A stretch of 64,000 nucleotides of DNA from Bacteroidota bacterium (GTDB taxonomy: Bacteria; Bacteroidota; Rhodothermia; JANXDC01), in NCBI GenBank assembly GCA_025059945.1, contig JANXDC010000001.1:65677-129676 (forward strand), written 5' to 3'. A program made the position numbers and the translations under genes. This document shows positions 1 through 64,000 of the stretch, piece by piece; positions within the stretch are counted from its first letter, which is position 1, and each line of letters opens with the position of its first letter. A model generated the notes under the pieces. The model worked only from the letters and a program-made list of their open reading frames with translations. It did no database searches and was not told where the DNA came from.

Positions 1-693
1 GGCCACGATCAGGGCGCCGGCGGCCACGTCCCAGGGGCTTAGCCCGAGCTCCCAGAAGCCGTCGAAGCGGCCGCAGGCCACGTAGCAGAGGTCCATCGCC
101 GCCGAGCCGGGTCGACGCACCCCTTGGGTGTGCCGCATAAAGTAGCGCAGCACCTCTAGATAGGCGTCGATCCGATCGAATTCCCGGTACGGAAAGCCCG
201 TCGCTAGCAGCGCATGCTCGGGCCTGCGAACACGCGAAACCCGGATGGGCTGGCCGTTCAAGTAGGCGCCCTGGCCGCGCACGGCCCAAAAGAGCTCATC
301 CCGGCCCAGTTCGTAGACCACGCCGAGCGCAAGCTCACCTGCAGCTTCCAAGGCGATGCTTACGGAGCAGGCCGGCACGCCATGTACGAAGTTCGTGGTG
401 CCGTCCAGGGGGTCGATAAACCAGCGCAGGGGGGCCTCAGAGGCCGTTTGGGCGGGGGCGCTCTCTTCGGCTACGAAAATGCTTTCTGGCAAGGCCTCGC
501 GCAGTATCGTGAGAATGCAGGCCTCGGCCTCTCGGTCTACTTCCGTAACCAGGTCGTGTACGCCTTTGAGGGCGGCCGTTTCGGGATCGAGGCGACCCCA
601 GCAGCGGCGGATGATCGCTCCGGCCTCGCGCGCGGCGCGCCGAGCAGCTTGCAGCGCCCCGTCTAAGGACAGGTTCAGAAGCTCCAAGGCCAT
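1..693 (-). CDS. suhB: Inositol monophosphatase family protein, C-terminus cut by window edge
   Basis: Mg-dependent sugar-phosphate phosphatase of the IMPase/SuhB family, which removes phosphate from myo-inositol-1-phosphate or related substrates in the cytoplasm. The frame is open from an ATG at 693 to base 1, giving 231 residues and no stop. Metal-site motifs are all visible: a Glu pair at residues 75-76, IDPLDGTTNF at 92-101 and PWDVAAG near 220-226. Only the last 30-40 residues should be missing. The start overlaps the 3' end of surE by 19 bases on the same strand, so the two are probably co-transcribed and translationally coupled. Substrate specificity within the family (inositol-P, NADP, histidinol-P) cannot be told from what is seen. 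Confidence 0.9.
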   Translation of the reverse strand, partial: MALELLNLSLDGALQAARRAAREAGAIIRRCWGRLDPETAALKGVHDLVTEVDREAEACILTILREALPESIFVAEESAPAQTASEAPLRWFIDPLDGTTNFVHGVPACSVSIALEAAGELALGVVYELGRDELFWAVRGQGAYLNGQPIRVSRVRRPEHALLATGFPYREFDRIDAYLEVLRYFMRHTQGVRRPGSAAMDLCYVACGRFDGFWELGLSPWDVAAGALIVA

Positions 694-1448
694 CGGCGCA
701 GTTCCTCTAAGGCGGCGTATGCGGTAAGATCGTAATGAATCGGGGTGATCGAGACGTATCCGGCCGCTATGGCGGCCTCGTCCGTGTCTTCGCCCTCATC
801 GAAATTCACGAATGTGCCCGTAAGCCAATAGTAGGTGCGGTTAAAGGGGTCGGTGCGGGAATCGAACTCCTCGATCCAGCGGGCTTGGGCCTGACGCGTG
901 ACGCGAATGCCTTGGATCTGCTCCAGGGGCAAAGGGGGAATGTTCACGTTCAGCAACACCCCCTGGGGAAGGCCTCGGCGGAGCACCTCAGCCGCGATCC
1001 GGCTTGCGATCTGACGCGCGGCCGACAGATCCGCCTCCCAGTTCTGTTCGCAGAGGGAAAAGGCGATCGAGGGGATGCCGTAGAGCGCGCCTTCGGCTGC
1101 GGCCGAGACCGTGCCCGAGTAAAGCACGTTTGTAGAGGTGTTGGATCCGTGGTTGATGCCCGAGACGACCAGATCGGGGCGTCGCTCCAGGAGCTTGGCC
1201 AAGGCCAATTTCACGCAGTCTGCCGGTGTGCCCGTTACGGCCGTGCCCCACAAGCGCCCACTGCGCCGATGCGGATAGGCCCGCAAGGGCTGCTGCATCG
1301 TGATGGCATGCCCCACGGCGCTCTGCTGTCGTTCTGGGGCCACCACGCGCACTTCGCCCAGGGGGGATACGGCTTCCACGAGCGCCTTCAGACCGGGGGC
1401 GTCGATGCCATCGTCATTGCTGACCAGAATGAGGGGGCGATCGGACAT
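675..1448 (-). CDS. surE: 5'/3'-nucleotidase SurE
   Basis: Survival protein SurE, a metal-dependent phosphatase that dephosphorylates nucleoside 5'- and 3'-monophosphates. The 257-residue length is normal for the family. The N-terminal metal motif SNDDG (residues 10-14) and the later SGINHG segment with downstream GTVSAAAEG are the family's active-site signatures. It lies six bases downstream of panB and overlaps the IMPase gene, so panB-surE-suhB read as one minus-strand unit. The pairing with panB is positional only; no shared pathway is evident. Confidence 0.95.
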   Translation of the reverse strand: MSDRPLILVSNDDGIDAPGLKALVEAVSPLGEVRVVAPERQQSAVGHAITMQQPLRAYPHRRSGRLWGTAVTGTPADCVKLALAKLLERRPDLVVSGINHGSNTSTNVLYSGTVSAAAEGALYGIPSIAFSLCEQNWEADLSAARQIASRIAAEVLRRGLPQGVLLNVNIPPLPLEQIQGIRVTRQAQARWIEEFDSRTDPFNRTYYWLTGTFVNFDEGEDTDEAAIAAGYVSITPIHYDLTAYAALEELRRWPWSF

Positions 1449-1454
1449 GGCCCT

Positions 1455-2282
1455 TTAATAGCTTTCCTCCGGGCTCGGAAAGCACTGCGTTTTGACGTCC
1501 CCCACGTAGCGCCGAACGGCATCTTGGATGAGCTCATCGAGCTCCAGATACCGGCGTACAAACCGCGGCCGGAACTCCCGCGTAAGCCCCAGCATGTCGT
1601 GCAGCACCAGCACCTGCCCGTCGCAATGAGGACCGGCTCCGATGCCGATGGTGGGGATGGAGAGCATCTCCGTAACCTCATGGGCCAGCTGAGAGGGGAT
1701 CTTTTCGAGCACGATCGCAAAACAGCCGGCCTCCTCGAGCAGCTTGGCGTCCTTGCGAAGCTGGGCGGCCTCCTGTTCGTCGCGGGCCCGAACCTGATAG
1801 GTGCCAAACTTGTAAATGGACTGCGGGGTCAGTCCCAGGTGCCCCATGACGGGGATGCCGGCCTCCACGATGCGCCGGACGGCCTCTAAGACCACCTCGC
1901 CGCCTTCGAGCTTGACCCCATGCGCTCCGGTCTCCTTCATGATCCGGATGGCACTGGCCAGGGCCTCCTGGCTGTTGCCCTGGTAGGTGCCGAAGGGCAT
2001 GTCCACAATCACCATGGCTCGGCGGACGGCCCGCACCACGCATTGGGCGTGATAGATCATCTGCTCCAACGTAATGGGCAGCGTCGTCTCATGCCCGGCT
2101 ATGACGTTGGAGGCCGAATCGCCTACCAGGATGATGTCCACCCCCGCGGAGTCGACCAGCCGGGCCATCGTGTAGTCGTAGGCCGTAAGCACGGCGATCT
2201 TTTCGCCTCGGGCTTTCATCTCCACCACAGTCCGGGTTGTAACCCGTCGGACGGGCCCGGGCGTTTGCGGCTGGATGCTCAC
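1455..2282 (-). CDS. panB: 3-methyl-2-oxobutanoate hydroxymethyltransferase (ketopantoate synthesis)
   Basis: PanB transfers a hydroxymethyl group from 5,10-methylene-THF to 3-methyl-2-oxobutanoate, the first committed step of pantothenate and CoA synthesis. The protein is 275 residues, normal for the family, and has the metal-binding VGDS segment at 53-56, the HETTLPIT loop and the VLEKIP catalytic Glu region. It is the first gene of a minus-strand unit with surE and the IMPase gene. The adjacent upstream gene ilvE acts on branched-chain 2-oxo acids, and PanB's substrate is the 2-oxo acid of valine, so the two are metabolically related. A 105-bp gap separates them. Confidence 0.96.
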
Positions 2283-2387
2283 CGGTGGGATTCCTTGTGG
2301 GGAAGCGTCTCGGTGGCGAAAGTTAGAACGTATCCTGTGGGCAATACAACCCCCCCTTAGGCGGCCAGAGGCTTAAGGCGCCTAGCC

Positions 2388-3320
2388 TTAGACCAGCTCC
2401 CGGCTGTAGACGGGGGTAAGCCATCCGTAGGGATCCTCACCGTCGTGGACGATGTGAAAGAAGGCCTCTTGCAGCCGGGCCGTGATGGGGCCGCGAAAGC
2501 CAGTCCCGATCGGGATCCGATCTACGGACCGAATCGGGGTGATCTCCGCGGCCGTGCCTGTAAAGAAGAGCTCATCGGCCACATAGAGGCTTGAGCGCGG
2601 CAGGCGCGTCTCAACCACCTCCAGACCCATATCACGGGCCAATCGTATGACGGCATCCCGCGTCACCCCGGGCAAGATGGGGGCTTCTAGGGAGGGGGTG
2701 AACAAGCGACCATCCCGCACCAGAAAGAGGTTTTCTCCACTGCCCTCGGCGATGAATCCATCGTAGTCGAGTGCGATCCCCTCGGCGTAGCCATTTGTGA
2801 GGGCCTCCATTTTGATGAGCTGTGAGTTGAGATAATTGCCCCCGGCCTTGGCGATGTACGGGATCGAATTGGCCGGAAGACGGTTCCAGGAGGACACTTG
2901 CACGTCTACGCCTTGCTCTAGCGCCTCCTGACCTAGATATGCCCCCCACTCCCAGACGGCTATAGCCACCTCGACGGGGCAATGCAGGGGGTTAACCCCC
3001 ATCGGTCCGTATCCGCGAAACACGATGGGCCGAATATAACAGGACTCAAGGCCATTGGCCCGGATGCTCTGCAAAACGGCCTCTTCCAGTTCCTCCGGTG
3101 TATAGGGGATGGACATCCGGTATATCTTGGCCGAATCATAGAGCCGGCGCAGGTGCTCCCGCAGGCGAAATATCGCCGTGCCCTTTTTCGTTTTGTAGGC
3201 CCGAATGCCCTCAAAGACGCTCGAACCGTAGTGAATGACATGAGCGAGCACGTGCACCCGGGCCTCTTCAAAGGGCACTAACCGTCCGTTGAACCAAATC
3301 CACTCGCAAAGCGGCTCCAT
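2388..3320 (-). CDS. ilvE: Branched-chain amino acid aminotransferase
   Basis: PLP-dependent fold-type IV transaminase interconverting Leu/Ile/Val and their 2-oxo acids. The PLP lysine lies in the conserved [10 protein letters not shown] segment, and the phosphate-binding SGENLF motif follows. The frame is open to 3380, but the ATG at 3320 gives the usual 310 residues beginning MEPLCEW and is preceded by GGAG at 7 bases, whereas the ATG at 3332 has no visible ribosome site. It lies upstream of panB on the same strand; their substrates connect through 3-methyl-2-oxobutanoate. D-amino-acid transaminases share the fold, but the motif set fits IlvE best. Confidence 0.93.
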
Positions 3321-3395
3321 AGGGGGCTCCATAGGCTGTTTGTCGCCGGCCAAAATACACGGGGCAGCAAGCGCGCGCAAGCTGAGCGGGCAAAC

Positions 3396-3944
3396 TTAAT
3401 GAAGGCGAAGAGCGGAAAGTTCCGAAAGAATTTCGTCTATGCTGCCTACCGGCTTAAGAAAAGAAGAGGGCCGCATGCCTTGCGCCTGCGTCTCCAGGCC
3501 GGGCTCGGCGTCTATGAGGCGTATAAGGGGCTCCCAAAACGGGGCCCAAACCCAAATCGGCTTGCGCATCCCCCAACCTTTGTAGGCGAGCTCCCACACC
3601 AGGGCCACTTCCACCAGGGTGCCCGTCCCGCCGGGCAACACCACATAGGCCGAGCCGATCTCCACCAGCCGTCGCAGGCGCTCAAAGAGGTCGGCGGCCG
3701 GCGCTAGCGCGTCCAGGTGGGCATTGGGCGCGCCCACACCGGCAAGCGGCACCCCAAGGCTTCGGCCGCCCCCACGCCGACAGCCGCGGGCGCTAGCCTC
3801 CATCACGCCCCCATAGCCGCCGTTGCACACGTTGTAGCCGGCCTGGGCCAGCCGGAAGCCCAACTCCTCGGCCAACGCATAGAGCGGTTCCTCCGGCAGA
3901 GGCCGGGAGCTGCCGAAGATCGTCACATAAGGACGTTCTGCCAC
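3396..3944 (-). CDS. LOG family (TIGR00730-like) nucleotide phosphoribohydrolase
   Basis: Rossmann-fold protein of the LOG/YvdD family, whose characterised members release the base from (cytokinin) nucleoside 5'-monophosphates. The GTG at 3944 gives 182 residues, close to the family norm. The signature PGGTGT is at 104-109 with the catalytic Glu at 112, and the glycine-rich NGGYGGVME segment is at 41-49. The frame stays open to 4214, but the extra 90 residues do not resemble the family and run through an intrinsic terminator. No strong ribosome site precedes the GTG. The true substrate is unknown; in bacteria the role is usually nucleotide turnover. It ends 15 bases before the open frame upstream of ilvE. 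Confidence 0.85.
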   Translation of the reverse strand: MAERPYVTIFGSSRPLPEEPLYALAEELGFRLAQAGYNVCNGGYGGVMEASARGCRRGGGRSLGVPLAGVGAPNAHLDALAPAADLFERLRRLVEIGSAYVVLPGGTGTLVEVALVWELAYKGWGMRKPIWVWAPFWEPLIRLIDAEPGLETQAQGMRPSSFLKPVGSIDEILSELSALRLH

Positions 3945-4272
3945 GGAGGATCTGCGCTTCTTCGGGGCCAAAATTGTCGATTGCGAAGCGATAAAAACCA
4001 GCGCCCTAAAAAGAAGACCCCGTGCCTCACCACGGGCACGGGGTCCACAAGGAGGCGTCACCTCTACGACACTGGGATGAGAAAAGGCAACAAGCCGAGT
4101 GCCAAATTCGCGAACATCCGCACAAGGCCCCTCAAAGAGGGCTAGTGGCCGGCAGACTGTTTGGTTTTGCGGACAGGGCTGTGCGGAAAGCCGGACCATA
4201 GGCGCGTTGCACACCGCCGGAGGGGCGTTCTAACTTAGCTCACCGAACCCGAACCAACCGCTTGAGCTTTGC
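3945..4272. other. 328-bp gap between LOG gene and argS, structured but without a clear gene
   Basis: No convincing protein is encoded here; the minus-strand open frame is an extension of the LOG gene with unfavourable composition. The stretch contains an 11-bp stem terminator reading leftward (4006-4045), a small CCCTC/GAGGG hairpin near 4130-4142, and a possible pseudoknot in which CACT and AGTG enclose GGC-loop-GCC while GGATG pairs with CATCC (about 4069-4119). The position of the terminator, 60 bases before the LOG start, fits either a leader attenuator or the 3' end of a short minus-strand RNA. I could not match it to a known riboswitch, 6S, SRP, tmRNA or RNase P RNA. Confidence 0.5.
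4006..4045 (-). terminator. Intrinsic terminator upstream of the LOG gene
   Basis: On the minus strand an 11-bp perfect stem (4016-4026 with 4035-4045, 8-base loop) is followed by TTCTTTTT. There is no T-run on the plus side, so it acts leftward. It stops transcripts coming from the argS side about 60 bases before the likely GTG start of the LOG gene. Confidence 0.75.
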
Positions 4273-5916
4273 ATGGATCTGCGTCCCCATCTGGCGGCTG
4301 CTTTGCGGGATGCCGCCAAGCGGGCCGGTCTGGACGGATCGGCTCTGGATGCCATAGCATTTCAGAAGCCGGCTCGTCCGGAGCACGGAGACTGGGCGAC
4401 CAACCTGGCGCTCCGGCTGGCCGCGGAGTTGGGCCTTCCGGCGCGCGAGATCGCGCAGCGGCTCATAGAGCAGGTTTCCTTCGATCCCCGCCGGGTCAGC
4501 CGGGCTGAGGTGGCCGGGCCCGGGTTCATCAACGTCTTCTACGCCCCGAGTTTTCTGCACGACACGCTGGCCGAGATCCTGGCATCTCCCGACGACTACG
4601 GGCGCAGCAGGCACGCAGCGGGCCGTCGGGCTCTAGTGGAGTTCGTAAGCGCCAATCCCACCGGCCCCCTCACCGTGGGACATGGCCGAAACGCCGTTTT
4701 GGGCGACGCCATAGCTCGGCTCTTGGAGTGGAACGGATACGCCGTCACGCGCGAATATTACTTCAACAACGCGGGCCGGCAGATGCGCCTACTGGGCGAA
4801 TCGGTGCGGGCCCGTTACCAGCAACTGCTGGGCCAGGACGTCGCGTTTCCCGAGGAGGGCTATCAGGGGGAGTACATTTGGGATATTGCGCGGGCGCTGC
4901 TTGCGGAACACGGCGATCGCCTGTTGGCCGTCGAGGAACTGGAGCCCTTCAAGGAGGCCGCCGAGCGGATCATCTTCGCCGATATCCTGCGCACACTGGC
5001 GCGCCTGGGCGTGCAGATGGATTCTTTCTTCAACGAACACGATCTGTACAAGTCCGGCGCCCTCAAGCAGCTCATCGAGCGCCTCCGGGAGCGCGAGCTG
5101 GTCTACGAGTCCGAGGGCGCCCTTTGGTTTCGAGGGACGTCCCTGGGCCGGCATCGCGATGTGGTGCTCCTCAAAAGCACGGGCGAGCCCACGTACCGGC
5201 TTCCGGATATCGCCTATCACATTCATAAGCTGGAGCGCGGCTACGACCTCATCGTAAACGTCTTCGGCGCCGATCACATCGACACTTATCCGGATGTGCT
5301 GGCCGCGCTGCGGGCTTTGGGCTATGAGGTTGAGCGCGTACGCGTGCTGCTGTATCAGTTCGTGACCCTGCTCAAGGATGGGCAGCCCTACAAGATGAGC
5401 ACCCGGCGGGCCACGTTCGTCACGCTGGATGAGCTCATCGACGAGGTGGGGCCCGATGTGACGCGCTTTTTCTTTCTCATGCGCAGCCCCGGTACGCACC
5501 TGGAGTTCGATCTGGATTTGGCCAAGGAGGCCTCGGAGAAAAACCCTGTCTTTTATCTGCAGTACGCGCATGCGCGCATCGTCTCGATCGTGCGCAAGGC
5601 CCAAGAGCTGGGCCTGGTCTTTGAGGAGGCGCCGGCCTACGAGCTGCTGACGCATCCGCACGAGGTGGCGCTTATGAAGGCGCTCCTGGACCTGCCTCTG
5701 GTGATCCAGGAGGCCGCCGAGATGCTGGAGCCGCACCGCGTGATCGGATACCTAAACGAGGTGGCGGCCGCTTTTCATCGGTTCTACCACAGCTGTCGGA
5801 TCATCGGCGAAGAGCCCAGGCTCGCCTCGGCCCGGATGCATCTGGCGCAGGCGGCGCGCGTGGTGCTGCGCAACGGGCTAAACGTCCTGGGCGTTTCGGC
5901 TCCGGAGCACATGTAG
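4273..5916 (+). CDS. argS: Arginyl-tRNA synthetase
   Basis: Class Ia aminoacyl-tRNA synthetase that charges tRNA-Arg in the cytoplasm. The 547-residue protein has the N-terminal additional domain typical of ArgRS, then the HIGH-type signature ANPTGPLTVGHGRN at 127-140 and the KMST loop at 374-377. The C-terminal DALR anticodon-binding domain begins near residue 430 and ends normally. It is followed after three bases by murQ, so the two form one transcript. The start ATG follows the structured gap at 3945-4272, with no strong ribosome site visible. Confidence 0.98.
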   Translation: MDLRPHLAAALRDAAKRAGLDGSALDAIAFQKPARPEHGDWATNLALRLAAELGLPAREIAQRLIEQVSFDPRRVSRAEVAGPGFINVFYAPSFLHDTLAEILASPDDYGRSRHAAGRRALVEFVSANPTGPLTVGHGRNAVLGDAIARLLEWNGYAVTREYYFNNAGRQMRLLGESVRARYQQLLGQDVAFPEEGYQGEYIWDIARALLAEHGDRLLAVEELEPFKEAAERIIFADILRTLARLGVQMDSFFNEHDLYKSGALKQLIERLRERELVYESEGALWFRGTSLGRHRDVVLLKSTGEPTYRLPDIAYHIHKLERGYDLIVNVFGADHIDTYPDVLAALRALGYEVERVRVLLYQFVTLLKDGQPYKMSTRRATFVTLDELIDEVGPDVTRFFFLMRSPGTHLEFDLDLAKEASEKNPVFYLQYAHARIVSIVRKAQELGLVFEEAPAYELLTHPHEVALMKALLDLPLVIQEAAEMLEPHRVIGYLNEVAAAFHRFYHSCRIIGEEPRLASARMHLAQAARVVLRNGLNVLGVSAPEHM

Positions 5917-5919
5917 GGG

Positions 5920-6864
5920 ATGAGCGATCGGGCGCTTTTCGAACAACTGCAGCGCCTGCTTACGGAGCAGCGCAACCCGGCTTCCCAGCACATCGACTTG
6001 GCCGATACCGAGGAGATCCTGCGCATCATCAACGCCGAGGACCACAAGGTGCCGGAGGCCGTCGAGCGCGAGATCCCCTATATAGCGCAGGCCGTCGAAC
6101 TGGTGGTGACGGCCTTTCGCGCTGGAGGCCGGCTCTTCTACGTTGGGGCGGGCACGAGCGGGCGCATCGGCGTGCAAGACGCGGCCGAATGCCCTCCAAC
6201 TTTTGGCACAGACCCCGAGATGGTGCAGGCCATCATCGCCGGCGGGCCGGAGGCCGTCTTCCGAGCCCAAGAGGGGGCCGAAGACCGCAAAGAAGACGGC
6301 GCCCGCGCGATCCGGGAGCGCGGCGTCTGCGCCCGCGACGTGGTATGCGGCCTGGCCGCCAGCCGGCGTACCCCCTTTGTCGTAGGGGCTATCGAGGAAG
6401 CCCGAAAGCTCGGAGCCCGCACGATCTTCGTCACCTGTAATCCGCGTCACGAGTTCGACCTAGAGGTCGACGTAGCCATCTGCCCCGTGGTGGGGCCTGA
6501 GGTCATCATGGGCTCTACGCGCATGAAATGCGGCACGGCGCAGAAGCTCGTGTTGAACATGATCTCCACGGCCGCCATGATCCGGCTTGGCAAGGTCTAC
6601 GAAAACCTCATGGTGGACCTGCAGCTGACGAACCAGAAGCTCCGGCAGCGCGCACGCCGTATCTTGATGATGATCACCGGCGTGGACTATGAAACAGCCT
6701 CCCGGGCCTTAGAGGCGGCCTCGGGGCATGTTAAGACGGCCCTGGTCATGTTGCTTGCGGGCGTGGACGCCGGTGAGGCCCGCTGGCGCCTTGAGGCGGC
6801 CGGGGGGGTTGTGCGTCGGGCCATCGCCGGGCTTAATTCCCCTTCGCGACCGGAGCCCGGCTAA
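5920..6864 (+). CDS. murQ: N-acetylmuramic acid 6-phosphate etherase
   Basis: MurQ cleaves the lactyl ether of MurNAc-6-phosphate to give GlcNAc-6-phosphate and lactate, a step of peptidoglycan recycling in the cytoplasm. The 314-residue length is normal. The SIS sugar-isomerase fold carries GAGTSGRIG at 77-84, and the two catalytic Glu residues sit at 90 (AAECPP) and 121 (GAEDRK). The start lies three bases after the argS stop, indicating co-transcription. The partner kinase (AnmK or MurK) is not in this window. A strong hairpin follows the gene. Confidence 0.96.
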   Translation: MSDRALFEQLQRLLTEQRNPASQHIDLADTEEILRIINAEDHKVPEAVEREIPYIAQAVELVVTAFRAGGRLFYVGAGTSGRIGVQDAAECPPTFGTDPEMVQAIIAGGPEAVFRAQEGAEDRKEDGARAIRERGVCARDVVCGLAASRRTPFVVGAIEEARKLGARTIFVTCNPRHEFDLEVDVAICPVVGPEVIMGSTRMKCGTAQKLVLNMISTAAMIRLGKVYENLMVDLQLTNQKLRQRARRILMMITGVDYETASRALEAASGHVKTALVMLLAGVDAGEARWRLEAAGGVVRRAIAGLNSPSRPEPG

Positions 6865-6889
6865 GGGCTGCGCCCGCCCGCAAACAGAA

Positions 6890-6916
6890 AGGCCCGAGGC
6901 GCTTGACCTCGGGCCT
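6890..6916. terminator. Bidirectional terminator between murQ and clpC
   Basis: A 9-10 bp stem, AGGCCCGAGG paired with CCTCGGGCCT around a 7-base loop. Rightward it is followed by TCGCTTT, leftward by TTTCTGTTT. It lies between two convergent genes and probably ends both transcripts, better for clpC. Confidence 0.75.
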
Positions 6917-6935
6917 CGCTTTGGCAAAGGGATAT

Positions 6936-9458
6936 CTATTCGGTTTTCTCTGCGGCGGGCTCGGCCGTCCGCTGGGTGCGGAACCAAAGCTCCCCCGTCT
7001 TCTTGTCCCAGTCGAGTTTGATCTTGTCGCCCTCTTTGAAGGTGCCCTTGAGGATTTCCTCGGCCATGGGATCTTCGACATACTTTTGGATCGCCCGTCT
7101 GAGGGGTCGGGCCCCGAACTGCGGGTCGTAGCCCTTTTCGACCAGGAAGTCCTTGGCGGCCCGGGTGATCTCCAGCTCGTAGCCCAGCTCCCGCACCCGT
7201 CGCATCAGGTCCGCCGTCATGACGTCGATGATCTGGTAAATGTGCGGCTTCTCCAGGGGATGGAAGACGATCACGTCGTCGATGCGATTGAGGAATTCAG
7301 GGTTGAAGACCCGTCGGAGGGCGTCTTCGATCGTGGATTTTATGTTTTTGTAGTTGACCTCTTGCGTAGTGGGGGCGAAGCCGATCCCCTTGCCTAGGTT
7401 CCGGATGTCCCGGGCTCCGATGTTGGAGGTCATGATGATGATCGTGTTCCGGAAGTCCACGCGCCGACCTAGGCCGTCGGTCAGGATGCCGTCGTCGAGG
7501 ACTTGAAGCAAGATGTTGAAGACGTCGGGGTGGGCTTTCTCGATCTCATCCAAAAGCACGACCGAGTAGGGCTTGCGGCGCACTTTTTCGGTCAGCTGAC
7601 CGCCCTCCTCGTAGCCCACATAGCCCGGAGGCGCTCCGATGAGACGGCTAACGGAGAATTTCTCCATGTACTCGGACATGTCGATGCGGATAAGCGCCTC
7701 TTCGGTGTCGAACAGATACCGGGCCAGCGCCTTAGCTAGCTCCGTTTTGCCCACGCCCGTGGGGCCCAAGAAGATGAACGAGCCGATCGGGCGCTTGGGG
7801 TCTTTTAGGCCGGCTCGGCTGCGCCGGATAGCCCGCACCAGTTTGTCGATGGCCTCATCCTGGCCGATGACCTGGCGCTTGAGCTCCTCGGCCATGTTGA
7901 GCAGCTTACTAGACTCACTCTGGGCGATCTTGTGCACCGGGATGCCTGTCATCATGGCCACGACTTCGGCGATGTGGTCGGCCGTGACTTCGTAGATCGT
8001 GTTGGCCGATTCGCGCTCCCAGCGCTCCTTGGCTAGCTCTAGCTCCTCTTGCAAGCGCTTTTCGCGGTCCCGCAACCGGGCCGCCTCCTCAAAGCGCTGG
8101 CTGCGGACGACCTGGTTTTTCTCCTCCTTGATGCGCTCGATTTCCGCTTCCAGGTCCAGGATCTCCTGGGGCACTTTGATGTTCGACAGCCGTACCCGCG
8201 CGCCGGCCTCATCGATGACGTCGATGGCCTTATCCGGCAGGAAGCGATCCGTGATGTAGCGCTCCGATAGCTTCACGGCCGCCACCAGGGCCTCATCCGC
8301 ATAACGCACGCCGTGGTGCTCTTCATACTTGGACTTGATGTTCCGTAGGATGTCTAGGGTTTCCTCTGGCGTGGGGGGGTCGATGAGGATCTTCTGGAAG
8401 CGCCGCTCTAGGGCGCCGTCTTTTTCGATGTACTGCCGATATTCGTCCAGCGTCGTGGCTCCGATGCACTGGATATCCCCGCGCGCTAGGGCGGGCTTGA
8501 ACATGTTCGAAGCGTCCAGGGAGCCCGAGGCGCCTCCAGCCCCCACAAGCGTATGCAGCTCGTCGATGAACAAGATCACATCCGGGTTTTTTTCGAGCTC
8601 GTTCATGACGGCCTTGACGCGCTCTTCGAACTGTCCGCGGTACTTGGTGCCCGCCACGAGCGCGGCCAAATCCAGGGACACGATGCGCTTGTTGTAAAGG
8701 GCGCGGCTGACCTTCTTCTGCACGATCCGAAGGGCCAACCCCTCGGCGATGGCGGTTTTGCCCACCCCTGGCTCGCCGATCAAGACGGGGTTGTTCTTCT
8801 TGCGACGGCTTAGCACCTGCGCTACGCGCTCGATCTCCCGGTCGCGTCCGATTACGGGGTCGAGCTTGCCCTCTTCAGCTAACTTCGTCAGATCCCGGCC
8901 GAAGTTGTCCAGCACGGGGGTTTTGGACTTCTCCATCTTTTTGGGCTCCGTCTTGGTGGCATGACGAGCTGCCATGAAGGTGCCGAATGAGGCACTGGAC
9001 GAGCCGCCAGAACGGCCAGAGCGGCCGCTGATGATGGCGTCTAGCTCACTGCGCACGCTCTCATAGGACACCCCGAACTCATGTAGAATCTGCGCTGCGA
9101 TGTTCTCTTCGTCTCGCAGCAGGGAAAGCAATAGGTGCTCGGTGCCGATGACGTCGCTTTTGTAAAGCTTGGCCTCAAGGTAGGTGATCTTGAGCACCTT
9201 TTCGGCCTGTTTGGTCAGGGGCAGATTGCCCACCGTAAAAGTTCCCCCCGTGGGCCGTACAGCTTCTTCGATGCGCCGCTTTAGGCGGTTGAGGTCCACC
9301 CCTAAGTTGCGCAAGATCTTGACGGCAATCCCTTCGCCCTCTCGGATGATGCCCAGCAGCAGGTGCTCCGTGCCGATATAATCGTGACCCAGCCGAATGG
9401 CTTCTTCCCGGCTGTAAGAGATCACGTCACGCACCCGATTGGAGAAATTGCCTTCCAT
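6936..9458 (-). CDS. clpC: ATP-dependent Clp protease ATPase subunit ClpC
   Basis: AAA+ unfoldase that feeds proteins to the ClpP peptidase and takes part in protein quality control. From the ATG at 9458 it is 840 residues, the usual ClpC size. Domain order: two N-terminal Clp repeats, first AAA domain with Walker A GEPGVGKT, a UVR-like coiled segment ([17 protein letters not shown]), second AAA domain with GPTGVGKT, and the C-terminal D2-small domain. An IGF tripeptide in the second AAA domain matches the ClpP-docking loop. The frame is open to a TTG at 9518, but that extension is basic and not family-like. A TTGACA/TAAATT promoter lies upstream. No mcsA/mcsB or ctsR is adjacent. Confidence 0.97.
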
Positions 9459-9550
9459 AAGACGCTTGCGTTTTCGTTTTAGCGGCCCCCGCCTTAGCGG
9501 CCCATCCGTCGAACTCAAGCCAAAGCCTATAACCCCATAAGCCTGGTCGG

Positions 9551-9579
9551 AATTTACATGGGGTCGGTAGGCTTGTCAA
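9551..9579 (-). promoter_or_regulatory. Sigma-70-like promoter of clpC
   Basis: On the minus strand TTGACA (9574-9579) is separated by exactly 17 bases from TAAATT (9551-9556). Transcription would begin near 9544, leaving a leader of about 85 bases before the ATG at 9458. This is the clearest housekeeping-type promoter in the window. Confidence 0.6.
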
Positions 9580-9605
9580 CTACTAAGACCGCAAATTCAT
9601 TGCCA

Positions 9606-9662
9606 GAGGCCGAACGATTCCGTGAGCATTCAACGTGATGCTTACGTCGGGGTTCCGGCCTC
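9606..9662. repeat. Long imperfect inverted repeat upstream of mnmD
   Basis: GAGGCCG at 9606-9612 pairs with CGGCCTC at 9656-9662, AAC with GTT inside it, and after a small internal loop CGTGAGCAT (9621-9629) pairs with ATGCTTACG (9638-9646) around an 8-base loop. In all 19 pairs with one G-U. No T-run follows on either strand. It sits between the divergent clpC promoter and mnmD, 61 bases before the mnmD start. Confidence 0.6.
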
Positions 9663-9723
9663 CCGCTCAGATGGCGAAACGAAATGCCGGAGTGTACTTT
9701 AATAAAGCCGGAGTCGCATCCAC

Positions 9724-10497
9724 ATGGAAAGCCGCAGCCCCTACGTGCCCCTGCAGACGGGCGATGGCTCCTGGACGCTCTACGAGCCGGAGCGGGGTCT
9801 ATGTTTTCGTTCTCGGTTCGGGGCCTGCACCGAAGCCCGACACGTGTTCCTGCGCGGCACCCGCCTGGAACGCTATGCTCCCCCCTGGCGAGTGCTGGAG
9901 CTGGGCCTAGGGGCCGGCATGAACTTTCTGGTGACCGCAGAGGCTTTTTTGCAACGTTACTCCGGAGGTCTGTTGGAATACCACGCCATCGAGCGTTCCC
10001 CCGTAAGCCCTGAGCTGATCGAGGCCTTGCGGTATCGGGAGCGCCTGGAGCATCCGGAGCTAGTGGAGGTGCTCTGTGAGGCTCTTGCGCGCGCCCGTCG
10101 GCATCCGGATCGCTGTCCGCAGGTGGTCTTGGGGGCCCAAGGGCGCGTGTGTCTGTATCTGTACCCCGTCGACTGGCGTCAGGCCCCGGTGCCGAAGTTA
10201 GCTGCTCAGGCCGTCTACCATGATCCTTTTGACCTTAAGAGTAACCCGGAGTGTTGGACGCGAGCCTGTTTTGCCTGGCTGGCTCATCGCATGGCGCCGA
10301 TGGGCATCCTGGCCACCTACGGGGCTGCGACCGCAGCCCGCAGGGCCATGCTGCGCGCTCGGCTCATCATCGCCCGCTTGCCCGGCGTGCTGCGCAAGCG
10401 TGAAATGACCGTAGCGGCCCATCGCGCCGAGGCTCTGGCTGGATACTTCATTCTGCCCTATAGCCGGTTCTTTCGGAGCTGCGAGGATGCCTCCTGA
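9724..10497 (+). CDS. mnmD: tRNA (mnm5s2U34) methyltransferase MnmD, stand-alone MnmC N-terminal domain
   Basis: SAM-dependent methyltransferase (DUF752/Methyltransf_30) that methylates nm5s2U at the wobble position of tRNAs to mnm5s2U. The 257-residue protein has the SAM-binding LELGLGAGMNFL segment at 59-70, an acidic H-A-I-E-R strand end near residue 90, and the family's VYHDPFDLKSNPE catalytic segment near 161-173. A GGAG lies 10 bases before the ATG. Its last 11 bases overlap the start of an FAD oxidoreductase that matches the other half of the bifunctional enzyme MnmC, so the two probably act in sequence on the same tRNA base. Confidence 0.85.
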   Translation: MESRSPYVPLQTGDGSWTLYEPERGLCFRSRFGACTEARHVFLRGTRLERYAPPWRVLELGLGAGMNFLVTAEAFLQRYSGGLLEYHAIERSPVSPELIEALRYRERLEHPELVEVLCEALARARRHPDRCPQVVLGAQGRVCLYLYPVDWRQAPVPKLAAQAVYHDPFDLKSNPECWTRACFAWLAHRMAPMGILATYGAATAARRAMLRARLIIARLPGVLRKREMTVAAHRAEALAGYFILPYSRFFRSCEDAS

Positions 10498-11599
10498 GCA
10501 GGCGCTGATTCTGCTTGTGGGAGGGGGAATAGCCGGGCTTAGCCTGGCTGAAGCGCTTTTGCAGGCGGGCTTTCCGGCTTCGGCGCTCTGCTTGGTAGAC
10601 GCCCGGGGGCCTAGCGCCTCTGAGGTTCCGGAAGCCTTGCTGCACCCTTTTTCTGGGCGTTCTGTCGCGCCAGCTCAGGAAGCGTTGTGGGCGTATCAGG
10701 ATGCGCTGTTGTGGCTGGCTCGCACGGGGGAGCGAGGGCGTCCGCTAGAGCTCATTCGGGTGCCCGTTGACACGGAAGAAGCCGAGCGCCTAGAGCGCTC
10801 TTATCGGGGGAGGGCGGCTGGCCGCGGCCAGATCGCCCTGGTGGAGCGCTTGGACCCTGCAGAGGCCCGGCGACGCTACTCGAATTTGCAGCTGGCCCAG
10901 GTTGCCTATCGTCTTCTGCCCGCTTGTGCGGTCTCAATGAGCGTGCTTGTGGGGCGTTTCCACGCCCTGTTGAGATCCGCCTCCGTATCCTACTTCGAAG
11001 GGCGCCTAGAGGCTTTAGAGCGCATGGGTTCAAGCTGGATCGCTCACGGATCCTGGGGTAGGCTGCGGGCCGGGCGCGTCGTGCTGGCCGTGGGAGCTGA
11101 GCTGGGCACCTGGTTTCCAGCTTTGCCGGTGCGTCGATACCAAGGAGATCTGCTGCGGCTTCGGCTTGCGCCAGGGCCCTCCTTCGCCCTGCACCGGCGC
11201 GGATATCTGATCCCGGAGTCAAGCCAAACCGCTTGGTTGGGGGGCATGTACCGCGCTTTAGATGGGTCACCCTTTGAGACGAGACCTCTTGAAGAACTAA
11301 GGGCTTATCTGGCGGAGGTTTATCCCCCACTTGAGCAGGCCGAGGTGCAAGCAAGCTGGGCTGGCTGTCGGCTAGTGGCGAGGGATTTTCGCCCCGTACT
11401 CGGCCCCGTGCCCGGCTGTGAAGGGCTCTTCGTCTTCGGCGCGCTTGGCTCTAGGGGGCTTCTATGGGCCCCCGGTCTGGCGCAGGCGCTGGCCGGCTTT
11501 CTGCGTTGGGGAGGTGTGGAGCGTTTGCCGCGTTGGGCGCTCGCGAGCCGGTGGCCCCTTGAGGCGCTTGCTCCGGATCCGGAGCGCGTGCGTTCGTAG
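10487..11599 (+). CDS. FAD-dependent oxidoreductase, MnmC C-terminal domain-like
   Basis: DAO-superfamily flavoprotein of 370 residues with the dinucleotide-binding VGGGIAGLS near its N-terminus and the C-terminal GALGSRGLLWAP segment that in MnmC precedes the FAD-contacting helix. In MnmC this domain converts cmnm5s2U34 to nm5s2U34 in tRNA by oxidative removal of the carboxymethyl group. The start overlaps mnmD by 11 bases, placing the two MnmC activities in one transcript as separate chains. The 3' 149 bases overlap the convergent MFS gene. A general amino-acid oxidase role cannot be excluded, but position next to mnmD favours the tRNA role. Confidence 0.75.
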   Translation: MPPEQALILLVGGGIAGLSLAEALLQAGFPASALCLVDARGPSASEVPEALLHPFSGRSVAPAQEALWAYQDALLWLARTGERGRPLELIRVPVDTEEAERLERSYRGRAAGRGQIALVERLDPAEARRRYSNLQLAQVAYRLLPACAVSMSVLVGRFHALLRSASVSYFEGRLEALERMGSSWIAHGSWGRLRAGRVVLAVGAELGTWFPALPVRRYQGDLLRLRLAPGPSFALHRRGYLIPESSQTAWLGGMYRALDGSPFETRPLEELRAYLAEVYPPLEQAEVQASWAGCRLVARDFRPVLGPVPGCEGLFVFGALGSRGLLWAPGLAQALAGFLRWGGVERLPRWALASRWPLEALAPDPERVRS

Positions 11600-12941
11600 C
11601 GGGCCCCTGCAGGGATCCGCTTACCCCCCATAACAGCAGCCCTAGGCAGGCGGCAAAGGCAAGAAGCAGCGGAAAACGCTCCAGCAGGTGCCGCACCTCG
11701 AAGAGGGCCTGTCCCAGAAGCGCGCTCATGAGCGCTGTGCCCATAGCTCCTCCCACGTTGCGGGCGAAGAAAACGAGAGCCGTGATCACCCCCAGCTCAT
11801 CGCGGCGAGCGGCTTCCTGGGTGCTGATGAGCAGGGCGATCATAACCTGTCCCATGCCCGCGCCTATCAGGATGCCGCAGAGCATTTGCACGCCGAAGGG
11901 CGCTCGGCTGAGCGCGGCCCAGGCCGAAAATCCAATTACGATCAGGGCGGCTCCGAGCCGCACAAGCCGAACCGCCCCCCAACGCGGCAGCCAGCGCGCC
12001 GCCAGGGCTCCGCTCAACGTCCAGCCCCCGCTTAGGGGCGTGAGCAACAGACCCGCCTCAGCCGCAGATCGACCGAGCGCGACCTGGCCCCAAAGGGGAA
12101 TGAAAGCCACGGCCCCGAAGAAGGCCATCCCGCCCAAGTAATTGCCCAATAGCGAACCGCGCAGGAAGCGGTCGCGAAAGGCGTGCACGGGCACCAGGGG
12201 CACAGGCTGATGCGCCTCTATGCAGGGGAGCATGAGCAGCAAAGCGGCAGCAGCCCCTGTCAACCCCCACAGGTGACGCTCTAAGCCGTATAGGAGCATT
12301 GCGCCGCTGCAGGCAAACCACAGGGCGCCCGGAACGTCTAGGCGAGAGCCTCGACGATAGCCCGCAGAGCGGGGGTAAGCGCTGCCCACCAAGCTCAAGG
12401 CCGCTACGCCCACGGGCAGAGCCAGCCAGAACACGGCTCTCCAGGAGAGCACATCCGTGATCAGCCCGCCCGCCAGAGGGCCTATAGCGGAGGAAAGCCC
12501 CCAAACCACGCTGATGTAGGCCTGCATGCGGGCCCGTTCGGCCATGGGATAGCATTCTCCGATGAGGGTCAGGTTGAGCGTTTGCACCCCACCGGCTCCC
12601 AGCCCCTGAAGGGTTCGAGCCGCGATGAGGGTCATCATGTCCCAGGACGCCCCGCTGAGGGCCGAACCAAGCAAAAACAGCCCCACCGCCCAGCAGTAGG
12701 GGGTTCTGCGACCCCACAAATCCGAAAGCCGTCCCCACAGGGGGCCGCTGAGGGTCATGCTGAGCAAATAAAACGTGAAGGGAAGGCTATAGAGCTCGGC
12801 GCCTCCGAGATCCCGTATAACGCGCGGCATGGCCGTAGCCACCACAGTGCCCTCTAGGGCCACTAGCAGCACCCCTAGGATGACCCCTGTGGTGAGCCGG
12901 GCCCGCCGCTCGGGTTTTACCGCATAAACCAGAGACTCCAT
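11451..12941 (-). CDS. MFS multidrug-type transporter, DHA2-like
   Basis: Inner-membrane major facilitator of 496 residues. The first helix carries the LVALEGTVVATAMP pattern of drug:H+ antiporters, followed by the loop 2-3 motif GRLSDLWGRR and by GGVQTLNLTLIGE in helix 4-5. Hydrophobic segments number about 13-14, consistent with DHA2 exporters. The last membrane helix ends near LGLLLWGVSG, and the remaining 45-50 residues are a Pro/Ala/Arg-rich tail encoded opposite the 3' end of the neighbouring flavoprotein gene. Substrate unknown. It is divergent from ccmB across 91 bases. Confidence 0.85.
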   Translation of the reverse strand: MESLVYAVKPERRARLTTGVILGVLLVALEGTVVATAMPRVIRDLGGAELYSLPFTFYLLSMTLSGPLWGRLSDLWGRRTPYCWAVGLFLLGSALSGASWDMMTLIAARTLQGLGAGGVQTLNLTLIGECYPMAERARMQAYISVVWGLSSAIGPLAGGLITDVLSWRAVFWLALPVGVAALSLVGSAYPRSAGYRRGSRLDVPGALWFACSGAMLLYGLERHLWGLTGAAAALLLMLPCIEAHQPVPLVPVHAFRDRFLRGSLLGNYLGGMAFFGAVAFIPLWGQVALGRSAAEAGLLLTPLSGGWTLSGALAARWLPRWGAVRLVRLGAALIVIGFSAWAALSRAPFGVQMLCGILIGAGMGQVMIALLISTQEAARRDELGVITALVFFARNVGGAMGTALMSALLGQALFEVRHLLERFPLLLAFAACLGLLLWGVSGSLQGPATNARAPDPEQAPQGATGSRAPNAANAPHLPNAESRPAPAPDRGPIEAP

Positions 12942-13032
12942 GCGAATCGGGCGCGAAGATACGGCGAATTAGCGGGATTCGCCCTTATGACCGTTTACTT
13001 TTCTGTGTCGTAAGCCGTAGGTTTGCGCAGGT

Positions 13033-13716
13033 ATGGGGCGTGCGGCGCGCACCTGGTTACGCAGCGTGTGGGCGGTTTTTCGTAAGGAGGCCGCATCGGA
13101 GCTGCGCCTACGCTATGGGTTGCAGACGCTGTTTGTCTTCGCCGCCTCCGCGCTCATGCTCGTAAGCTTTGCCGTGCGGGGCCGACAAGTGGAACCCGGG
13201 CTGCACGCGGCCCTGCTGTGGGTAGTGCTGCTGTTTTCGGCTAGCAGCGGTTTGGGTCGCGCCTTCATTAGCGAGGAGGACCGGGGCACGGTCTGGATCC
13301 TACGCTTGCACGCCCCGGCTTCGGCTGTCTACGTAGGCAAATGGCTCTTTACGCTGGCCCTTACCCTGCTGCTGAGCACGCTATCCGTCGGCGCCTATGA
13401 GCTGTTGTTGGGGCTCTCGGTACGGCGGCTTGACCTGCTGGCCCTCCTGCTGGGGCTCGGCTCTTGGGGGCTTTCGGGGGTTATGACCCTGCTTTCCGCC
13501 CTGATCGCCCGCACGAGCGCCCGCGGCCCCTTGCTAGCGGTCTTAGGTTTGCCTGTGCTCATTCCGGTGCTTCTGGTGGGCGCGCATGGCACCGAACAGG
13601 CGATTCGAGGCGGAGGGCTTGCGGAAACGAGCGCCGCGCTTTTGGCGTTAACCGGGTACGCTGGGGCCATGTTTGCCGCCTCCTGGGCGCTGTTCGATTA
13701 CGTTTGGCAGGAATGA
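13033..13716 (+). CDS. ccmB: Heme exporter subunit CcmB
   Basis: Membrane subunit of the CcmABCD complex of System I cytochrome c maturation. The 227-residue protein has about six transmembrane segments and the typical amphipathic start with VFRKEAASELR followed by a long hydrophobic region. It opens a tightly packed ccmB-ccmC-ccmD-ccmE-ccmF run; its stop overlaps the ccmC start as ATGA. The ATPase subunit CcmA, normally encoded just before ccmB, is not in this window: the upstream neighbour is a divergent MFS transporter. Confidence 0.9.
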   Translation: MGRAARTWLRSVWAVFRKEAASELRLRYGLQTLFVFAASALMLVSFAVRGRQVEPGLHAALLWVVLLFSASSGLGRAFISEEDRGTVWILRLHAPASAVYVGKWLFTLALTLLLSTLSVGAYELLLGLSVRRLDLLALLLGLGSWGLSGVMTLLSALIARTSARGPLLAVLGLPVLIPVLLVGAHGTEQAIRGGGLAETSAALLALTGYAGAMFAASWALFDYVWQE

Positions 13717-14399
13717 GTATGCGCATAGCGTTCTGGAAGGGACTTGTGGTCCTTTGGATAACGGGGGTCCTGGTGGCCGCATTCGCAGTCGAGATCCCGC
13801 GGCTTCCGATTCTGGAGCAGAGTGCGCGCAACCTGTACTTTCATGTGCCCATGTGGTTTACCATGATCCTAGGCTTTGGGCTGGCCGTGTGGTACAGCCT
13901 GCGGTACCTGCTGCGAGGCCGCACCGAGGATGACCTCAAGGCCGAGCAGGCCGCGCGAGTGGCTGTGCTCTTCGGCGTGCTGGGGCTGCTTACGGGCTCA
14001 TTGTGGGCGCGTTTTACCTGGGGGGCCTGGTGGAACTGGGATCCGAAGCAGACGCTGGCCCTGGCCCAGCTGTTGCTTTTGGGGGCGTATTTTGCTCTGC
14101 GCAGCGCCGTGGAAGAGGAGCGGCGCCGAGCGCGCCTGAGCGCCGCGTACGCCTTTTTGGCCTTGCTGAGCATGCCGTTTCTGCTCTTCATCGTGCCCCG
14201 ACAGCTGCCCAGTCTGCATCCGGGTGCAGAAGGCAACCCCGCCTTTGATGAGATCACCGCGCCCCAGATGCGCGTTGTGTTCTACGCCGCGGTGTTGGGC
14301 TTCCTGGGGCTTTTCGCCTGGCTCTTTGAGCTTAGCTATCGCCAAGCTCGCCTGCGCCGCCTTCTGGAGGCGCAGCGCGAGCAGATAGAGGAACCGTAG
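13713..14399 (+). CDS. ccmC: Cytochrome c biogenesis protein CcmC
   Basis: Integral membrane heme-handling protein that loads heme onto CcmE at the outer face of the inner membrane. Using the ATG that overlaps the ccmB stop (ATGA), it has 228 residues and six hydrophobic segments. The tryptophan-rich WWD-type motif reads WGAWWNWDPKQ at 103-113, and candidate axial histidines include His44 in FHVPMWF. The coding frame is open far upstream inside ccmB, but that portion is a shadow. Downstream are the CcmD-like and CcmE genes. Confidence 0.92.
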   Translation: MSMRIAFWKGLVVLWITGVLVAAFAVEIPRLPILEQSARNLYFHVPMWFTMILGFGLAVWYSLRYLLRGRTEDDLKAEQAARVAVLFGVLGLLTGSLWARFTWGAWWNWDPKQTLALAQLLLLGAYFALRSAVEEERRRARLSAAYAFLALLSMPFLLFIVPRQLPSLHPGAEGNPAFDEITAPQMRVVFYAAVLGFLGLFAWLFELSYRQARLRRLLEAQREQIEEP

Positions 14400-14401
14400 C
14401 C

Positions 14402-14656
14402 ATGTCCACCGTAGACAGCCTGCAGCGGCTGCAGGAGTACACAGACACGCTCCTTGCGTCCACCGCGGGGGCGCGTTCCGGGTTTGAGGCCGTCATGCTG
14501 AGCCAAGAGAAGCTCTACGTGGTGCTCGGAGTCGTGCTGCTGATCTGGGCCGGCATCGTGGCTTTTCTGTGGCATCTGGAGCGTCGTACCCATCGACTGG
14601 AGCAGGAGCTAGAGCGCTTACAGCTTCTGGAGCCCGAAAATGAGCCGAACGCATAA
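14402..14656 (+). CDS. CcmD-like small membrane protein
   Basis: Eighty-four residues with one membrane helix (about residues 37-57, LYVVLGVVLLIWAGIVAFLW) followed by a charged, coiled-coil-like tail rich in Glu and Leu. Position between ccmC and ccmE and topology match CcmD, which holds CcmC, CcmE and the ABC transporter together. It is longer than the classic 50-70-residue CcmD, with an extra hydrophilic N-terminal stretch of about 35 residues. It begins two bases after ccmC and overlaps ccmE by 17 bases. Sequence conservation in this family is weak, so the call rests on context. Confidence 0.7.
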   Translation: MSTVDSLQRLQEYTDTLLASTAGARSGFEAVMLSQEKLYVVLGVVLLIWAGIVAFLWHLERRTHRLEQELERLQLLEPENEPNA

Positions 14657-15044
14657 GCTTCTTGTAGGCGGACTGCTGGCGGCGGGTTTCCTGGGGCTGC
14701 TGCTGTTCAACTTCGGTCAAAGCGTTGGCGGATATATGGACTTCGCCCAGGCGGAGTCCTCGGGAGCTCGCGCCCATGTAGTGGGCTTTTGGGTTCCTGA
14801 GCGGGGAACGCGCTTTGACCTGGCCCGCGCCGAGTTCAGCTTCTGGATGCGGGATGAATCCGGGAACCTGCGCCGCGTAATCTACCCTGGCCCCAAGCCC
14901 GCCGGCTTCGAAGACGCCGAGCGCATCGTGGTCGAGGGCCGCATGCGCGAAGGGCTCTTCTACGCGGATCGAATCCTGATCAAATGCCCCTCGAAGTACA
15001 ACGATCAGGTTCCCGCTGAGCTCAAGCCCAGCTCGAATCTGTGA
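14640..15044 (+). CDS. ccmE: Cytochrome c maturation heme chaperone CcmE, Cys variant
   Basis: Periplasmic heme chaperone anchored by one N-terminal helix (residues 7-24), followed by an OB-fold domain. It receives heme from CcmC and passes it to CcmF. The 134-residue protein lacks the usual heme-binding His of the H-x-x-x-Y motif; the equivalent segment reads KCPSKY, with Cys116 and Tyr120 (C-x-x-x-Y). Such Cys-type CcmE proteins are known in some archaea and sulfate reducers. It sits in a complete ccmB-F run, so it is very likely functional. Confidence 0.88.
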   Translation: MSRTHKLLVGGLLAAGFLGLLLFNFGQSVGGYMDFAQAESSGARAHVVGFWVPERGTRFDLARAEFSFWMRDESGNLRRVIYPGPKPAGFEDAERIVVEGRMREGLFYADRILIKCPSKYNDQVPAELKPSSNL

Positions 15045-15063
15045 TGCGCCAGATGGAGCGGCC

Positions 15064-17526
15064 ATGGACATAGGATTTTGGGGGAGCGCGCTGCTTAAGC
15101 TGGCCTTCGTGGCCACGGCGGTGTCCGGATGGGCCTACTATAAGGCCGTGCGGCAGCCGCCGTGGGAGGAGGCGTGGACCCGCTGGGGGCGCGCGTCCTG
15201 GATGCTCGCCCTCGGGGGGCTTCTGGGCGCTTCGGCTCTGCTGCTCTACCTGCTTGTGGCCCAACGCTTTGAGTACGCCTATGTGTATCAGCACACGGCG
15301 CGCGAGCTGCCCCTGCTATACGTCGTCTCCGCCTTTTGGGCGGGGCAGGAGGGGAGTTTCCTCCTGTGGGCGCTCTATCAAGCTGTGCTCGGATGGGTGC
15401 TAGCGCGCACGGCGGGCAGCTTTCGAGCCCCCGTTATGGCTGTGGTGGCCGTAAGTCAGCTTTTTTTGCTCTCCATGATGCTCGGTGTGCGCTTGGGCCC
15501 GCTTGAGATCGGCAGCAGCCCCTTCTTGCGGCTGGCTGAGAAGTTCCCCGACGCCCCGGTCTTTCGGCAAAACCCCGCCTTCCGACCCGAAGACGGCAAC
15601 GGGCTAAACGACCTGCTGCAAAACCCCTGGATGGCCGCCCATCCGCCGACGCTTTTCGTCGGGTTTGCCGCCATGGTGGTGCCTTTCGCTTTCGCCGTGG
15701 CCGGAATGTGGACGCGCCGCTACACGGAGTGGATCCGTCCCGCTCTGCCCTGGATGCTCTTCGCGACACTCGCCTTGGGGGTGGGGATCATTCTAGGCGG
15801 CTACTGGGCCTACGTGACGCTTTCCTTCGGGGGCTACTGGGCCTGGGATCCGGTTGAGAATTCCTCGCTTGTGCCTTGGCTGATTGGGGCCGCGGCTCTG
15901 CACGCGATGATCGCCTACAGAGGAAGCGGCACCAGCTACAAGGCCGCCTTGCTTTTGCCCGTGCTCGCCTTCGCCTTTGTGGTCTACTCGACCTTTCTGA
16001 CGCGCAGCGGGATTCTGGGCGACTCTAGCGTGCACTCTTTCGTCGATCTGGGCCTCTACAATCAGCTGCTGCTCTGGATCCTAAGCGTAGTGGGGCTGGG
16101 GCTCGGGCTCTTCGCCTATCGCTTTCGCGAGCTGCCCAAGTCCTCACGGGAGCCTCGTCTGCTGAGCCGCGAGTTCTTGCTCTTCTTGGGCGCCATGGCG
16201 CTTTCGGCCACGGCGATGGTTATCATCGTGGGTACAAGCACCCCCATTCTGGGGCGGCTTTTCCGGGAGAACCCCGCCCCGCCGGATGCGCACTTCTACA
16301 ACAATTGGACCCTGCCCCTGGCCATAGTCATAGGCCTGCTTATCGGATTGGGGCAACTACTTTGGTGGCATCGCACCGAGCCGCGCCGCATCAGCCGCCT
16401 CGTATTCGGTCCCTTTATGTTGGCCGCCGCCGCAGCGGCCCTGGCCCTATGGGGAGCCGGTGTGCAGGAGCTGTCTTATTTATTGCTTGTTTTCGCTTCT
16501 GCCTTCGCTTTCTTCGCCAACGTCTGGGTGCTGATGCGCCTGTTCCGGGGGAACCCCCGGCTCGCCGGAGGCGCGGTGGCTCATCTGGGCGTAGCCCTTA
16601 TGCTAGTGGGCATTGTGGCCTCCTCGGGGTACGATCAGGTCCTTGTGCCACCTGGAGAGGGCATCCTGCTCGGCAACCCAGAGGATCCCCACGTAGCCCA
16701 TCGGGATGCGCGCCCCAAACACTTCCAGCTCTACCTGGGCGAAAGCAAGCAGGCCCAAGGCTATCGCATCGCGTACACGGGCCGGCGTACAGAGCCTAGA
16801 CGCGGGGAGACGTTCTATCGAATCGAGATCACCGACCCGAAGGGCCGGCTCGCCGTTCTGGAGCCAAGCGCATACAAAAGCCGCAACGGCCAGGCCATTC
16901 AGCATCCGGATGTGGCCAGCTTCTGGACGCACGATCTATACGTGGCTGTGGTGCCGGACTGGATGCTGCGCTCCGAAGAGGACGACAGCACACGGCATCG
17001 GTTCTTGCTGCGCCGCGGAGAGGCCGAGCGTATAGGCGATTACGAAATCCGGTTCCTGCGCTTTCGCGTCCTTAAGGCTCCAGAGCCGATGCGGGCTGAG
17101 GGCGAGCTGAGGCTGCCAGAAGGCCTGCGGCCTGAGGACGTCGACATCGCCGTAGCCGCCGCGGTAGAGGTGCGCAACCGCACTAGCGGCCAAAGCCGCA
17201 CGCTTGAGCCCGTATACCTGATCCTTAAGGACCGCACACAGCGCTTTCTGGCGGCCCAAGTAGCGGACTGGAACGTGATGGTGCGCTTTGAGGGCATGCG
17301 CGTCGAGCAAGGGCAGGCCGAATTGGTCGTAGAGGGCCTCGCACAGCCGCCCTGGGTACTGGTGGAGGTGCACCGGAAGCCCTTCATCGGGCTGCTTTGG
17401 CTGGGCACGCTCGTGCTCATGCTCGGCTTCTCGATGGCCATTCTGCGCCGGTGGTGGGAGCTGCGTCGGCTAGAGGCCTTGCGTCGCTCTGTCCAGGAGC
17501 CCGTTCAAGAACCGGTCCTCGCTTGA
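15064..17526 (+). CDS. ccmF: Cytochrome c heme lyase subunit CcmF
   Basis: Large polytopic protein that attaches heme to the CXXCH motif of apocytochromes c. The 820-residue protein has around 13-15 hydrophobic segments, with the heme-handling motif GGYWAWDPVENSSLVPW near residues 255-271 and a large soluble insertion (about 540-780) before a last membrane helix at the C-terminus, as in long CcmF proteins. It follows ccmE after 19 bases and precedes truA by three bases. Partner subunits CcmH/CcmI and the thioredoxin CcmG are not adjacent. Confidence 0.95.
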   Translation: MDIGFWGSALLKLAFVATAVSGWAYYKAVRQPPWEEAWTRWGRASWMLALGGLLGASALLLYLLVAQRFEYAYVYQHTARELPLLYVVSAFWAGQEGSFLLWALYQAVLGWVLARTAGSFRAPVMAVVAVSQLFLLSMMLGVRLGPLEIGSSPFLRLAEKFPDAPVFRQNPAFRPEDGNGLNDLLQNPWMAAHPPTLFVGFAAMVVPFAFAVAGMWTRRYTEWIRPALPWMLFATLALGVGIILGGYWAYVTLSFGGYWAWDPVENSSLVPWLIGAAALHAMIAYRGSGTSYKAALLLPVLAFAFVVYSTFLTRSGILGDSSVHSFVDLGLYNQLLLWILSVVGLGLGLFAYRFRELPKSSREPRLLSREFLLFLGAMALSATAMVIIVGTSTPILGRLFRENPAPPDAHFYNNWTLPLAIVIGLLIGLGQLLWWHRTEPRRISRLVFGPFMLAAAAAALALWGAGVQELSYLLLVFASAFAFFANVWVLMRLFRGNPRLAGGAVAHLGVALMLVGIVASSGYDQVLVPPGEGILLGNPEDPHVAHRDARPKHFQLYLGESKQAQGYRIAYTGRRTEPRRGETFYRIEITDPKGRLAVLEPSAYKSRNGQAIQHPDVASFWTHDLYVAVVPDWMLRSEEDDSTRHRFLLRRGEAERIGDYEIRFLRFRVLKAPEPMRAEGELRLPEGLRPEDVDIAVAAAVEVRNRTSGQSRTLEPVYLILKDRTQRFLAAQVADWNVMVRFEGMRVEQGQAELVVEGLAQPPWVLVEVHRKPFIGLLWLGTLVLMLGFSMAILRRWWELRRLEALRRSVQEPVQEPVLA

Positions 17527-17529
17527 GGT

Positions 17530-18309
17530 ATGCCGACGTACGCGTTGCGGATCGAATACGACGGCACGCGTTACGCCGGCTGGCAGCGGCAACCGAGGGG
17601 GATCAGCATCCAGCAACTTCTGGAGGAGGCGCTCCAGGTGCTGGTGCGCGAGTCCGCGCGCGTGGTGGGCGCCGGACGCACCGATGCCGGGGTGCACGCT
17701 CGGGAGCAGGTGGCCCATGTGCGCCTGGAGCGGCCCATAGGACCGCGTCGGCTGCTGGCCGGTCTGAACGGGCTTTTGCCGCGGGATGTGCGCCTGTGGG
17801 CCGTGGCCGAAGCCCCTCCGGGGTTTCATGCCCGCTATAGCGCGCGACGCCGCACTTATCGATACTACCTGAGCACCGCACCCTCGGCCCTGGACGGGCA
17901 TCAGAGCTGGTTTTGCCCATATCCGTTGGATTGGGATCGCCTCCAAGAGGCCACGGCCCAGCTGGTGGGCGAACGCGACTTCGGCGCTTTTGTCAAACAA
18001 GGCTGCGCGGCCGCAAGCCGGAGATGTTTCGTCTACGAGGCCTCCTGGCATCGGCACCCGCTCTGGCCGAGACGTTACTATTTCGAAATCACGGCCAACC
18101 GGTTTTTGCGCGGCATGGTTCGCTTGCTTGTGGGTACACTCGTGCAGATCGGCCGCGGAAAACTGCCCCCTGACGCTGTGCGGGCTTACTTGGCCCATCC
18201 CGAACAAAGCCGGGCCATCTGGGCCGCCCCGGCTCATGGCTTGGTGCTGGAGGCCGTCGAATACGAAGAGGAGCTGCCATGGGTATACGCGAGCGCATCC
18301 GGTCTGTAA
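17530..18309 (+). CDS. truA: tRNA pseudouridine synthase A
   Basis: TruA converts uridines 38-40 of the tRNA anticodon stem-loop to pseudouridine. The 259-residue protein is of normal size and carries the catalytic motif GRTDAGVHA with nucleophile Asp52. The start is three bases after ccmF; the 3' end overlaps the next gene by 31 bases in another frame, so it is translated from a polycistronic message with the ccm genes and the M48 peptidase gene. Confidence 0.95.
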   Translation: MPTYALRIEYDGTRYAGWQRQPRGISIQQLLEEALQVLVRESARVVGAGRTDAGVHAREQVAHVRLERPIGPRRLLAGLNGLLPRDVRLWAVAEAPPGFHARYSARRRTYRYYLSTAPSALDGHQSWFCPYPLDWDRLQEATAQLVGERDFGAFVKQGCAAASRRCFVYEASWHRHPLWPRRYYFEITANRFLRGMVRLLVGTLVQIGRGKLPPDAVRAYLAHPEQSRAIWAAPAHGLVLEAVEYEEELPWVYASASGL

Positions 18310-19106
18310 GGCTGCTGCTTGTGGCGCTGTGGGGGATGTACTTCCCCTCCTGCGGCGTTCCGGCCGGTCTGAACCTGTTTCCCGTAGAAGAGGACGTGCG
18401 CCTGGGTGCGCAATTTGACGCCGCGTTGCGGCGCAGCCCGGAGTACGCCATCTGGGAGCCCCGAACGGCAGAGGAAAGGGCGCTGCTGGCCTACGTACAG
18501 GGGATCGTGGACACGCTGCTGCGCCATAACTCCGTGCCCCACGAAGAGGTGTTCCGCTACCGCGTCAGCCTCGTACGAGGGGAAACGGTAAACGCCTTCG
18601 CCACGGCCGGGGGATACCTGTACGTGTACACGGGGCTTCTAAAGCAAGTCGAATCCGAAGCCGAGCTGGCCGGTATTCTCGGACACGAAGTCGCGCACGC
18701 TGCCCATCGGCATGTAACGCGCCAGCTCACGGCCCGTTATGGGCTCTCTTGGGTAAGCCAGATCCTGCTCGGGCAGGACCCCGGTTTGCTCGAGCAGCTC
18801 CTGGCCTCTCTGGGAACGGGACTTGCCGCGCTGCGCTTCAGCCGAGATTTTGAACTTGAGGCCGACCGATCGGCTACGCGCTGGCTTTTGGCCTCTCCAT
18901 ACCGAGCGGATGCCATCCTGAATTTTCTGCGGCGTATTCAGCACCAACCTCGTCCACCGGAGTTCCTTTCCACGCATCCGGATCCGGCTCGCCGCATCCG
19001 GGAGATCGAGCGCCTTCTGGCCGCACCCGGCTCTGCCCCCAGGGGCGATGATTTCCGGGAGCGCTACCAGGCCTTCAAAGAGCGCTTGCTAAGGCTAGGC
19101 CTGTAA
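18279..19106 (+). CDS. M48 family metallopeptidase, likely lipoprotein
   Basis: Zinc-dependent peptidase of the BepA/LoiP-like M48 group, acting in envelope protein quality control. The N-terminus has basic residues, a hydrophobic stretch and a lipobox-like FPSC, making Cys25 the probable lipidated residue. The zinc motif HEVAH is at residues 136-140 and the third ligand lies in ELEAD about 60 residues later. There is no TPR domain; the 275 residues are essentially only the catalytic part. GAGGAG precedes the ATG, which lies inside truA (31-base overlap). Confidence 0.9.
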   Translation: MGIRERIRSVRLLLVALWGMYFPSCGVPAGLNLFPVEEDVRLGAQFDAALRRSPEYAIWEPRTAEERALLAYVQGIVDTLLRHNSVPHEEVFRYRVSLVRGETVNAFATAGGYLYVYTGLLKQVESEAELAGILGHEVAHAAHRHVTRQLTARYGLSWVSQILLGQDPGLLEQLLASLGTGLAALRFSRDFELEADRSATRWLLASPYRADAILNFLRRIQHQPRPPEFLSTHPDPARRIREIERLLAAPGSAPRGDDFRERYQAFKERLLRLGL

Positions 19107-19153
19107 CGGCTTGCTTGCGCTCGGATGCCCGTCGTACCTTTACGGCTGATTTT

Positions 19154-19177
19154 CTGCGGAAATTTTCCCTTCCGCAG
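19154..19177 (+). promoter_or_regulatory. Hairpin in the rpsA leader
   Basis: Perfect 8-bp stem CTGCGGAA/TTCCGCAG with an 8-base loop, about 95 bases before the rpsA start. A third copy of TTCCGCA follows at 19191, so an alternative pairing with the 5' arm is possible. Function unknown; could be part of autoregulation of S1. Confidence 0.4.
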
Positions 19178-19213
19178 GGTCCGTGCTTTCTTCCGCAATC
19201 GTAACCCTATCCC

Positions 19214-19238
19214 GCCGCCGGTCGTGGCTGCCGGCGGC
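19214..19238 (+). promoter_or_regulatory. GC-rich hairpin just upstream of the rpsA ribosome site
   Basis: GCCGCCGG (19214-19221) pairs with CCGGCGGC (19231-19238), 9-base loop, no T-run. It ends about 15 bases before the AAGGAGA ribosome site of rpsA. Too close to the start to be the terminator of the M48 gene alone; a leader element for S1 control is an inference. Confidence 0.4.
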
Positions 19239-19270
19239 GGCGAAGCGATAGCCACTAAGGAGAGCGCTGC

Positions 19271-21238
19271 ATGAACGACGAGCACAAGACGACGCTCGAA
19301 GCCGTGGAGAGCACCGCGCCGGCGGATGCGGGGACTTCGGAGCTTCCGGCGCCATCGAAACCGTCCCCCCGAGTGGTTAAGCTGGAGGAACTCAGAGAGG
19401 CCGAGGCGCAAGCTGAGCGCGAGCGCTGGGAGAGGGCCAAGCTCTACGAGGCCACCCTAGCTCGGTTTCAGGAACGCGAGATCGTCCGGGGCCGCATTAC
19501 GGCCATTACGGACCGTGAGGTCTACGTCGATGTCGGCCTCAAATCCGAGGGGGTCATTCCTATTCAGGAGTTTAAAGACATCACCGCGCTCAAGCCCGGC
19601 GACGAGGTCGAGGTGTATATCGAGTCCGTGGAAGACGTCGAGGGCAGGCTCGTCCTGTCTCGCCGGAAAGCGGATCTGATGCGGATCTGGGAACGCATCG
19701 AGCAGGCTTACCGGAATGACGAGGTCGTGGAAGGCGAGATCAAGCGTCGTGTCAAGGGGGGCATGATGGTGGATCTGTTTGGTGTGGAGGCCTTTTTGCC
19801 CGGATCCCAGATCGACGTGCGTCCGGTGCGCGATTTCGACGCCTATCTGGGCAAGCGCATGGAGTTTAAGATCGTCAAGCTCAACCGCGTCGGCGAAAAC
19901 GTGGTGGTTTCGCACCGGGTGCTGATCGAAAAGGATCTGGAGGAGCAGCGTCAGCGGATCCTGGAAAACCTTGAGCGCGGCCAAGTTTTAGAGGGCACGG
20001 TTAAAAACATCACGGACTTCGGCGTGTTTATCGACCTGGGCGGTGTCGATGGGCTACTGCACATCACCGACCTATCCTGGGGTCGGGTCAACCATCCGAG
20101 CGAGGTCGTGCAGCTGGACCAGAGGCTGCAGGTCGTGGTGCTCGACTTCGATGAAAACAAGCAGCGCATCAGCTTGGGGCTCAAGCAGCTGCAGCCGCAT
20201 CCTTGGGAGAATATCGAGGAGCGCTACTTTGAGGGCATGCGCACCCAAGGCCGGGTGGTCTCGCTAACGGAATATGGGGCCTTCGTGGAGCTGGAAAAGG
20301 GCATCGAGGGGCTGGTGCACGTCAGCGAGATGAGCTGGACGCAGCACGTTAAGCATCCCGCGCAGATGCTCTCTGTGGGTCAGATCGTGGACGTGGTGAT
20401 CCTGTCCATCGACAAGGAGAACCGCAAGATCTCCCTGGGCATCAAGCAGTTGACCGAGGACCCCTGGAACAAGATTCCGGAGCGATACCCGATCGGGTCC
20501 CGTCACTTGGGCACGGTCAAGAACCTAGCCCAGTACGGGGCTTTCATCGAGCTAGAGCCAGGTATTGAGGGGCTGGTGCACGTGAGCGATCTGTCCTGGA
20601 CGAAAAAAATCCGCCATCCCGCCGAAATGCTCAAAAAAGGCCAGCAGGTCGAGGTCGTGATCCTGGACATCGACGCGGAGAACCGGCGCATCAGTCTGGG
20701 CATCAAGCAATTGGAGGAAGACCCCTGGGATACGTTTGCGCAGGTCTACGCCGTGGGCACGGACGTAAAGGGCACAGTGCGCAAGTTCATAGAGAAGGGC
20801 GTCGTGGTGGAGTTGCCTTATGGAGGTGTAGAGGGTTTCGTTCCGAACAACCACCTAGCTCGGCTTAAGGAGGGAGATCCGGCTCAGCTGTATAAGGTGG
20901 GGGAGCAAATCGAGCTGCGCGTAATCGAGTTCGATCGGCAGGAGCAGAAGATCATCTTAAGCGAGACCGTGCTGCAGAAGGCCCGCGAACGGGAGCGTCG
21001 GGAGGCTGAGCGCGCCCAGCGGGAGGCGCAAAAGCGCGCCGAAGCCGAAGCCCGCGCCCGCGAGCAAGCCGAGTTGCGTCAGGTTTTGGGCGAAGAGCCC
21101 GCTCCCCCTACCCTGGCAGAGCTAAGTGGGCTAGCTCCCCTCTCGGCCGAGGCCGAACCGGAGGCCGCACAAGCCGAGCCCGCTCCGCAAAAGCGCGCCC
21201 GCAAGAAATCACCCTCTAAAGGCGCGCAAGCAGAATAG
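19271..21238 (+). CDS. rpsA: 30S ribosomal protein S1
   Basis: RNA-binding ribosomal protein that brings mRNA to the 30S subunit. The 655-residue protein has six S1/OB domains starting near residues 70, 153, 238, 324, 409 and 495; the third to fifth carry the strongest GVFIDL/GLLH-type and GAFVEL/GLVH-type motifs. A charged N-terminal extension (1-68) and a long Arg/Glu/Ala-rich C-terminal tail (about 565-655) ending in lysine-rich residues flank them, as in Bacteroidota S1. AAGGAGA precedes the ATG at 9 bases. Monocistronic, with structured leader and terminator. Confidence 0.97.
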   Translation: MNDEHKTTLEAVESTAPADAGTSELPAPSKPSPRVVKLEELREAEAQAERERWERAKLYEATLARFQEREIVRGRITAITDREVYVDVGLKSEGVIPIQEFKDITALKPGDEVEVYIESVEDVEGRLVLSRRKADLMRIWERIEQAYRNDEVVEGEIKRRVKGGMMVDLFGVEAFLPGSQIDVRPVRDFDAYLGKRMEFKIVKLNRVGENVVVSHRVLIEKDLEEQRQRILENLERGQVLEGTVKNITDFGVFIDLGGVDGLLHITDLSWGRVNHPSEVVQLDQRLQVVVLDFDENKQRISLGLKQLQPHPWENIEERYFEGMRTQGRVVSLTEYGAFVELEKGIEGLVHVSEMSWTQHVKHPAQMLSVGQIVDVVILSIDKENRKISLGIKQLTEDPWNKIPERYPIGSRHLGTVKNLAQYGAFIELEPGIEGLVHVSDLSWTKKIRHPAEMLKKGQQVEVVILDIDAENRRISLGIKQLEEDPWDTFAQVYAVGTDVKGTVRKFIEKGVVVELPYGGVEGFVPNNHLARLKEGDPAQLYKVGEQIELRVIEFDRQEQKIILSETVLQKARERERREAERAQREAQKRAEAEARAREQAELRQVLGEEPAPPTLAELSGLAPLSAEAEPEAAQAEPAPQKRARKKSPSKGAQAE

Positions 21239-21274
21239 TGCGGACTTCTGGGCTTCTCCTACCGAAAAAATGAA

Positions 21275-21305
21275 GCGCAAGGCGCCCCTCCGGGGCGCCT
21301 TGCGC
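21275..21305. terminator. Bidirectional terminator between rpsA and tadA
   Basis: A 13-bp GC-rich stem, GCGCAAGGCGCCC with GGGGCGCCTTGCGC and a tight loop. The minus side is followed by TTCATTTTTT, the plus side by GTTTAT. It probably ends both rpsA and the leftward tadA transcript. Confidence 0.8.
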
Positions 21306-21420
21306 GTTTATGTGGGCTCCACCCCCGTCGTCCCGTGTTTTAGAGCGGTCACCTTGGTGGCTGCGGCAGGTCGCTGTAATGGGGCCAACAGCGGCTTTAG
21401 GAGTCGATACGAGGGATGGG

Positions 21421-21894
21421 TTAAGGGGATTGGGCTCTAAGCGTCGCAAAGAACCGACGCAATAGCGCCTCCGCCGCCTCCGCCTCGAGGCCCGAGAGCA
21501 CCTCGGGTCGGTGATGTAGGCGTCCTCCCCCCAGCAGATCGAACAAACTGCCCGCGGCGCCGGCCTTGGGGTCCCAGGCCCCAAACACCACCCGACCCAG
21601 GCGAGCCCACAAGATCGCCCCCGCGCACATTGGGCACGGCTCCAAAGTGACGTACAAGGTGCAGGTCGAGAGGAATTTCTGTCCTCGGGCTTGAAGGCTT
21701 CGCTGTATGGCCAGCAACTCAGCGTGCGCGGTGGGATCGCATCGGGCCTCGACTTCGTTGTGCGCCTCGGCTATGATCTGGCCCTCACAGACGAGCACCG
21801 CGCCTACGGGGACCTCGCCCATATGCAGGGCGCGCTCGGCCAGCTGAAGCGCGCGGCGCATGAAAATGCGATCCACCTCAAGGCCACGCACCAT
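21421..21894 (-). CDS. tadA: tRNA-specific adenosine deaminase
   Basis: Zinc deaminase that converts A34 of tRNA-Arg to inosine. The HAE motif (within TAHAELLAI) and PCPMCAGAI supply the zinc ligands and catalytic Glu. About 157 residues. The start is uncertain between ATG 21894, TTG 21900 and GTG 21876, all close to or overlapping the end of the upstream dehydratase gene; none has a clear ribosome site, which fits translational coupling. The family resemblance begins at about DRIFMRRAL. Confidence 0.93.
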   Translation of the reverse strand: MVRGLEVDRIFMRRALQLAERALHMGEVPVGAVLVCEGQIIAEAHNEVEARCDPTAHAELLAIQRSLQARGQKFLSTCTLYVTLEPCPMCAGAILWARLGRVVFGAWDPKAGAAGSLFDLLGGGRLHHRPEVLSGLEAEAAEALLRRFFATLRAQSP

Positions 21895-22852
21895 CTTCAA
21901 GCAGCCACCGTCCTAAGCGGGGCAGGTCCACATTGCCTCCGCTTAGGATCACACCGATCCACTTGTCGCGCACCGGGATCCGACCCGAAAGGGCCGCTGC
22001 GGCCGCTACAGCGCCCGTCGGCTCTACGAGCACCTTGAGGTAGTGCAGCAACATCCGCATCGCCTCGATGACTTCCAGCTCTGAGACGGTGAGCACCTCA
22101 TCTACATGCTCCCGGATGATAGCCCAGTTAAGCTCGCCCACCTCCAGGTTGCGCATGCCGTCGGCGATCGTGTGGGGATAGGAGATGCGCACCCGCTCCC
22201 CTCGTTGGAAGGACAGGTACAGGTCGTTGGCCGCTTCCGTCTCGACCCCGATGATGCGGACTTCGGGATTAAGGGCCTTTGCAGCAAGGGCTATGCCGGC
22301 GATAAGCCCTCCGCCCCCAACGGGTACGAGCAAGTAGTGCAGGTCGCCCACGTCCTCAAAAAGCTCCAGCGCAACGGTGCCCTGTCCCGTGATGATGGCG
22401 GGATCATCATATGGGGGGACGATCGCGTACCCGTGTGCCTCGGCCAGCTCGTGTGCGCGGCGAAAGCGTTCCTCTGAGGTGCGCCCGGCGAAGATGATTT
22501 CGGCCCCGTAGGCACGTGTGGCCGCCACTTTGACTTGGCTTGCGTCTTCGGGCATGACCACTACGGCCGGAACGCCCCACCAGTTGGCGGCAAAGGCCGT
22601 AGCTTGCCCATGGTTGCCAGAGGAATACGTAATCACCCCGCGCTGACGGACGGGTTCGGGAAGTTGGCTGAGCTTATAAAAGGCCCCGCGCACCTTGAAG
22701 GAGCCTGTGCGCTGGAAATTCTCCGCCTTGAAAAAGAGCCGATTGCCCGTGCGACGGTTTAGTTGGCTTGAGGTGAGCGTGGGGGTCCACTGCGCCACCT
22801 CCTGAATCTGCACGTGGGCCTGCCGGATCTGCTCCAGAGTGGGAAAACGCAT
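21878..22852 (-). CDS. Threonine/serine dehydratase-like PLP enzyme
   Basis: Fold-type II PLP enzyme of the threonine dehydratase/serine racemase family, 324 residues and without a C-terminal ACT domain, so probably the catabolic, non-feedback type. Visible motifs: FQRTGSFKVRGA with the PLP lysine, YSSGNHGQA, and the phosphate-binding VGGGGLIAG. The last 17-23 bases overlap tadA. Catabolic threonine dehydratase, serine racemase and hydroxyaspartate dehydratase cannot be separated on these motifs. A 180-bp stretch separates it from the small zinc-ribbon gene upstream. Confidence 0.88.
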   Translation of the reverse strand: MRFPTLEQIRQAHVQIQEVAQWTPTLTSSQLNRRTGNRLFFKAENFQRTGSFKVRGAFYKLSQLPEPVRQRGVITYSSGNHGQATAFAANWWGVPAVVVMPEDASQVKVAATRAYGAEIIFAGRTSEERFRRAHELAEAHGYAIVPPYDDPAIITGQGTVALELFEDVGDLHYLLVPVGGGGLIAGIALAAKALNPEVRIIGVETEAANDLYLSFQRGERVRISYPHTIADGMRNLEVGELNWAIIREHVDEVLTVSELEVIEAMRMLLHYLKVLVEPTGAVAAAAALSGRIPVRDKWIGVILSGGNVDLPRLGRWLLEDGAWP

Positions 22853-23032
22853 AAGAGGACCTGGTTGCGATTCGCCATTGCGAATCTACGGGTGCACCAG
22901 ATCCCTGGTCAACGTGCCGTGGACGAAAGGGATCACCTGCTAGCGCGCGCTCCAGGAAGACCACCAGGTGGCTCTTTATCCGAACGGAGGACAGAGCCTC
23001 GTCCAGTCCAGGGGCCTCCTGGTCCAGTGAGC
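22853..23032. other. 180-bp stretch between zinc-ribbon gene and dehydratase gene
   Basis: No canonical gene. On the minus strand a frame opens just after the zinc-ribbon stop with plausible protein composition (for example SSVRIKSHLVVFLERALAGD), but it lacks an ATG. Its best starts are a CTG about 10 bases after AGGAG, or an internal GTG at 22964, and the frame then runs on inside the dehydratase gene in the wrong phase. A 7-bp hairpin GATTCGC/GCGAATC with a 4-base loop lies at about 22869-22886. Either a decayed extension of the zinc-ribbon gene or leader sequence. Confidence 0.35.
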
Positions 23033-23224
23033 TTATTCTCCTGAGCCCAGCTCACGCTGACAGAGTTCGCAAACTCCGGGAAGCGCTGTGCGCTGGCCGC
23101 AAAGGAGGCATCGATGCCGCCGCGGCTGGCGATCCGGATCACGCCAGATAAGCCGACGCCAATTTAAACGCTCCAACAGGCGCCTTTTCCTCCTCGTTTG
23201 CGTCGCATCCGTCTGGCCCGTCAT
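23033..23224 (-). CDS. Small zinc-ribbon-like protein, function unknown
   Basis: A 63-residue protein with a basic first half (RRKRR at 11-15) and a C-terminal pair of CxxC motifs: Cys39/Cys42 and Cys52/Cys55, nine residues apart, a spacing suited to binding one zinc ion. The ATG at 23224 is preceded by a strong GGAGGAGG purine run ending nine bases upstream, which argues that it is translated. I do not recognise the family. It is divergent from the sugar transferase gene; two perfect palindromes lie in the spacer and could be operators. Confidence 0.55.
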   Translation of the reverse strand: MTGQTDATQTRRKRRLLERLNWRRLIWRDPDRQPRRHRCLLCGQRTALPGVCELCQRELGSGE

Positions 23225-23248
23225 GGTTAGGATCCTCCTCCTCTCAAC

Positions 23249-23263
23249 TGACAGCTGCTGTCA
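23249..23263. promoter_or_regulatory. Palindrome, candidate operator
   Basis: Perfect inverted repeat TGACAGC-T-GCTGTCA (7-bp arms, 1-base centre), 25 bases before the zinc-ribbon start and about 110 before the sugar transferase start. The size fits a dimeric repressor site; no regulator is assigned. Confidence 0.4.
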
Positions 23264-23268
23264 ACTAA

Positions 23269-23280
23269 GAAAGCGCTTTC
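23269..23280. promoter_or_regulatory. Second palindrome, candidate operator
   Basis: Perfect 12-base palindrome GAAAGCGCTTTC, five bases to the right of the first palindrome in the same divergent spacer. Centre-to-centre distance is about 18 bases, near two helical turns, so side-by-side binding is possible. Confidence 0.3.
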
Positions 23281-23372
23281 CCGCGTAAAGTCAAGCGCGT
23301 CTAGTGAGCGCCTTGCACACCTGAGGCCGGGGCCGTAAGTTTGGGGGCGCTGTTTTGCATCATCGCTTTGGC

Positions 23373-24785
23373 ATGTCTCGGCGCCTAGAGCTCGCCTTGT
23401 TGGTAACGGCTGATCTGGTGGCCTTCACGTTGGCCACGGGGCTTTTCTACATGGCCCGTTTCGAATGGGGTTGGTTGGGGCCGGTGCAGGCCCGTCCCGC
23501 CCTAGTGGCCCCGGCCATCGGGGTGCTAAGCCTGTATTGGCTTTGGGTGTTTGTCTTCTTTGGTCAGTATCAGCCCCGCTTTGCGCAATCGCGCTTCGAT
23601 GAGCTTGTCAGTCTAGCCAAGGTCGTCACCATCGGTCTGCTGATCTTGTTTTTTTTGCTTTTCGTAGACGATCCCAACATCGGCTCAGCCCGGCGCAGCA
23701 TCGCCTTCTACTGGGTGGCCGTCTTCGGCACAAGCGCGGGCCTGCGGCTTACTGTGCGCTCCTATCAGCGTTGGCGCCTGGTGCGGGGCCTGGATGCGCA
23801 CCGAGCCCTGATCGTAGGCACCCCAGAGCGGGCCGAGGTGCTCTACCGAGAGGTGGGGCACTACCCCGCCCAAGGGCTGCAGATCGTAGGGTTTGTGCCC
23901 GTAGGGGATGAGGGTGAAGGTGAATCCGATGAGGGCCCGGTGCTCGTGCATGCGCTGCCCCGGGTGGGTCGCCTGGAGGAGATCGCCGAGCTCGTGGAGC
24001 GCTATCAGATCCAAGACATCCTGGTGGCCCTTGAGGCCACCGATCAGACGCATCTGCTACAGGTTGTGGAGCGCTGCGACGGGCTGCCCGTATCCCTTAA
24101 GATCCTGCCGGACTTTTACGATGTCATCAGCGGTTTTGCTCGCACAAACGAGATCTATGGGCTGCCCTTTATCGATCTGCTGCCGGCTCCGATGCCGGTC
24201 TGGGAGCAGTATGTAAAGCGCCTCATCGACGTGGTGGTCTCCGCCTGCATTCTGCTGGGCGGGCTTCCGCTCTGGGTGCTCATCGCCCTTCTAATCCGGT
24301 TGGACTCCCGCGGGCCGGTTATTTTCCGTCAGGAGCGCGTAGGCCGCAATGGGCGCATCTTTGTCATGTACAAGTTCCGCACCATGCGCCAAGATGCCGA
24401 GCGCGACACAGGGCCCGTCTGGGCCTCCGAGCGCGATCCCCGCCTGACGCGCATAGGAGGCTGGTTGCGCCGCACCCGACTGGACGAAATCCCCCAGTTC
24501 TGGAATGTGCTCAAAGGAGATATGAGCCTAGTGGGGCCTCGGCCGGAGCGCCCGTATTTTGTCGAGCGCCTGAGTCGTGAAATCCCCCTGTATCGACGCC
24601 GTCTGCGTGTAAAACCCGGCATCACGGGCTGGGCCCAGGTCCGCTGGAAGTACGATAGCTCCATCGAGGACGTGCGCCAGAAGGTCAAGTACGATCTCTT
24701 TTACATCGCCAACATGAGCCTGCGCATGGACCTGAAGATCATGCTCCGGACCTTGTATGTCATGTTTGCCGCAAAAGGACGCTAA
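23373..24785 (+). CDS. Polyprenyl-phosphate sugar-1-phosphate transferase (WcaJ/WbaP type)
   Basis: Membrane enzyme that starts synthesis of an exopolysaccharide or O-antigen unit by moving a sugar-1-phosphate from a nucleotide sugar to undecaprenyl phosphate. Four or five N-terminal membrane helices (about 1-130) are followed by a CoA-binding-like Rossmann domain (LIVGTPERAEVL) and the C-terminal transferase domain with KRLIDVVVS, FRQERVGRNG, YKFRTMR, RLDEIPQFWNVLKGDMSLVG and GPRPERP motifs. The ATG at 23373 gives 470 residues; a TTG six codons earlier is also open. No other capsule genes are clustered here except a glycosyltransferase 205 bases downstream. Confidence 0.93.
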   Translation: MSRRLELALLVTADLVAFTLATGLFYMARFEWGWLGPVQARPALVAPAIGVLSLYWLWVFVFFGQYQPRFAQSRFDELVSLAKVVTIGLLILFFLLFVDDPNIGSARRSIAFYWVAVFGTSAGLRLTVRSYQRWRLVRGLDAHRALIVGTPERAEVLYREVGHYPAQGLQIVGFVPVGDEGEGESDEGPVLVHALPRVGRLEEIAELVERYQIQDILVALEATDQTHLLQVVERCDGLPVSLKILPDFYDVISGFARTNEIYGLPFIDLLPAPMPVWEQYVKRLIDVVVSACILLGGLPLWVLIALLIRLDSRGPVIFRQERVGRNGRIFVMYKFRTMRQDAERDTGPVWASERDPRLTRIGGWLRRTRLDEIPQFWNVLKGDMSLVGPRPERPYFVERLSREIPLYRRRLRVKPGITGWAQVRWKYDSSIEDVRQKVKYDLFYIANMSLRMDLKIMLRTLYVMFAAKGR

Positions 24786-24990
24786 AGTCCTCTTGGCTTT
24801 TGCGATAGCTGGGTTCACGCACGCCGAAGATCGCCCTCTGATGGGGGCCGGCAGAATACCCTCTCCTGTCTCCCATCCGGTGCCCTTAGCGCCCGCGCGT
24901 GCACCGGTCCGGCCGCCTCCGTCGACTGCGTACCTGGCCCTGAGCAGCGCGCTGTGCGGTGCAGAGCTCGGACTTTAAGGTCAAGCCTCC
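24786..24990. other. 205-bp spacer, nothing recognised
   Basis: Between the sugar transferase and the DPM1-like gene. No tRNA, terminator with T-run, or protein of convincing composition was seen on either strand. AAGGTCAAG lies just before the downstream ATG. Confidence 0.4.
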
Positions 24991-25722
24991 ATGCCGGATC
25001 GCATTTTGGTCGTCATCCCCACCTATAACGAGGCGGAAAACATCGGACCGCTCATCGACGCCTTGATCCGGCTTTCCGAGAAGCTGGATGTGCTCGTGGT
25101 CGATGACGCCTCCCCGGATGGCACGGCCCAAGTTGTCTGCGCTCGCCAGCAGCGTTACCCGGGTCGGGTGCATCTGTTGGTGCGTTCCACTAAGCAAGGG
25201 CTGGGGCCGGCTTATGTGGCCGGATTCCGCTACGCCTTAGCTCAGCCCGAATATGTTCTTATCGCGCAGATGGACGCCGACTTCTCCCACAGGCCCCTCT
25301 ACCTTGCGCGCATGCTTCGGCGCGCCCGGCGCGGTTGGGCGGATCTGGTGATCGGTTCTCGCTATGTCCGAGGGGTGAACGTGATCAATTGGCCGCTTAC
25401 GCGGCTGCTCATCAGCTACGGGGCCAGCGTTTTTGTGCGCTTCATTACGGGCATGCCCGTTCGGGACACAACGGCGGGCTTTAAAGTCTTCCACCGTCGG
25501 GTGCTGGAGAGTTTGCCCTTGGAGCGCGTGCACTCCAATGGGTATGTGTTCCAAATCGAGCTGACGTATCGGACCTGGCGGGCCGGGTTTCGGATTCGAG
25601 AATTCCCGATCATTTTCTTCGACCGGCGTCGAGGGGCCTCGAAGATGTCCGGGACCATCATCTGGGAAGCTTTCTTTAAGGTCTTGGAGCTGCGCCTGCG
25701 CACCTTGCTGGGCCGTCTGTGA
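24991..25722 (+). CDS. Polyprenol-phosphate mannosyltransferase-like GT2 (DPM1 type)
   Basis: Family 2 glycosyltransferase, 243 residues, closest in pattern to dolichol-phosphate mannose synthase. It would transfer a hexose from a nucleotide sugar to a polyprenyl phosphate at the cytoplasmic membrane face. Visible motifs: VVIPTYNEAENI at 7-18, the nucleotide-binding VVDDASPDGT, the catalytic-metal MDADFSH (DxD), and VIGSRY with the later DTTAGFKVF segment. There is no C-terminal membrane domain. The stop lies two bases from the end of the convergent spoT/rel gene. Donor sugar and acceptor are inferred. Confidence 0.88.
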   Translation: MPDRILVVIPTYNEAENIGPLIDALIRLSEKLDVLVVDDASPDGTAQVVCARQQRYPGRVHLLVRSTKQGLGPAYVAGFRYALAQPEYVLIAQMDADFSHRPLYLARMLRRARRGWADLVIGSRYVRGVNVINWPLTRLLISYGASVFVRFITGMPVRDTTAGFKVFHRRVLESLPLERVHSNGYVFQIELTYRTWRAGFRIREFPIIFFDRRRGASKMSGTIIWEAFFKVLELRLRTLLGRL

Positions 25723-25724
25723 GC

Positions 25725-27968
25725 TCACCCCTCAAAGCGGGTCACCGAGTACACCCCGGGAATCCGGCGCAGGCGCTCAATCAGCCGATTGAGGTGATCC
25801 AAATCGTGCACATACAGGATGATCGTGCCGTCGAACATGCCGTCCTGGGTGTCGATGTTGATCGAGCGAATGTTGGTTTTAAGCCCCCGGGAGATGACGT
25901 TTGTGATGTCGTTGAGCATGCCCACCCGATCCTCGCCCATGATCCGAAGCCCAGCGATAAACTCGAGGTCCTTGTGTCGGGCCCAGTCAACGCGTTTGAT
26001 CCGTTCGGGCTCGGTCTGGACAAGATGGGCCACGTTCTGGCAGCTGGTGCGGTGGATGCGCAGCGTTCCGTTGCGGCTCACGTAGCCGATCACTTCATCG
26101 CCCGGAATCGGATTACAGCAGCGCGCATAATCGTAGGAGAGCCGCCCCAAGGGCTCTCCCTCGATTAAGATGGCGTCCCCTCTTTCTTGGCGGGCCTCCT
26201 GGAGATAGGACGACTCCGATGCGGGGGTCGGAGGTGGGGCCTCGGGGTGCTGCTCAAGCCGAGCCAAGGTCTGCAGCACCTCTTCGGGGGATAGCAGCTC
26301 GGCTCCGAGCTCGTAAAACATCTGCGCTACGTTGGGAAACTTGAGCGCAGCCGCCACCCGGTTCAGGTCTTGATCGGAAACCGAGCGTTTGCGCTTTTCC
26401 AGATGTTTTTCTAAAAGGGCCCGGCCCGCCTCTATGGTCTGGCGTCGCTGTTCGTTGATGAACTGCCGGATTTTGGCGCGGGCCTTATGCGTGACGACGA
26501 AGTTGAGCCAATCCGGATTCGGCTGCTGCCGCCGGGAGGTGAGGATCTCGACCTGATCGCCGCTTTGCAACTTGTGGCTTAAAGGGACGATGCGGCCGTT
26601 GACCTTGGCTCCGATGCAGTGCAGGCCGATTTCCGTGTGGATGTGAAAAGCGAAGTCCACCGGCGTGGCCCCCGCCGGCAGCGTGATCAGATCGCCCTTG
26701 GGGGTGAAGACGTAGATCTCATCCTGATATAGGCTCAACTTGAGGTCTTGCACGAACTCCGTGGGAGCCTCCGTGCGGCTTTCCAGGATATCGCGCACCC
26801 AGCCGATCCATCGGTCCAGCTCGGCGTTTACGCTCTGCAGGCCCTCCTTGTATTTCCAGTGAGCCGCCAGGCCCCGCTCCGCCACCTCGTGCATCTGCCG
26901 AGTGCGGATCTGCACCTCTACGGGCCGTCCGTCGGGTCCGATGACCGTTGTGTGCAGGGACTGGTAGCCGTTGGCTTTGGGCACGGACAGAAAGTCCCGA
27001 AACCGATCCGGGATTGGCGTGTAGATGTCGGTCACAATCCCGTAGACGCGCCAGCAGGCCTCCTTGCCCTCCGACTCGGGCACGTCCAAGATGATGCGCA
27101 CGGCAAACAGGTCGTAGATCTCCTCGAAGGGCTTGCCCTGAATGCGCATCTTACGATAGATCGAATAAATGTGCTTGGGGCGGCCGGTGATCTCAAAGCG
27201 CAGCCCCGCTTGTTCCAGGCGCTCCCGAATGGGCCGCACGAAGCGTTCGATGTAGGCCTCGCGCTCTTGTCTTTTTTCGCGCAGCTTGCGTGCGATGAAC
27301 CGATACGCCTCCGGCTCGATCACCTTAAGCGCCAGGTCCTCTAGTTCGCTCTTGATCCGAAACAGCCCAAACCGGTGCGCAAGCGGCGCGTACAGATCGC
27401 GCGTCTCATAGGCGATCCGCAGCCGGCGCTCCGGCGGCAGGACCTCGATCGTGCGCATGTTGTGCAGCCGATCGGCGAACTTGATGAAGATCACGCGCAC
27501 GTCCTGCACCATGGACAAGAGCAGCTTGCGAAAGCTTTCCGCCTGCGTGATGGCCCGGCTGCGGAAAAGCCCCGATATTTTCGTGAGCCCGTCGATGATG
27601 CGCGCGATCGTCTCGCCGAATTCGGCCCGGATGACCTCGAGCGAGTACTCCGTATCCTCTACCACGTCGTGTAGCAGCGCGGCCGCGACCGAGATGTCAT
27701 CTAAGGCGATCTCCTGGGCCACGATCTTAGCCACCTCGATGGGATGTAGCACATAGGGCTCCCCGGAGGCCCGCACATGGCCCTCGTGTGCGATATAAGC
27801 CACGGCGAAGGCCTTCTGAATGAGCGCCTCATCGACTGTGCGCAGGTGCTGGCGACAAAGGCCTAGGAGCTCCTCTAGAATATCCCGATATAGAGGGGGC
27901 AGGACGATCTCGGACGCCGCTGGCAGCGTCGAGGATACCGAGGGGGCGGGAGGTTTAGCATCCGGCAT
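25725..27968 (-). CDS. Bifunctional (p)ppGpp synthetase/hydrolase
   Basis: RelA/SpoT-family enzyme that makes and degrades the stringent-response alarmone. Domain order: HD hydrolase (about 45-200; LLHDVVEDT with His100 and Asp101, and RLHNMRT), synthetase (about 230-370; YRKMRIQGKPFEEIYDLFAVR), TGS (about 410-470; VFTPKGDLITLP), a helical and zinc-finger-like region, and ACT at the C-terminus (about 675-747). An intact HD motif indicates hydrolase activity, so it is a Rel/SpoT rather than a RelA type. The 747-residue length is normal. It is convergent with the GT2 gene. Confidence 0.96.
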   Translation of the reverse strand: MPDAKPPAPSVSSTLPAASEIVLPPLYRDILEELLGLCRQHLRTVDEALIQKAFAVAYIAHEGHVRASGEPYVLHPIEVAKIVAQEIALDDISVAAALLHDVVEDTEYSLEVIRAEFGETIARIIDGLTKISGLFRSRAITQAESFRKLLLSMVQDVRVIFIKFADRLHNMRTIEVLPPERRLRIAYETRDLYAPLAHRFGLFRIKSELEDLALKVIEPEAYRFIARKLREKRQEREAYIERFVRPIRERLEQAGLRFEITGRPKHIYSIYRKMRIQGKPFEEIYDLFAVRIILDVPESEGKEACWRVYGIVTDIYTPIPDRFRDFLSVPKANGYQSLHTTVIGPDGRPVEVQIRTRQMHEVAERGLAAHWKYKEGLQSVNAELDRWIGWVRDILESRTEAPTEFVQDLKLSLYQDEIYVFTPKGDLITLPAGATPVDFAFHIHTEIGLHCIGAKVNGRIVPLSHKLQSGDQVEILTSRRQQPNPDWLNFVVTHKARAKIRQFINEQRRQTIEAGRALLEKHLEKRKRSVSDQDLNRVAAALKFPNVAQMFYELGAELLSPEEVLQTLARLEQHPEAPPPTPASESSYLQEARQERGDAILIEGEPLGRLSYDYARCCNPIPGDEVIGYVSRNGTLRIHRTSCQNVAHLVQTEPERIKRVDWARHKDLEFIAGLRIMGEDRVGMLNDITNVISRGLKTNIRSINIDTQDGMFDGTIILYVHDLDHLNRLIERLRRIPGVYSVTRFEG

Positions 27969-28105
27969 GGAACGGCGTGCGAGGCTGGGTGCTAAGTTCA
28001 GAACCAGAGCCCGAACTTACAGACGTTCGCCTCAAGACAAAGTTCCTCCTTGGGGCCTGCGTTAGCCTTTGGGGGCTTGGGAGACGGAGTCGAGTTCTTG
28101 TGGGT

Positions 28106-28567
28106 CTAGCTCGCGGAGACCCCCACAAAGGATACGGGTTTGCGCTCACCCGTTTCTGCGTCCTCGAGCCAGGCTTCATAGGAAATCGGCACGCTGGCGC
28201 GTAGCATCGCGGCCACCGAGCAGTACTTCTCTTGCGATAGCAACACGGCCCGGGCGACCTGCTCCGGCTCCAGACCCCGGCCCTTTACTCGATAACTCAA
28301 ATGCAGCCGCGTGTACACCCGAGGATGGGTCTCGGCCCGATCGGCCTCCACCTCTACCTCCAGGTCAACGAAGGGGGCGCGCATCTTTCTGAGGATCGCC
28401 ACCACGTCCATAGCGGAGCAGCCCATTAGGGCCAACAGGATCATCTCCATAGGGCTTGTAGCGGCCGCCGGACGCTCTCCATGCGGCGAATCCAGCACGG
28501 TCCAATGCCCGGATCCGGCCTGGCCCACGAACGTGAGGCCCTCGACGTACTTAAGGCGGGCGCGCAT
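28106..28567 (-). CDS. OsmC family protein
   Basis: Small alpha/beta protein of the OsmC/Ohr superfamily, 153 residues, a group that includes thiol peroxidases for organic hydroperoxides. The first half has the SPMEMILLALMGCSAMDVV helix with the first conserved Cys, and the second Cys lies in SQEKYCSVAAML, the usual arrangement of the redox pair. Whether it belongs to the peroxide-reducing OsmC type or the uncharacterised YhfA-like type is unclear; the MGCSAMDVV and EKYCSVA forms look more like YhfA. It is divergent from the yihY gene with only 24 bases between starts. Confidence 0.88.
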   Translation of the reverse strand: MRARLKYVEGLTFVGQAGSGHWTVLDSPHGERPAAATSPMEMILLALMGCSAMDVVAILRKMRAPFVDLEVEVEADRAETHPRVYTRLHLSYRVKGRGLEPEQVARAVLLSQEKYCSVAAMLRASVPISYEAWLEDAETGERKPVSFVGVSAS

Positions 28568-28591
28568 GTAGGTTGTCTCCTTCTGCTCGTT

Positions 28592-29560
28592 ATGCGGACC
28601 TTAAAAAGGATGCGAGCGCTCAAAGGTTTGAAAAAAAACAGGCCGACGCAACCCCATCAGGCCCAGGGGCGTTGGGGGGTCTTTGGGCGCGCCTGCTGGG
28701 ATCTTCTGCGACATGGGCATCCGTTTTACATGGCCGCCGCGTTGGCCTTTTCGCTGGGTTTATCCACATTACCGCTATTGCTATTCGCCATAGCCGGCCT
28801 GGGCTTTTTCCTCTCTTCCAGTGAGGCGGCCCATGCGCGCGTACGCGAGCTTTTGGAGGCGTACCTGCCCGCCCTGGAACGCTTCAGTTCCGATCCCGAG
28901 CTTACGCGGCAACACCTAGAGGGGCTTTTGTTGTCTCTCATCGAGGGCCGAGGCATAGCCAGCGGTTTGGCCGCAGGGGCTCTGTTTCTAGCGGGTTCTA
29001 GCCTGGCCGCCTCGCTGCGGACGACCGTGCATCTTGTATTTGGCCTCCCGGAGCGCCGCAACCCGGTCATGAGCAAGCTTTACGATCTGCTTTGGTTTGG
29101 GCTGCTTGGGTCCGCGGTGGTCTTCACGGGCACGCTGGGCACCCTATGGGGGATCCTCTGGCGGCCTCTTCAGCCTCTACTAGAGGCCTACGGAGTCGGT
29201 TCGATTCTGGTCACTGGGAGCGGTTTGGTGGGTCCGGTGGGATCGGCTCTGGCTTCGCTGCTGAACGCGGTTGTTTTCGCCCTCTTGTTTCGCTATCTAC
29301 CCGAGGTGCGGCTCCCCTGGTCGACGGCTTGGGTGGGATCGGTCGCCTTTACCCTGTTACTGGAGCTAGCCAAGTACGCGATCGGCTTTTATTTGGCCCA
29401 CAGCTTTGCCCGCTTAAATGCGCTCTATGGATCCTACGCCCTGCTTTCGCTTCTGGCGCTGTGGTGCTATTATGTGGCCCTGATGTTCGTTTTGAGCGCA
29501 ACGATCGCCCATGCCTACCAACGAAGCTCTCGCTCCAGATCCCGCAGCGCCTCTGGCTGA
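28592..29560 (+). CDS. YihY/BrkB family inner-membrane protein
   Basis: Polytopic membrane protein of the UPF0761/YihY family (formerly misnamed RNase BN), 322 residues with about six membrane segments. The N-terminal HPFYMAAALAFSLGLSTLP and the later SLLALWCYYVALMFVLSA are family features. The physiological role is unknown; members have been linked to envelope integrity and serum resistance. The start at ATG 28592 (or 28610) is chosen because the frame upstream runs through osmC in antisense. The last 50 bases overlap rarA. Confidence 0.85.
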   Translation: MRTLKRMRALKGLKKNRPTQPHQAQGRWGVFGRACWDLLRHGHPFYMAAALAFSLGLSTLPLLLFAIAGLGFFLSSSEAAHARVRELLEAYLPALERFSSDPELTRQHLEGLLLSLIEGRGIASGLAAGALFLAGSSLAASLRTTVHLVFGLPERRNPVMSKLYDLLWFGLLGSAVVFTGTLGTLWGILWRPLQPLLEAYGVGSILVTGSGLVGPVGSALASLLNAVVFALLFRYLPEVRLPWSTAWVGSVAFTLLLELAKYAIGFYLAHSFARLNALYGSYALLSLLALWCYYVALMFVLSATIAHAYQRSSRSRSRSASG

Positions 29561-30833
29561 GCGCACACGCCCCCGGGCCCTGCAGGACGTCGTCGGACAA
29601 GAACACCTGACCGGTCCGGGGCGCCCCCTGCGCCGCTGGCTGGAGGAGCGCCTGAGCCTTTCGCTCATCCTCTGGGGGCCTCCGGGTACGGGCAAGACGA
29701 CTCTGGCGCGGCTGCTCGCCGCGGGATCCGGGGCCCACTTCGAATCGCTCAGCGCCGTGCTGGATGGCGTAAAGGAGGTGCGCGCCGTTCTGGAGCGAGC
29801 CGAACGCCGGCATGCCTGCGGAGAGCGGACCGTAGTCTTCATCGACGAGCTACACCGTTTCAACAAAGCTCAGCAAGATGCCCTGTTGGCCCATGTGGAA
29901 CGGGGGCAGGTGATCCTGATCGGGGCCACGACCGAGAACCCGAGTTTTGAGATCATCCCCGCCTTGGTCTCGCGCTGTCAGGTGTATCGGCTTCGGCCCC
30001 TAGAAGCCGAAGACCTGCGCCAGATTCTGCAGCGTGCCCTACAGGACCCCTACATACAGGCCCTCCGGCCTGAGCTGGAGGACGAGGAGACGCTGCTACG
30101 GCTCTCAGGAGGGGACGCCCGGCGAATGCTCAACGGTCTGGAGCTAGCCCTGTCCCTGGCTGTGGCGGATGCCGACGGCCGCCGCCGCATTCGCACCGAA
30201 CACGTAGAGGCGGCTTTTCAACAGGTTGTACCGAGGTACGACAAGGCCGGTGAAGGGCATTACGATACGATCAGCGCCTTCATTAAAAGCGTGCGCGGCT
30301 CAGACCCCGATGCCGCGCTGTATTGGCTGGCCGTGATGCTGGAGGCAGGCGAGGACCCGCTTTTCATCGCCCGTCGGCTCATCATCTTGGCCGCCGAGGA
30401 CATCGGCAACGCCAACCCCAACGCGCTTCTGCTGGCCACGGCGGCCTTTGACGCCGTGCACCGGATTGGACTGCCGGAGGCGCGGATCGTTTTGGCACAG
30501 CTTACTACGTTTTTGGCCGGCTGCGAAAAAAGCAACGCCGCTTATCGGGCCATCGAAAACGCCCTTGAAGAGGTGCGCCGAGAGGGCGCGCGCCCCGTGC
30601 CCCTGCACCTGCGCAACCCCGTAACCGCGCTTATGCGCCAAGAGGGATACGGAAGCGGATACGTCTATCCCCATGAAACGCCAGAGGGCTTCGCGCGCCT
30701 CTCCTATTTTCCAGAGGGCATGCAGCCGCGGCTGTTCTACAGGCCCACCGGCCGAGGCTACGAGGCCCGCATCCGCGCTTGGCTAAACCGCTGCTGGCCG
30801 GACCGATACAAGGAGGAGCCCGACGGAGTGTGA
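29511..30833 (+). CDS. rarA: Replication-associated recombination protein A (AAA+ ATPase)
   Basis: RarA/MgsA, a clamp-loader-like AAA+ protein acting at stalled replication forks. The 440 residues show Walker A GPPGTGKT at 56-63, Walker [13 protein letters not shown] with the characteristic HRFNK, sensor 1 [10 protein letters not shown], then the AAA_assoc_2 and MgsA C-terminal domains ([13 protein letters not shown] and [12 protein letters not shown]). The start ATG lies 50 bases inside the upstream yihY gene in another frame, so the two are probably co-translated. Length and motifs are complete. Confidence 0.95.
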
Positions 30834-30926
30834 TAATCTTGTAACAGCTCCCTCTTCACCCGGAGTTGGGAAACTTTTTGCCGCTACAGTCCGGTCTAAT
30901 GCAGCGGCTTATTGTAGGTGAGATCC

Positions 30927-31463
30927 ATGCCCTTGTATTACGGAGTGCTCTTGCTGCTCGCCCTCGGGTGGTTGGGATGCGCTCGGAGCGCCTCCGAAAG
31001 CGCTCGTTCTGAAAACAGGGCCCAAGCCGCCTCCATCGAGGTCTTGCCCGTCACGGCCGAAGGTATCTTGGCCGAGGTGCGCAAGCCCGAGGCGGCCGTG
31101 ACGCTGGTGAATCTGTGGGCCACGTGGTGCCAACCCTGCGTGGAGGAATTCCCGGATCTTGTGCGCTTGGCGCGGGCCTATCGGGAGCGGGGGCTGCGCG
31201 TCATGTTCGTATCCGTGGATTTCGACTCCGAACTAGAGGCCGTACGCCGCTTCTTGGCTGAGCAGGGGGTGGATTTCCCCACCTACATCAAAGCGCAGGA
31301 TGACGACAACGCCTTCATCAATGCGCTCAACCCCGACTGGTCGGGGGCGATTCCGGCTACGCTGGTCTTCGATCGGCAGGGCCGGTTGCGTCATTTCCAT
31401 GAAGGCAAGGCCGACTACGCCACCTTTGAGCGCATGGTTCAAGAGGTGCTTTCCAACCCTTAA
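30927..31463 (+). CDS. TlpA-like thioredoxin-fold lipoprotein
   Basis: Exported thiol-disulfide protein of 178 residues. The N-terminal hydrophobic stretch ends in LGWLGC, a lipobox with Cys18 as lipidation site, so it is membrane-anchored. The redox motif is WCQPC (Cys68, Cys71), followed by a TlpA-type fold with FVSVDFDSE, the cis-proline segment IPATLVF and a C-terminal helix. Reducing or oxidising cysteine pairs of exported proteins, including apocytochromes, is its likely role; a functional link to the ccm genes 13 kb away is only possible. ATG 30927 is preferred over GTG 30918 because AGGTGA lies six bases upstream. Confidence 0.88.
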   Translation: MPLYYGVLLLLALGWLGCARSASESARSENRAQAASIEVLPVTAEGILAEVRKPEAAVTLVNLWATWCQPCVEEFPDLVRLARAYRERGLRVMFVSVDFDSELEAVRRFLAEQGVDFPTYIKAQDDDNAFINALNPDWSGAIPATLVFDRQGRLRHFHEGKADYATFERMVQEVLSNP

Positions 31464-31481
31464 GTGAGAGGAGGACGCGCT

Positions 31482-32114
31482 ATGCGCCGTATCGCCTTCG
31501 GTTTACTGGCTTGCCTGTTGCCCTTCGCCCTCTGGGCGCAAGCTCAAGGTCAGGCCGCTAACCCCAAGCTCAAGCCCGGTGAGCTGCTGCCGGCTTCGGT
31601 AAAGGACGTCAAAATGCTCAATGTAGACGGCCGCGAGCTCTCCATTGCCGACGTCAAAGGGCAGAAGGGCACCCTAGTGATCTTTTCCTGCAATTCCTGC
31701 CCCTGGGTGAAGGCTTGGGAGACGCGCATCGCCGAGGTGGGCAACTGGGCCCAGACGCAGGGCATCGGGGTGATCATGATCAATCCCAACGACCCCGCCA
31801 AAAACTCGGAAGATCGCTACGAAGTCATGCAGCAGCGCACCAAGGAGCGGGGCTTCAAGTTCCCGTACGTGGTGGACGCTACAAGCGATGTAGCGCGCGC
31901 CTTTGGGGCGACGCACACGCCGGAGTTTTTCCTGTTTGATTCTCAAGGGAAGCTTGTCTATACCGGCGCCCTGGATGACAACGCGCGCAACCCGGAGGCC
32001 GTCAAGGAGCGCTACCTCAAGAACGCCCTCGATGCCCTACTGGCCGGGCGTCCCGTGCCCGTGTCCCAGACCAAGAGCATCGGCTGCACGATCAAGTTCC
32101 GTGAAAAGACCTAA
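31482..32114 (+). CDS. Exported redoxin/thioredoxin-like protein
   Basis: AhpC/redoxin-like protein with a cleavable signal peptide (residues 1-20, ending in ALWAQ-AQ). The active-site region is FSCNSCPW with Cys70 and Cys73, followed by YVVDATSDVARAFGATHTPEFFLFD and a C-terminal SIGCTIKF segment typical of a family common in Bacteroidota. It is in the periplasm and likely thiol-reactive; the actual substrate is unknown. The start is set by GAGGAGGA eight to nine bases before ATG 31482. It follows the TlpA-like lipoprotein after 18 bases and ends in a strong terminator. Confidence 0.85.
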   Translation: MRRIAFGLLACLLPFALWAQAQGQAANPKLKPGELLPASVKDVKMLNVDGRELSIADVKGQKGTLVIFSCNSCPWVKAWETRIAEVGNWAQTQGIGVIMINPNDPAKNSEDRYEVMQQRTKERGFKFPYVVDATSDVARAFGATHTPEFFLFDSQGKLVYTGALDDNARNPEAVKERYLKNALDALLAGRPVPVSQTKSIGCTIKFREKT

Positions 32115-32142
32115 GCCCTAAAGCTTACAAGGTAGGTTCTCA

Positions 32143-32166
32143 GGGGGGCTCAAGGCCCCCCTTTTT
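32143..32166 (+). terminator. Terminator after the redoxin gene
   Basis: GGGGGG-CTCAA-type hairpin (GGGGGGC.. with GGCCCCCC) followed by TTTTTATT. It ends the rightward transcript of the two thioredoxin-fold genes. Confidence 0.85.
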
Positions 32167-32245
32167 ATTCGGACATGGCGGTGGGTTGCCCCGGGTGAGC
32201 CCAGAGGCGCATATTCTGGTGGCTAAGCGGCAAGGAGGTGTGACG

Positions 32246-33940
32246 ATGTCAGGCATGCGTGCGCTCGTTGTCCTCGGTCTGCTCCTGTGCCAGGGGCTTT
32301 GGGGCTGGGCTCAACGGCGCCCCGTGGAAGCCCGCAACGGCATGGTCGTCTCGGCCCATCGCCTGGCCTCTGAGGCCGGCGTGGAGATCCTCAAACGGGG
32401 GGGCAACGCCGTCGATGCGGCCGTAGCCGTAGGGTTCGCTCTGGCTGTAGTCTATCCCGAGGCGGGCAACTTGGGGGGTGGGGGCTTTATGGTGATTCGG
32501 TTTCGGGACGGAGCTGTTTACACGCTCGATTACCGGGAAACGGCCCCCCTGAAGGCGCATCGGGATATGTACCTCGATGAGCGCGGCGAATACATCTCGG
32601 AGAAGAGCAAAATCGGTCATCTGGCCGTCGGGGTGCCTGGGTCCGTGGCGGGCCTGCTGGAGGCGCACGAGCGCTTCGGTCGGCTGCCCCGAGCCGTGGT
32701 CATGGAGCCCGCAATCCGGCTGGCTGAGGAGGGCTTTACGCTGAGCCGGATCGCGGCCGAAAACCTCAACGAAGCCGCCCCGTACTTCCGGCGCTTTGCC
32801 GGTTCGCGCAAATACTTTCTGCACCCCGACGGCCGCCCCTGGCAAGAGGGGGATCGGCTTGTGCAGCGCGACCTGGCCGAAACGCTCAAGCGCATCCGCG
32901 ATCGGGGTCGAGAGGATTTCTACCGAGGCAAAACGGCCGATCTGTTGGTGGCCGAGATGCGCCGCGGCGGAGGGCTGATCACGCACGAAGACCTGGCCCG
33001 CTATCGGCCCCTTTGGCGGGAGCCCGTACGGGGCACGTATCGGGGTTATGAGATCATCTCGATGGGCCCGCCGAGCTCCGGCGGGGTGGCCCTGCTGCAG
33101 CTCCTTAACATGGTAGAGCCGTATGACCTGAAGGCGATGGGCTTTCTGAGCTCCGGCACCATTCACCTGATGGCCGAGGCCATGCGGCGCGTCTACGCCG
33201 ATCGGGCCGAGTTCCTGGGGGATCCGGATTTTTATCCCGTCCCCGTATCCCAGCTTATCAGCAAAGCCTATGCGCATGACCGGATGCGGGATTTCGACCC
33301 GGAGCGCGTAACCCCCAGCGCGCAGGTTCGGCACGGTCAGCCGCATCGATATGAATCGGAGCAGACCACCCACTACTCCATCGTGGACGCCGAGGGCAAC
33401 GCCGTAGCCTGCACCACCACCCTCAACGGTGGCTATGGCTCCTACGTGGCCGTGGAGGGGGCGGGTTTTCTGCTGAACAACGAAATGGACGACTTCTCGG
33501 CCAAGCCGGGCGTGCCGAACATGTTCGGCCTGATCGGCGGGGAGGCCAACGCCATCGCGCCGGGCAAGCGGATGTTGAGCTCCATGACGCCCACGATCGT
33601 GACCCGAGACGGCCGGCTTTTCCTGGTCATCGGCACCCCCGGAGGGGCGACCATCATCACGACGGTTTTTCAGATCTTGGTCAACGTCATCGACTTTGGT
33701 CTCAACATCCAGGAGGCGATCGACGCCCCGCGTTTTCACCATCAGTGGCTGCCGGATGTGCTCTTTTACGAAAAGCGCGGCCTGCCCCGGGACGTGCTCG
33801 AAAACCTGCGACGTCGGGGTTGGGAGCTGCGCGAACGTCCGGGCTATTCCGGACGGGCTGACGGGATCCTGGTGGGGCCCGACGGACGGCTCTACGGGGG
33901 GGCCGACCCCCGCGGGGAGGATACGGCGATCGGATACTGA
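32246..33940 (+). CDS. ggt: Gamma-glutamyltransferase
   Basis: Periplasmic Ntn-hydrolase that cleaves or transfers gamma-glutamyl groups from glutathione-like compounds. A signal peptide (residues 1-23) precedes the large-subunit domain with RNGMVVSAH and GGNAVDAAVA. The autoprocessing nucleophile is Thr375 in the QTTHYSIVD segment, with the downstream CTTTLNGGYGS and SSMTPTIV motifs of the small subunit. The 564 residues are normal. AAGGAGGTG places the start at ATG 32246. Since the organism seems to make bacillithiol (bshC nearby), the natural substrate may be another gamma-glutamyl compound. Its stop overlaps the next ATG by one base. Confidence 0.93.
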   Translation: MSGMRALVVLGLLLCQGLWGWAQRRPVEARNGMVVSAHRLASEAGVEILKRGGNAVDAAVAVGFALAVVYPEAGNLGGGGFMVIRFRDGAVYTLDYRETAPLKAHRDMYLDERGEYISEKSKIGHLAVGVPGSVAGLLEAHERFGRLPRAVVMEPAIRLAEEGFTLSRIAAENLNEAAPYFRRFAGSRKYFLHPDGRPWQEGDRLVQRDLAETLKRIRDRGREDFYRGKTADLLVAEMRRGGGLITHEDLARYRPLWREPVRGTYRGYEIISMGPPSSGGVALLQLLNMVEPYDLKAMGFLSSGTIHLMAEAMRRVYADRAEFLGDPDFYPVPVSQLISKAYAHDRMRDFDPERVTPSAQVRHGQPHRYESEQTTHYSIVDAEGNAVACTTTLNGGYGSYVAVEGAGFLLNNEMDDFSAKPGVPNMFGLIGGEANAIAPGKRMLSSMTPTIVTRDGRLFLVIGTPGGATIITTVFQILVNVIDFGLNIQEAIDAPRFHHQWLPDVLFYEKRGLPRDVLENLRRRGWELRERPGYSGRADGILVGPDGRLYGGADPRGEDTAIGY

Positions 33941-35496
33941 TGTGGGCGCATCCCGAGTTTCTGTGGCTGGGCTTTCTGATCCCCGTGCTGCTCGCCCTAG
34001 GCTGGGCCTTTGAACGGCGTCGGCTACGGGACATGCGGCGTTGGATGGACCCGGCCCTCTGGGCCCGCTATGGACAGCGGCTGCGGGTGCGCTGGGAGCG
34101 CCTGTTCATGCTGGCTTTGGCCCTCGTGAGCGCTTGGATTGCCCTCCTGGGGCCGCTTGGCAAGATGCGGCTTCGACATGCGCCCCAGCGCGGGCCCGAC
34201 GTCGTGGTGGCCTTCGATCTGTCGCTGAGCATGTATGCCCAGGATGGTGCGCCCACGCGTCTGGAACAGGCCCGTCAAGCCGTGCGCTTGCTTCTAGAGG
34301 CGCTTCCGGAGGCGCGCTGGGGGCTTGTTGCGTTTGCGGGGACGGCTTTTCCCCAATGCCCCCTTGTGTCGGATCCGGAACCGATCCGATTGTTGCTAGA
34401 TGCGCTCGATCCAAGCTGGATGCCCGTACAGGGCACCGATTTCGGCGCGGCCCTGGCCAGAGCCCAGGAGCTTTTTTCGCCTCTTGAAGGCCCTCGGGCG
34501 CGCGCCATCGTGCTCGTAAGCGATGGCGAGGATCATGAAAACCGCTATGGGCCCGTCCTGCGAGAGCTTCAGCGGGCTCGCATACCCGTGTTCACCGTCG
34601 GGGTGGGCTCTTCGGAACCGGTCCCGATCCCGTTGCCGGAGGCCTCACCCCCGGAGCGGTACAAACGAGATCGCTCAGGGGCCGAGGTGCGCACGCGCCT
34701 GGAGGCCGATCGGCTTCGCACGATCGCGCAGCAGACCGGAGGTCGCTACCTGCGCGCGGAACATATCCTGGAGCTCGCCGAGGCCCTGCGCCAGTTACCC
34801 GGACAGTTCGCTTCGGTTCGGGCCCGATACGAGCGCGACATCCACGTGGCCCCCTTTCTGATCCTGAGCCTGCTAGGGTGGTGGGGCTATTGGTACGGGT
34901 TTCGGCTGCCCGTAAGGGGAGGCGCTGCGCTGTTCGCCTTGCTTTTTTGGGGCGCCTCAGCGGCTCAGGCTCAGGTCATCGGGCTTCCTGGGGAAGATCC
35001 TCAGGCGCTGGCGGACTTTCAAGCCGGCGTTGCGGCGTATCGGGCGGGGCGTTACGAGGAGGCGGCAGCTTACTTCGAAAGCGCTCTGCACCGGTTTCGG
35101 CTTCCGGAGAACCAAGCCCGGGCGGCCTACAACGCCGGAAACGCCTGGTACCGCTCCGGAAAAGCCCAAGCCGCCCTGCAAGCGTATCGACAGGCCCTGA
35201 TGCGCGGCCCCGAGCGCGAGGTTCGGTTTAACTACGAATGGGTTTGGCGTCAGCTAAGCCGCAACAAAAGCCCTGCTGTCTCCGACACACTGGCGTTGGA
35301 CGCTTTGCCGCGTCCGCGTCCGTATGCAGAGGCCGCCTCGGCCGCCAATCCGGCCCCCCAAGGGCCGGAGCAGATCGACCGCGCTACGGCAGAGCGGCTC
35401 TTGGAGAGTCTGCGCGAGCAGGAAGCGCGCACGCTGGATCGCGTTCAGCGCCGCCTAGCACGGGCTGCTCCGCGCCGGCCGGAGCGGGATTGGTAG
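33940..35496 (+). CDS. BatB/BatC-like VWA and TPR fusion membrane protein
   Basis: A 518-residue protein with two N-terminal membrane helices (about 8-24 and 55-72), a von Willebrand A domain with a complete MIDAS (DLSLS: Asp93, Ser95, Ser97; GTDFG; SDGED), two further helices around 305-350, and a C-terminal region with two TPR-like repeats (FQAGVAAYRAGRYEEAAAYF; YNAGNAWYRSGKAQAALQAY). In Bacteroidota, BatB (VWA) and BatC (TPR) are usually separate genes of the aerotolerance cluster. Here they are one chain, coupled to ggt by TGATG, with no batA, moxR or DUF58 gene adjacent. Function is unknown beyond an envelope-stress link for Bat proteins. Confidence 0.8.
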   Translation: MWAHPEFLWLGFLIPVLLALGWAFERRRLRDMRRWMDPALWARYGQRLRVRWERLFMLALALVSAWIALLGPLGKMRLRHAPQRGPDVVVAFDLSLSMYAQDGAPTRLEQARQAVRLLLEALPEARWGLVAFAGTAFPQCPLVSDPEPIRLLLDALDPSWMPVQGTDFGAALARAQELFSPLEGPRARAIVLVSDGEDHENRYGPVLRELQRARIPVFTVGVGSSEPVPIPLPEASPPERYKRDRSGAEVRTRLEADRLRTIAQQTGGRYLRAEHILELAEALRQLPGQFASVRARYERDIHVAPFLILSLLGWWGYWYGFRLPVRGGAALFALLFWGASAAQAQVIGLPGEDPQALADFQAGVAAYRAGRYEEAAAYFESALHRFRLPENQARAAYNAGNAWYRSGKAQAALQAYRQALMRGPEREVRFNYEWVWRQLSRNKSPAVSDTLALDALPRPRPYAEAASAANPAPQGPEQIDRATAERLLESLREQEARTLDRVQRRLARAAPRRPERDW

Positions 35497-35498
35497 GC

Positions 35499-37721
35499 TC
35501 ACCATCCGAATGTGTAGCTGTATTTGAGCATCAGAGCGCGGCTATTCGTCCAGGGCAGGGCCGGGCTGGTGCGCCCGCGCTCGGTGTTGAGCGTCTCGTT
35601 ATAGACCACGTACAGGTTTACCCCTTCGCGCGGGGTAAAGCGAAGTCGAAAGTTTACGTCCACCGTACGCAGAGCCGAGGTGTATTGCACAAAGGCCTTG
35701 GCCGTCCATTGGGCGTTAAAGGCGTATTGCGCCCGCAGGCGCAAAACTTGGGTGGTAAACGCCCCTCCGGGCAGGTCGGCATAGCCCAGGTTGTGCTGCA
35801 GGCCCAGGACAAGATGGCGGTTCAGGACCCAAGAGGGCGACAGGCTGCTGGACCAGCGCCATCCACCGTAGTAAGAGCCGACATTGATGCGCCAATTTCC
35901 CGAAAGCCGGCTTGCGCCCCCCAGAAAGCCATGAAAGTCGAGGGTCCAGAATCGATACCGACCCGCCGGGATGCGGATGTTCTTGGGGGCGTAGATAAGG
36001 AAGGCTCGGGGCACCCTATCGAAGGTGTACTGGAGCATGGGGTGAATATGGGCACCTGTTTTGGTGTCCGTGGCCCAGCCAAGGGTGATCTCGGCCGTTT
36101 CAAGCTGTCCGCGTGTGTTCCAAAAGAACGTCGGATCGAAGTTGAGCATGAAGTTGCGCACGGGCGATGAGGCGGGCTGGAAGAAGTACTGGGAGAACTC
36201 CCCCGCGGCCCGGTAGTAGCCTCGACGCACCAAGAACCCTAAGCGGGGTTCAAAGCTGTCGCCGACGTAGCTGAGCATGGCGTTATAGGTAAAGCCGCTG
36301 TTGCGGCGGTCCTCTAAGCTTATGTGCACGAGCGCATTGTCCCAGCCGGGCGCCTGAGGACGCCCCTCTACGGTGTTGCGCGTCTGCGCCGCCAGGAACG
36401 ATAGGTAGTGCGTGCCTGAGTAGCGCAGCAGCCCATCTAGGGCGTAAGTCGCATCCCAAGAGCGGCTATCCAGATCCAAGCGCGAGGTCCAAAGCAGGCC
36501 CAAGAAGGAGTTTTCGTTCCACACCCGGCGTTTGAGCCGGAGCACACCGAAGTTGCGCGAGCCCACATTAAGATCCGCTTTGCGCACGGCTCCGGTCTGC
36601 ATCTCGATAAGCCCTATTTCCCAGTCGCCTACGCGGCCCGTCAGGCGCGCTCCGCCCAGGATGGGTACCTGCTGCCCCTGCTCGATGCCGATGCTGCGGC
36701 TATAGAAGAGCCGGTTTTGCTGTTGGCCGACTCGAAACAAAAACCCTACGTTGAAGAGGCTGGCGTACTCCAGGAAAAAGTCCCGTTTTTCCGGAATGAA
36801 GATGGAAAACCGGCTTAGATTGATCTGCTGGTCGTCCACTTCCACCTGAGCAAAATCCGTGTTAGCCGTAAGATCGAGCGTAAGGTTGGAGGAAAGCCCG
36901 TATTTCGCGTCCAGGCCCACGTTGCGCACCCACCGGGGATCCATGCGGTAGCCGAGCCCCGCCGGGCGGGCATCTTGTCCGTATCCGCCCAAGGCGTAAG
37001 GGGTGAGGTAAAACGGAGGGCGAGAGGGCCGATCCAGGGGCAAGATAAGGTCCGCGGCTTGGGAGACGCGCCACTGCGCGTTGCGAAATTCGCGTCCGAT
37101 ATGGGGCAGCAATGCGAGTTCGCTTTTGCGCCGGATCATGCGCGAGGCGATAAAGCCCATACGGGCCTGGCCGTTTTGCACCTGATAGCGGAGGCTGGAA
37201 AGAGGGATCCGGAACTCAGCCGACCACCCCCAATCGCCCCGCGCCGTGGCCACGTCCCAGAATGTGTTCCAGTTCGGATCCAGCGGTATGCGCTCGGCCG
37301 CATCGTTGAAGATCGCAAAGTCCCGACGCACTCCGTTGGGGTTGGTGCTGAAGCCAAGGCCGCTTAGCCGGGTCAAGTACGTGTCCAGCACGATTGTGAC
37401 GTGATCATCCTGGTTGAGCTCCGCATCTCGCTCCAGCGCGTTTGCGATGATCGCCTCCGGCTCGGAATCGAAGCAAACGAAGGCCACGTACAGGTAGCGC
37501 TCGTCAAAGCCGACTCGCAGCTCGGTGCGTTCCGTCGGCTCGGCCCCATCTTGGGGGTTGTTTTGACGAAACCCCGTAAGGGGCTGTACGCCCTCCCAAG
37601 CGGCTTCTTGTATCCGTCCGTCGAGCACGATGGCCCCGTTGATCCGAGTGGCTACGATCTGCCCGCTAGCAGGATGGGAAAGCGCATAGGCGATCCCCAG
37701 AAGAGTCACACATCGCCACAT
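35499..37721 (-). CDS. DUF5916 protein with CBM9-like N-terminal domain and outer-membrane barrel
   Basis: A 740-residue exported protein. After a signal peptide (residues 1-21, ending in ASGQ) comes a carbohydrate-binding family 9-like beta-sandwich (about 25-215, VLDGRIQEAAWEG and LYVAFVCFDSEPE). The remaining 500 residues are beta-strand-rich with alternating aromatics, ending in YSYTFGW, as in outer-membrane barrels. The family is common in Bacteroidota; the role is unknown. ATG 37721 is supported by GGGAG eight bases upstream; a GTG at 37748 is also open. The 3' end lies two bases from the end of the convergent Bat-like gene. Confidence 0.85.
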   Translation of the reverse strand: MWRCVTLLGIAYALSHPASGQIVATRINGAIVLDGRIQEAAWEGVQPLTGFRQNNPQDGAEPTERTELRVGFDERYLYVAFVCFDSEPEAIIANALERDAELNQDDHVTIVLDTYLTRLSGLGFSTNPNGVRRDFAIFNDAAERIPLDPNWNTFWDVATARGDWGWSAEFRIPLSSLRYQVQNGQARMGFIASRMIRRKSELALLPHIGREFRNAQWRVSQAADLILPLDRPSRPPFYLTPYALGGYGQDARPAGLGYRMDPRWVRNVGLDAKYGLSSNLTLDLTANTDFAQVEVDDQQINLSRFSIFIPEKRDFFLEYASLFNVGFLFRVGQQQNRLFYSRSIGIEQGQQVPILGGARLTGRVGDWEIGLIEMQTGAVRKADLNVGSRNFGVLRLKRRVWNENSFLGLLWTSRLDLDSRSWDATYALDGLLRYSGTHYLSFLAAQTRNTVEGRPQAPGWDNALVHISLEDRRNSGFTYNAMLSYVGDSFEPRLGFLVRRGYYRAAGEFSQYFFQPASSPVRNFMLNFDPTFFWNTRGQLETAEITLGWATDTKTGAHIHPMLQYTFDRVPRAFLIYAPKNIRIPAGRYRFWTLDFHGFLGGASRLSGNWRINVGSYYGGWRWSSSLSPSWVLNRHLVLGLQHNLGYADLPGGAFTTQVLRLRAQYAFNAQWTAKAFVQYTSALRTVDVNFRLRFTPREGVNLYVVYNETLNTERGRTSPALPWTNSRALMLKYSYTFGW

Positions 37722-37870
37722 AGAGCGATCTCCCGCACCTAAGGTCACTCAAAAATAGAGAGGGTGTGCGGATAGAAGGTGCGGTTACAAAAAAATTGCA
37801 CCCTCTGTTTTGCGCGTCACCGGGCTTGGGCTTTCGGGCTTGCGTCGTTTTGGCGGATTTGTGCTACCTT

Positions 37871-38509
37871 GTGTCCGTGTCGGGATGCCTGATCAGCGTC
37901 GAGGGCCTTGATGGATCCGGTAAAAGTACGCTTCTGGCCGCGCTCCAGAAGCGTCTAGAGCGTCTGGGCCTTGGGGTGCTCGCGTTGCGGGATCCGGGGG
38001 GCACGGATCTAGCCGAGCGCATACGCCAGCTCTTGCTGGAACCTAAGGGCCAGATAAGCCCTACGGTAGAGCTGTTTCTGTTTTTGGCCGCGCGAGCGGA
38101 CCTCACCTTCCGTCGCATTCGACCCGCCCTGGCCGAGGGCCGCTGGGTGCTCTTGGATCGCTTCTCGGATTCCACCATGGCGTATCAAGCGTTTGGTCGG
38201 GGGGTCGTGGGACCAGAGCGCTGTGCAGAGCTTAACGATTTGGCCACCGGCGGGCTTAAACCGGATCTCACCCTATGGTTAGATGCGCCTCTTAAGGTGG
38301 CGTTGGCGCGCAAGCGGGGCCAGATGGCCGATCGAATTGAACAGGCCGAGGAGGCCTTCTACGAACGCGTGCAGGCCGGCTATCGTTGGATCTGGGAGCG
38401 CGAGCCGGATCGAGTTGTGCGCCTTCGGGCCGAGGAGCCTTTCGAAATCGTCCTGGAAGCCGCTTGGGAGGTCGTGAGGGGGCGCTTCGTATGTGCGCAT
38501 TTTCGATGA
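37871..38509 (+). CDS. tmk: Thymidylate kinase
   Basis: Tmk phosphorylates dTMP to dTDP. The P-loop GLDGSGKST spans residues 12-20, the substrate-binding LLDRFSDSTMAYQ lies near 94-106, and a LID-region with KRGQMADRIE follows. The start is set at GTG 37871 (or GTG 37877), giving about 212 residues, the normal size; the frame continues upstream to 37766 but that part is not family-like and no ATG is well placed. It is divergent from the DUF5916 gene. Confidence 0.92.
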   Translation: MSVSGCLISVEGLDGSGKSTLLAALQKRLERLGLGVLALRDPGGTDLAERIRQLLLEPKGQISPTVELFLFLAARADLTFRRIRPALAEGRWVLLDRFSDSTMAYQAFGRGVVGPERCAELNDLATGGLKPDLTLWLDAPLKVALARKRGQMADRIEQAEEAFYERVQAGYRWIWEREPDRVVRLRAEEPFEIVLEAAWEVVRGRFVCAHFR

Positions 38510-38525
38510 GAAACTCCGCAATAGG

Positions 38526-38555
38526 TTGACCCGAATCTTTCTACAGCTGTATTTT
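38526..38555 (+). promoter_or_regulatory. Candidate promoter of fur
   Basis: TTGACC (38526-38531) and TATTTT (38550-38555) with 18-base spacing. Transcription would begin near 38562, five bases before ATG 38567, implying a nearly leaderless message. The match is fair only. Confidence 0.35.
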
Positions 38556-38566
38556 CTGTGACGCCT

Positions 38567-39058
38567 ATGAAACGCTCCTCGTATCCAGAGGCGTTCTTGC
38601 GCGAGGTTCGGGAGATTTTTCGGACCTACATTCAACGCAAAAACCTGCGGCAGACTCCGGAACGCTTTGCCGTGCTGGAGGAGGTGTACGCCATCGACGG
38701 TCACTTCGACGCCGATGAGCTCTTCCTGCGGCTTCGGCAAAAGGGCAGTACCGTGTCCCGAGCCACGGTCTATAACACGCTAGAGTTGCTTCGGGAGTGT
38801 AACCTCGTCACCCGGCATCAGTTCGGCCGCAACCAAGCCAAGTACGAGCGCTCCTATGGATATCGGCAGCATGACCACTTGATCTGTCTAGATTGCGGAC
38901 AGGTGCTGGAGTTCTGCGATCCGCGGCTGCAGGATATCCAGCAGCTCGTAGAGGAGGTGTATCATTTCGAGGTGACGCATCATTCGCTGGAACTTTATGG
39001 ACACTGCCGTCGTGAGAATTGCCCGAATCGGCCCTCTGCCCAACCCCCTACCGGCTGA
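38567..39058 (+). CDS. fur: Fur family transcriptional regulator
   Basis: Metal-responsive dimeric repressor of the Fur/Zur/PerR family, 163 residues. The winged helix covers residues 20-85 (LRQTPERFAVLEEVY, VSRATVYNTLELL). The dimerisation domain has HDHLICLDCGQVLEF with a CxxC zinc site and a second C-x4-C at the C-terminus (CRRENC). It lies directly upstream of feoA-feoA-feoB, so iron regulation is the natural reading, although metal specificity cannot be proven from sequence. A GTG nine bases upstream is also open; the promoter position favours the ATG. Confidence 0.9.
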   Translation: MKRSSYPEAFLREVREIFRTYIQRKNLRQTPERFAVLEEVYAIDGHFDADELFLRLRQKGSTVSRATVYNTLELLRECNLVTRHQFGRNQAKYERSYGYRQHDHLICLDCGQVLEFCDPRLQDIQQLVEEVYHFEVTHHSLELYGHCRRENCPNRPSAQPPTG

Positions 39059-39101
39059 ACCCTAAGTGGAAAAAGAGGGCGTTTTTTTGATGTCTTCATC
39101 C

Positions 39102-39120
39102 TAGATTTGGTCTAAATTTG
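39102..39120 (+). promoter_or_regulatory. Two tandem TAnnTTTG elements upstream of feoA
   Basis: TAGATTTG (39102-39109) and TAAATTTG (39113-39120) both match the -7 consensus TAnnTTTG of Bacteroidota housekeeping sigma factors. The matching upstream TTTG (39085-39089 region) is not ideally spaced for either. They lie 13-31 bases before the feoA ATG at 39133. Confidence 0.4.
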
Positions 39121-39132
39121 GAGCCCTGTTTA

Positions 39133-39351
39133 ATGGTGCCGCTTGCCGAGTGTATCGTGGGAAGCCAGGTGCAGGTCATCCGAATCGCCGATGACCGATA
39201 TGGGACGCGGTTGCGCGAGCTGGGGCTCGCAGAGGGGGAGCGTATGGCGGTGCTGCGAGGGCCCGATCCCATCCTGGTATGCGTTCGGGATGCCCGGCTG
39301 GCCATAGGCCGGCGGCTGGCTCACGCCGTCTGGGTGATGCCGCTTCAGTAA
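39133..39351 (+). CDS. feoA: FeoA domain protein, first copy
   Basis: A 72-residue SH3-like FeoA protein, with GSQVQVIRIADD, LRELGLAEGERMAVLR and a final basic segment typical of the fold. FeoA interacts with the FeoB ferrous-iron transporter at the cytoplasmic face. ATG 39133 is chosen over a TTG at 39118 because that TTG falls within a promoter-like element. A second feoA follows after 10 bases; tandem copies are found in several lineages. Confidence 0.88.
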   Translation: MVPLAECIVGSQVQVIRIADDRYGTRLRELGLAEGERMAVLRGPDPILVCVRDARLAIGRRLAHAVWVMPLQ

Positions 39352-39361
39352 GGGTTCGGTT

Positions 39362-39598
39362 ATGCGCGTCTCCCATACTGTGTTAGCCCGTCTGAGACCC
39401 GGCATGCGCGCCGTGGTGCGGCGTCTGCGCCCGGAGGCCACCGTGCGGCTTTTGGAGATGGGGCTGCTTGAGGGAACGGAGGTCCAGGTGGTGCGCTTCG
39501 CCCCACTTGGGGATCCCATGGAGATCCGCGTGCGCGGCTATTTGTTGTCCATTCGCCGGCGCGAGGCGGAGGCCGTAGAGGTGGAGCTCTGTACATGA
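39362..39598 (+). CDS. feoA: FeoA domain protein, second copy
   Basis: A 78-residue FeoA protein with VRLLEMGLLEGTEVQVVRFAPLGDPMEIRVRGYLLSIRR-like pattern, here cited only by its ends: VRLLEMGLLEG and MEIRVRGYLLSIR. This second copy keeps the GDP-M-EIRVRGYLLSIR segment of classic FeoA better than the first copy does. Its stop overlaps the feoB start by four bases (ATGA), indicating translational coupling with the transporter. It is a regulatory or stabilising partner of FeoB. Confidence 0.92.
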   Translation: MRVSHTVLARLRPGMRAVVRRLRPEATVRLLEMGLLEGTEVQVVRFAPLGDPMEIRVRGYLLSIRRREAEAVEVELCT

Positions 39599-41790
39599 CT
39601 CCTCCTCCAACCGTGCGCGCCGAGGCCCGCACGGTGCGGGCCATCTTGGTGGGCAACCCCAATTCTGGAAAGTCCTCTCTCTTCAACGCCCTTACGGGCC
39701 TGCGGCAGAAGGTCGGCAATTACCCCGGGGTGACCGTGGAACGCCGCTCGGGCTGGTTTCGGCTCTCCGATGGCACCACGGTTGAGTTGCTCGATCTGCC
39801 CGGGATGTACAGCCTAAACCCCAAGTCGCTTGATGAGCAGATCGCCTACGAGACCGCCATAGGCGCCTCTCCCGAGGAGCCCGTGCTTCCGGATTTGGCC
39901 CTGATCATCGTCGATGCGAGCAATCTTGAGCGGAATCTGTATCTGGCCACCCAAGTGTTGGACCTGCAAATCCCGGCCGTTATCGCGCTGAACATGCTCG
40001 ACGTGGCGGCCTCTAAGGGGATCAAGGTCTATCCGCAGGTGCTGCAGGAGCGCTTGGGGGTGCCCGTGGTGCCGATCCGAGCCGATAAGGGTCGTGGAAT
40101 CGCCGAGCTGCGCAGGGCGATAGAGGAGTTGCTACGCCAATCGCGTCCAGCCCCGAGCCAATGGAGGCCACCTGAGCCGGTGGAGGCCGCTTGCCGGCAG
40201 ATCGATCGAGAGTGGTTCGACCCATATACGGCCTTAGATGAGCGCGTACATGTAGCAGAATCCCTGCGCGTGCTCACAGATGATCACGCCCTGGAGCGAT
40301 GGGCCAGAAGGCCGCAAGGGGAGCGGTTGCGCGCCTTGGTGCATCAAGCTCGCGCCGTCTTAGAACAGGCGGGCCTGGATTGGCGCTCCGTCGAGGCTGC
40401 GTACCGATATCGTTGGCTGGAGGAGCTGGCTCAGGCAGCTACGGAGCGCGTCCGCACGGTCAGCGAAACGATCACCGACCGGCTTGATCGTGTGCTCGTA
40501 CACCCATTTTGGGGGCCGGTTCTGTTTGTTGCGCTGCTTGCGCTCATTTTCCAGGCCATTTTCTCCTGGGCCGAGTATCCCATGCAGGGCATCGAGGCCC
40601 TCGTGGGATGGGCCCAGGAGCGCGCCCGCGCCCACCTGCCGGGCCCCTGGCTGGCTAGCCTGGTGGCGGACGGCATACTAGCCGGCTTCGGAGCGGTCGT
40701 CACCTTTCTACCCCAGATTATGGTGTTGTTCTTCTTCATCGGCCTGCTTGAGGATTCCGGCTACATGGCCCGGGCGGCCTTTATCATGGACCGTTTTATG
40801 TCGCGTCTGGGCCTGCATGGGCGCTCCGTAGTGCCGCTCATGAGCGGTTTCGCCTGCGCCATACCGGCCATTATGGCCACGCGCACGATCGAGAACTGGC
40901 GCGACCGGCTCATTACGATCCTCGTGGTGCCGCTTATGAGCTGTAGCGCTCGGCTTCCGGTCTACACGCTCATGATCGGGGCCTTCATCCCTGAGAAGCG
41001 CATCGCGGGCCTCTTTAGCGCGGCCGGCCTGACGCTGTTGGGTATTTACCTATTGGGTATCGTTATGGCCCTGCTGGCCGCCTGGATCATGAAGCGCCTG
41101 ATTGCGCGCGAGCAGGCGCCTGTCTTCATTTTGGAGCTACCCCCATACAAGCTTCCCTCGCTTAAGCACGTGCTTTGGCAGATGGGGGACCGGGCCCAAG
41201 CTTTCGTCGTGCAGGCGGGGCCGATCATCGTGGCTATCTCGATTCTGCTTTGGTTTCTGGCGAGTTTTCCCGTCTCGGAAGAGCTCCAGCAACGCTACGC
41301 GCAGCTCAAGGCGCAGGCCCCAACGGAGGAGGCTCGTCTGAACCTGGAGCGTCAACAGGCGGCCGAGCAGCTGGAGCAAAGCTTCGCAGGACGGCTGGGG
41401 CGCCTCATAGAGCCCGTCATCGAGCCCTTGGGGTTCGACTGGAAGATCGGAATCGCCCTCATTACCTCTTTCGCCGCCCGGGAGGTCTTCGTCAGCACCA
41501 TGGCGACGATCTACAGCGTTGGCGAGGCCGATGAAAACTCCCTCACCCTGCGGCAGCAGCTGCGCGAAGCCCAGGATCCCGCCACCGGACTTCCGGCATA
41601 CGATTGGCTCGTAGGGCTGTGCGTGATGGTCTTCTTCGCCTTGGCCTGCCAATGTATGAGCACCGTGGCCGTGGTGCGTCGGGAGACGGGCTCCTGGAAG
41701 TGGCCGCTTCTCCTGTTGCTTTACATGAACGTTCTGGCCTACGTCGTGACCCTGTTGGTCTATCAGATCGGACGCGTCCTGGGGGCCTGA
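39595..41790 (+). CDS. feoB: Ferrous iron transporter B
   Basis: Fe(II) importer of the inner membrane with an N-terminal GTPase. The 731 residues include G1 GNPNSGKSS (20-28), the G2/G3 DLPGMYS segment, NMLD (G4), a helical spacer, and two Gate motifs within about 11 membrane helices (SGFACAIPAIMATRT, LMSCSARLPVYTLMIG; FAAREVFVSTMATIY). ATGA overlap with the second feoA and TGATG overlap with the next small gene show one operon: feoA-feoA-feoB-Cys-rich peptide, next to fur. Confidence 0.97.
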   Translation: MTPPPTVRAEARTVRAILVGNPNSGKSSLFNALTGLRQKVGNYPGVTVERRSGWFRLSDGTTVELLDLPGMYSLNPKSLDEQIAYETAIGASPEEPVLPDLALIIVDASNLERNLYLATQVLDLQIPAVIALNMLDVAASKGIKVYPQVLQERLGVPVVPIRADKGRGIAELRRAIEELLRQSRPAPSQWRPPEPVEAACRQIDREWFDPYTALDERVHVAESLRVLTDDHALERWARRPQGERLRALVHQARAVLEQAGLDWRSVEAAYRYRWLEELAQAATERVRTVSETITDRLDRVLVHPFWGPVLFVALLALIFQAIFSWAEYPMQGIEALVGWAQERARAHLPGPWLASLVADGILAGFGAVVTFLPQIMVLFFFIGLLEDSGYMARAAFIMDRFMSRLGLHGRSVVPLMSGFACAIPAIMATRTIENWRDRLITILVVPLMSCSARLPVYTLMIGAFIPEKRIAGLFSAAGLTLLGIYLLGIVMALLAAWIMKRLIAREQAPVFILELPPYKLPSLKHVLWQMGDRAQAFVVQAGPIIVAISILLWFLASFPVSEELQQRYAQLKAQAPTEEARLNLERQQAAEQLEQSFAGRLGRLIEPVIEPLGFDWKIGIALITSFAAREVFVSTMATIYSVGEADENSLTLRQQLREAQDPATGLPAYDWLVGLCVMVFFALACQCMSTVAVVRRETGSWKWPLLLLLYMNVLAYVVTLLVYQIGRVLGA

Positions 41791-42002
41791 TGCTAAGCGA
41801 AATGGGGCAATATGCAGCTATTGCGGCTCTCGGCTTATGGGCCGTTGCCTACTTCGTCGGGTACATGCGCCGTCTGCTGCAAGCGGCCCCTCGGCGGAAG
41901 AAGGCTTCTTGCGGCTCCTCCTGTCGGGGGTGCGGGGCGGCCTTTGAGATCGCCCGTCTGGAGCTCAAAGTGCCCTCTTCGTCCGGATCGGCTACGGAAT
42001 GA
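41790..42002 (+). CDS. FeoB-associated Cys-rich membrane protein
   Basis: A 70-residue protein with one membrane helix (about 8-25) and a short Cys-rich cytoplasmic segment CGSSCRGCG (Cys41, Cys45, Cys48), matching in size, topology and position the FeoB-associated Cys-rich family, a counterpart of FeoC. The cysteines could bind iron or an Fe-S cluster. The start shares one base with the feoB stop (TGATG). The last 11 bases overlap the end of the convergent DUF4397 gene. Confidence 0.82.
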   Translation: MLSEMGQYAAIAALGLWAVAYFVGYMRRLLQAAPRRKKASCGSSCRGCGAAFEIARLELKVPSSSGSATE

Positions 42003-42693
42003 GCAGGTGTTCGTAGGAGCGGAAGCGCAAAGGTAGGCCGTGCTGCAGGTTACCGCTACCGGTGATCACGACCGTATACAGGCTGCCGGAGCGCAGCGAC
42101 AAGCGGGCGCTTACCGTTGAGCGCACCCCATCGGGGCTTAGGTACAGCACCACGTCTCCGGCCTGAAAGGCCCGATAGCCCGTAACGTGACCCGCTTGTC
42201 GGAGCGTGATGAGGAGTTCCTGTGGGCTCTCCAGACGAGGCTGCCCGCCTCCGCCTCGAAGGGGGGCGTCTGTGACGAGCAGCCGCCCCACCCCTAAGGC
42301 GGCGTGCACGAAGCGCACGTAGGCCTGTCCGGATGGAGGCGCCGTGGTATCGTCTGGTAGCACGAGGGCCTGATTGGGCACTCCAAAAAGAAACAATAGC
42401 GAGTATTTACGCTCCGCCTCCATGCGGGGGCTTATGGCGAAAAGCGCCGGAGCGCGGCGGCCCTCCGGAAAAGCCTGAAAGCTGCTCTGCGTCAAGAAGG
42501 TCGCATACGAGGTGGCATCGCCGTAGGTGACCCCCACGAAGGCGGGCTTTTTGCCGGCCCATACGTCGACCGTGGCCGCGTATTCTGGGTTGACGTGCAC
42601 AAACCGCACCCAGGCCGTAGGCTCTTCCTGCGTCTGACAGCCCAAAAGGCAAAGGGCCGGGGTGGCCAGCCGCAGGATAAGACGTCTGCCCAT
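41992..42693 (-). CDS. DUF4397 domain lipoprotein
   Basis: A 233-residue exported protein. LLGCQTQ with Cys19 is a lipobox, so it is a lipoprotein of the inner or outer membrane. The mature part has two DUF4397-like repeats: AWVRFVHVNPEYAATVDVW near 28 and AYVRFVHAALGVGRLLV near 123, a beta-rich family common in Bacteroidota and of unknown function. A short two-strand end with YTVVITGSG follows. It stands alone, convergent with the feo operon and divergent from bshC. Confidence 0.85.
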   Translation of the reverse strand: MGRRLILRLATPALCLLGCQTQEEPTAWVRFVHVNPEYAATVDVWAGKKPAFVGVTYGDATSYATFLTQSSFQAFPEGRRAPALFAISPRMEAERKYSLLFLFGVPNQALVLPDDTTAPPSGQAYVRFVHAALGVGRLLVTDAPLRGGGGQPRLESPQELLITLRQAGHVTGYRAFQAGDVVLYLSPDGVRSTVSARLSLRSGSLYTVVITGSGNLQHGLPLRFRSYEHLLIP

Positions 42694-42823
42694 CGGGGCT
42701 CTCCTCTTGTTTCAGCACAAATTGCGCAGGGTCGAAGAGCAAAACAAGGTGCCTCGGCGGTCCTCATGAAGTAGCCGCGGGTTTTTGGTTATCTTGTCCT
42801 CCTACCTAGGGCGAGAAGTGATC

Positions 42824-44467
42824 ATGGAAGGGTTCTCGACGACGCATATCGAGGAGGCCTGTTCTTGGCAAGCAATCCCCTCCAATACGCTTTTCCGCGC
42901 CTATTTGCGGGCCGAGCAGAGCCTACGCGCCCTTTGGCTGGGTCCCCATTACGCGGATTGGCGGGCCGGCGGATTTGCGGTTCCCCAAGACGGGCGACGC
43001 GCCCATCTTCGGGCGCTTTCCGAAGTGCTCCTGGCGCAGGTGCGTCGGCTCGGGGGAGACGCGCAGGCCCAATCGGCGGCGCGCGTTCTAGCCCATCCTG
43101 AGGCTCTGGCCGTGGTAACGGGCCAGCAGGTCGGTCTGCTGGGAGGGCCGTTGTACACGTTCTACAAGATCCTCACCGCGCTGCAGCTGCGCCAGGCCGT
43201 GCAGGAACGGCATCCGGATCGGCCTGTGGTGGCCGTCTTTTGGCTTGAGGGGGAGGATCATGATCTGCGCGAGGTCAATCAGCTGGCCTGGCCCGCCGAT
43301 GGGACCCTGATGCGGGCCCATCTTCAGCTCAAGGAGGAGCGTCCCATAGCCATGTGCGCGCGCCTGTTGCCTGAGGAGATCTCCGATTGGCTGGGCGCGC
43401 TTTGGAGCCGGCTGCCCGATACCCCCTATGCTGGGCCGGTGCGCTCTCAACTGGAGGCCGCCTACCAGCCGGGGCGTTCTTGGAGTGAGGCGTTTGCGCG
43501 CTTGTTGTACGGCCTTTTTGCGGATACCGGACTGGTGCTGCTTGATCCGGCTGATCCGGCTCTTAAGAGGCTTTGGGAGGAGTTTTTCGTGCGCGTCCTT
43601 CGAGAGTGGCCCCAGGTCTTCCGGTCGCTGCGGGAGCAGTCCGAGCGCCTCAGCGCCCAAGGCTATGAACTGCCGCTTCGCCCGCGACCGATAGGCCTGT
43701 TTTGGATGGAGCCCGACGGGGAGCGACGGGCCCTGGAGCCGGAGCCCGATGCGCGGGTGCGCTGGCGCGGCACAGATCGCAGCTGGACGCAGGCGGAACT
43801 ATTGGATCGCGTCCGCATTGAGCCGGAGCGCATAAGCCCCGGGGTCGCCTTGCGGCCCCTGGCGCAAGATTGGTTGCTGCCTACGGTGGCCTACGTGGCC
43901 GGCCCGGCTGAGGTGGCTTACTGGGCCCAAGTTCTGGCCCTGTATCCGCACTTTGGGCTTAGACCGCCCGTGGTGTGGCCACGCCTGAGCGCGACGCTCT
44001 TAGATCCCGCAGCCCTGCGTCTGTTGGAACGACTGGGGTTGCGGTTTGTCGAGCTCTTTGAGCGCGCGGAGCTGTTGCAGGAGCGCCTGCTGGCCCGGTA
44101 CGCCCCCTTGTCTGTTCCCTTCTCGGCCGCGCGCGCGGCCATCGAGGCTGGCCTGGAGCAGTTGCTCGCCCCCGTGCGGGAGCTGGATCCCACGCTTGAG
44201 GGAGCTTGGGGGCGGACCCGAGCGCGTATTCTCCAGGAGCTGGAGGCGCTAGAGGTGCGCACCCGGCGCGCGCAACGGCGTCGTCACGCCGAGCTGCTTG
44301 CGCAGCTACTGCGGCTGCTGTCCCATGTTGCGCCCGAAGGGGAGCTACAGGAACGCGTCTGGAGCACCGCATACGCCCTGCTGCGCTGGGGGCCGGAATC
44401 GCTCCGGGAGCGGCTTACGGAGCACGCCCTGAATCCAGATCGTCACCATCTGGTCCGCATGCCCTAA
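42824..44467 (+). CDS. bshC: Bacillithiol biosynthesis cysteine-adding enzyme BshC
   Basis: BshC is thought to add cysteine to GlcN-malate in the last step of bacillithiol synthesis. The 547-residue protein shows the family motifs VVTGQQVGLLGGPLYTFYK (about 98-116) and FWLEGEDHDLREVN, and a long helical C-terminal section ending in RHHLVRMP-like residues. The presence of bshC suggests that bacillithiol is the main low-molecular-weight thiol; bshA and bshB are not in this window. The start is ATG 42824 (a GTG two codons upstream is open). It precedes the cyclo-ligase gene by four bases. Confidence 0.93.
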   Translation: MEGFSTTHIEEACSWQAIPSNTLFRAYLRAEQSLRALWLGPHYADWRAGGFAVPQDGRRAHLRALSEVLLAQVRRLGGDAQAQSAARVLAHPEALAVVTGQQVGLLGGPLYTFYKILTALQLRQAVQERHPDRPVVAVFWLEGEDHDLREVNQLAWPADGTLMRAHLQLKEERPIAMCARLLPEEISDWLGALWSRLPDTPYAGPVRSQLEAAYQPGRSWSEAFARLLYGLFADTGLVLLDPADPALKRLWEEFFVRVLREWPQVFRSLREQSERLSAQGYELPLRPRPIGLFWMEPDGERRALEPEPDARVRWRGTDRSWTQAELLDRVRIEPERISPGVALRPLAQDWLLPTVAYVAGPAEVAYWAQVLALYPHFGLRPPVVWPRLSATLLDPAALRLLERLGLRFVELFERAELLQERLLARYAPLSVPFSAARAAIEAGLEQLLAPVRELDPTLEGAWGRTRARILQELEALEVRTRRAQRRRHAELLAQLLRLLSHVAPEGELQERVWSTAYALLRWGPESLRERLTEHALNPDRHHLVRMP

Positions 44468-44471
44468 AGCC

Positions 44472-45026
44472 ATGATCCAGAAGGCCCTCTGGCGGGCGCA
44501 TTGCCGCGCCTATCGAGCCGCCTTACAAGAGGCAGAATACGTCGAGCGGAGCGCCCGCATCAGAGATCATCTGCTTGCACTTCCCGAGTGGAGCCGGGCT
44601 CGTGTGGTGGCGCTTTATCGGCCCCTGCGCGCTCGTCGCGAGGTGGATGTGGGCCCCCTTTTTTCGGCGGCCTGGGCGGCGGGCAAACGCGTGCTAGCGC
44701 CCGTTATGGCAAATCAAACGCTGCACTTCGGAACCGTTTACCCCGACACCCGCTGGCGTTTGGGTCCCTACGGTGTCGAGGAACCGGAGTCATGGGATCT
44801 GGGTGCCTTCGCGCCTGACCTCATTGTGGTCCCTTCGCTGGGCGCGGATCGGTTGGGATACCGGATCGGATACGGCAAGGGCTACTACGACCGGGCTCTA
44901 CGGGGCCAGGGCGCCTTCTTGGTAGCCCCTGTCTACGAGGCCTGCGTAGCGGAGCGCCTCTGTTCGGAGCCGTACGACGTGCCCGTGCATGCGCTGGTAA
45001 CCGAAGAAGGCGTTTGGCGCCCGTAA
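44472..45026 (+). CDS. 5-formyltetrahydrofolate cyclo-ligase
   Basis: Converts 5-formyl-THF to 5,10-methenyl-THF using ATP, salvaging folate. The 184-residue protein has the basic N-terminal nucleotide site region (KALWRAHCRAYR) and the family's key motif DRLGYRIGYGKGYYDR at about 118-133. Start four bases after bshC, so co-transcribed. No 6S RNA (ssrS), which often sits next to this gene in Proteobacteria, is obvious beside it. Confidence 0.93.
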   Translation: MIQKALWRAHCRAYRAALQEAEYVERSARIRDHLLALPEWSRARVVALYRPLRARREVDVGPLFSAAWAAGKRVLAPVMANQTLHFGTVYPDTRWRLGPYGVEEPESWDLGAFAPDLIVVPSLGADRLGYRIGYGKGYYDRALRGQGAFLVAPVYEACVAERLCSEPYDVPVHALVTEEGVWRP

Positions 45027-45090
45027 CCCCAAAGGCCTTGAACGCGTACAAACACCTGTATCTCGTTGGTGCGCACAAGGAGAGGCCACC

Positions 45091-45633
45091 ATGCAGGAGC
45101 TCCATCCCCAAACGTTTACCGCCTCCGAAGCCGAAGTGGAGGCGTATCTGCGGAGGCTAGAGCAAACCCAAACACCCGAGGGGCCCTCGAGGCTGGCTAC
45201 GTTTGCCGGCTTGGCTCTGATCGCGGCCGGCCTGCTGTATCTAGCCCAGCGGATCGGGGCTCCAATCGGTTGGGATCTTTCTGGGCTTGTGCGCGCGCTC
45301 CCCATTCTGGGTGGGGTCTTGATCCTCTTGCTGGGGCTTGGCGTGTTGGCGCGTCCTCGACGTCCTCGCCCTAGTCCGGACCCCCCTGTAGCGGCCGAAA
45401 GTCCACCCCAACCCAGGCGTCTGCGGCGATCCCAGCAGGGAAAGATCGCCGGTGTTTGCTCCGGGATCGCCGAATACTTTGGGATTGATCCCACGCTGAT
45501 GCGGCTTCTGTTTGTGGTGCTCACCCTCTTTTTTAGCGGCACGGGCATCCCTCTATATCTGGTGCTCTGGTGGATTATGCCCCCAGCCTCAAGCTCCTCT
45601 GCGCGGGCGCGCCAAATCCCGATACGCGATTAG
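45091..45633 (+). CDS. PspC domain membrane protein, long form
   Basis: A 180-residue membrane protein: a hydrophilic N-terminus, two membrane helices (about 45-60 and 68-88), a proline/arginine linker, and a C-terminal PspC domain (GKIAGVCSGIAEYFGIDPTLMRLLFVVLTL) with its membrane helix. PspC is the membrane partner of the phage-shock response in enterics; in Bacteroidota such genes are often independent. AAGGAGAG precedes the start. It is followed after 11 bases by a short PspC gene. Confidence 0.85.
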   Translation: MQELHPQTFTASEAEVEAYLRRLEQTQTPEGPSRLATFAGLALIAAGLLYLAQRIGAPIGWDLSGLVRALPILGGVLILLLGLGVLARPRRPRPSPDPPVAAESPPQPRRLRRSQQGKIAGVCSGIAEYFGIDPTLMRLLFVVLTLFFSGTGIPLYLVLWWIMPPASSSSARARQIPIRD

Positions 45634-45644
45634 GAGGTATGGCG

Positions 45645-45827
45645 ATGGCTCAGCTAGCGCGCTCGCGCACGGAACGCAAGCTGCTTGGGGTCTGCGGAGG
45701 TCTGGCTCGCTACTTTGGGCTCGATCCCACGTTGGTGCGCGCGGTCTACGCTGCGCTCACGCTCTTTAGCGTTGGCACGGGGATACTGGTGTACCTGCTG
45801 CTGGCGCTCGTGTTGCCGGAGGAGTAG
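45645..45827 (+). CDS. PspC domain protein, short form
   Basis: A 60-residue single PspC domain: basic start (LARSRTERKLLGV), the GGLARYFGLDPTLVRAVYA helix, and a hydrophobic helix to the C-terminus (LLALVLPEE). AGGAGGT ends seven bases before ATG 45645, which decides this start over the ATG two codons earlier. It is a tandem relative of the gene just upstream; both probably sit in the inner membrane and sense envelope state, which is inference. Confidence 0.82.
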   Translation: MAQLARSRTERKLLGVCGGLARYFGLDPTLVRAVYAALTLFSVGTGILVYLLLALVLPEE

Positions 45828-45881
45828 CCCCACGCCGTTTTTCCGGCCTACGATTGCCTGCAGTGAGCTTTCCTTGCTACT

Positions 45882-45973
45882 TTCCTTTGGGTTCCGTTGG
45901 GGGTGCCCCGCTATCAGGGCAGGGCTGAGAGGATACCCTTTGAACCTGATCCGGGTAATGCCGGCGAAGGGAA
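45882..45973 (+). ncRNA. TPP riboswitch (THI element)
   Basis: Thiamine pyrophosphate aptamer. The conserved core GGGCTGAGAGGATACCC (45918-45938 region) binds the pyrimidine, and the GAACCTGATCCGGGTAATGCC segment, cited as GAACCTGAT and GGGTAATGCCGGCGAAGGGA-type end, binds the pyrophosphate. P1 closes with TTCCTTT (45882-45888) and AAGGGAA (45967-45973). The downstream genes are thiM-thiE-thiD-tenA, so excess TPP should shut the operon. Confidence 0.97.
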
Positions 45974-46017
45974 TACGGGGCCAGATTATGGACTTGTCTG
46001 CGCCTTTGTCCCCCTAG

Positions 46018-46060
46018 CCTCATCCCCAATATCCCCCGCAGACCCAACTAGCTAATGAGG
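46018..46060 (+). promoter_or_regulatory. Candidate SD-sequestering stem of the TPP riboswitch
   Basis: CCTCAT (46018-46023) can pair with ATGAGG (46055-46060), the latter overlapping the thiM ribosome site GAGGAGG. No terminator-like hairpin with T-run is seen between aptamer and thiM, so control of translation is the likelier mode. Confidence 0.45.
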
Positions 46061-46069
46061 AGGTTTGCT

Positions 46070-46873
46070 ATGCGCGAGGAAGCCGTGCGCGCCCTGTGGG
46101 CGGATGTGCAGGCCATTCGGTCTCGATCGCCGCTGGTGCACAACATCACGAACTACGTCGTCATGAACACCACGGCCAACGCGCTATTGGCCATCGGGGC
46201 CTCGCCCGTCATGGCGCACGCCGAAGAGGAGGTCGAAGCCATGGTGGAGCTTGCCGGGGCGCTTGTGGTCAACATCGGCACCTTAAGCCCCCCGTGGGTG
46301 CGGGCTATGGAGCGCGCCATGGGGCGCGCCCATGAACGCGGAGTGCCGATCGTCTTTGACCCCGTTGGAGTGGGGGCGACGCCCTATCGAACCGAAACGG
46401 CGCGGATGCTCATAGAGCGCGCCAGGCCCACCGTGATCCGGGGCAACGCCTCGGAGATCGCCTCGCTTGCCGGGGTGGAGGTGCGCACCAAGGGGGTCGA
46501 TAGCACCCTGGACTCCGAGTCCGTGGTGGGGTTGGCGCGCAAACTGAGCTCGGAGCTGGGCTGCGTGATCTGCATAAGCGGGCGCGTCGATTACATCGCC
46601 TCCGGCGGGCAGGTGCGGGCCGTGCACAACGGGCATCCCCTCATGCCTCGCGTAACGGGGATGGGCTGCACGGCTAGCGCCCTCTGCGGCGCGTTCGTGG
46701 CCGTTAACACCGATTTCGCGCAGGCCACAACGCACGCCATGGCGGTCATGGGGATCGCCGGCGAATTGGCCGCCGAGGGGGCTGAGGGCCCCGCCAGCTT
46801 TCAGGTGCGCTTCCTGGACGCCCTCTACCGGCTTTCGGAAGCGGACATCCAAGGGCGGCTTCGCATGGAGTAA
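46070..46873 (+). CDS. thiM: Hydroxyethylthiazole kinase
   Basis: ThiM phosphorylates the thiazole alcohol (THZ) recovered from broken thiamine. The 267-residue protein has the substrate segment [23 protein letters not shown], here given by its parts HNITNYVV and [17 protein letters not shown], the ATP-binding GNASEI, and the catalytic Cys in [18 protein letters not shown] eight bases upstream fixes ATG 46070. First gene of the TPP-controlled operon. Confidence 0.97.
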
Positions 46874-46879
46874 GGTCTT

Positions 46880-47536
46880 ATGCCATGGCTGTATCTGGTG
46901 ACGGATCGCGAACTGATCGGCAATAGACCTCTGGAGGAGGTCGTGTTGGAGGCCGTCCGAGGGGGTGTCAAGATGGTGCAGCTTCGCGAAAAGCGGGCCA
47001 GCACGCGCCAATACGTCGAGCTGGCCGAACGCCTGCACGCGCTGCTCCGCCCCCTGGGGGTGCCCCTTATCATCAACGACCGCGTGGACGTGGCCTTGGC
47101 CGTCGGGGCTGAGGGGGTGCACATCGGACAGCAGGATATGCCCTATGAACACGCACGTCGGCTTTTGGGTCCGGAGGCGATCATCGGGCTATCGGTGGAG
47201 AGCATGGAGGAGCTTGCAGAGGCGGAAGCCTACGAGGTCTCGTATCTGAGCATCAGCCCCGTCTTCCCGACACCCACGAAGACCGACACCAAGGGGGCCT
47301 GGGGCCTAGAGGGGTTGGCCGAGGCGCGTCGCCGATCCCGGCATCGGCTCGTTGCGATAGGCGGAATCGGGCCACACAACGTGCGCCTCGTTCTTGAGGC
47401 TGGGGCCAACGGCATCGCCGTGGTCTCCGCTATTTGCGCCGCTCCGGACCCGCGCGAAGCGGCGCAGGCGCTGCAGCGGGAAATCGAGCGCTTCGAGACC
47501 GAACGAGCCTCCTGGAGAGGAGAACAACAGAGATGA
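46880..47536 (+). CDS. thiE: Thiamine-phosphate synthase
   Basis: ThiE joins HMP-pyrophosphate and thiazole phosphate to thiamine phosphate. The 218-residue TIM barrel carries VQLREK at residues 33-38, IINDRVDVA with the metal Asp, GVHIGQQD, and the phosphate-binding VAIGGI and AVVSAI loops. Some 20 C-terminal residues are charged. It starts six bases after thiM and overlaps thiD by four bases (ATGA). Confidence 0.97.
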
Positions 47537-48345
47537 GCAAGCGATATGCGCGAGCGCTTACGATCGCCGGCTCCGACTCCGGAGGCGGGGCCGGTATACA
47601 GGCGGATCTGAAGACCTTCTCCGCGCTCGGCTGCTATGGGCTGAGCGTGATCACGGCTCTTACGGCGCAGAACACGCAACGAGTGCGCGCCGTCTACCCC
47701 GTGTCCGCGGATTTCATCGGAGCCCAACTGGATGCCGTGCTTGAGGACATCGGGGCCGACGCGATCAAGATCGGCATGCTGCATACGGAGTCCGTAATCC
47801 AAACCGTGGCCGAACGGCTCAGCCGATACGGAGCCGCCCCCGTGGTGTTGGACCCCGTCATGGTGGCCAAGTCCGGAGACCGGCTCTTGGAGCAGGCGGC
47901 GATCGAGGCGCTTCGCGAACGCCTATTGCCCTTGGCCACGGTGATCACGCCCAATCTGCCGGAGGCCGAGGTGCTGCTCGGCCAAGCCATCCGGTCCCGA
48001 GACGAGATGCCGGATGCGGCGCGCAAACTGCTGGAGCTCGGCCCGGAGGCGGTGCTTCTGAAAGGAGGGCACCTGGGGGGCTCGACGAGCCCGGATCTAT
48101 TGCTTTGGCGCTCGGCTCCGGAGCCCGTGTGGTTGGAGGCGGAGCGGATCCAAACCCGCAACACGCACGGAACCGGTTGCACGCTTTCCTCGGCCATCGC
48201 GGCCCATCTGGCTCGGGGTTATGAGCTGCTCGAGGCCGTGCGCTTGGCCAAGGCCTTCTTAAGCGAAGCTCTCCGATACGGGGCCGTCTACGAGCTCGGG
48301 GCCGGACGCGGACCGGTGCATCATTTTTATCGGTATTGGGAGTAG
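47533..48345 (+). CDS. thiD: HMP/HMP-phosphate kinase
   Basis: ThiD phosphorylates hydroxymethylpyrimidine twice to give the pyrophosphate used by ThiE. The 270-residue ribokinase-fold protein has [18 protein letters not shown] near residues 12-29, DPVMVAKSG, the LLKGGHLGG segment and the catalytic THGTGCTLS. It overlaps thiE by ATGA and is followed by tenA after five bases. No thiC is present, so HMP probably comes by salvage. Confidence 0.96.
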
Positions 48346-48350
48346 GGGGT

Positions 48351-49007
48351 ATGCGGATCTCCGAAAGCCTTTGGCGTTCGATTGAGCCGATTTACGACGC
48401 CATTCTGCGGCATCCGTTTAACCAGGAGCTAGCGCGAGGCGAACTGGCGTGTGAGCGCTTTGCCTTTTACCTGCAGCAGGATGCGCTGTATCTGGTTGAC
48501 TTCGGCAGGGCCCTGGCCCTTATGGCCGCTCGGGCCCATGAGGCCGAAGACGTGCTGGCCTTTGCGCGCTTCGCCCAGGGGGCCGTCGAGGTGGAACGTG
48601 CCCTGCATGAGAGCTATTTCCGGGAGTTGGGCATTCGGAAGCCCCTCCAGGTCCAAAGTCCGGCCTGTTTTGCGTACACGAACTTTCTGCTAGCCACGGC
48701 TGCCTGCCGCAGCCTCGAGGAGGGCATGGCAGCGCTGCTGCCCTGCTTTTGGATTTATCGGGAGGTGGGGCGGGCCATATATGCGCAGGCAAGCCCCGAT
48801 AACCCGTATCGGCGGTGGATCGACACGTACGCCAGCGAGCAATTCGCAAGCTGGGTAGAGCGGGCGATCGCGATGACCGACCGCTTCGCGGCGGGAGCTT
48901 CTAAGCGGACGCGCGCCCTCATGCAGAGGGCTTTTGAGGCCTCAGCTCGCCTGGAATGGATGTTCTGGGACAGCGCCTACCGCATGGAGAGTTGGCCGCC
49001 CGCTTGA
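48351..49007 (+). CDS. tenA: Aminopyrimidine aminohydrolase TenA
   Basis: TenA (thiaminase II) hydrolyses aminomethylpyrimidine breakdown products to HMP for salvage. The 218-residue all-helical protein has the active-site residues Asp44 (LQQDALYL) and Cys132 (PCFWIYREVG), and ASFAYT-like CFAYTNFLL at 106-114. GGGGT precedes ATG 48351. The stop overlaps the TTG start of the following HAD gene (TTGA). It feeds ThiD with HMP. Confidence 0.95.
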   Translation: MRISESLWRSIEPIYDAILRHPFNQELARGELACERFAFYLQQDALYLVDFGRALALMAARAHEAEDVLAFARFAQGAVEVERALHESYFRELGIRKPLQVQSPACFAYTNFLLATAACRSLEEGMAALLPCFWIYREVGRAIYAQASPDNPYRRWIDTYASEQFASWVERAIAMTDRFAAGASKRTRALMQRAFEASARLEWMFWDSAYRMESWPPA

Positions 49008-49876
49008 AGGTGGGTTGGGTGATCCTGGACTGGTCCGGCACCCTGAGCGCCACCTCTGTGGCCTTCGGCCGTCCGGACTCGCTTCGGGCCGCGCTCAAGG
49101 AGGCGGGCCTAGCCGAGTCGGGGCTAGAAGACCCCGAGCGCTTCTGGCGTGAGATCGTCATCCCCACCTGGCAGGAGGGGAGCACCAGCGCTATAGGTTA
49201 CGGCGCGCTTATTGCGCGGCAGCTAGTGCGCTCGCATCCGGCTGGAGCGGCGATCGAGCCAGAGCTCTTAAGGCGGGCCCGGCGCTTTGTGGGAGCTTAT
49301 CTAGAGGCCTCGGCCCCGGATCCGATTTGGAGGCCTTTGTTGGAGCGGTGGTCACGTCATCCAGGGTTGCGCCTGCTCATCGCCACAGACCACTACGCGG
49401 AGGCTACGGAGGCCTTCTTGCGCCATCTAGAGGCCTGGGGCGTTCCGGTGCGCGTTCTGCGCTGGCCTTCGGCCTCCGATCCGAGGCCGGAGGAGGCCGC
49501 CGCCGAGCCAGCGCCGATTTACTTGGCCAACTCCGCCGACGTCGGGGCCACCAAGGATTCCCCGCGTTTTTGGGGTCGCGTGCGCCGTCTTCTGCCTGAG
49601 CGGCCCGTCCGCGCCTGGGTGATCGACGACTTCGGGGCCAACGAGCTCAGCGAGGACCCTTATTCGGCGGCCTCCAGACGGCGCCAGGAGCGGGTCTTGA
49701 GCGCTATGGCGGAGAGCTGGCGCGTGCCCGTGGAGGGGTTTTGGCTGCTCGTCCCGGACCTAGGCCGCGATCCGGAAGCCGCCTTGACGCGTTATCGAAG
49801 CCGGGTGCACGAGGCGGCCCAGTGGCTGGAGCGCCGGCTTCGGGCGTGGGAGGCGGGACGCTTGCACCTGGCCTAA
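49004..49876 (+). CDS. HAD-superfamily protein coupled to tenA, candidate thiamine-phosphate phosphatase
   Basis: A 290-residue HAD-fold protein. Motif I is ILDWSGTL with nucleophile Asp9, but Ser11 stands where most phosphatases have the general-acid Asp. Motif II is LLIATDH, and an acidic VIDDFGANE fits motif IV. The start is TTG 49004 inside the tenA stop, or GTG 49010, both in the thiamine operon. TMP-specific HAD phosphatases are known to cluster or fuse with tenA and other thi genes where thiL is missing, so this is a candidate for TMP dephosphorylation. The missing second Asp is a serious point against a classical phosphatase and recalls the DWAGT motif of phosphonatases. Confidence 0.7.
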   Translation: MKVGWVILDWSGTLSATSVAFGRPDSLRAALKEAGLAESGLEDPERFWREIVIPTWQEGSTSAIGYGALIARQLVRSHPAGAAIEPELLRRARRFVGAYLEASAPDPIWRPLLERWSRHPGLRLLIATDHYAEATEAFLRHLEAWGVPVRVLRWPSASDPRPEEAAAEPAPIYLANSADVGATKDSPRFWGRVRRLLPERPVRAWVIDDFGANELSEDPYSAASRRRQERVLSAMAESWRVPVEGFWLLVPDLGRDPEAALTRYRSRVHEAAQWLERRLRAWEAGRLHLA

Positions 49877-49914
49877 AAAGCCCGTATCATGTCGTGGTCA
49901 CGTTTAGCTATTTA

Positions 49915-49927
49915 GCCCCATTGGGGC
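49915..49927 (+). terminator. Weak hairpin between the thiamine operon and the receptor gene
   Basis: GCCCC-ATT-GGGGC, 5-bp stem and 3-base loop, followed by AGTCTTTAT. It may end part of the thiamine operon transcript; readthrough into the receptor gene seems likely. Confidence 0.35.
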
Positions 49928-49956
49928 AGTCTTTATCCGGCAAGGAGGAGGCTCGT

Positions 49957-52626
49957 ATGCGCTGGATGATCATCCCGATCGCGATTGGGCTGGGCGCCCT
50001 GAGCCTGGCGCCAGCAGCCTGGGCCCAACCTGCCCGGGTTCAAGGTCAGGTTGTGGATGCGAGCACAGGCGAACCCCTGCCCGGCGCAAACGTTCTGCTT
50101 GTGCGCTCAGGGGAACAGGCTCCCGCTGCCGGCGCCGCAACCGACGTGCAGGGCCGTTATAGCCTGCAGGCGTCAGCCGGCTCCTATAGGCTCCTGGTGC
50201 GGTTTGTGGGCTATGAGGAGGCCGAGCGCCCCGTTACGCTAGAGGCCGGTCGGACGTTGACCGTGGATTTCGCTCTTCGGGCCACCCCGCTTTTGCTCAA
50301 TCCCGTTGTGGTGACCGGATCGCGCAGGCCCGAGAAGGTCCTGGACGCGCCCATGTCGATATCCGTGCTCGAAGCGCGCGAGCTAGAACGCAACGCCTTG
50401 CCCAACACAGCGGCGGTGCTTCGGACCGTGCCCGGCGTGGACGTTTCTCAGTCCGCCTTGAACCGATACCAGATCTCCCTGCGCGGCTTCAACACCGTCT
50501 TTGTGGCCAAGACGTATGCGCTGGTCGATTACCGACAGGCCACCACGCCCAGCCTGGGCATCAACGAGTACTCCGCGATGCCCATTTCGCCCCTGGATGT
50601 AGCCCGCATAGAGGTCGTGCGCGGACCGGGTTCGGCCCTTTACGGGGCCGGTGTCGAGCAGGGGGTGGTGCACTTTATCACCAAAGACCCCTTCGCCTAT
50701 CCCGGGACCTCGCTTATGGTTGGGGGCGGACAGCGCGCCATCTTCCAAGGAGCCCTGCGGCATGCGGCGATCCTGGGCAACCGGTTCGCCTACAAGATCG
50801 TCGGCCAGTATAGCCGAGGCGAAGATTGGAAGCTGGATCCGAATGATCCGCACGACAAGGCCATGCTGGATGCCATCCACCCCAAATGGGGAGGGCGCGA
50901 TTATACGACCTACAACGGCTACGCTAGCCTAACGCTGCAATACCGGCTGGGCTCGGATGCAATGCTGACCGGCACGGCCGGATACTCTCAGTTCCGGCAG
51001 ACGGTGCTCGCCAACACGGGGGAGAACGCGGTCAAGGACTTCTCCGTTCGATACGCACAGCTGCGCCTGCGGGCCGGTGGGTTCTTTGCTCAGATCTTCT
51101 ACACAGGCAACGACGGGGGCAAGACGCACTTCTATCGCAGCCCCATTGACGTGGTCGAACGTTCTTTTCTGACCTCGGGCCAAGCCCAATACAGCTGGTC
51201 CATGTGGCGCGACAGACAGCAGTTCGTCCTGGGCCTGGACTACCGCCGTACGGTGCCGCGGACCGGAGGCACGATTCACGGTCGCTTTGAGGACCGGGAC
51301 AACATGGTGGAGCTCGGCGGATACCTGCAATCTCAGACCAGCCTGCTTTCAAATCTGGACCTCGTGTTGACGGGGCGCCTGGATCGCGACAACGTGATCC
51401 GTAAGGTGCAGTTCTCCCCCCGGGTAGGTCTGGTCTATAAGCCCTCCGCAAGTCACAGCCTCCGGGCCACCTATAATCGGGCCTTCACCACCCCGGCCGG
51501 CATCAACTTTTTCATCGACCTCTTCATCGAGGACCGCGGGCCCTTCGGTGTCCGCGGGGTCGGCACGGTCGATGGCTGGACCTTCGCGGCACAGCCCCAG
51601 ACCTCAAGCTTTATCCCCGGGGTGCGCGCCTGGCCCGGCATCGGAATCCCGCTTCAGGTGGCTTACACAGCCGTAACGAGCGCCATCACGGCTTCGGGTC
51701 AACCGCTAGCCCCGTTGCGCACGCTGCTTTTGAGCCGAGCCCCCCAGATCACGGGCTTCTCCGCCGGGTCTATGATCGACGCCCAACGCCGGCCCGTGAC
51801 GCGGCTGGAGAACGTGCCCCAGGCTCGGCAGACGATCACCAACAGCTGGGAACTGGGCTACAAGGGCCTGTTTGGAGGTCGGCTGGCCGTGAGCCTGGAT
51901 CTGTACTACACGCGCAAGCGCAATTTCCTGAGCGAGCTACAGCCCTTTACGCCGCTGGTTGCTGTGCCCCGCCTTCCGGACGACCTGGCCAACGCCGTGG
52001 CGGCCGCGTTCACGGACGCCGAACTGCGCGCCTTCGGGCTGACCCGCGCGCAGCTTGCGGCCATCTACCGGCAGGCCGCCGCCTCCATAGCGGCCAACCC
52101 GATCGGGCTTATCGAACCCCAAGAGAACTTCAACCCCAACCGCAAACCCGAGCTGCTCTTGAGCTACATCACCTTTGGACGCGTCTCCTACTACGGAGCC
52201 GACTTGGCCCTGCAGTGGTATCCGAACCCGCGCTGGAGCCTTTGGGGTAATCTCTCCTGGCTAAGCGATACGTACTTCGACGACGAGGAGCTGGGTGAGC
52301 CCGGTACGGGGCGGGAGATCGCCATGAACGCGCCCCGAATCAAAGCCCGAGCCGGAGCCGAGTACGCGGCCCCGGCCGGATGGTCGCTGAGCCTAACGGG
52401 ACAGTACGTAGACGGCTTCGAGGTGCGCTCCGGCATCTTTAGCGGCCGCGTTGAAGACTATTTTCTGCTGGACGTGGGTGCAGGCTATGACCTGAGCCCC
52501 GTTGTGCGCGGCCTGCGCCTGGATGTGCTGGTGCAAAACGCCCTGGATCATCGGCACCGGCAGTACATCGGAGCGCCCAAGATCGGACGCCTCATCACGG
52601 CCCGGCTGCTGTACGCGTTGCCGTGA
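49957..52626 (+). CDS. TonB-dependent outer-membrane receptor
   Basis: An 889-residue receptor that imports a scarce ligand across the outer membrane with TonB energy. Signal peptide 1-22 (ending AAWA-QP), a carboxypeptidase-regulatory-like domain (about 25-105, VQGQVVDASTGEPLPGANV), a plug (about 115-240, VVVTGSRRPEKVLDAP and IEVVRGPGSALYG), and a barrel to the C-terminus. AAGGAGGAG fixes ATG 49957. It is not followed by a SusD-type gene, so a small-molecule or metal ligand is likelier than glycan. Position 80 bases after the thiamine salvage operon makes a thiamine-related ligand possible. Confidence 0.93.
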   Translation: MRWMIIPIAIGLGALSLAPAAWAQPARVQGQVVDASTGEPLPGANVLLVRSGEQAPAAGAATDVQGRYSLQASAGSYRLLVRFVGYEEAERPVTLEAGRTLTVDFALRATPLLLNPVVVTGSRRPEKVLDAPMSISVLEARELERNALPNTAAVLRTVPGVDVSQSALNRYQISLRGFNTVFVAKTYALVDYRQATTPSLGINEYSAMPISPLDVARIEVVRGPGSALYGAGVEQGVVHFITKDPFAYPGTSLMVGGGQRAIFQGALRHAAILGNRFAYKIVGQYSRGEDWKLDPNDPHDKAMLDAIHPKWGGRDYTTYNGYASLTLQYRLGSDAMLTGTAGYSQFRQTVLANTGENAVKDFSVRYAQLRLRAGGFFAQIFYTGNDGGKTHFYRSPIDVVERSFLTSGQAQYSWSMWRDRQQFVLGLDYRRTVPRTGGTIHGRFEDRDNMVELGGYLQSQTSLLSNLDLVLTGRLDRDNVIRKVQFSPRVGLVYKPSASHSLRATYNRAFTTPAGINFFIDLFIEDRGPFGVRGVGTVDGWTFAAQPQTSSFIPGVRAWPGIGIPLQVAYTAVTSAITASGQPLAPLRTLLLSRAPQITGFSAGSMIDAQRRPVTRLENVPQARQTITNSWELGYKGLFGGRLAVSLDLYYTRKRNFLSELQPFTPLVAVPRLPDDLANAVAAAFTDAELRAFGLTRAQLAAIYRQAAASIAANPIGLIEPQENFNPNRKPELLLSYITFGRVSYYGADLALQWYPNPRWSLWGNLSWLSDTYFDDEELGEPGTGREIAMNAPRIKARAGAEYAAPAGWSLSLTGQYVDGFEVRSGIFSGRVEDYFLLDVGAGYDLSPVVRGLRLDVLVQNALDHRHRQYIGAPKIGRLITARLLYALP

Positions 52627-52645
52627 GCAAAGGCATGGGCTGACC

Positions 52646-52687
52646 GCAGCGCAACACCCCACCCGGCGGGGCGGGGTGTTGCGCTGC
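52646..52687. repeat. Long GC-rich hairpin after the receptor gene
   Basis: A 15-bp perfect stem, GCAGCGCAACACCCC with its complement, 12-base loop, no T-run. It ends 28 bases before the next ATG (52716). It may slow polymerase, protect the upstream message from 3' exonucleases, or be a terminator of an unusual type. Confidence 0.6.
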
Positions 52688-52715
52688 TATGGGGACGGAA
52701 GCGGGAGCGGAAGCG

Positions 52716-53726
52716 ATGCGCTTACTAGGGTTGTTGTTGTGGGCTTTTGGAGCGGCAGAGGACTTTTCGGGCTCGGCGCTTGTGCTCAACAAAACCGACG
52801 GCACGGTGTGGCGTATAGACCTGCGCACGGGTTCAGTGCAGACGACTTGGCAGCTTGGAGAGGGGCCACATGAGGTACTGCTCTCTTCGGACGGCCGCTG
52901 GGCCGTGGTCGCGCTCTACGGCACGGCCCAGCAGCCCGGATCGGCGCTCGCGGTGCTGGATTTGGGCGGCCAAGAGCCCATCCGGCGCATCGAGCTTGCC
53001 CCGTACAGCCGCCCGCATGGTCTGGCCTGGTGGGGACGTGACACGCTGCTGGTCACCGCCGAGGCCCAAGCTCGTCTACTCCTTGTGTCCTTCTCCCAGG
53101 GCCGCGTGTTGGGGGCCATCCCCACGGAGGCTCGTCTTTCACACATGGTCGCGGCCGATCCCAGCCGAGGACGGGCCTTTACCGCCAACATCGGATCAGG
53201 TTCGATAAGCGCTCTAGAGGTGCGCTCAGGCCGCTTTCTGGCCCAGGTGCCCACCGGGGCGGGCGCCGAAGGTATCGCGTTGCGACCGGGTGCGCGCGAG
53301 CTTTGGGTTACGAACCGGGCCGCGCATACGATCAGCATTCTAGACCCAGATGGGCTGCGCGTGCTCGATAGCCTCCCTTGTCCGGGCTTCCCGATACGCA
53401 TCGCCTTTACGCCCGACGGATCTCGGGCGCTTGTCTCATGCGCCGAAAGCGGCGAAGTGGCGGTCTTCGAGGCCGCTTCGCGCCGGCTTCTGGGTCGCGT
53501 TCGGATCCCCGCTCCAGAATCCGACGTGCCCCCGGGCCGGCTCTTTGGCTCCCGTTTCGGGAAAAGCCCTGTGCCCATCGGGTTGGCCCTTTCTCCCGAT
53601 GGCCGATATGCTCTTGTGGCGGCAAGCTATGCGGACCGGGTGCACGTGATAGCGCTCGACGCTTTACGCCTTGTGGCGAGTTTTCGCACCGGTCAGGAGC
53701 CGGACGGAATAGCCTGGGCGCCCTAA
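52716..53726 (+). CDS. YncE-like YVTN beta-propeller protein
   Basis: A 336-residue exported protein with a hydrophobic N-terminal segment (1-13) and about seven propeller blades. Repeats with the YVTN-like patterns are visible: SALVLNKTDGTVWRID, ELWVTNRAAHTISIL, ALVSCAESGEVAVFE and ALVAASYADRVHVIA. The ATG at 52716 is preferred over one at 52689, which would begin only two bases after a large hairpin. In E. coli the YVTN protein YncE is encoded next to the TonB-dependent receptor YncD; the same pairing here suggests a shared, still unknown, role. Confidence 0.82.
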   Translation: MRLLGLLLWAFGAAEDFSGSALVLNKTDGTVWRIDLRTGSVQTTWQLGEGPHEVLLSSDGRWAVVALYGTAQQPGSALAVLDLGGQEPIRRIELAPYSRPHGLAWWGRDTLLVTAEAQARLLLVSFSQGRVLGAIPTEARLSHMVAADPSRGRAFTANIGSGSISALEVRSGRFLAQVPTGAGAEGIALRPGARELWVTNRAAHTISILDPDGLRVLDSLPCPGFPIRIAFTPDGSRALVSCAESGEVAVFEAASRRLLGRVRIPAPESDVPPGRLFGSRFGKSPVPIGLALSPDGRYALVAASYADRVHVIALDALRLVASFRTGQEPDGIAWAP

Positions 53727-53733
53727 AACAGAA

Positions 53734-53760
53734 GGGGCTCCAGCGAGGCATTGGAGCCCC
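53734..53760 (-). terminator. Terminator of tRNA-Val
   Basis: GGGGCTCCA (53734-53742) with TGGAGCCCC (53752-53760), 9-base loop. Leftward it is followed by TTCTGTTTT, so it ends the minus-strand tRNA transcript. It may also end the convergent propeller gene. Confidence 0.8.
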
Positions 53761-53768
53761 TGCATGCG

Positions 53769-53843
53769 TGGGCCGTAGTGGACTCGAACCACTGACCTCT
53801 ACCGTGTCAAGGTAGCGCTCTAGACCACCTGAGCTAACGGCCC
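53769..53843 (-). tRNA. tRNA-Val, anticodon GAC
   Basis: A complete 75-base cloverleaf on the minus strand. Acceptor GGGCCGT/ACGGCCC with A discriminator, D-loop with AGCTCAGG, anticodon stem CTACC/GGTAG with loop TTGACAC (anticodon GAC), T-arm GTGGTTCGAGTCCAC. The CCA end is not encoded. It reads codon GUC. Confidence 0.95.
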
Positions 53844-54101
53844 CCTGGAAACAAAGATAGGCCAAGCGCTGAAGGGCTGTCAAGAAATCGGATTCTGGCT
53901 TCGGATCCGTATCCCAGACTAAGCGGGTTCCTGGAGAGCTAGGTCCTCCTGAGGGGCTCACGCCTTGTCAGGGAAGCCTGTCAATTCCGAAGCGCGATCT
54001 GCCAAAACAGACAGCCAATCGGCTTTGGCACGCTTTTTATTAACGCAGGTCGGCGTCAATCGGTGGAACGCAACCCAAGCACAATACAGGAGGGCATGTA
54101 T
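53844..54101. other. 258-bp spacer between tRNA-Val and groES
   Basis: Holds the divergent promoters of tRNA-Val and groESL, none of which I can place with confidence. No CIRCE repeat (TTAGCACTC-9-GAGTGCTAA) is present, so HrcA control is not indicated. TTGGCACG at 54026-54033 resembles half of a sigma-54 site but lacks the -12 GC. AGGAGG at about 54088 is the groES ribosome site. Confidence 0.45.
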
Positions 54102-54410
54102 ATGGTCGCCGTAACCGAGAAGGTCGCCATTCGTCCGCTCGCCGATCGCGTCATTGTTAAGCCCGCTCCGCCGGAGGAGGTTACCAAAAGTGGGCTCGTA
54201 ATCCCTGACACGGCCAAAGAGAAGCCCCAGCGCGGCACCGTGGTGGCCGTCGGACCTGGCAAGATCGAAAACGGGGTCAAGATCGAAATGACCGTTAAGG
54301 TCGGTGATGAGGTCCTGTATGGCAAATACGCTGGGACCGAGGTCACGATCGACGGGGAAGAGTACCTCATCATGCGGGAATCGGACATCTTCGGCATCAT
54401 CGAAAAATAA
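54102..54410 (+). CDS. groES: Co-chaperonin GroES
   Basis: The 10-kDa lid of the GroEL chamber, 102 residues. [17 protein letters not shown] at the N-terminus, a mobile loop with [16 protein letters not shown] (about 33-48), and [29 protein letters not shown] at the end (quoted only by [14 protein letters not shown] and YLIMRESDI). ATG 54102 is 8 bases after AGGAGG; an ATG two codons earlier would be too near the ribosome site. It precedes groEL by 31 bases. Confidence 0.97.
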
Positions 54411-54435
54411 GAAAACCATAGCGATAGGAGGATGA

Positions 54436-56064
<1,629 letters not shown>

Positions 56065-56082
56065 GGGGAGAGTTCTCTGCCC

Positions 56083-56117
56083 GCCCCCGCCCTGCCCGAG
56101 AGGGCGGGGGCTTTTTT
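56083..56117 (+). terminator. Terminator of groES-groEL
   Basis: An 11-bp GC stem, GCCCCCGCCCT with AGGGCGGGGGC, 7-base loop, followed by TTTTTTATTTT. Rightward. Clear intrinsic terminator. Confidence 0.9.
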
Positions 56118-56171
56118 ATTTTCTGGAGGCCCCGGGGGCGTACGGGCAGGCGAAAGGCGAGGGTGGGAGGA

Positions 56172-57386
56172 TCAGGAGTCCAACTCGGAGGCGATCAGAT
56201 CGAGTAGCTCAGCGGCCAGGGCTCGTTTGGGCTGTAACGGCAGGATGCGCGTGCGCCCATCGGTAAAGAAGACGGTCACCCGATTGGTGTCATGTCCGAA
56301 ACCGGCGCCGGGCTCGTGAGGGTTGTTGAGGACGATCATATCCAGGTTCTTGCGCCGTAGTTTGTCGCGCGCATAGGCCTCGCCGTTTTGCGTCTCCAGC
56401 GCAAAGCCCACAAGAAGCTGTCCGGGTCGCTTGTGCCGGCCAAGCCATTCCAGAATGTCCGGTGTGGGGCGCAGTCGCAGCTGCAGGCCGCCGGTGTGTT
56501 GAGCTTTTTTGATCTTGCCGGGTTTCGGATGGGCGGGGGCGAAGTCGGCCACGGCCGCGGACATGATCACGACGTCGGCTTCAGACTCCGCCTGAACGGC
56601 CCGCAGCATCTCCTCGGCCGTCCGTACATCTATTCGCCGCACCCCAGCAGGAGTGGGCAGGTACACGGGCCCCGTGATGAGCACCACCTCCGCTCCGCGG
56701 CGCGCGGCCTGTTCGGCTAAGGCGAAACCCATCTTGCCGCTGGAGAAATTGCTGATAAAGCGCACCGCATCGATGGGTTCCACCGTGGGGCCGGCCGTGA
56801 CGAGCACGCGCCGACCTTGCCAGCGCAAGTTCACCTCCGCAAGCTCCTGCATACGGGCCACGATCGCCTCCGGCTCCGGCATGCGGCCCCAGCCCTCCAG
56901 GCCGCTGGCCAGAGGGCCGTATTCGGGCTCCATGATGACGTAGCCGTACGCGCGCAAGCGCTCCAGATTGGCCTGGGTGGCGGGATGCCGGTACATGTCC
57001 TCGTCCATGGCGGGGCAGAGCAAGACGGGACAGCGGGCCGAAAGCAGGGTGGCCGTGAGCATGGAATCGGCCATGCCCCAGGCGAGCTTGGCCGCCGTGG
57101 TGGCCGTAAGAGGGGCCACAACGATAAGCTGCGCCCACCGGCCCAGGTGAACGTGTTGCGTCCAAGAGCCCTCTAAGCCTGTTTCGTGAGGTGGAAAAAG
57201 CTCGATCAGCACCTGGGATTCGGCCAGCGTGCCCAGCGTAAGCGGGGAGATGAAGCGGGTCGCCGTCGGGGTCATGAGCACGCGTACCTGCAAGCCCTGC
57301 CGCTTCAGCAGACGCACAAGCTCCGCCGCCTTGTAAGCAGCGATGCTGCCCGTTACCCCGAGGACGACTCGCTCCAACTTGGGCAT
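56172..57386 (-). CDS. coaBC: Phosphopantothenoylcysteine synthetase/decarboxylase CoaBC
   Basis: Bifunctional CoA-pathway enzyme. The N-terminal flavin decarboxylase half (1-180) has [15 protein letters not shown], the catalytic His in HVHLGRW (His75 region) and a PAMDEDMY clamp motif with Asp where most have PAMN. The C-terminal CTP-dependent ligase half has ITAGPT-like [19 protein letters not shown] and SAAVADFAP with the lysine in KIKK. The 404-residue length is normal. Last gene of the gmk-rpoZ-coaBC run; it adds the pantothenate-to-CoA step downstream of panB. Confidence 0.96.
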
Positions 57387-57390
57387 AATG

Positions 57391-57750
57391 TCAAGAAGGG
57401 AGGGCCTCTTCCTCTTCGCCTAGCAGCCTTGAACGCTCCTGACCTCGCTCCGGCAGGCGGAAGTAGATCTCCCCGCGTAGCATCTCCTCCATGGCCAGCT
57501 GCGTCGGCTTGGGCATGAGCTCAAATTCCAGGCTCACTTTGGCCTGCTCTTCGTTGAACTCCGGTCGTTCTTCGTCGGAGTCCAGTGAGGTCGTGGCCGT
57601 TTCCATTTCGAATTGCTTCAAGCGCGCATCCAGCTCGGCTTTCAGGTTGGAGGCGATCTGCCGGGCGCGCTTAGAGAGGATCACGATCGACAAATAGAGG
57701 TTGGCGGTTTCGCGCTCAAAATCCACCAGATCGACAGTCTTAAGAGGCAT
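57391..57750 (-). CDS. rpoZ: RNA polymerase omega subunit, Bacteroidota type
   Basis: A 119-residue protein at the position where omega normally sits, between gmk and coaBC. The N-terminal VDFERETANLYLSIVILSKRARQIASNL matches the omega helix that includes ANxY and SKRARQI, given here by parts. The C-terminal half is longer and acidic, with LPKPTQLAMEEMLRGEIYFRLPE, similar to the extended Bacteroidota omega (here MPKPTQLAMEEML). Overlaps gmk by 11 bases. The call rests on the short helix motif and synteny. Confidence 0.8.
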   Translation of the reverse strand: MPLKTVDLVDFERETANLYLSIVILSKRARQIASNLKAELDARLKQFEMETATTSLDSDEERPEFNEEQAKVSLEFELMPKPTQLAMEEMLRGEIYFRLPERGQERSRLLGEEEEALPS

Positions 57751-58411
57751 GTGGATCCCCCGCTGCCTTGGATTCCATAGGCTTCGTTTTCCGCATAAAC
57801 GCGGCGACTAGATGCGCGGTTTCATCCGCGGCCCGGCAAAGGTCGTCATTTACGACGGTAAGGTCAAACGCATGGGCCAGGCGCAACTCCAGGCGGGCGC
57901 GCTCCAGGCGCATCTGCAGGCTCTGTTCCGTTTCCGTGCCCCGAGCGCGCAACCGTTCGGCGAGCGCCTCTAGACTGGGCGGGGCAAGAAAGATGGCCAA
58001 CGCTTGATCTCCAAAGCGCTCCTTGAGGCGTCGGGCGCCGTTTACGTCCAGATCCAGCAACACCGTGCGTCCCTCCCGCAGGGCGCGCTCCACCGGTTCG
58101 CGCGGGGTTCCGTACAGGATCCCCGGGTAGACCTCCTCCCACTCCAGGAGCTTGCCTTCGGCAGCCCAACGACGAAATTCCGCCTCCGACAGGAACACGT
58201 ACTCCCGTCCGTTCTGCTCTCCGGCCCTAGGGGCGCGAGTGGTAGCGGATACGGAAAAGACCAGCTCCGGAAAGCGCGCCAACAGCTTGCGCGCGATCGT
58301 GCTTTTGCCGGCTCCGCTCGGGGCGGTCAGGACAACGAGCCGACCTACTCGATGTTCTGCACCTGTTCGCGGATTCGTTCGAGTTCCTCCTTGATTGCCA
58401 CGACGTGCCAT
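57740..58411 (-). CDS. gmk: Guanylate kinase
   Basis: Gmk phosphorylates GMP to GDP. The P-loop TAPSGAGKST is at 29-38, followed by SATTRAPRAGEQNGREYVF with the GMP-binding residues, LDLDVNGA, and the C-terminal VVNDDL. The only ATG that suits is at 58411, 67 bases inside yicC, giving an unusual 22-residue basic extension before VGRLVVLTAPSG; the codon at the expected start is GTA. No other start is available downstream. Overlaps rpoZ at the 3' end. Confidence 0.93.
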   Translation of the reverse strand: MARRGNQGGTRTNPRTGAEHRVGRLVVLTAPSGAGKSTIARKLLARFPELVFSVSATTRAPRAGEQNGREYVFLSEAEFRRWAAEGKLLEWEEVYPGILYGTPREPVERALREGRTVLLDLDVNGARRLKERFGDQALAIFLAPPSLEALAERLRARGTETEQSLQMRLERARLELRLAHAFDLTVVNDDLCRAADETAHLVAAFMRKTKPMESKAAGDPHAS

Positions 58412-59223
58412 GAGATCTCCGCGTCCAGCGACTTGGCTCCGATCGTATTGGCTTCTCGATGCATCTCCTGAAGCAAGAAGTTGAGTCGTCGTCCGGCCGG
58501 CTCCGGGCTTTCCAGGGCCTCCAAGAAGAAGGCGCAGTGGCTGCGCAGGCGCACGCACTCCTCTGTGATGTCGGCTCGCTCTGCCAGCAACACGATCTCC
58601 AGTTCCAGCCGATTCGGGTCGATTCGATCTTCAGAGAGGAGCTGCCGAACGCGCTCGCGCAGCTTATCGCGGTATTCGGAGAGTCGCTCCCGACTGCGAC
58701 GTTCCACCAGCTCCAGATGTTCGAGGATCTGTCGCACTCGGGCGGCCAGGTCCGCGGCCAACGCTTGGCCTTCTTGGCGCCGCATCGCGCGCAGCGCCTC
58801 CAGAGCCTGCTGCGCGGCCTGTCGCACAAGCGTCCAGGCCTGCTCGTCCCACGGTTGGGATCCCGGAACCGAGAGGACCTCGCGAAACTGCAGTACGTGC
58901 TCCAGGCGGACCGGATCGGCGATCCCGCAGCTTTTGCGCAGCCGCTCCAGAAGCGCATAGACGGCCTGTGCGGCCTCTTCGTTTAGCTCTAACTCGGCCT
59001 CCAGAAGCCCATTGCGCCGCAGCTCGACGGTTACCATAATCTTGCCTCGGGCCAGCTCGCGGCGGACGTATTCGCGTAGCTCCGCCTCGTAGGCGGAGAA
59101 AACGCGGGGAAGCCGCACCTGCACCTCGCAGAAGCGGCTGTTAAGGGAGCGCATCTCCACGACCGCGGTCAGTTCTTCGCTTGTGGCCTCGCCGCGGCCG
59201 AAGCCCGTCATGCTCTCGATCAT
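58345..59223 (-). CDS. YicC family endoribonuclease
   Basis: YicC/YloC-family RNase of 292 residues. The N-terminal MIESMTGFGRGE and VVEMRSLNSRF are family signatures, and the C-terminal domain ends in the HVVAIKEELERIREQVQNIE helix. It is the gene normally preceding gmk, as here. Its start ATG overlaps the stop of the upstream M16 gene. Two further glimpses of the conserved core: ITEECVRLRSH and GRRLNFLLQEMHREANT. Confidence 0.93.
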   Translation of the reverse strand: MIESMTGFGRGEATSEELTAVVEMRSLNSRFCEVQVRLPRVFSAYEAELREYVRRELARGKIMVTVELRRNGLLEAELELNEEAAQAVYALLERLRKSCGIADPVRLEHVLQFREVLSVPGSQPWDEQAWTLVRQAAQQALEALRAMRRQEGQALAADLAARVRQILEHLELVERRSRERLSEYRDKLRERVRQLLSEDRIDPNRLELEIVLLAERADITEECVRLRSHCAFFLEALESPEPAGRRLNFLLQEMHREANTIGAKSLDAEISWHVVAIKEELERIREQVQNIE

Positions 59224-60641
59224 CAGAAGCGCACCTCTTCGACCGTCCCCAGCCGCTCCAGAAGCGGGCGCACGCGCTCCCGATCACCGGCCACGATGAG
59301 CAGCAGCCGATTCGGGTCCAGATGCCGCCGCGCCACGCGCAGGAGCTCCTCTCGGCTGACCTCGAGGATCCGATCTCGATATTGGGCAAAGAAGTCGCGC
59401 GGGAGCCCCAGGATGAGCTGATCCTGCACCAGGGAGGCGATTTGCGCCGGAGTCTCCAGGTCCATCACGAAGGAGCCCGCAAGGTAGTTGATCACGTTGC
59501 GGTGTTCTTCTGCCGAGATCGGCTCCTCCCGTATGCGGCGGATCTCGGCTAGGATCTCCACCAGGGCGGAGTCGGTCACCTCGGTCCGCACCTCAGCCGA
59601 GGCCACCCAGAGCCCATCTAGGCGCCGGGCATCGAGTAGGCTGAAGGCCCCGTACGTGTAGCCCTTGGTCTCGCGCAGGTTCATGTTCAGGCGCGAGCCG
59701 AAATAGCCCCCAAGCAAAGTGTTCATGACCTGCAGGGGAACATAATCTGGATCCGAGGCGGCTATGCCGCGCTGCGCGACGCGCACGGTGGACTGCACGG
59801 CCCCCGCACGGTGGATCAAGTACAGGCCCGCTCGAGGCTCCTGCCGCGGAAGCTCGGGATGGGGCAGGGGCTGCGGGGGAGCGAACCAGGACCCGAAAAA
59901 GCGCTCAGCTAGCGCGCGTGTCTGCTCGGGCCGGACGTCTCCGGCTACGATCAAGAAGGCGTTGTCGGGCCGAAACCAACGCCGCCAGTACTCCACCAGA
60001 TGATCGCGCCTGAGGCTTCGCAGCGCCTCCTCATCCGTTACCCGGTTGTACGGATGGCCCGAGCCGAAGAGCAGTCGGGTGGTGGCCAGCGAAGCCAGAA
60101 AGCTGGTCTGCTGTCGGGCGATCTCAAGCTGCCCTAACCGTTGCATGCGGACCCGTTCCAACTCCTGCTCTGGGAAAGCCGGCTCGAGCACGACCTCGGC
60201 CAAAATGGCAGCCAGCTCCAGGGCAAAACGACTCAGCCCCGAAACGCTTATCGAAATCGCATCTGGGCGCGCGCTGGCTCTGAGTTCGGCCCCGAGGCGT
60301 TCGATGTCGTGCGCTAACTCCGTGGCCGAGCGCTTTTGCGTGCCCTCCGGAAGCAGCTGGGCCACTAGATCAGCGGCGCCTTCGGGTTGCTCTACGCTCC
60401 GGCCCCCTAGCAGGCTCAAGTTGAGATAGATCAGGGGCTGCTCAGGCTGGGTGAGCGTATACAGGCGCAGCCCATTCGGGAGCCGGTCTTCGTGTATCTC
60501 GGGGAGGCGCACCGGCCGCGGGGGTGCCGGCGCCGGCGGACGCATCGCGTTCATAGGGGAGGACTCCGGACGTTGTAGAACCGGCGGCACACAACCTGTC
60601 AGCGCCAGGCCGAGCACCGCTGCCCAACGTGCAGGCTTCAT
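59223..60641 (-). CDS. M16 family peptidase-like protein lacking the catalytic motif (lipoprotein)
   Basis: A 472-residue pitrilysin-fold protein. LALTGC gives a lipobox with Cys17. The zinc motif HxxEH expected after GGRSVEQPEGAADL is absent: the equivalent segment reads DLVAQ, so it should be inactive. The C-terminal half (from about 200) is the second M16 domain (MNLRETKGYTYGAFS). GAGGAG is seven bases before ATG 60641; this start is preferred to GTG 60656. It is coupled to the active M16 gene upstream and probably forms the inactive half of a heterodimer. Confidence 0.9.
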   Translation of the reverse strand: MKPARWAAVLGLALTGCVPPVLQRPESSPMNAMRPPAPAPPRPVRLPEIHEDRLPNGLRLYTLTQPEQPLIYLNLSLLGGRSVEQPEGAADLVAQLLPEGTQKRSATELAHDIERLGAELRASARPDAISISVSGLSRFALELAAILAEVVLEPAFPEQELERVRMQRLGQLEIARQQTSFLASLATTRLLFGSGHPYNRVTDEEALRSLRRDHLVEYWRRWFRPDNAFLIVAGDVRPEQTRALAERFFGSWFAPPQPLPHPELPRQEPRAGLYLIHRAGAVQSTVRVAQRGIAASDPDYVPLQVMNTLLGGYFGSRLNMNLRETKGYTYGAFSLLDARRLDGLWVASAEVRTEVTDSALVEILAEIRRIREEPISAEEHRNVINYLAGSFVMDLETPAQIASLVQDQLILGLPRDFFAQYRDRILEVSREELLRVARRHLDPNRLLLIVAGDRERVRPLLERLGTVEEVRF

Positions 60642-60652
60642 GGGCGATCTCC

Positions 60653-61981
60653 TCACTCACCCGCCTTGTCGGATCCTGGCAGGTAACGCAACACGGAGCG
60701 GCGCTGGGGCACCAAATACCGCTGCGCCACGCGTTGGAGGTCTTCGGGCCGCAGGCGTAGATAATCCATTGGTCGGCTGTTGACCGCCTCCGGATCGCCC
60801 AGCTGCGCCCAGGCGCGCGCTAGCTCGTCGGCCTTGCCGCGCGTGGTCTGCCGTCCCTGATAGAGCTGCGTCTCGTAGCGGTTGCGGATCTTCTCCAGCT
60901 CCTCCGCCGTGACACCGTCGCGCCGCAGCCGCTCCAGCTCCTCCTCCAGCGCAGGCAGGACGTCTTCGAGCTGTTTTCCCGGAGCGGCGACAACCTGCAG
61001 GATAAGCAGTCCCGGATCCACGGTCTCCAGCGTGTAGGCCCCCACGTTCAGGGCGAGCTGCTTTTCGTAGACAAGCCGCTGGTATAGTCGGGAGCTTTTG
61101 CCCCCGGCCAGGGCCTCGGTCAGAAACTCCAGGGCCGGATAATCCGGATGCGCTACGCCGGGGATCTTGTACGCGTACAGCACGGCCGGCAGCGGCGAGG
61201 CCGGATCGTAAAAGGTCTCTATGCGCTCCTCTTCCTGGGGCGGCTCTTCCGGATAAGAGCGGACAAGCTCCGGCCCCCGCGGGATGTCGCCGAAGTAGCG
61301 GGCGACCAGTTCTTTTACTTGTTTCGGGTCGATGTCGCCGGCTATGATGAGCGCCGCGTTATTGGGCCGGTAGTAGCGGAAGAAGAACTCCTTTACCTCT
61401 TCCAAAGTGGCCTGCGCGATATGCTCCAGGGTCGCTCCGATCGTGGGCCACCGATACGGGTGCACCCGAAAGGCCAAGGGCAGGATGCGCAGGTAGGCCT
61501 GACCGTAGGGGCGGTTTAGGTAGCTTTGTCGATACTCCTCCTGCACGACCGCGCGCTGGTTGGCCAGGTTCTCTTCGGAGAAATCCAGCATCCGCATCCG
61601 ATCGGCTTCCAGGAACAGGGCCAGTTCCAGCTGATGGGCGGGCAGGGTTTCGAAGTAGCTCGTGTAATCGAGCGTCGTATAGGCGTTGTTTTCCCCCCCG
61701 GCCTCCTGGAGCAGGCGATCGAAGGTGTTGCCGGGTGCATTCGGAGACCCCTCGAACATGAAGTGCTCAAAAAGGTGGGCGAATCCGGTCCGATGAGGGG
61801 ATTCATCGCGCGAGCCCACACGATAGACCACGTTGACGGTCACAATCGGGGTCGAGTGGTCCTCATGTAAGATGACCGTAAGCCCGTTGGCCAGCTGGTG
61901 GGTTTCAAACGGTAGCCGTCGGAGCCCGGTATCGGCCGGGGCGTCCGAGAAGACGTAAAGGAGCATGGCTGCGATCCACAT
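60653..61981 (-). CDS. M16 family zinc peptidase (active subunit)
   Basis: A 442-residue pitrilysin-family peptidase with a hydrophobic N-terminus (1-13). The zinc motif HLFEH (His69, Glu72, His73) is intact, with the further Glu in ENNAYTTLDYTSYFE-like segment at about 95-109. Second domain from about 230 with SSRLYQRLVYEKQLAL. Likely in the periplasm. The pair of one active and one HxxEH-less subunit in neighbouring genes is the usual arrangement of bacterial heterodimeric M16 peptidases. Confidence 0.92.
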   Translation of the reverse strand: MWIAAMLLYVFSDAPADTGLRRLPFETHQLANGLTVILHEDHSTPIVTVNVVYRVGSRDESPHRTGFAHLFEHFMFEGSPNAPGNTFDRLLQEAGGENNAYTTLDYTSYFETLPAHQLELALFLEADRMRMLDFSEENLANQRAVVQEEYRQSYLNRPYGQAYLRILPLAFRVHPYRWPTIGATLEHIAQATLEEVKEFFFRYYRPNNAALIIAGDIDPKQVKELVARYFGDIPRGPELVRSYPEEPPQEEERIETFYDPASPLPAVLYAYKIPGVAHPDYPALEFLTEALAGGKSSRLYQRLVYEKQLALNVGAYTLETVDPGLLILQVVAAPGKQLEDVLPALEEELERLRRDGVTAEELEKIRNRYETQLYQGRQTTRGKADELARAWAQLGDPEAVNSRPMDYLRLRPEDLQRVAQRYLVPQRRSVLRYLPGSDKAGE

Positions 61982-61996
61982 AAATGCGACTTGGGG

Positions 61997-62713
61997 CTAT
62001 GACCAACAAACGAACACCGAGGGCTCCGGCTGCAGTCCGAAGCTTCGGCGCAGAGCTCGGATTTCGCGTTCCGATAAATACCGCCACTGTCCAAGGCGCA
62101 ACCGGTGCACCCGCAGGCCGCCGTATGCTATGCGCACCACCGAGGCCGCCTCAATGCCTGCGGCCTCCAGGGCTTGGCGCAACAGAGCCGGTTGGTCCTC
62201 TCGTAAAGCCACCCCCAGAATACGGCCCTCGAGATCCGCTTCTATCACGGAGGCCTGCTGGGGTAGAGCGCACCGAAGCGCATGCCGCTGCTCCGGTCCC
62301 AAGGTCCTTCGGCTCTGAATCCGGTACAGGGAAAGCGGGCCATAGGGTCCTACCGGAGGCTCGGAAGGGAGCTCCGGGTCGTTCGTGTATACGACGGCGC
62401 CGGAGGCTTCAGCGTCCAGCCATCCAAGCGCCCGAAGCGACACTCTTAAGTGCGTACGCACAAGCCCTTGGTGCGCCTCGGTGCCCACCGCCTCTTCCTG
62501 GCTCATTCCCTCAGGTTTGTGCAGCAGCACGTAGACCAAGGGTTCAGGTCCGATGCGGCGGCCGTCGAGCGCGATTACGGCTCCGGGCTCCACAAAGACG
62601 CCCGGCCTCGTTACCGGCTGGCCGTTTACCTGCACGCGGCCCTGCAGGATCCAAGCGTCCGCCTCCCGGCGCGATATGCCGGCCGCTTGGGCCAAGTAAC
62701 GGTTTAGCCGCAT
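61997..62713 (-). CDS. RsuA/RluB-like pseudouridine synthase with altered catalytic motif
   Basis: A 238-residue protein with an S4 RNA-binding domain (about 1-50, LNRYLAQAAGISRREADAWI) and a shortened pseudouridine-synthase domain. The family motif GRLDxxTSG reads LGWLDAEASG here: the catalytic Asp100 is kept, but the conserved Arg is Trp98. YTND follows. The C-terminus has a YGGLRVHRLRLGQWRYLSE end in the place of the usual REGRNRQVRRM-like segment. AAAGGAG is four bases before ATG 62713; the frame is open 31 codons further with a basic, Pro-rich stretch. rRNA or tRNA target unknown. Confidence 0.75.
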   Translation of the reverse strand: MRLNRYLAQAAGISRREADAWILQGRVQVNGQPVTRPGVFVEPGAVIALDGRRIGPEPLVYVLLHKPEGMSQEEAVGTEAHQGLVRTHLRVSLRALGWLDAEASGAVVYTNDPELPSEPPVGPYGPLSLYRIQSRRTLGPEQRHALRCALPQQASVIEADLEGRILGVALREDQPALLRQALEAAGIEAASVVRIAYGGLRVHRLRLGQWRYLSEREIRALRRSFGLQPEPSVFVCWS

Positions 62714-62789
62714 GGGCTCCTTTAACTCCGGAATAGGCCTAGGGGGAGGCGGAAAGGTCCTCCGCCACGGACGAACGCGGTGTGCGCGC

Positions 62790-63350
62790 TTACGCAGTTG
62801 GGGCATGGAGCGGGAACAGCTCCCCTAGCTCGGGCAATTTCGGAAGATCTTCCAGGCTCCGCAAGCCGAAATGAGCCAGGAAGCGAGGCGTGGTGGCGTA
62901 CAGAAGCGGACGCCCGATCTCGGCCTTTCGGCCCGCGATGCGAATCAAGTCCAGCTCAAGCAGCCGCCTGAGGGCGTGTTCGGCGCTCGCTCCCCGGATC
63001 TGCTCGATTTCGGCGCGCGTGATGGGTTGTTGATAGGCGATAATGGCCAGTACCTCCAGGGCAGCGGGGCTCAGACGCACAGAACGCCGCTGGCCTAGAA
63101 AGCGCTCCAGCAGAGCTCCGAACTCTGGCTCTGTGCGCAGCTCCAGGCCGCCGGCTACGGCGCGAATCCGAAAGCTGCGGCCCGTCTCCGCATAGAGCGC
63201 GTTCAAGCGGGCGCAGGCGGCCTCGATGTGCTCGGCCGCGAGATCCGGAAAGTCGGGCGCCAACGCCTCCAGTAGCTGCGCCACCGAGACCGGCTCCGGG
63301 GCGACGAACAGGAGCGCCTCCAAAGCGCGCTCTAGCTCATGCATGCGCAA
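62790..63350 (-). CDS. scpB: Segregation and condensation protein B
   Basis: ScpB is a winged-helix partner of the SMC-ScpA condensin. The 186-residue protein has the two winged-helix domains with LEALLFVAPEPVSVAQL at the N-terminus and the characteristic VLAIIAYQQPITRAEIEQIRGA in the second, followed by LLYATTPRFLAHFGL. It overlaps the scpA end by 14 bases. Immediately downstream comes the RsuA-like gene, the common order scpA-scpB-rsuA/rluB. Confidence 0.96.
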   Translation of the reverse strand: MRMHELERALEALLFVAPEPVSVAQLLEALAPDFPDLAAEHIEAACARLNALYAETGRSFRIRAVAGGLELRTEPEFGALLERFLGQRRSVRLSPAALEVLAIIAYQQPITRAEIEQIRGASAEHALRRLLELDLIRIAGRKAEIGRPLLYATTPRFLAHFGLRSLEDLPKLPELGELFPLHAPTA

Positions 63351-64000
63351 GAAGCTCCGAAGCTGTCTCCGCCAACTTCAGGGAGAACTCCTCCGGATCC
63401 TGTTCCAGCACAAGCCGCAGCTGGCCCTGTAGCACGAGCTCCAGAAGCGCCAAAAACGTCATGACGACCCACATGCGGCCGGGCAGCTCCAAAAGCAGGT
63501 CTCGAAAGCGCGTCTGCCCGCGCCGACGCACCCGCTCCAGAAGCCATTGGGCTTGTCGCTCTACGCTCGTGGGCCAGCGCTCAACCGAATGCGCATCGGG
63601 TTGTCTGCGCCGCTGAAGGCGTTGCAGGGCCTCCAGAAGCTGATATAACGTAAGCGTATCCGGAAGCCCCTCCGGCTGGGTCCTGTCTTGTGTAGAGCGT
63701 CCGCGGGGAAAGCCGGCCCGCATCCGAAGCGACTCTAACTCCGCGGCCGCCGCTTTAAAACGCTGATAGCGAACAAGCCGCTCTGCCAGCTCCTGGCGCG
63801 GATCGGGTTGAGGCGCTTCTGCCGCAATAGCTCCCGGGTCCGAGGCCTGCTGCGGCAATAGCATGCGGGTTTTGATCTCTAGCAACATGGCGGCCACGTA
63901 GAGAAACTCGCTCGCCAATTCCAGGTCGAGTTCCTCTAGTGCCGCCATGTACTCCAGGAACTGATGCGTGATGCGTTCGATCGGAATATCCCAGATGTTG
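63337..64000 (-). CDS. scpA: Segregation and condensation protein A, N-terminus cut by window edge
   Basis: The kleisin subunit of the SMC-ScpAB complex. The frame runs open to the right edge with NIWDIPIERITHQFLEYM just inside, matching the conserved DIP-I-ITxQYL segment near residue 35, so about 30-40 N-terminal residues lie outside. LASEFLYVAAMLLEIKTRMLLP then follows; the C-terminal winged helix ends in LRLVLEQDPEEF and a short tail. Coupled to scpB by a 14-base overlap. Confidence 0.94.
   Translation of the reverse strand, partial: NIWDIPIERITHQFLEYMAALEELDLELASEFLYVAAMLLEIKTRMLLPQQASDPGAIAAEAPQPDPRQELAERLVRYQRFKAAAAELESLRMRAGFPRGRSTQDRTQPEGLPDTLTLYQLLEALQRLQRRRQPDAHSVERWPTSVERQAQWLLERVRRRGQTRFRDLLLELPGRMWVVMTFLALLELVLQGQLRLVLEQDPEEFSLKLAETASELLAHA

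Follow-up and report, generated by a model that had tools for sequence, protein, structure and literature searches.

Layout and control of the thiamine operon

The window, which is the whole 64,000-nucleotide stretch of DNA that was analyzed, contains a five-gene cluster in the order thiM-thiE-thiD-tenA-HAD with all genes on the + strand and with successive spacings of 6, -4, 5 and -4 nt. A TPP riboswitch on the + strand at 45889..45990 precedes the cluster and matched Rfam RF00059 with 69.6 bits (E=1.3e-11). A riboswitch also lies 5' of thiM in the relative Bacteroidetes bacterium KatS3mg041 (AP024675.1), which agrees with the TPP control of the operon proposed in the preliminary description. 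The first gene, thiM, specifies hydroxyethylthiazole kinase (46055..46873; Pfam HK, 3.9e-85; NCBIfam TIGR00694, 301.6 bits) and is followed by thiE for thiamine phosphate synthase (46880..47536; Pfam TMP-TENI, 3.8e-66; TIGR00693, 219.5 bits) and thiD for HMP/HMP-P kinase (47533..48345; Pfam Phos_pyr_kin, 9.6e-100; TIGR00097, 352.6 bits), all three NCBIfam scores being above the respective cut-offs. The start ATG of thiD overlaps the thiE stop. The thiaminase II-type gene tenA (48351..49007) matched Pfam TENA_THI-4 (1.7e-41) and NCBIfam TIGR04306 salvage_TenA with 144.8 bits at a cut-off of 130. Two small genes located 5' of the riboswitch (45091-45827) were PspC-domain-like by eye (GVCSGIAEYFGIDPT, GVCGGLARYFGLDPT).

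The HAD-fold gene (49004..49876, + strand) encodes a protein of 290 aa with a TTG start, and is supported by its translation, an orthologue alignment, AlphaFold and Foldseek results, and purifying selection. The TGA stop of tenA and the TTG at 49004 share the bases TTGA, giving a 4-base overlap. The TTG start is credible because it aligns with the ATG of the sole orthologue found (MKVGWVILDWSGT / MRAVWVVLDWSGT). In KatS3mg041 this ATG is positioned 6 nt 3' of the tenA stop, so that the adjacency of the two genes is conserved but the overlap is not. The tight linkage to tenA that had been noted previously was thus borne out, whereas translational coupling of the two genes is put no higher than plausible as the overlap is absent in the relative.

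A pattern scan located a terminator-like hairpin with a T-rich tail 3' of the HAD gene (49915..49927, + strand), although the scan overall showed a weak excess compared to shuffled sequences and alone is weak evidence. The matching junction in KatS3mg041, viewed by eye, reads GGCGGA...TCCGCC followed by TTTCTT. The recurrence of a hairpin and T-rich tail at this spot in both genomes suggests that the thi operon ends after the HAD gene. Directly 3', with the hairpin between, is a gene for a TonB-dependent receptor (49957-52626) whose product is 82.5% identical to that of the relative, which is above the value for every thi gene. Given the intervening hairpin, this receptor is at most a candidate for thiamine uptake. 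It is followed by a gene for a YncE-like beta-propeller protein (PF21783; 52689-53726) that shows 71% identity in the relative.

Conservation and distribution of the HAD gene

The sole homologue of the HAD protein that was found is that of KatS3mg041, which is 64% identical and retains the DWSGT motif. This genome possesses the TPP riboswitch and all five operon genes in matching order, and the flanks also correspond, with bshC-like, TonB receptor, propeller and tRNA genes. The expectation that homologues would occur with thi genes therefore holds for the single homologue available. The HAD gene is the most divergent of the operon, with 64% identity compared to 72-81% for the thi genes. Nevertheless, dN/dS for the HAD pair was about 0.29/1.12 = 0.26, which is in the range of neighboring genes, and the gene clearly is constrained by purifying selection.

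Searches with a two-sequence profile covered 245 genomes of the class and 395 genomes of the phylum, and neither set yielded a further convincing homologue; at E<=0.05, the class-wide search returned nothing outside the genus except short partial alignments scoring 13-18 bits, which were taken as noise. A degenerate-pattern scan of one genome per species across ~85,000 species, which requires short exact peptide matches and detects only fairly close relatives, gave no further homologue, and neither tblastn against plasmids nor PHROGs yielded a match to the protein. The surroundings of tenA were also inspected at 28 further loci in the class. Open frames up to about 1.5 kb away contained no HAD motif I, other than two DPxGT strings that occur by chance within transporter ATPases. 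By eye, several other tenA loci of the class instead have ECF-type-transporter-like genes after tenA: at L016, L018, L019 and L021, tenA is followed 3' by genes resembling those for the substrate component of an ECF-type HMP transporter and for an ABC ATPase.

The HAD gene apparently is restricted to one genus, judging from these searches. As the tenA-HAD link is confined to that genus, the gene-neighbor evidence amounts to one lineage. This distribution, with no co-occurrence outside the genus and no nearby HAD motif at the 28 other tenA loci, would suit a HAD protein with an unrelated metabolic role that is carried in the operon by chance. However, the tight position of the gene, with a 4-nt overlap or a 6-nt gap, has been kept over substantial divergence, and a chance passenger is judged to be highly improbable. 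The HAD gene is real, under selection, and tied to the thi operon.

Motifs and predicted fold of the HAD protein

Sequence comparisons assign the protein to no recognized HAD subfamily. Its scores with Pfam PF12710 (16 bits, E=0.017, cut-off 27) and PF00702 (14.2 bits, E=0.06, cut-off 26.4) fell below the gathering score, which is a detection threshold and not a property of the HAD fold; the orthologue attained 19.4 bits with PF00702. No NCBIfam family, phosphonatase included, matched at E<=1. A sequence search of the PDB with the HAD protein returned nothing useful, with a chance aminotransferase match at E=0.049, and a search with the profile of the protein and its orthologue produced no match.

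The HAD fold was predicted more readily from structure. AlphaFold models of the window protein and the orthologue were of fair confidence (pLDDT 80.4 and 80.7; pTM 0.80 and 0.78, respectively) and show a Rossmannoid core whose motifs I and II are separated by a helical cap, the predicted secondary structure comprising a strand at 3-10, six helices within 16-117, and a strand at 122-128. Both models matched almost only HAD structures of the C1-cap type when compared with the PDB using Foldseek (TM 0.4-0.6), in accord with the fold proposed in the preliminary description. Among the best matches were NANP, YfnB and beta-phosphoglucomutase, which are phosphatases or phosphomutases, together with dehalogenases; cis-epoxysuccinate hydrolase, azetidine-carboxylate hydrolase and phosphonatase were further matches. 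These fold matches are weak and do not separate phosphatases from dehalogenases. NANP/HDHD4 and YfnB carry the canonical DxD motif. They ranked near the top by TM-score with either model and are alike in cap type and in the layout of motifs II-IV, but share only about 11-18% identity with the HAD protein.

HAD motifs II, III and IV bind phosphate and Mg2+. In the window protein these correspond to T128, K184 and D208 D209 FGA N213 (DDFGAN), respectively, and motif I is LDWSGT (D9-W-S11-G-T) with Ser at D+2. The alignment revealed that D9, T128, K184 and D208/D209 are invariant between the orthologues, both of which therefore possess the Asp nucleophile, Ser/Thr, Lys and acidic pair of HAD motifs, and that Ser occupies D+2 in each. 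The replacement of the second Asp of motif I by Ser, as read originally from the window, was confirmed by the identical motif in the orthologue. The other proteins in the two genomes with HAD profiles carry, where motif I is readable, DKTGT (P-type ATPases), DIDGT or DRDGT, so that DWSGT is not a local habit; a search of a literature library found no HAD paper with a DWSGT motif. The roles of the HAD motif residues have been reviewed (PMC8069645), and HADs that lack the acid-base Asp are dehalogenases, phosphonatase or untested proteins (PMC9876914). Overall, the models and motifs describe a divergent C1-cap HAD of no particular subfamily in which the usual acid-base Asp at D+2 is replaced by Ser in both genomes.

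The resemblance to phosphonoacetaldehyde hydrolase (phosphonatase, PhnX) raised in the preliminary description did not extend past motif I in support of such an activity. PhnX also is a C1-cap HAD without the second Asp of motif I, with DWAGT compared to DWSGT in the window protein. However, the HAD protein lacks the conserved cap lysine that forms the Schiff base in PhnX: the lysines are located at positions 2, 32 and 184 in the window protein and at 77, 105, 173 and 276 in the orthologue, and the sole lysine that aligns is that of motif III (K184/K173). Furthermore, phosphonatase was the first Foldseek match of the window model but was not among the best 50 for the orthologue model. Assignment as a phosphonatase was rejected on these two grounds.

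The loss of Asp at D+2, as in non-phosphatase HADs, is also in keeping with cleavage of a non-phosphate bond (C-N, C-S, C-halogen or C-P) in a thiamine breakdown product upstream of TenA, with Asp9 acting as in haloacid dehalogenases or in epoxysuccinate or azetidine-carboxylate hydrolases. The presence of cis-epoxysuccinate hydrolase, azetidine-carboxylate hydrolase, dehalogenases and phosphonatase among the Foldseek matches favors this activity, whereas motif IV (DDxxxN) and the motif III Lys resemble a Mg2+/phosphate site, the Schiff-base lysine of phosphonatase is absent, and D+2 is Ser in both orthologues and not the Tyr that is reported to be characteristic of dehalogenases (PMC9876914), including L-2-haloacid dehalogenase. 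Hydrolysis of a non-phosphate bond is a serious rival to phosphate removal, although an unlikely one. A second serious rival, to which a similarly low probability is given, is that the protein is a weak or non-catalytic HAD-fold partner or regulator of TenA or of another salvage enzyme. Its missing acid-base Asp, its occurrence in a single genus and its status as the fastest-evolving member of the operon fit such a role, but a pure scaffold would have no need of the Asp nucleophile, the Thr, the Lys or the acidic motif IV, all of which persist at 64% identity.

Thiamine genes elsewhere and the role of the HAD protein

The operon had been described as thiL-less, and a genome-wide search for thiL and thiN had been proposed. 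No thiL is present in thiM-thiE-thiD-tenA-HAD and in this respect the description holds, but it does not extend to the genome: contig 12 encodes a full-length ThiL of 351 aa with AIR-synthase domains (259.5 bits; cut-off 184). KatS3mg041 similarly possesses a full-length ThiL above the cut-off. ThiC, ThiG and ThiN were not found in the genome; a single ThiG match in the relative was below the cut-off. In a second TPP-controlled operon, on contig 5 (L063:58-4526, - strand), a TPP riboswitch is followed by genes for a TonB receptor, thiamine pyrophosphokinase (TPK) and a sodium:solute symporter. In gut Bacteroidetes, the OMthi-pnuT-tnr3 operons likewise have the riboswitch, TonB receptor and TPK (PMC5613172); the genome departs from them in that the symporter takes the place of the PnuT of Bacteroides and in that the salvage operon has an extra HAD gene. 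The symporter may be a thiamine transporter from another family. The gene content makes the organism look like a thiamine salvager in which both final routes to TPP are present: dependence on salvage follows from the absence of thiC and thiG, and the absence of ThiN is of no consequence because thiE is present.

Plant TH2 is a HAD domain fused to a TenA domain. The position of the HAD gene beside tenA echoes this arrangement, and the preliminary description entertained an unusual TMP phosphatase. As a replacement for a missing ThiL, such an enzyme would allow conversion of TMP to thiamine and then, via TPK, to TPP as in plants and some bacteria. TPK indeed is available to take the product. TMP phosphatase activity is attributed to TH2 in the literature, and HAD phosphatases that act on TMP are known from the accounts of Hasnain et al. 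(2016) in PMC4861732 and of Mimura (2016) in PMC9876914. Compared by description only, the HAD protein has the superfamily and the link to thiamine genes, in the window and in KatS3mg041, in common with TH2 and the bacterial and plant ThMPases of Hasnain et al. (2016). In contrast, it is without the second Asp of the DxD motif, with DWSGT in both orthologues, is encoded by a separate gene, and coexists with ThiL. Since ThiL is present elsewhere in each genome, as is the second kinase (TPK) in that of the window, there is no gap to fill and the HAD protein is not a ThiL substitute. The presence of ThiL is the very observation that the preliminary description had named as counting against its proposal, and replacement of ThiL was rejected as highly improbable. 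Although ThiL and TPK render a TMP phosphatase unneeded for the pathway, such an enzyme would not be senseless, for its product could be taken up by TPK as a substrate.

Of the two possibilities raised earlier, another step of thiamine salvage is the more promising. The explanation that is preferred, albeit tentatively, is that the HAD protein is a phosphohydrolase whose substrate is a thiamine precursor in phosphorylated form or a damaged analogue. As the last member of a TPP-controlled operon for thiamine-precursor salvage, the gene would provide a presumably cytosolic, Mg2+-dependent C1-cap HAD in which Asp9 as nucleophile dephosphorylates a small molecule belonging to the thiamine pool. 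Candidate substrates are HMP-P, thiazole-P, TMP or a damaged analogue, and the enzyme may supply TenA, ThiM and ThiD or clear dead-end phosphates. Retention of the nucleophile, Thr/Lys and acidic motif IV argues for phosphoryl chemistry that is assisted by Mg2+ and directed at a small-molecule substrate, and the location inside a TPP-riboswitch salvage operon with full synteny in the relative argues for a substrate from the thiamine pool. The missing Asp at D+2 calls for caution about the rate or the type of bond: with Ser in the place of the usual acid-base residue, turnover might be slow or might be aided by another residue. That a genus-specific HAD with Ser for Asp catalyzes a new salvage step under TPP control, for example by hydrolyzing a breakdown product that feeds TenA, is quite doubtful.

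The HAD protein is a divergent, lineage-restricted HAD in an operon of a well-understood type. A missing ThiL no longer is a reason for interest in it, and what is left is a small and specific set of candidate substrates. If the protein does act on a thiamine intermediate, thiamine salvage would gain a step and the enzyme would reveal HAD chemistry with Ser at the acid-base position.
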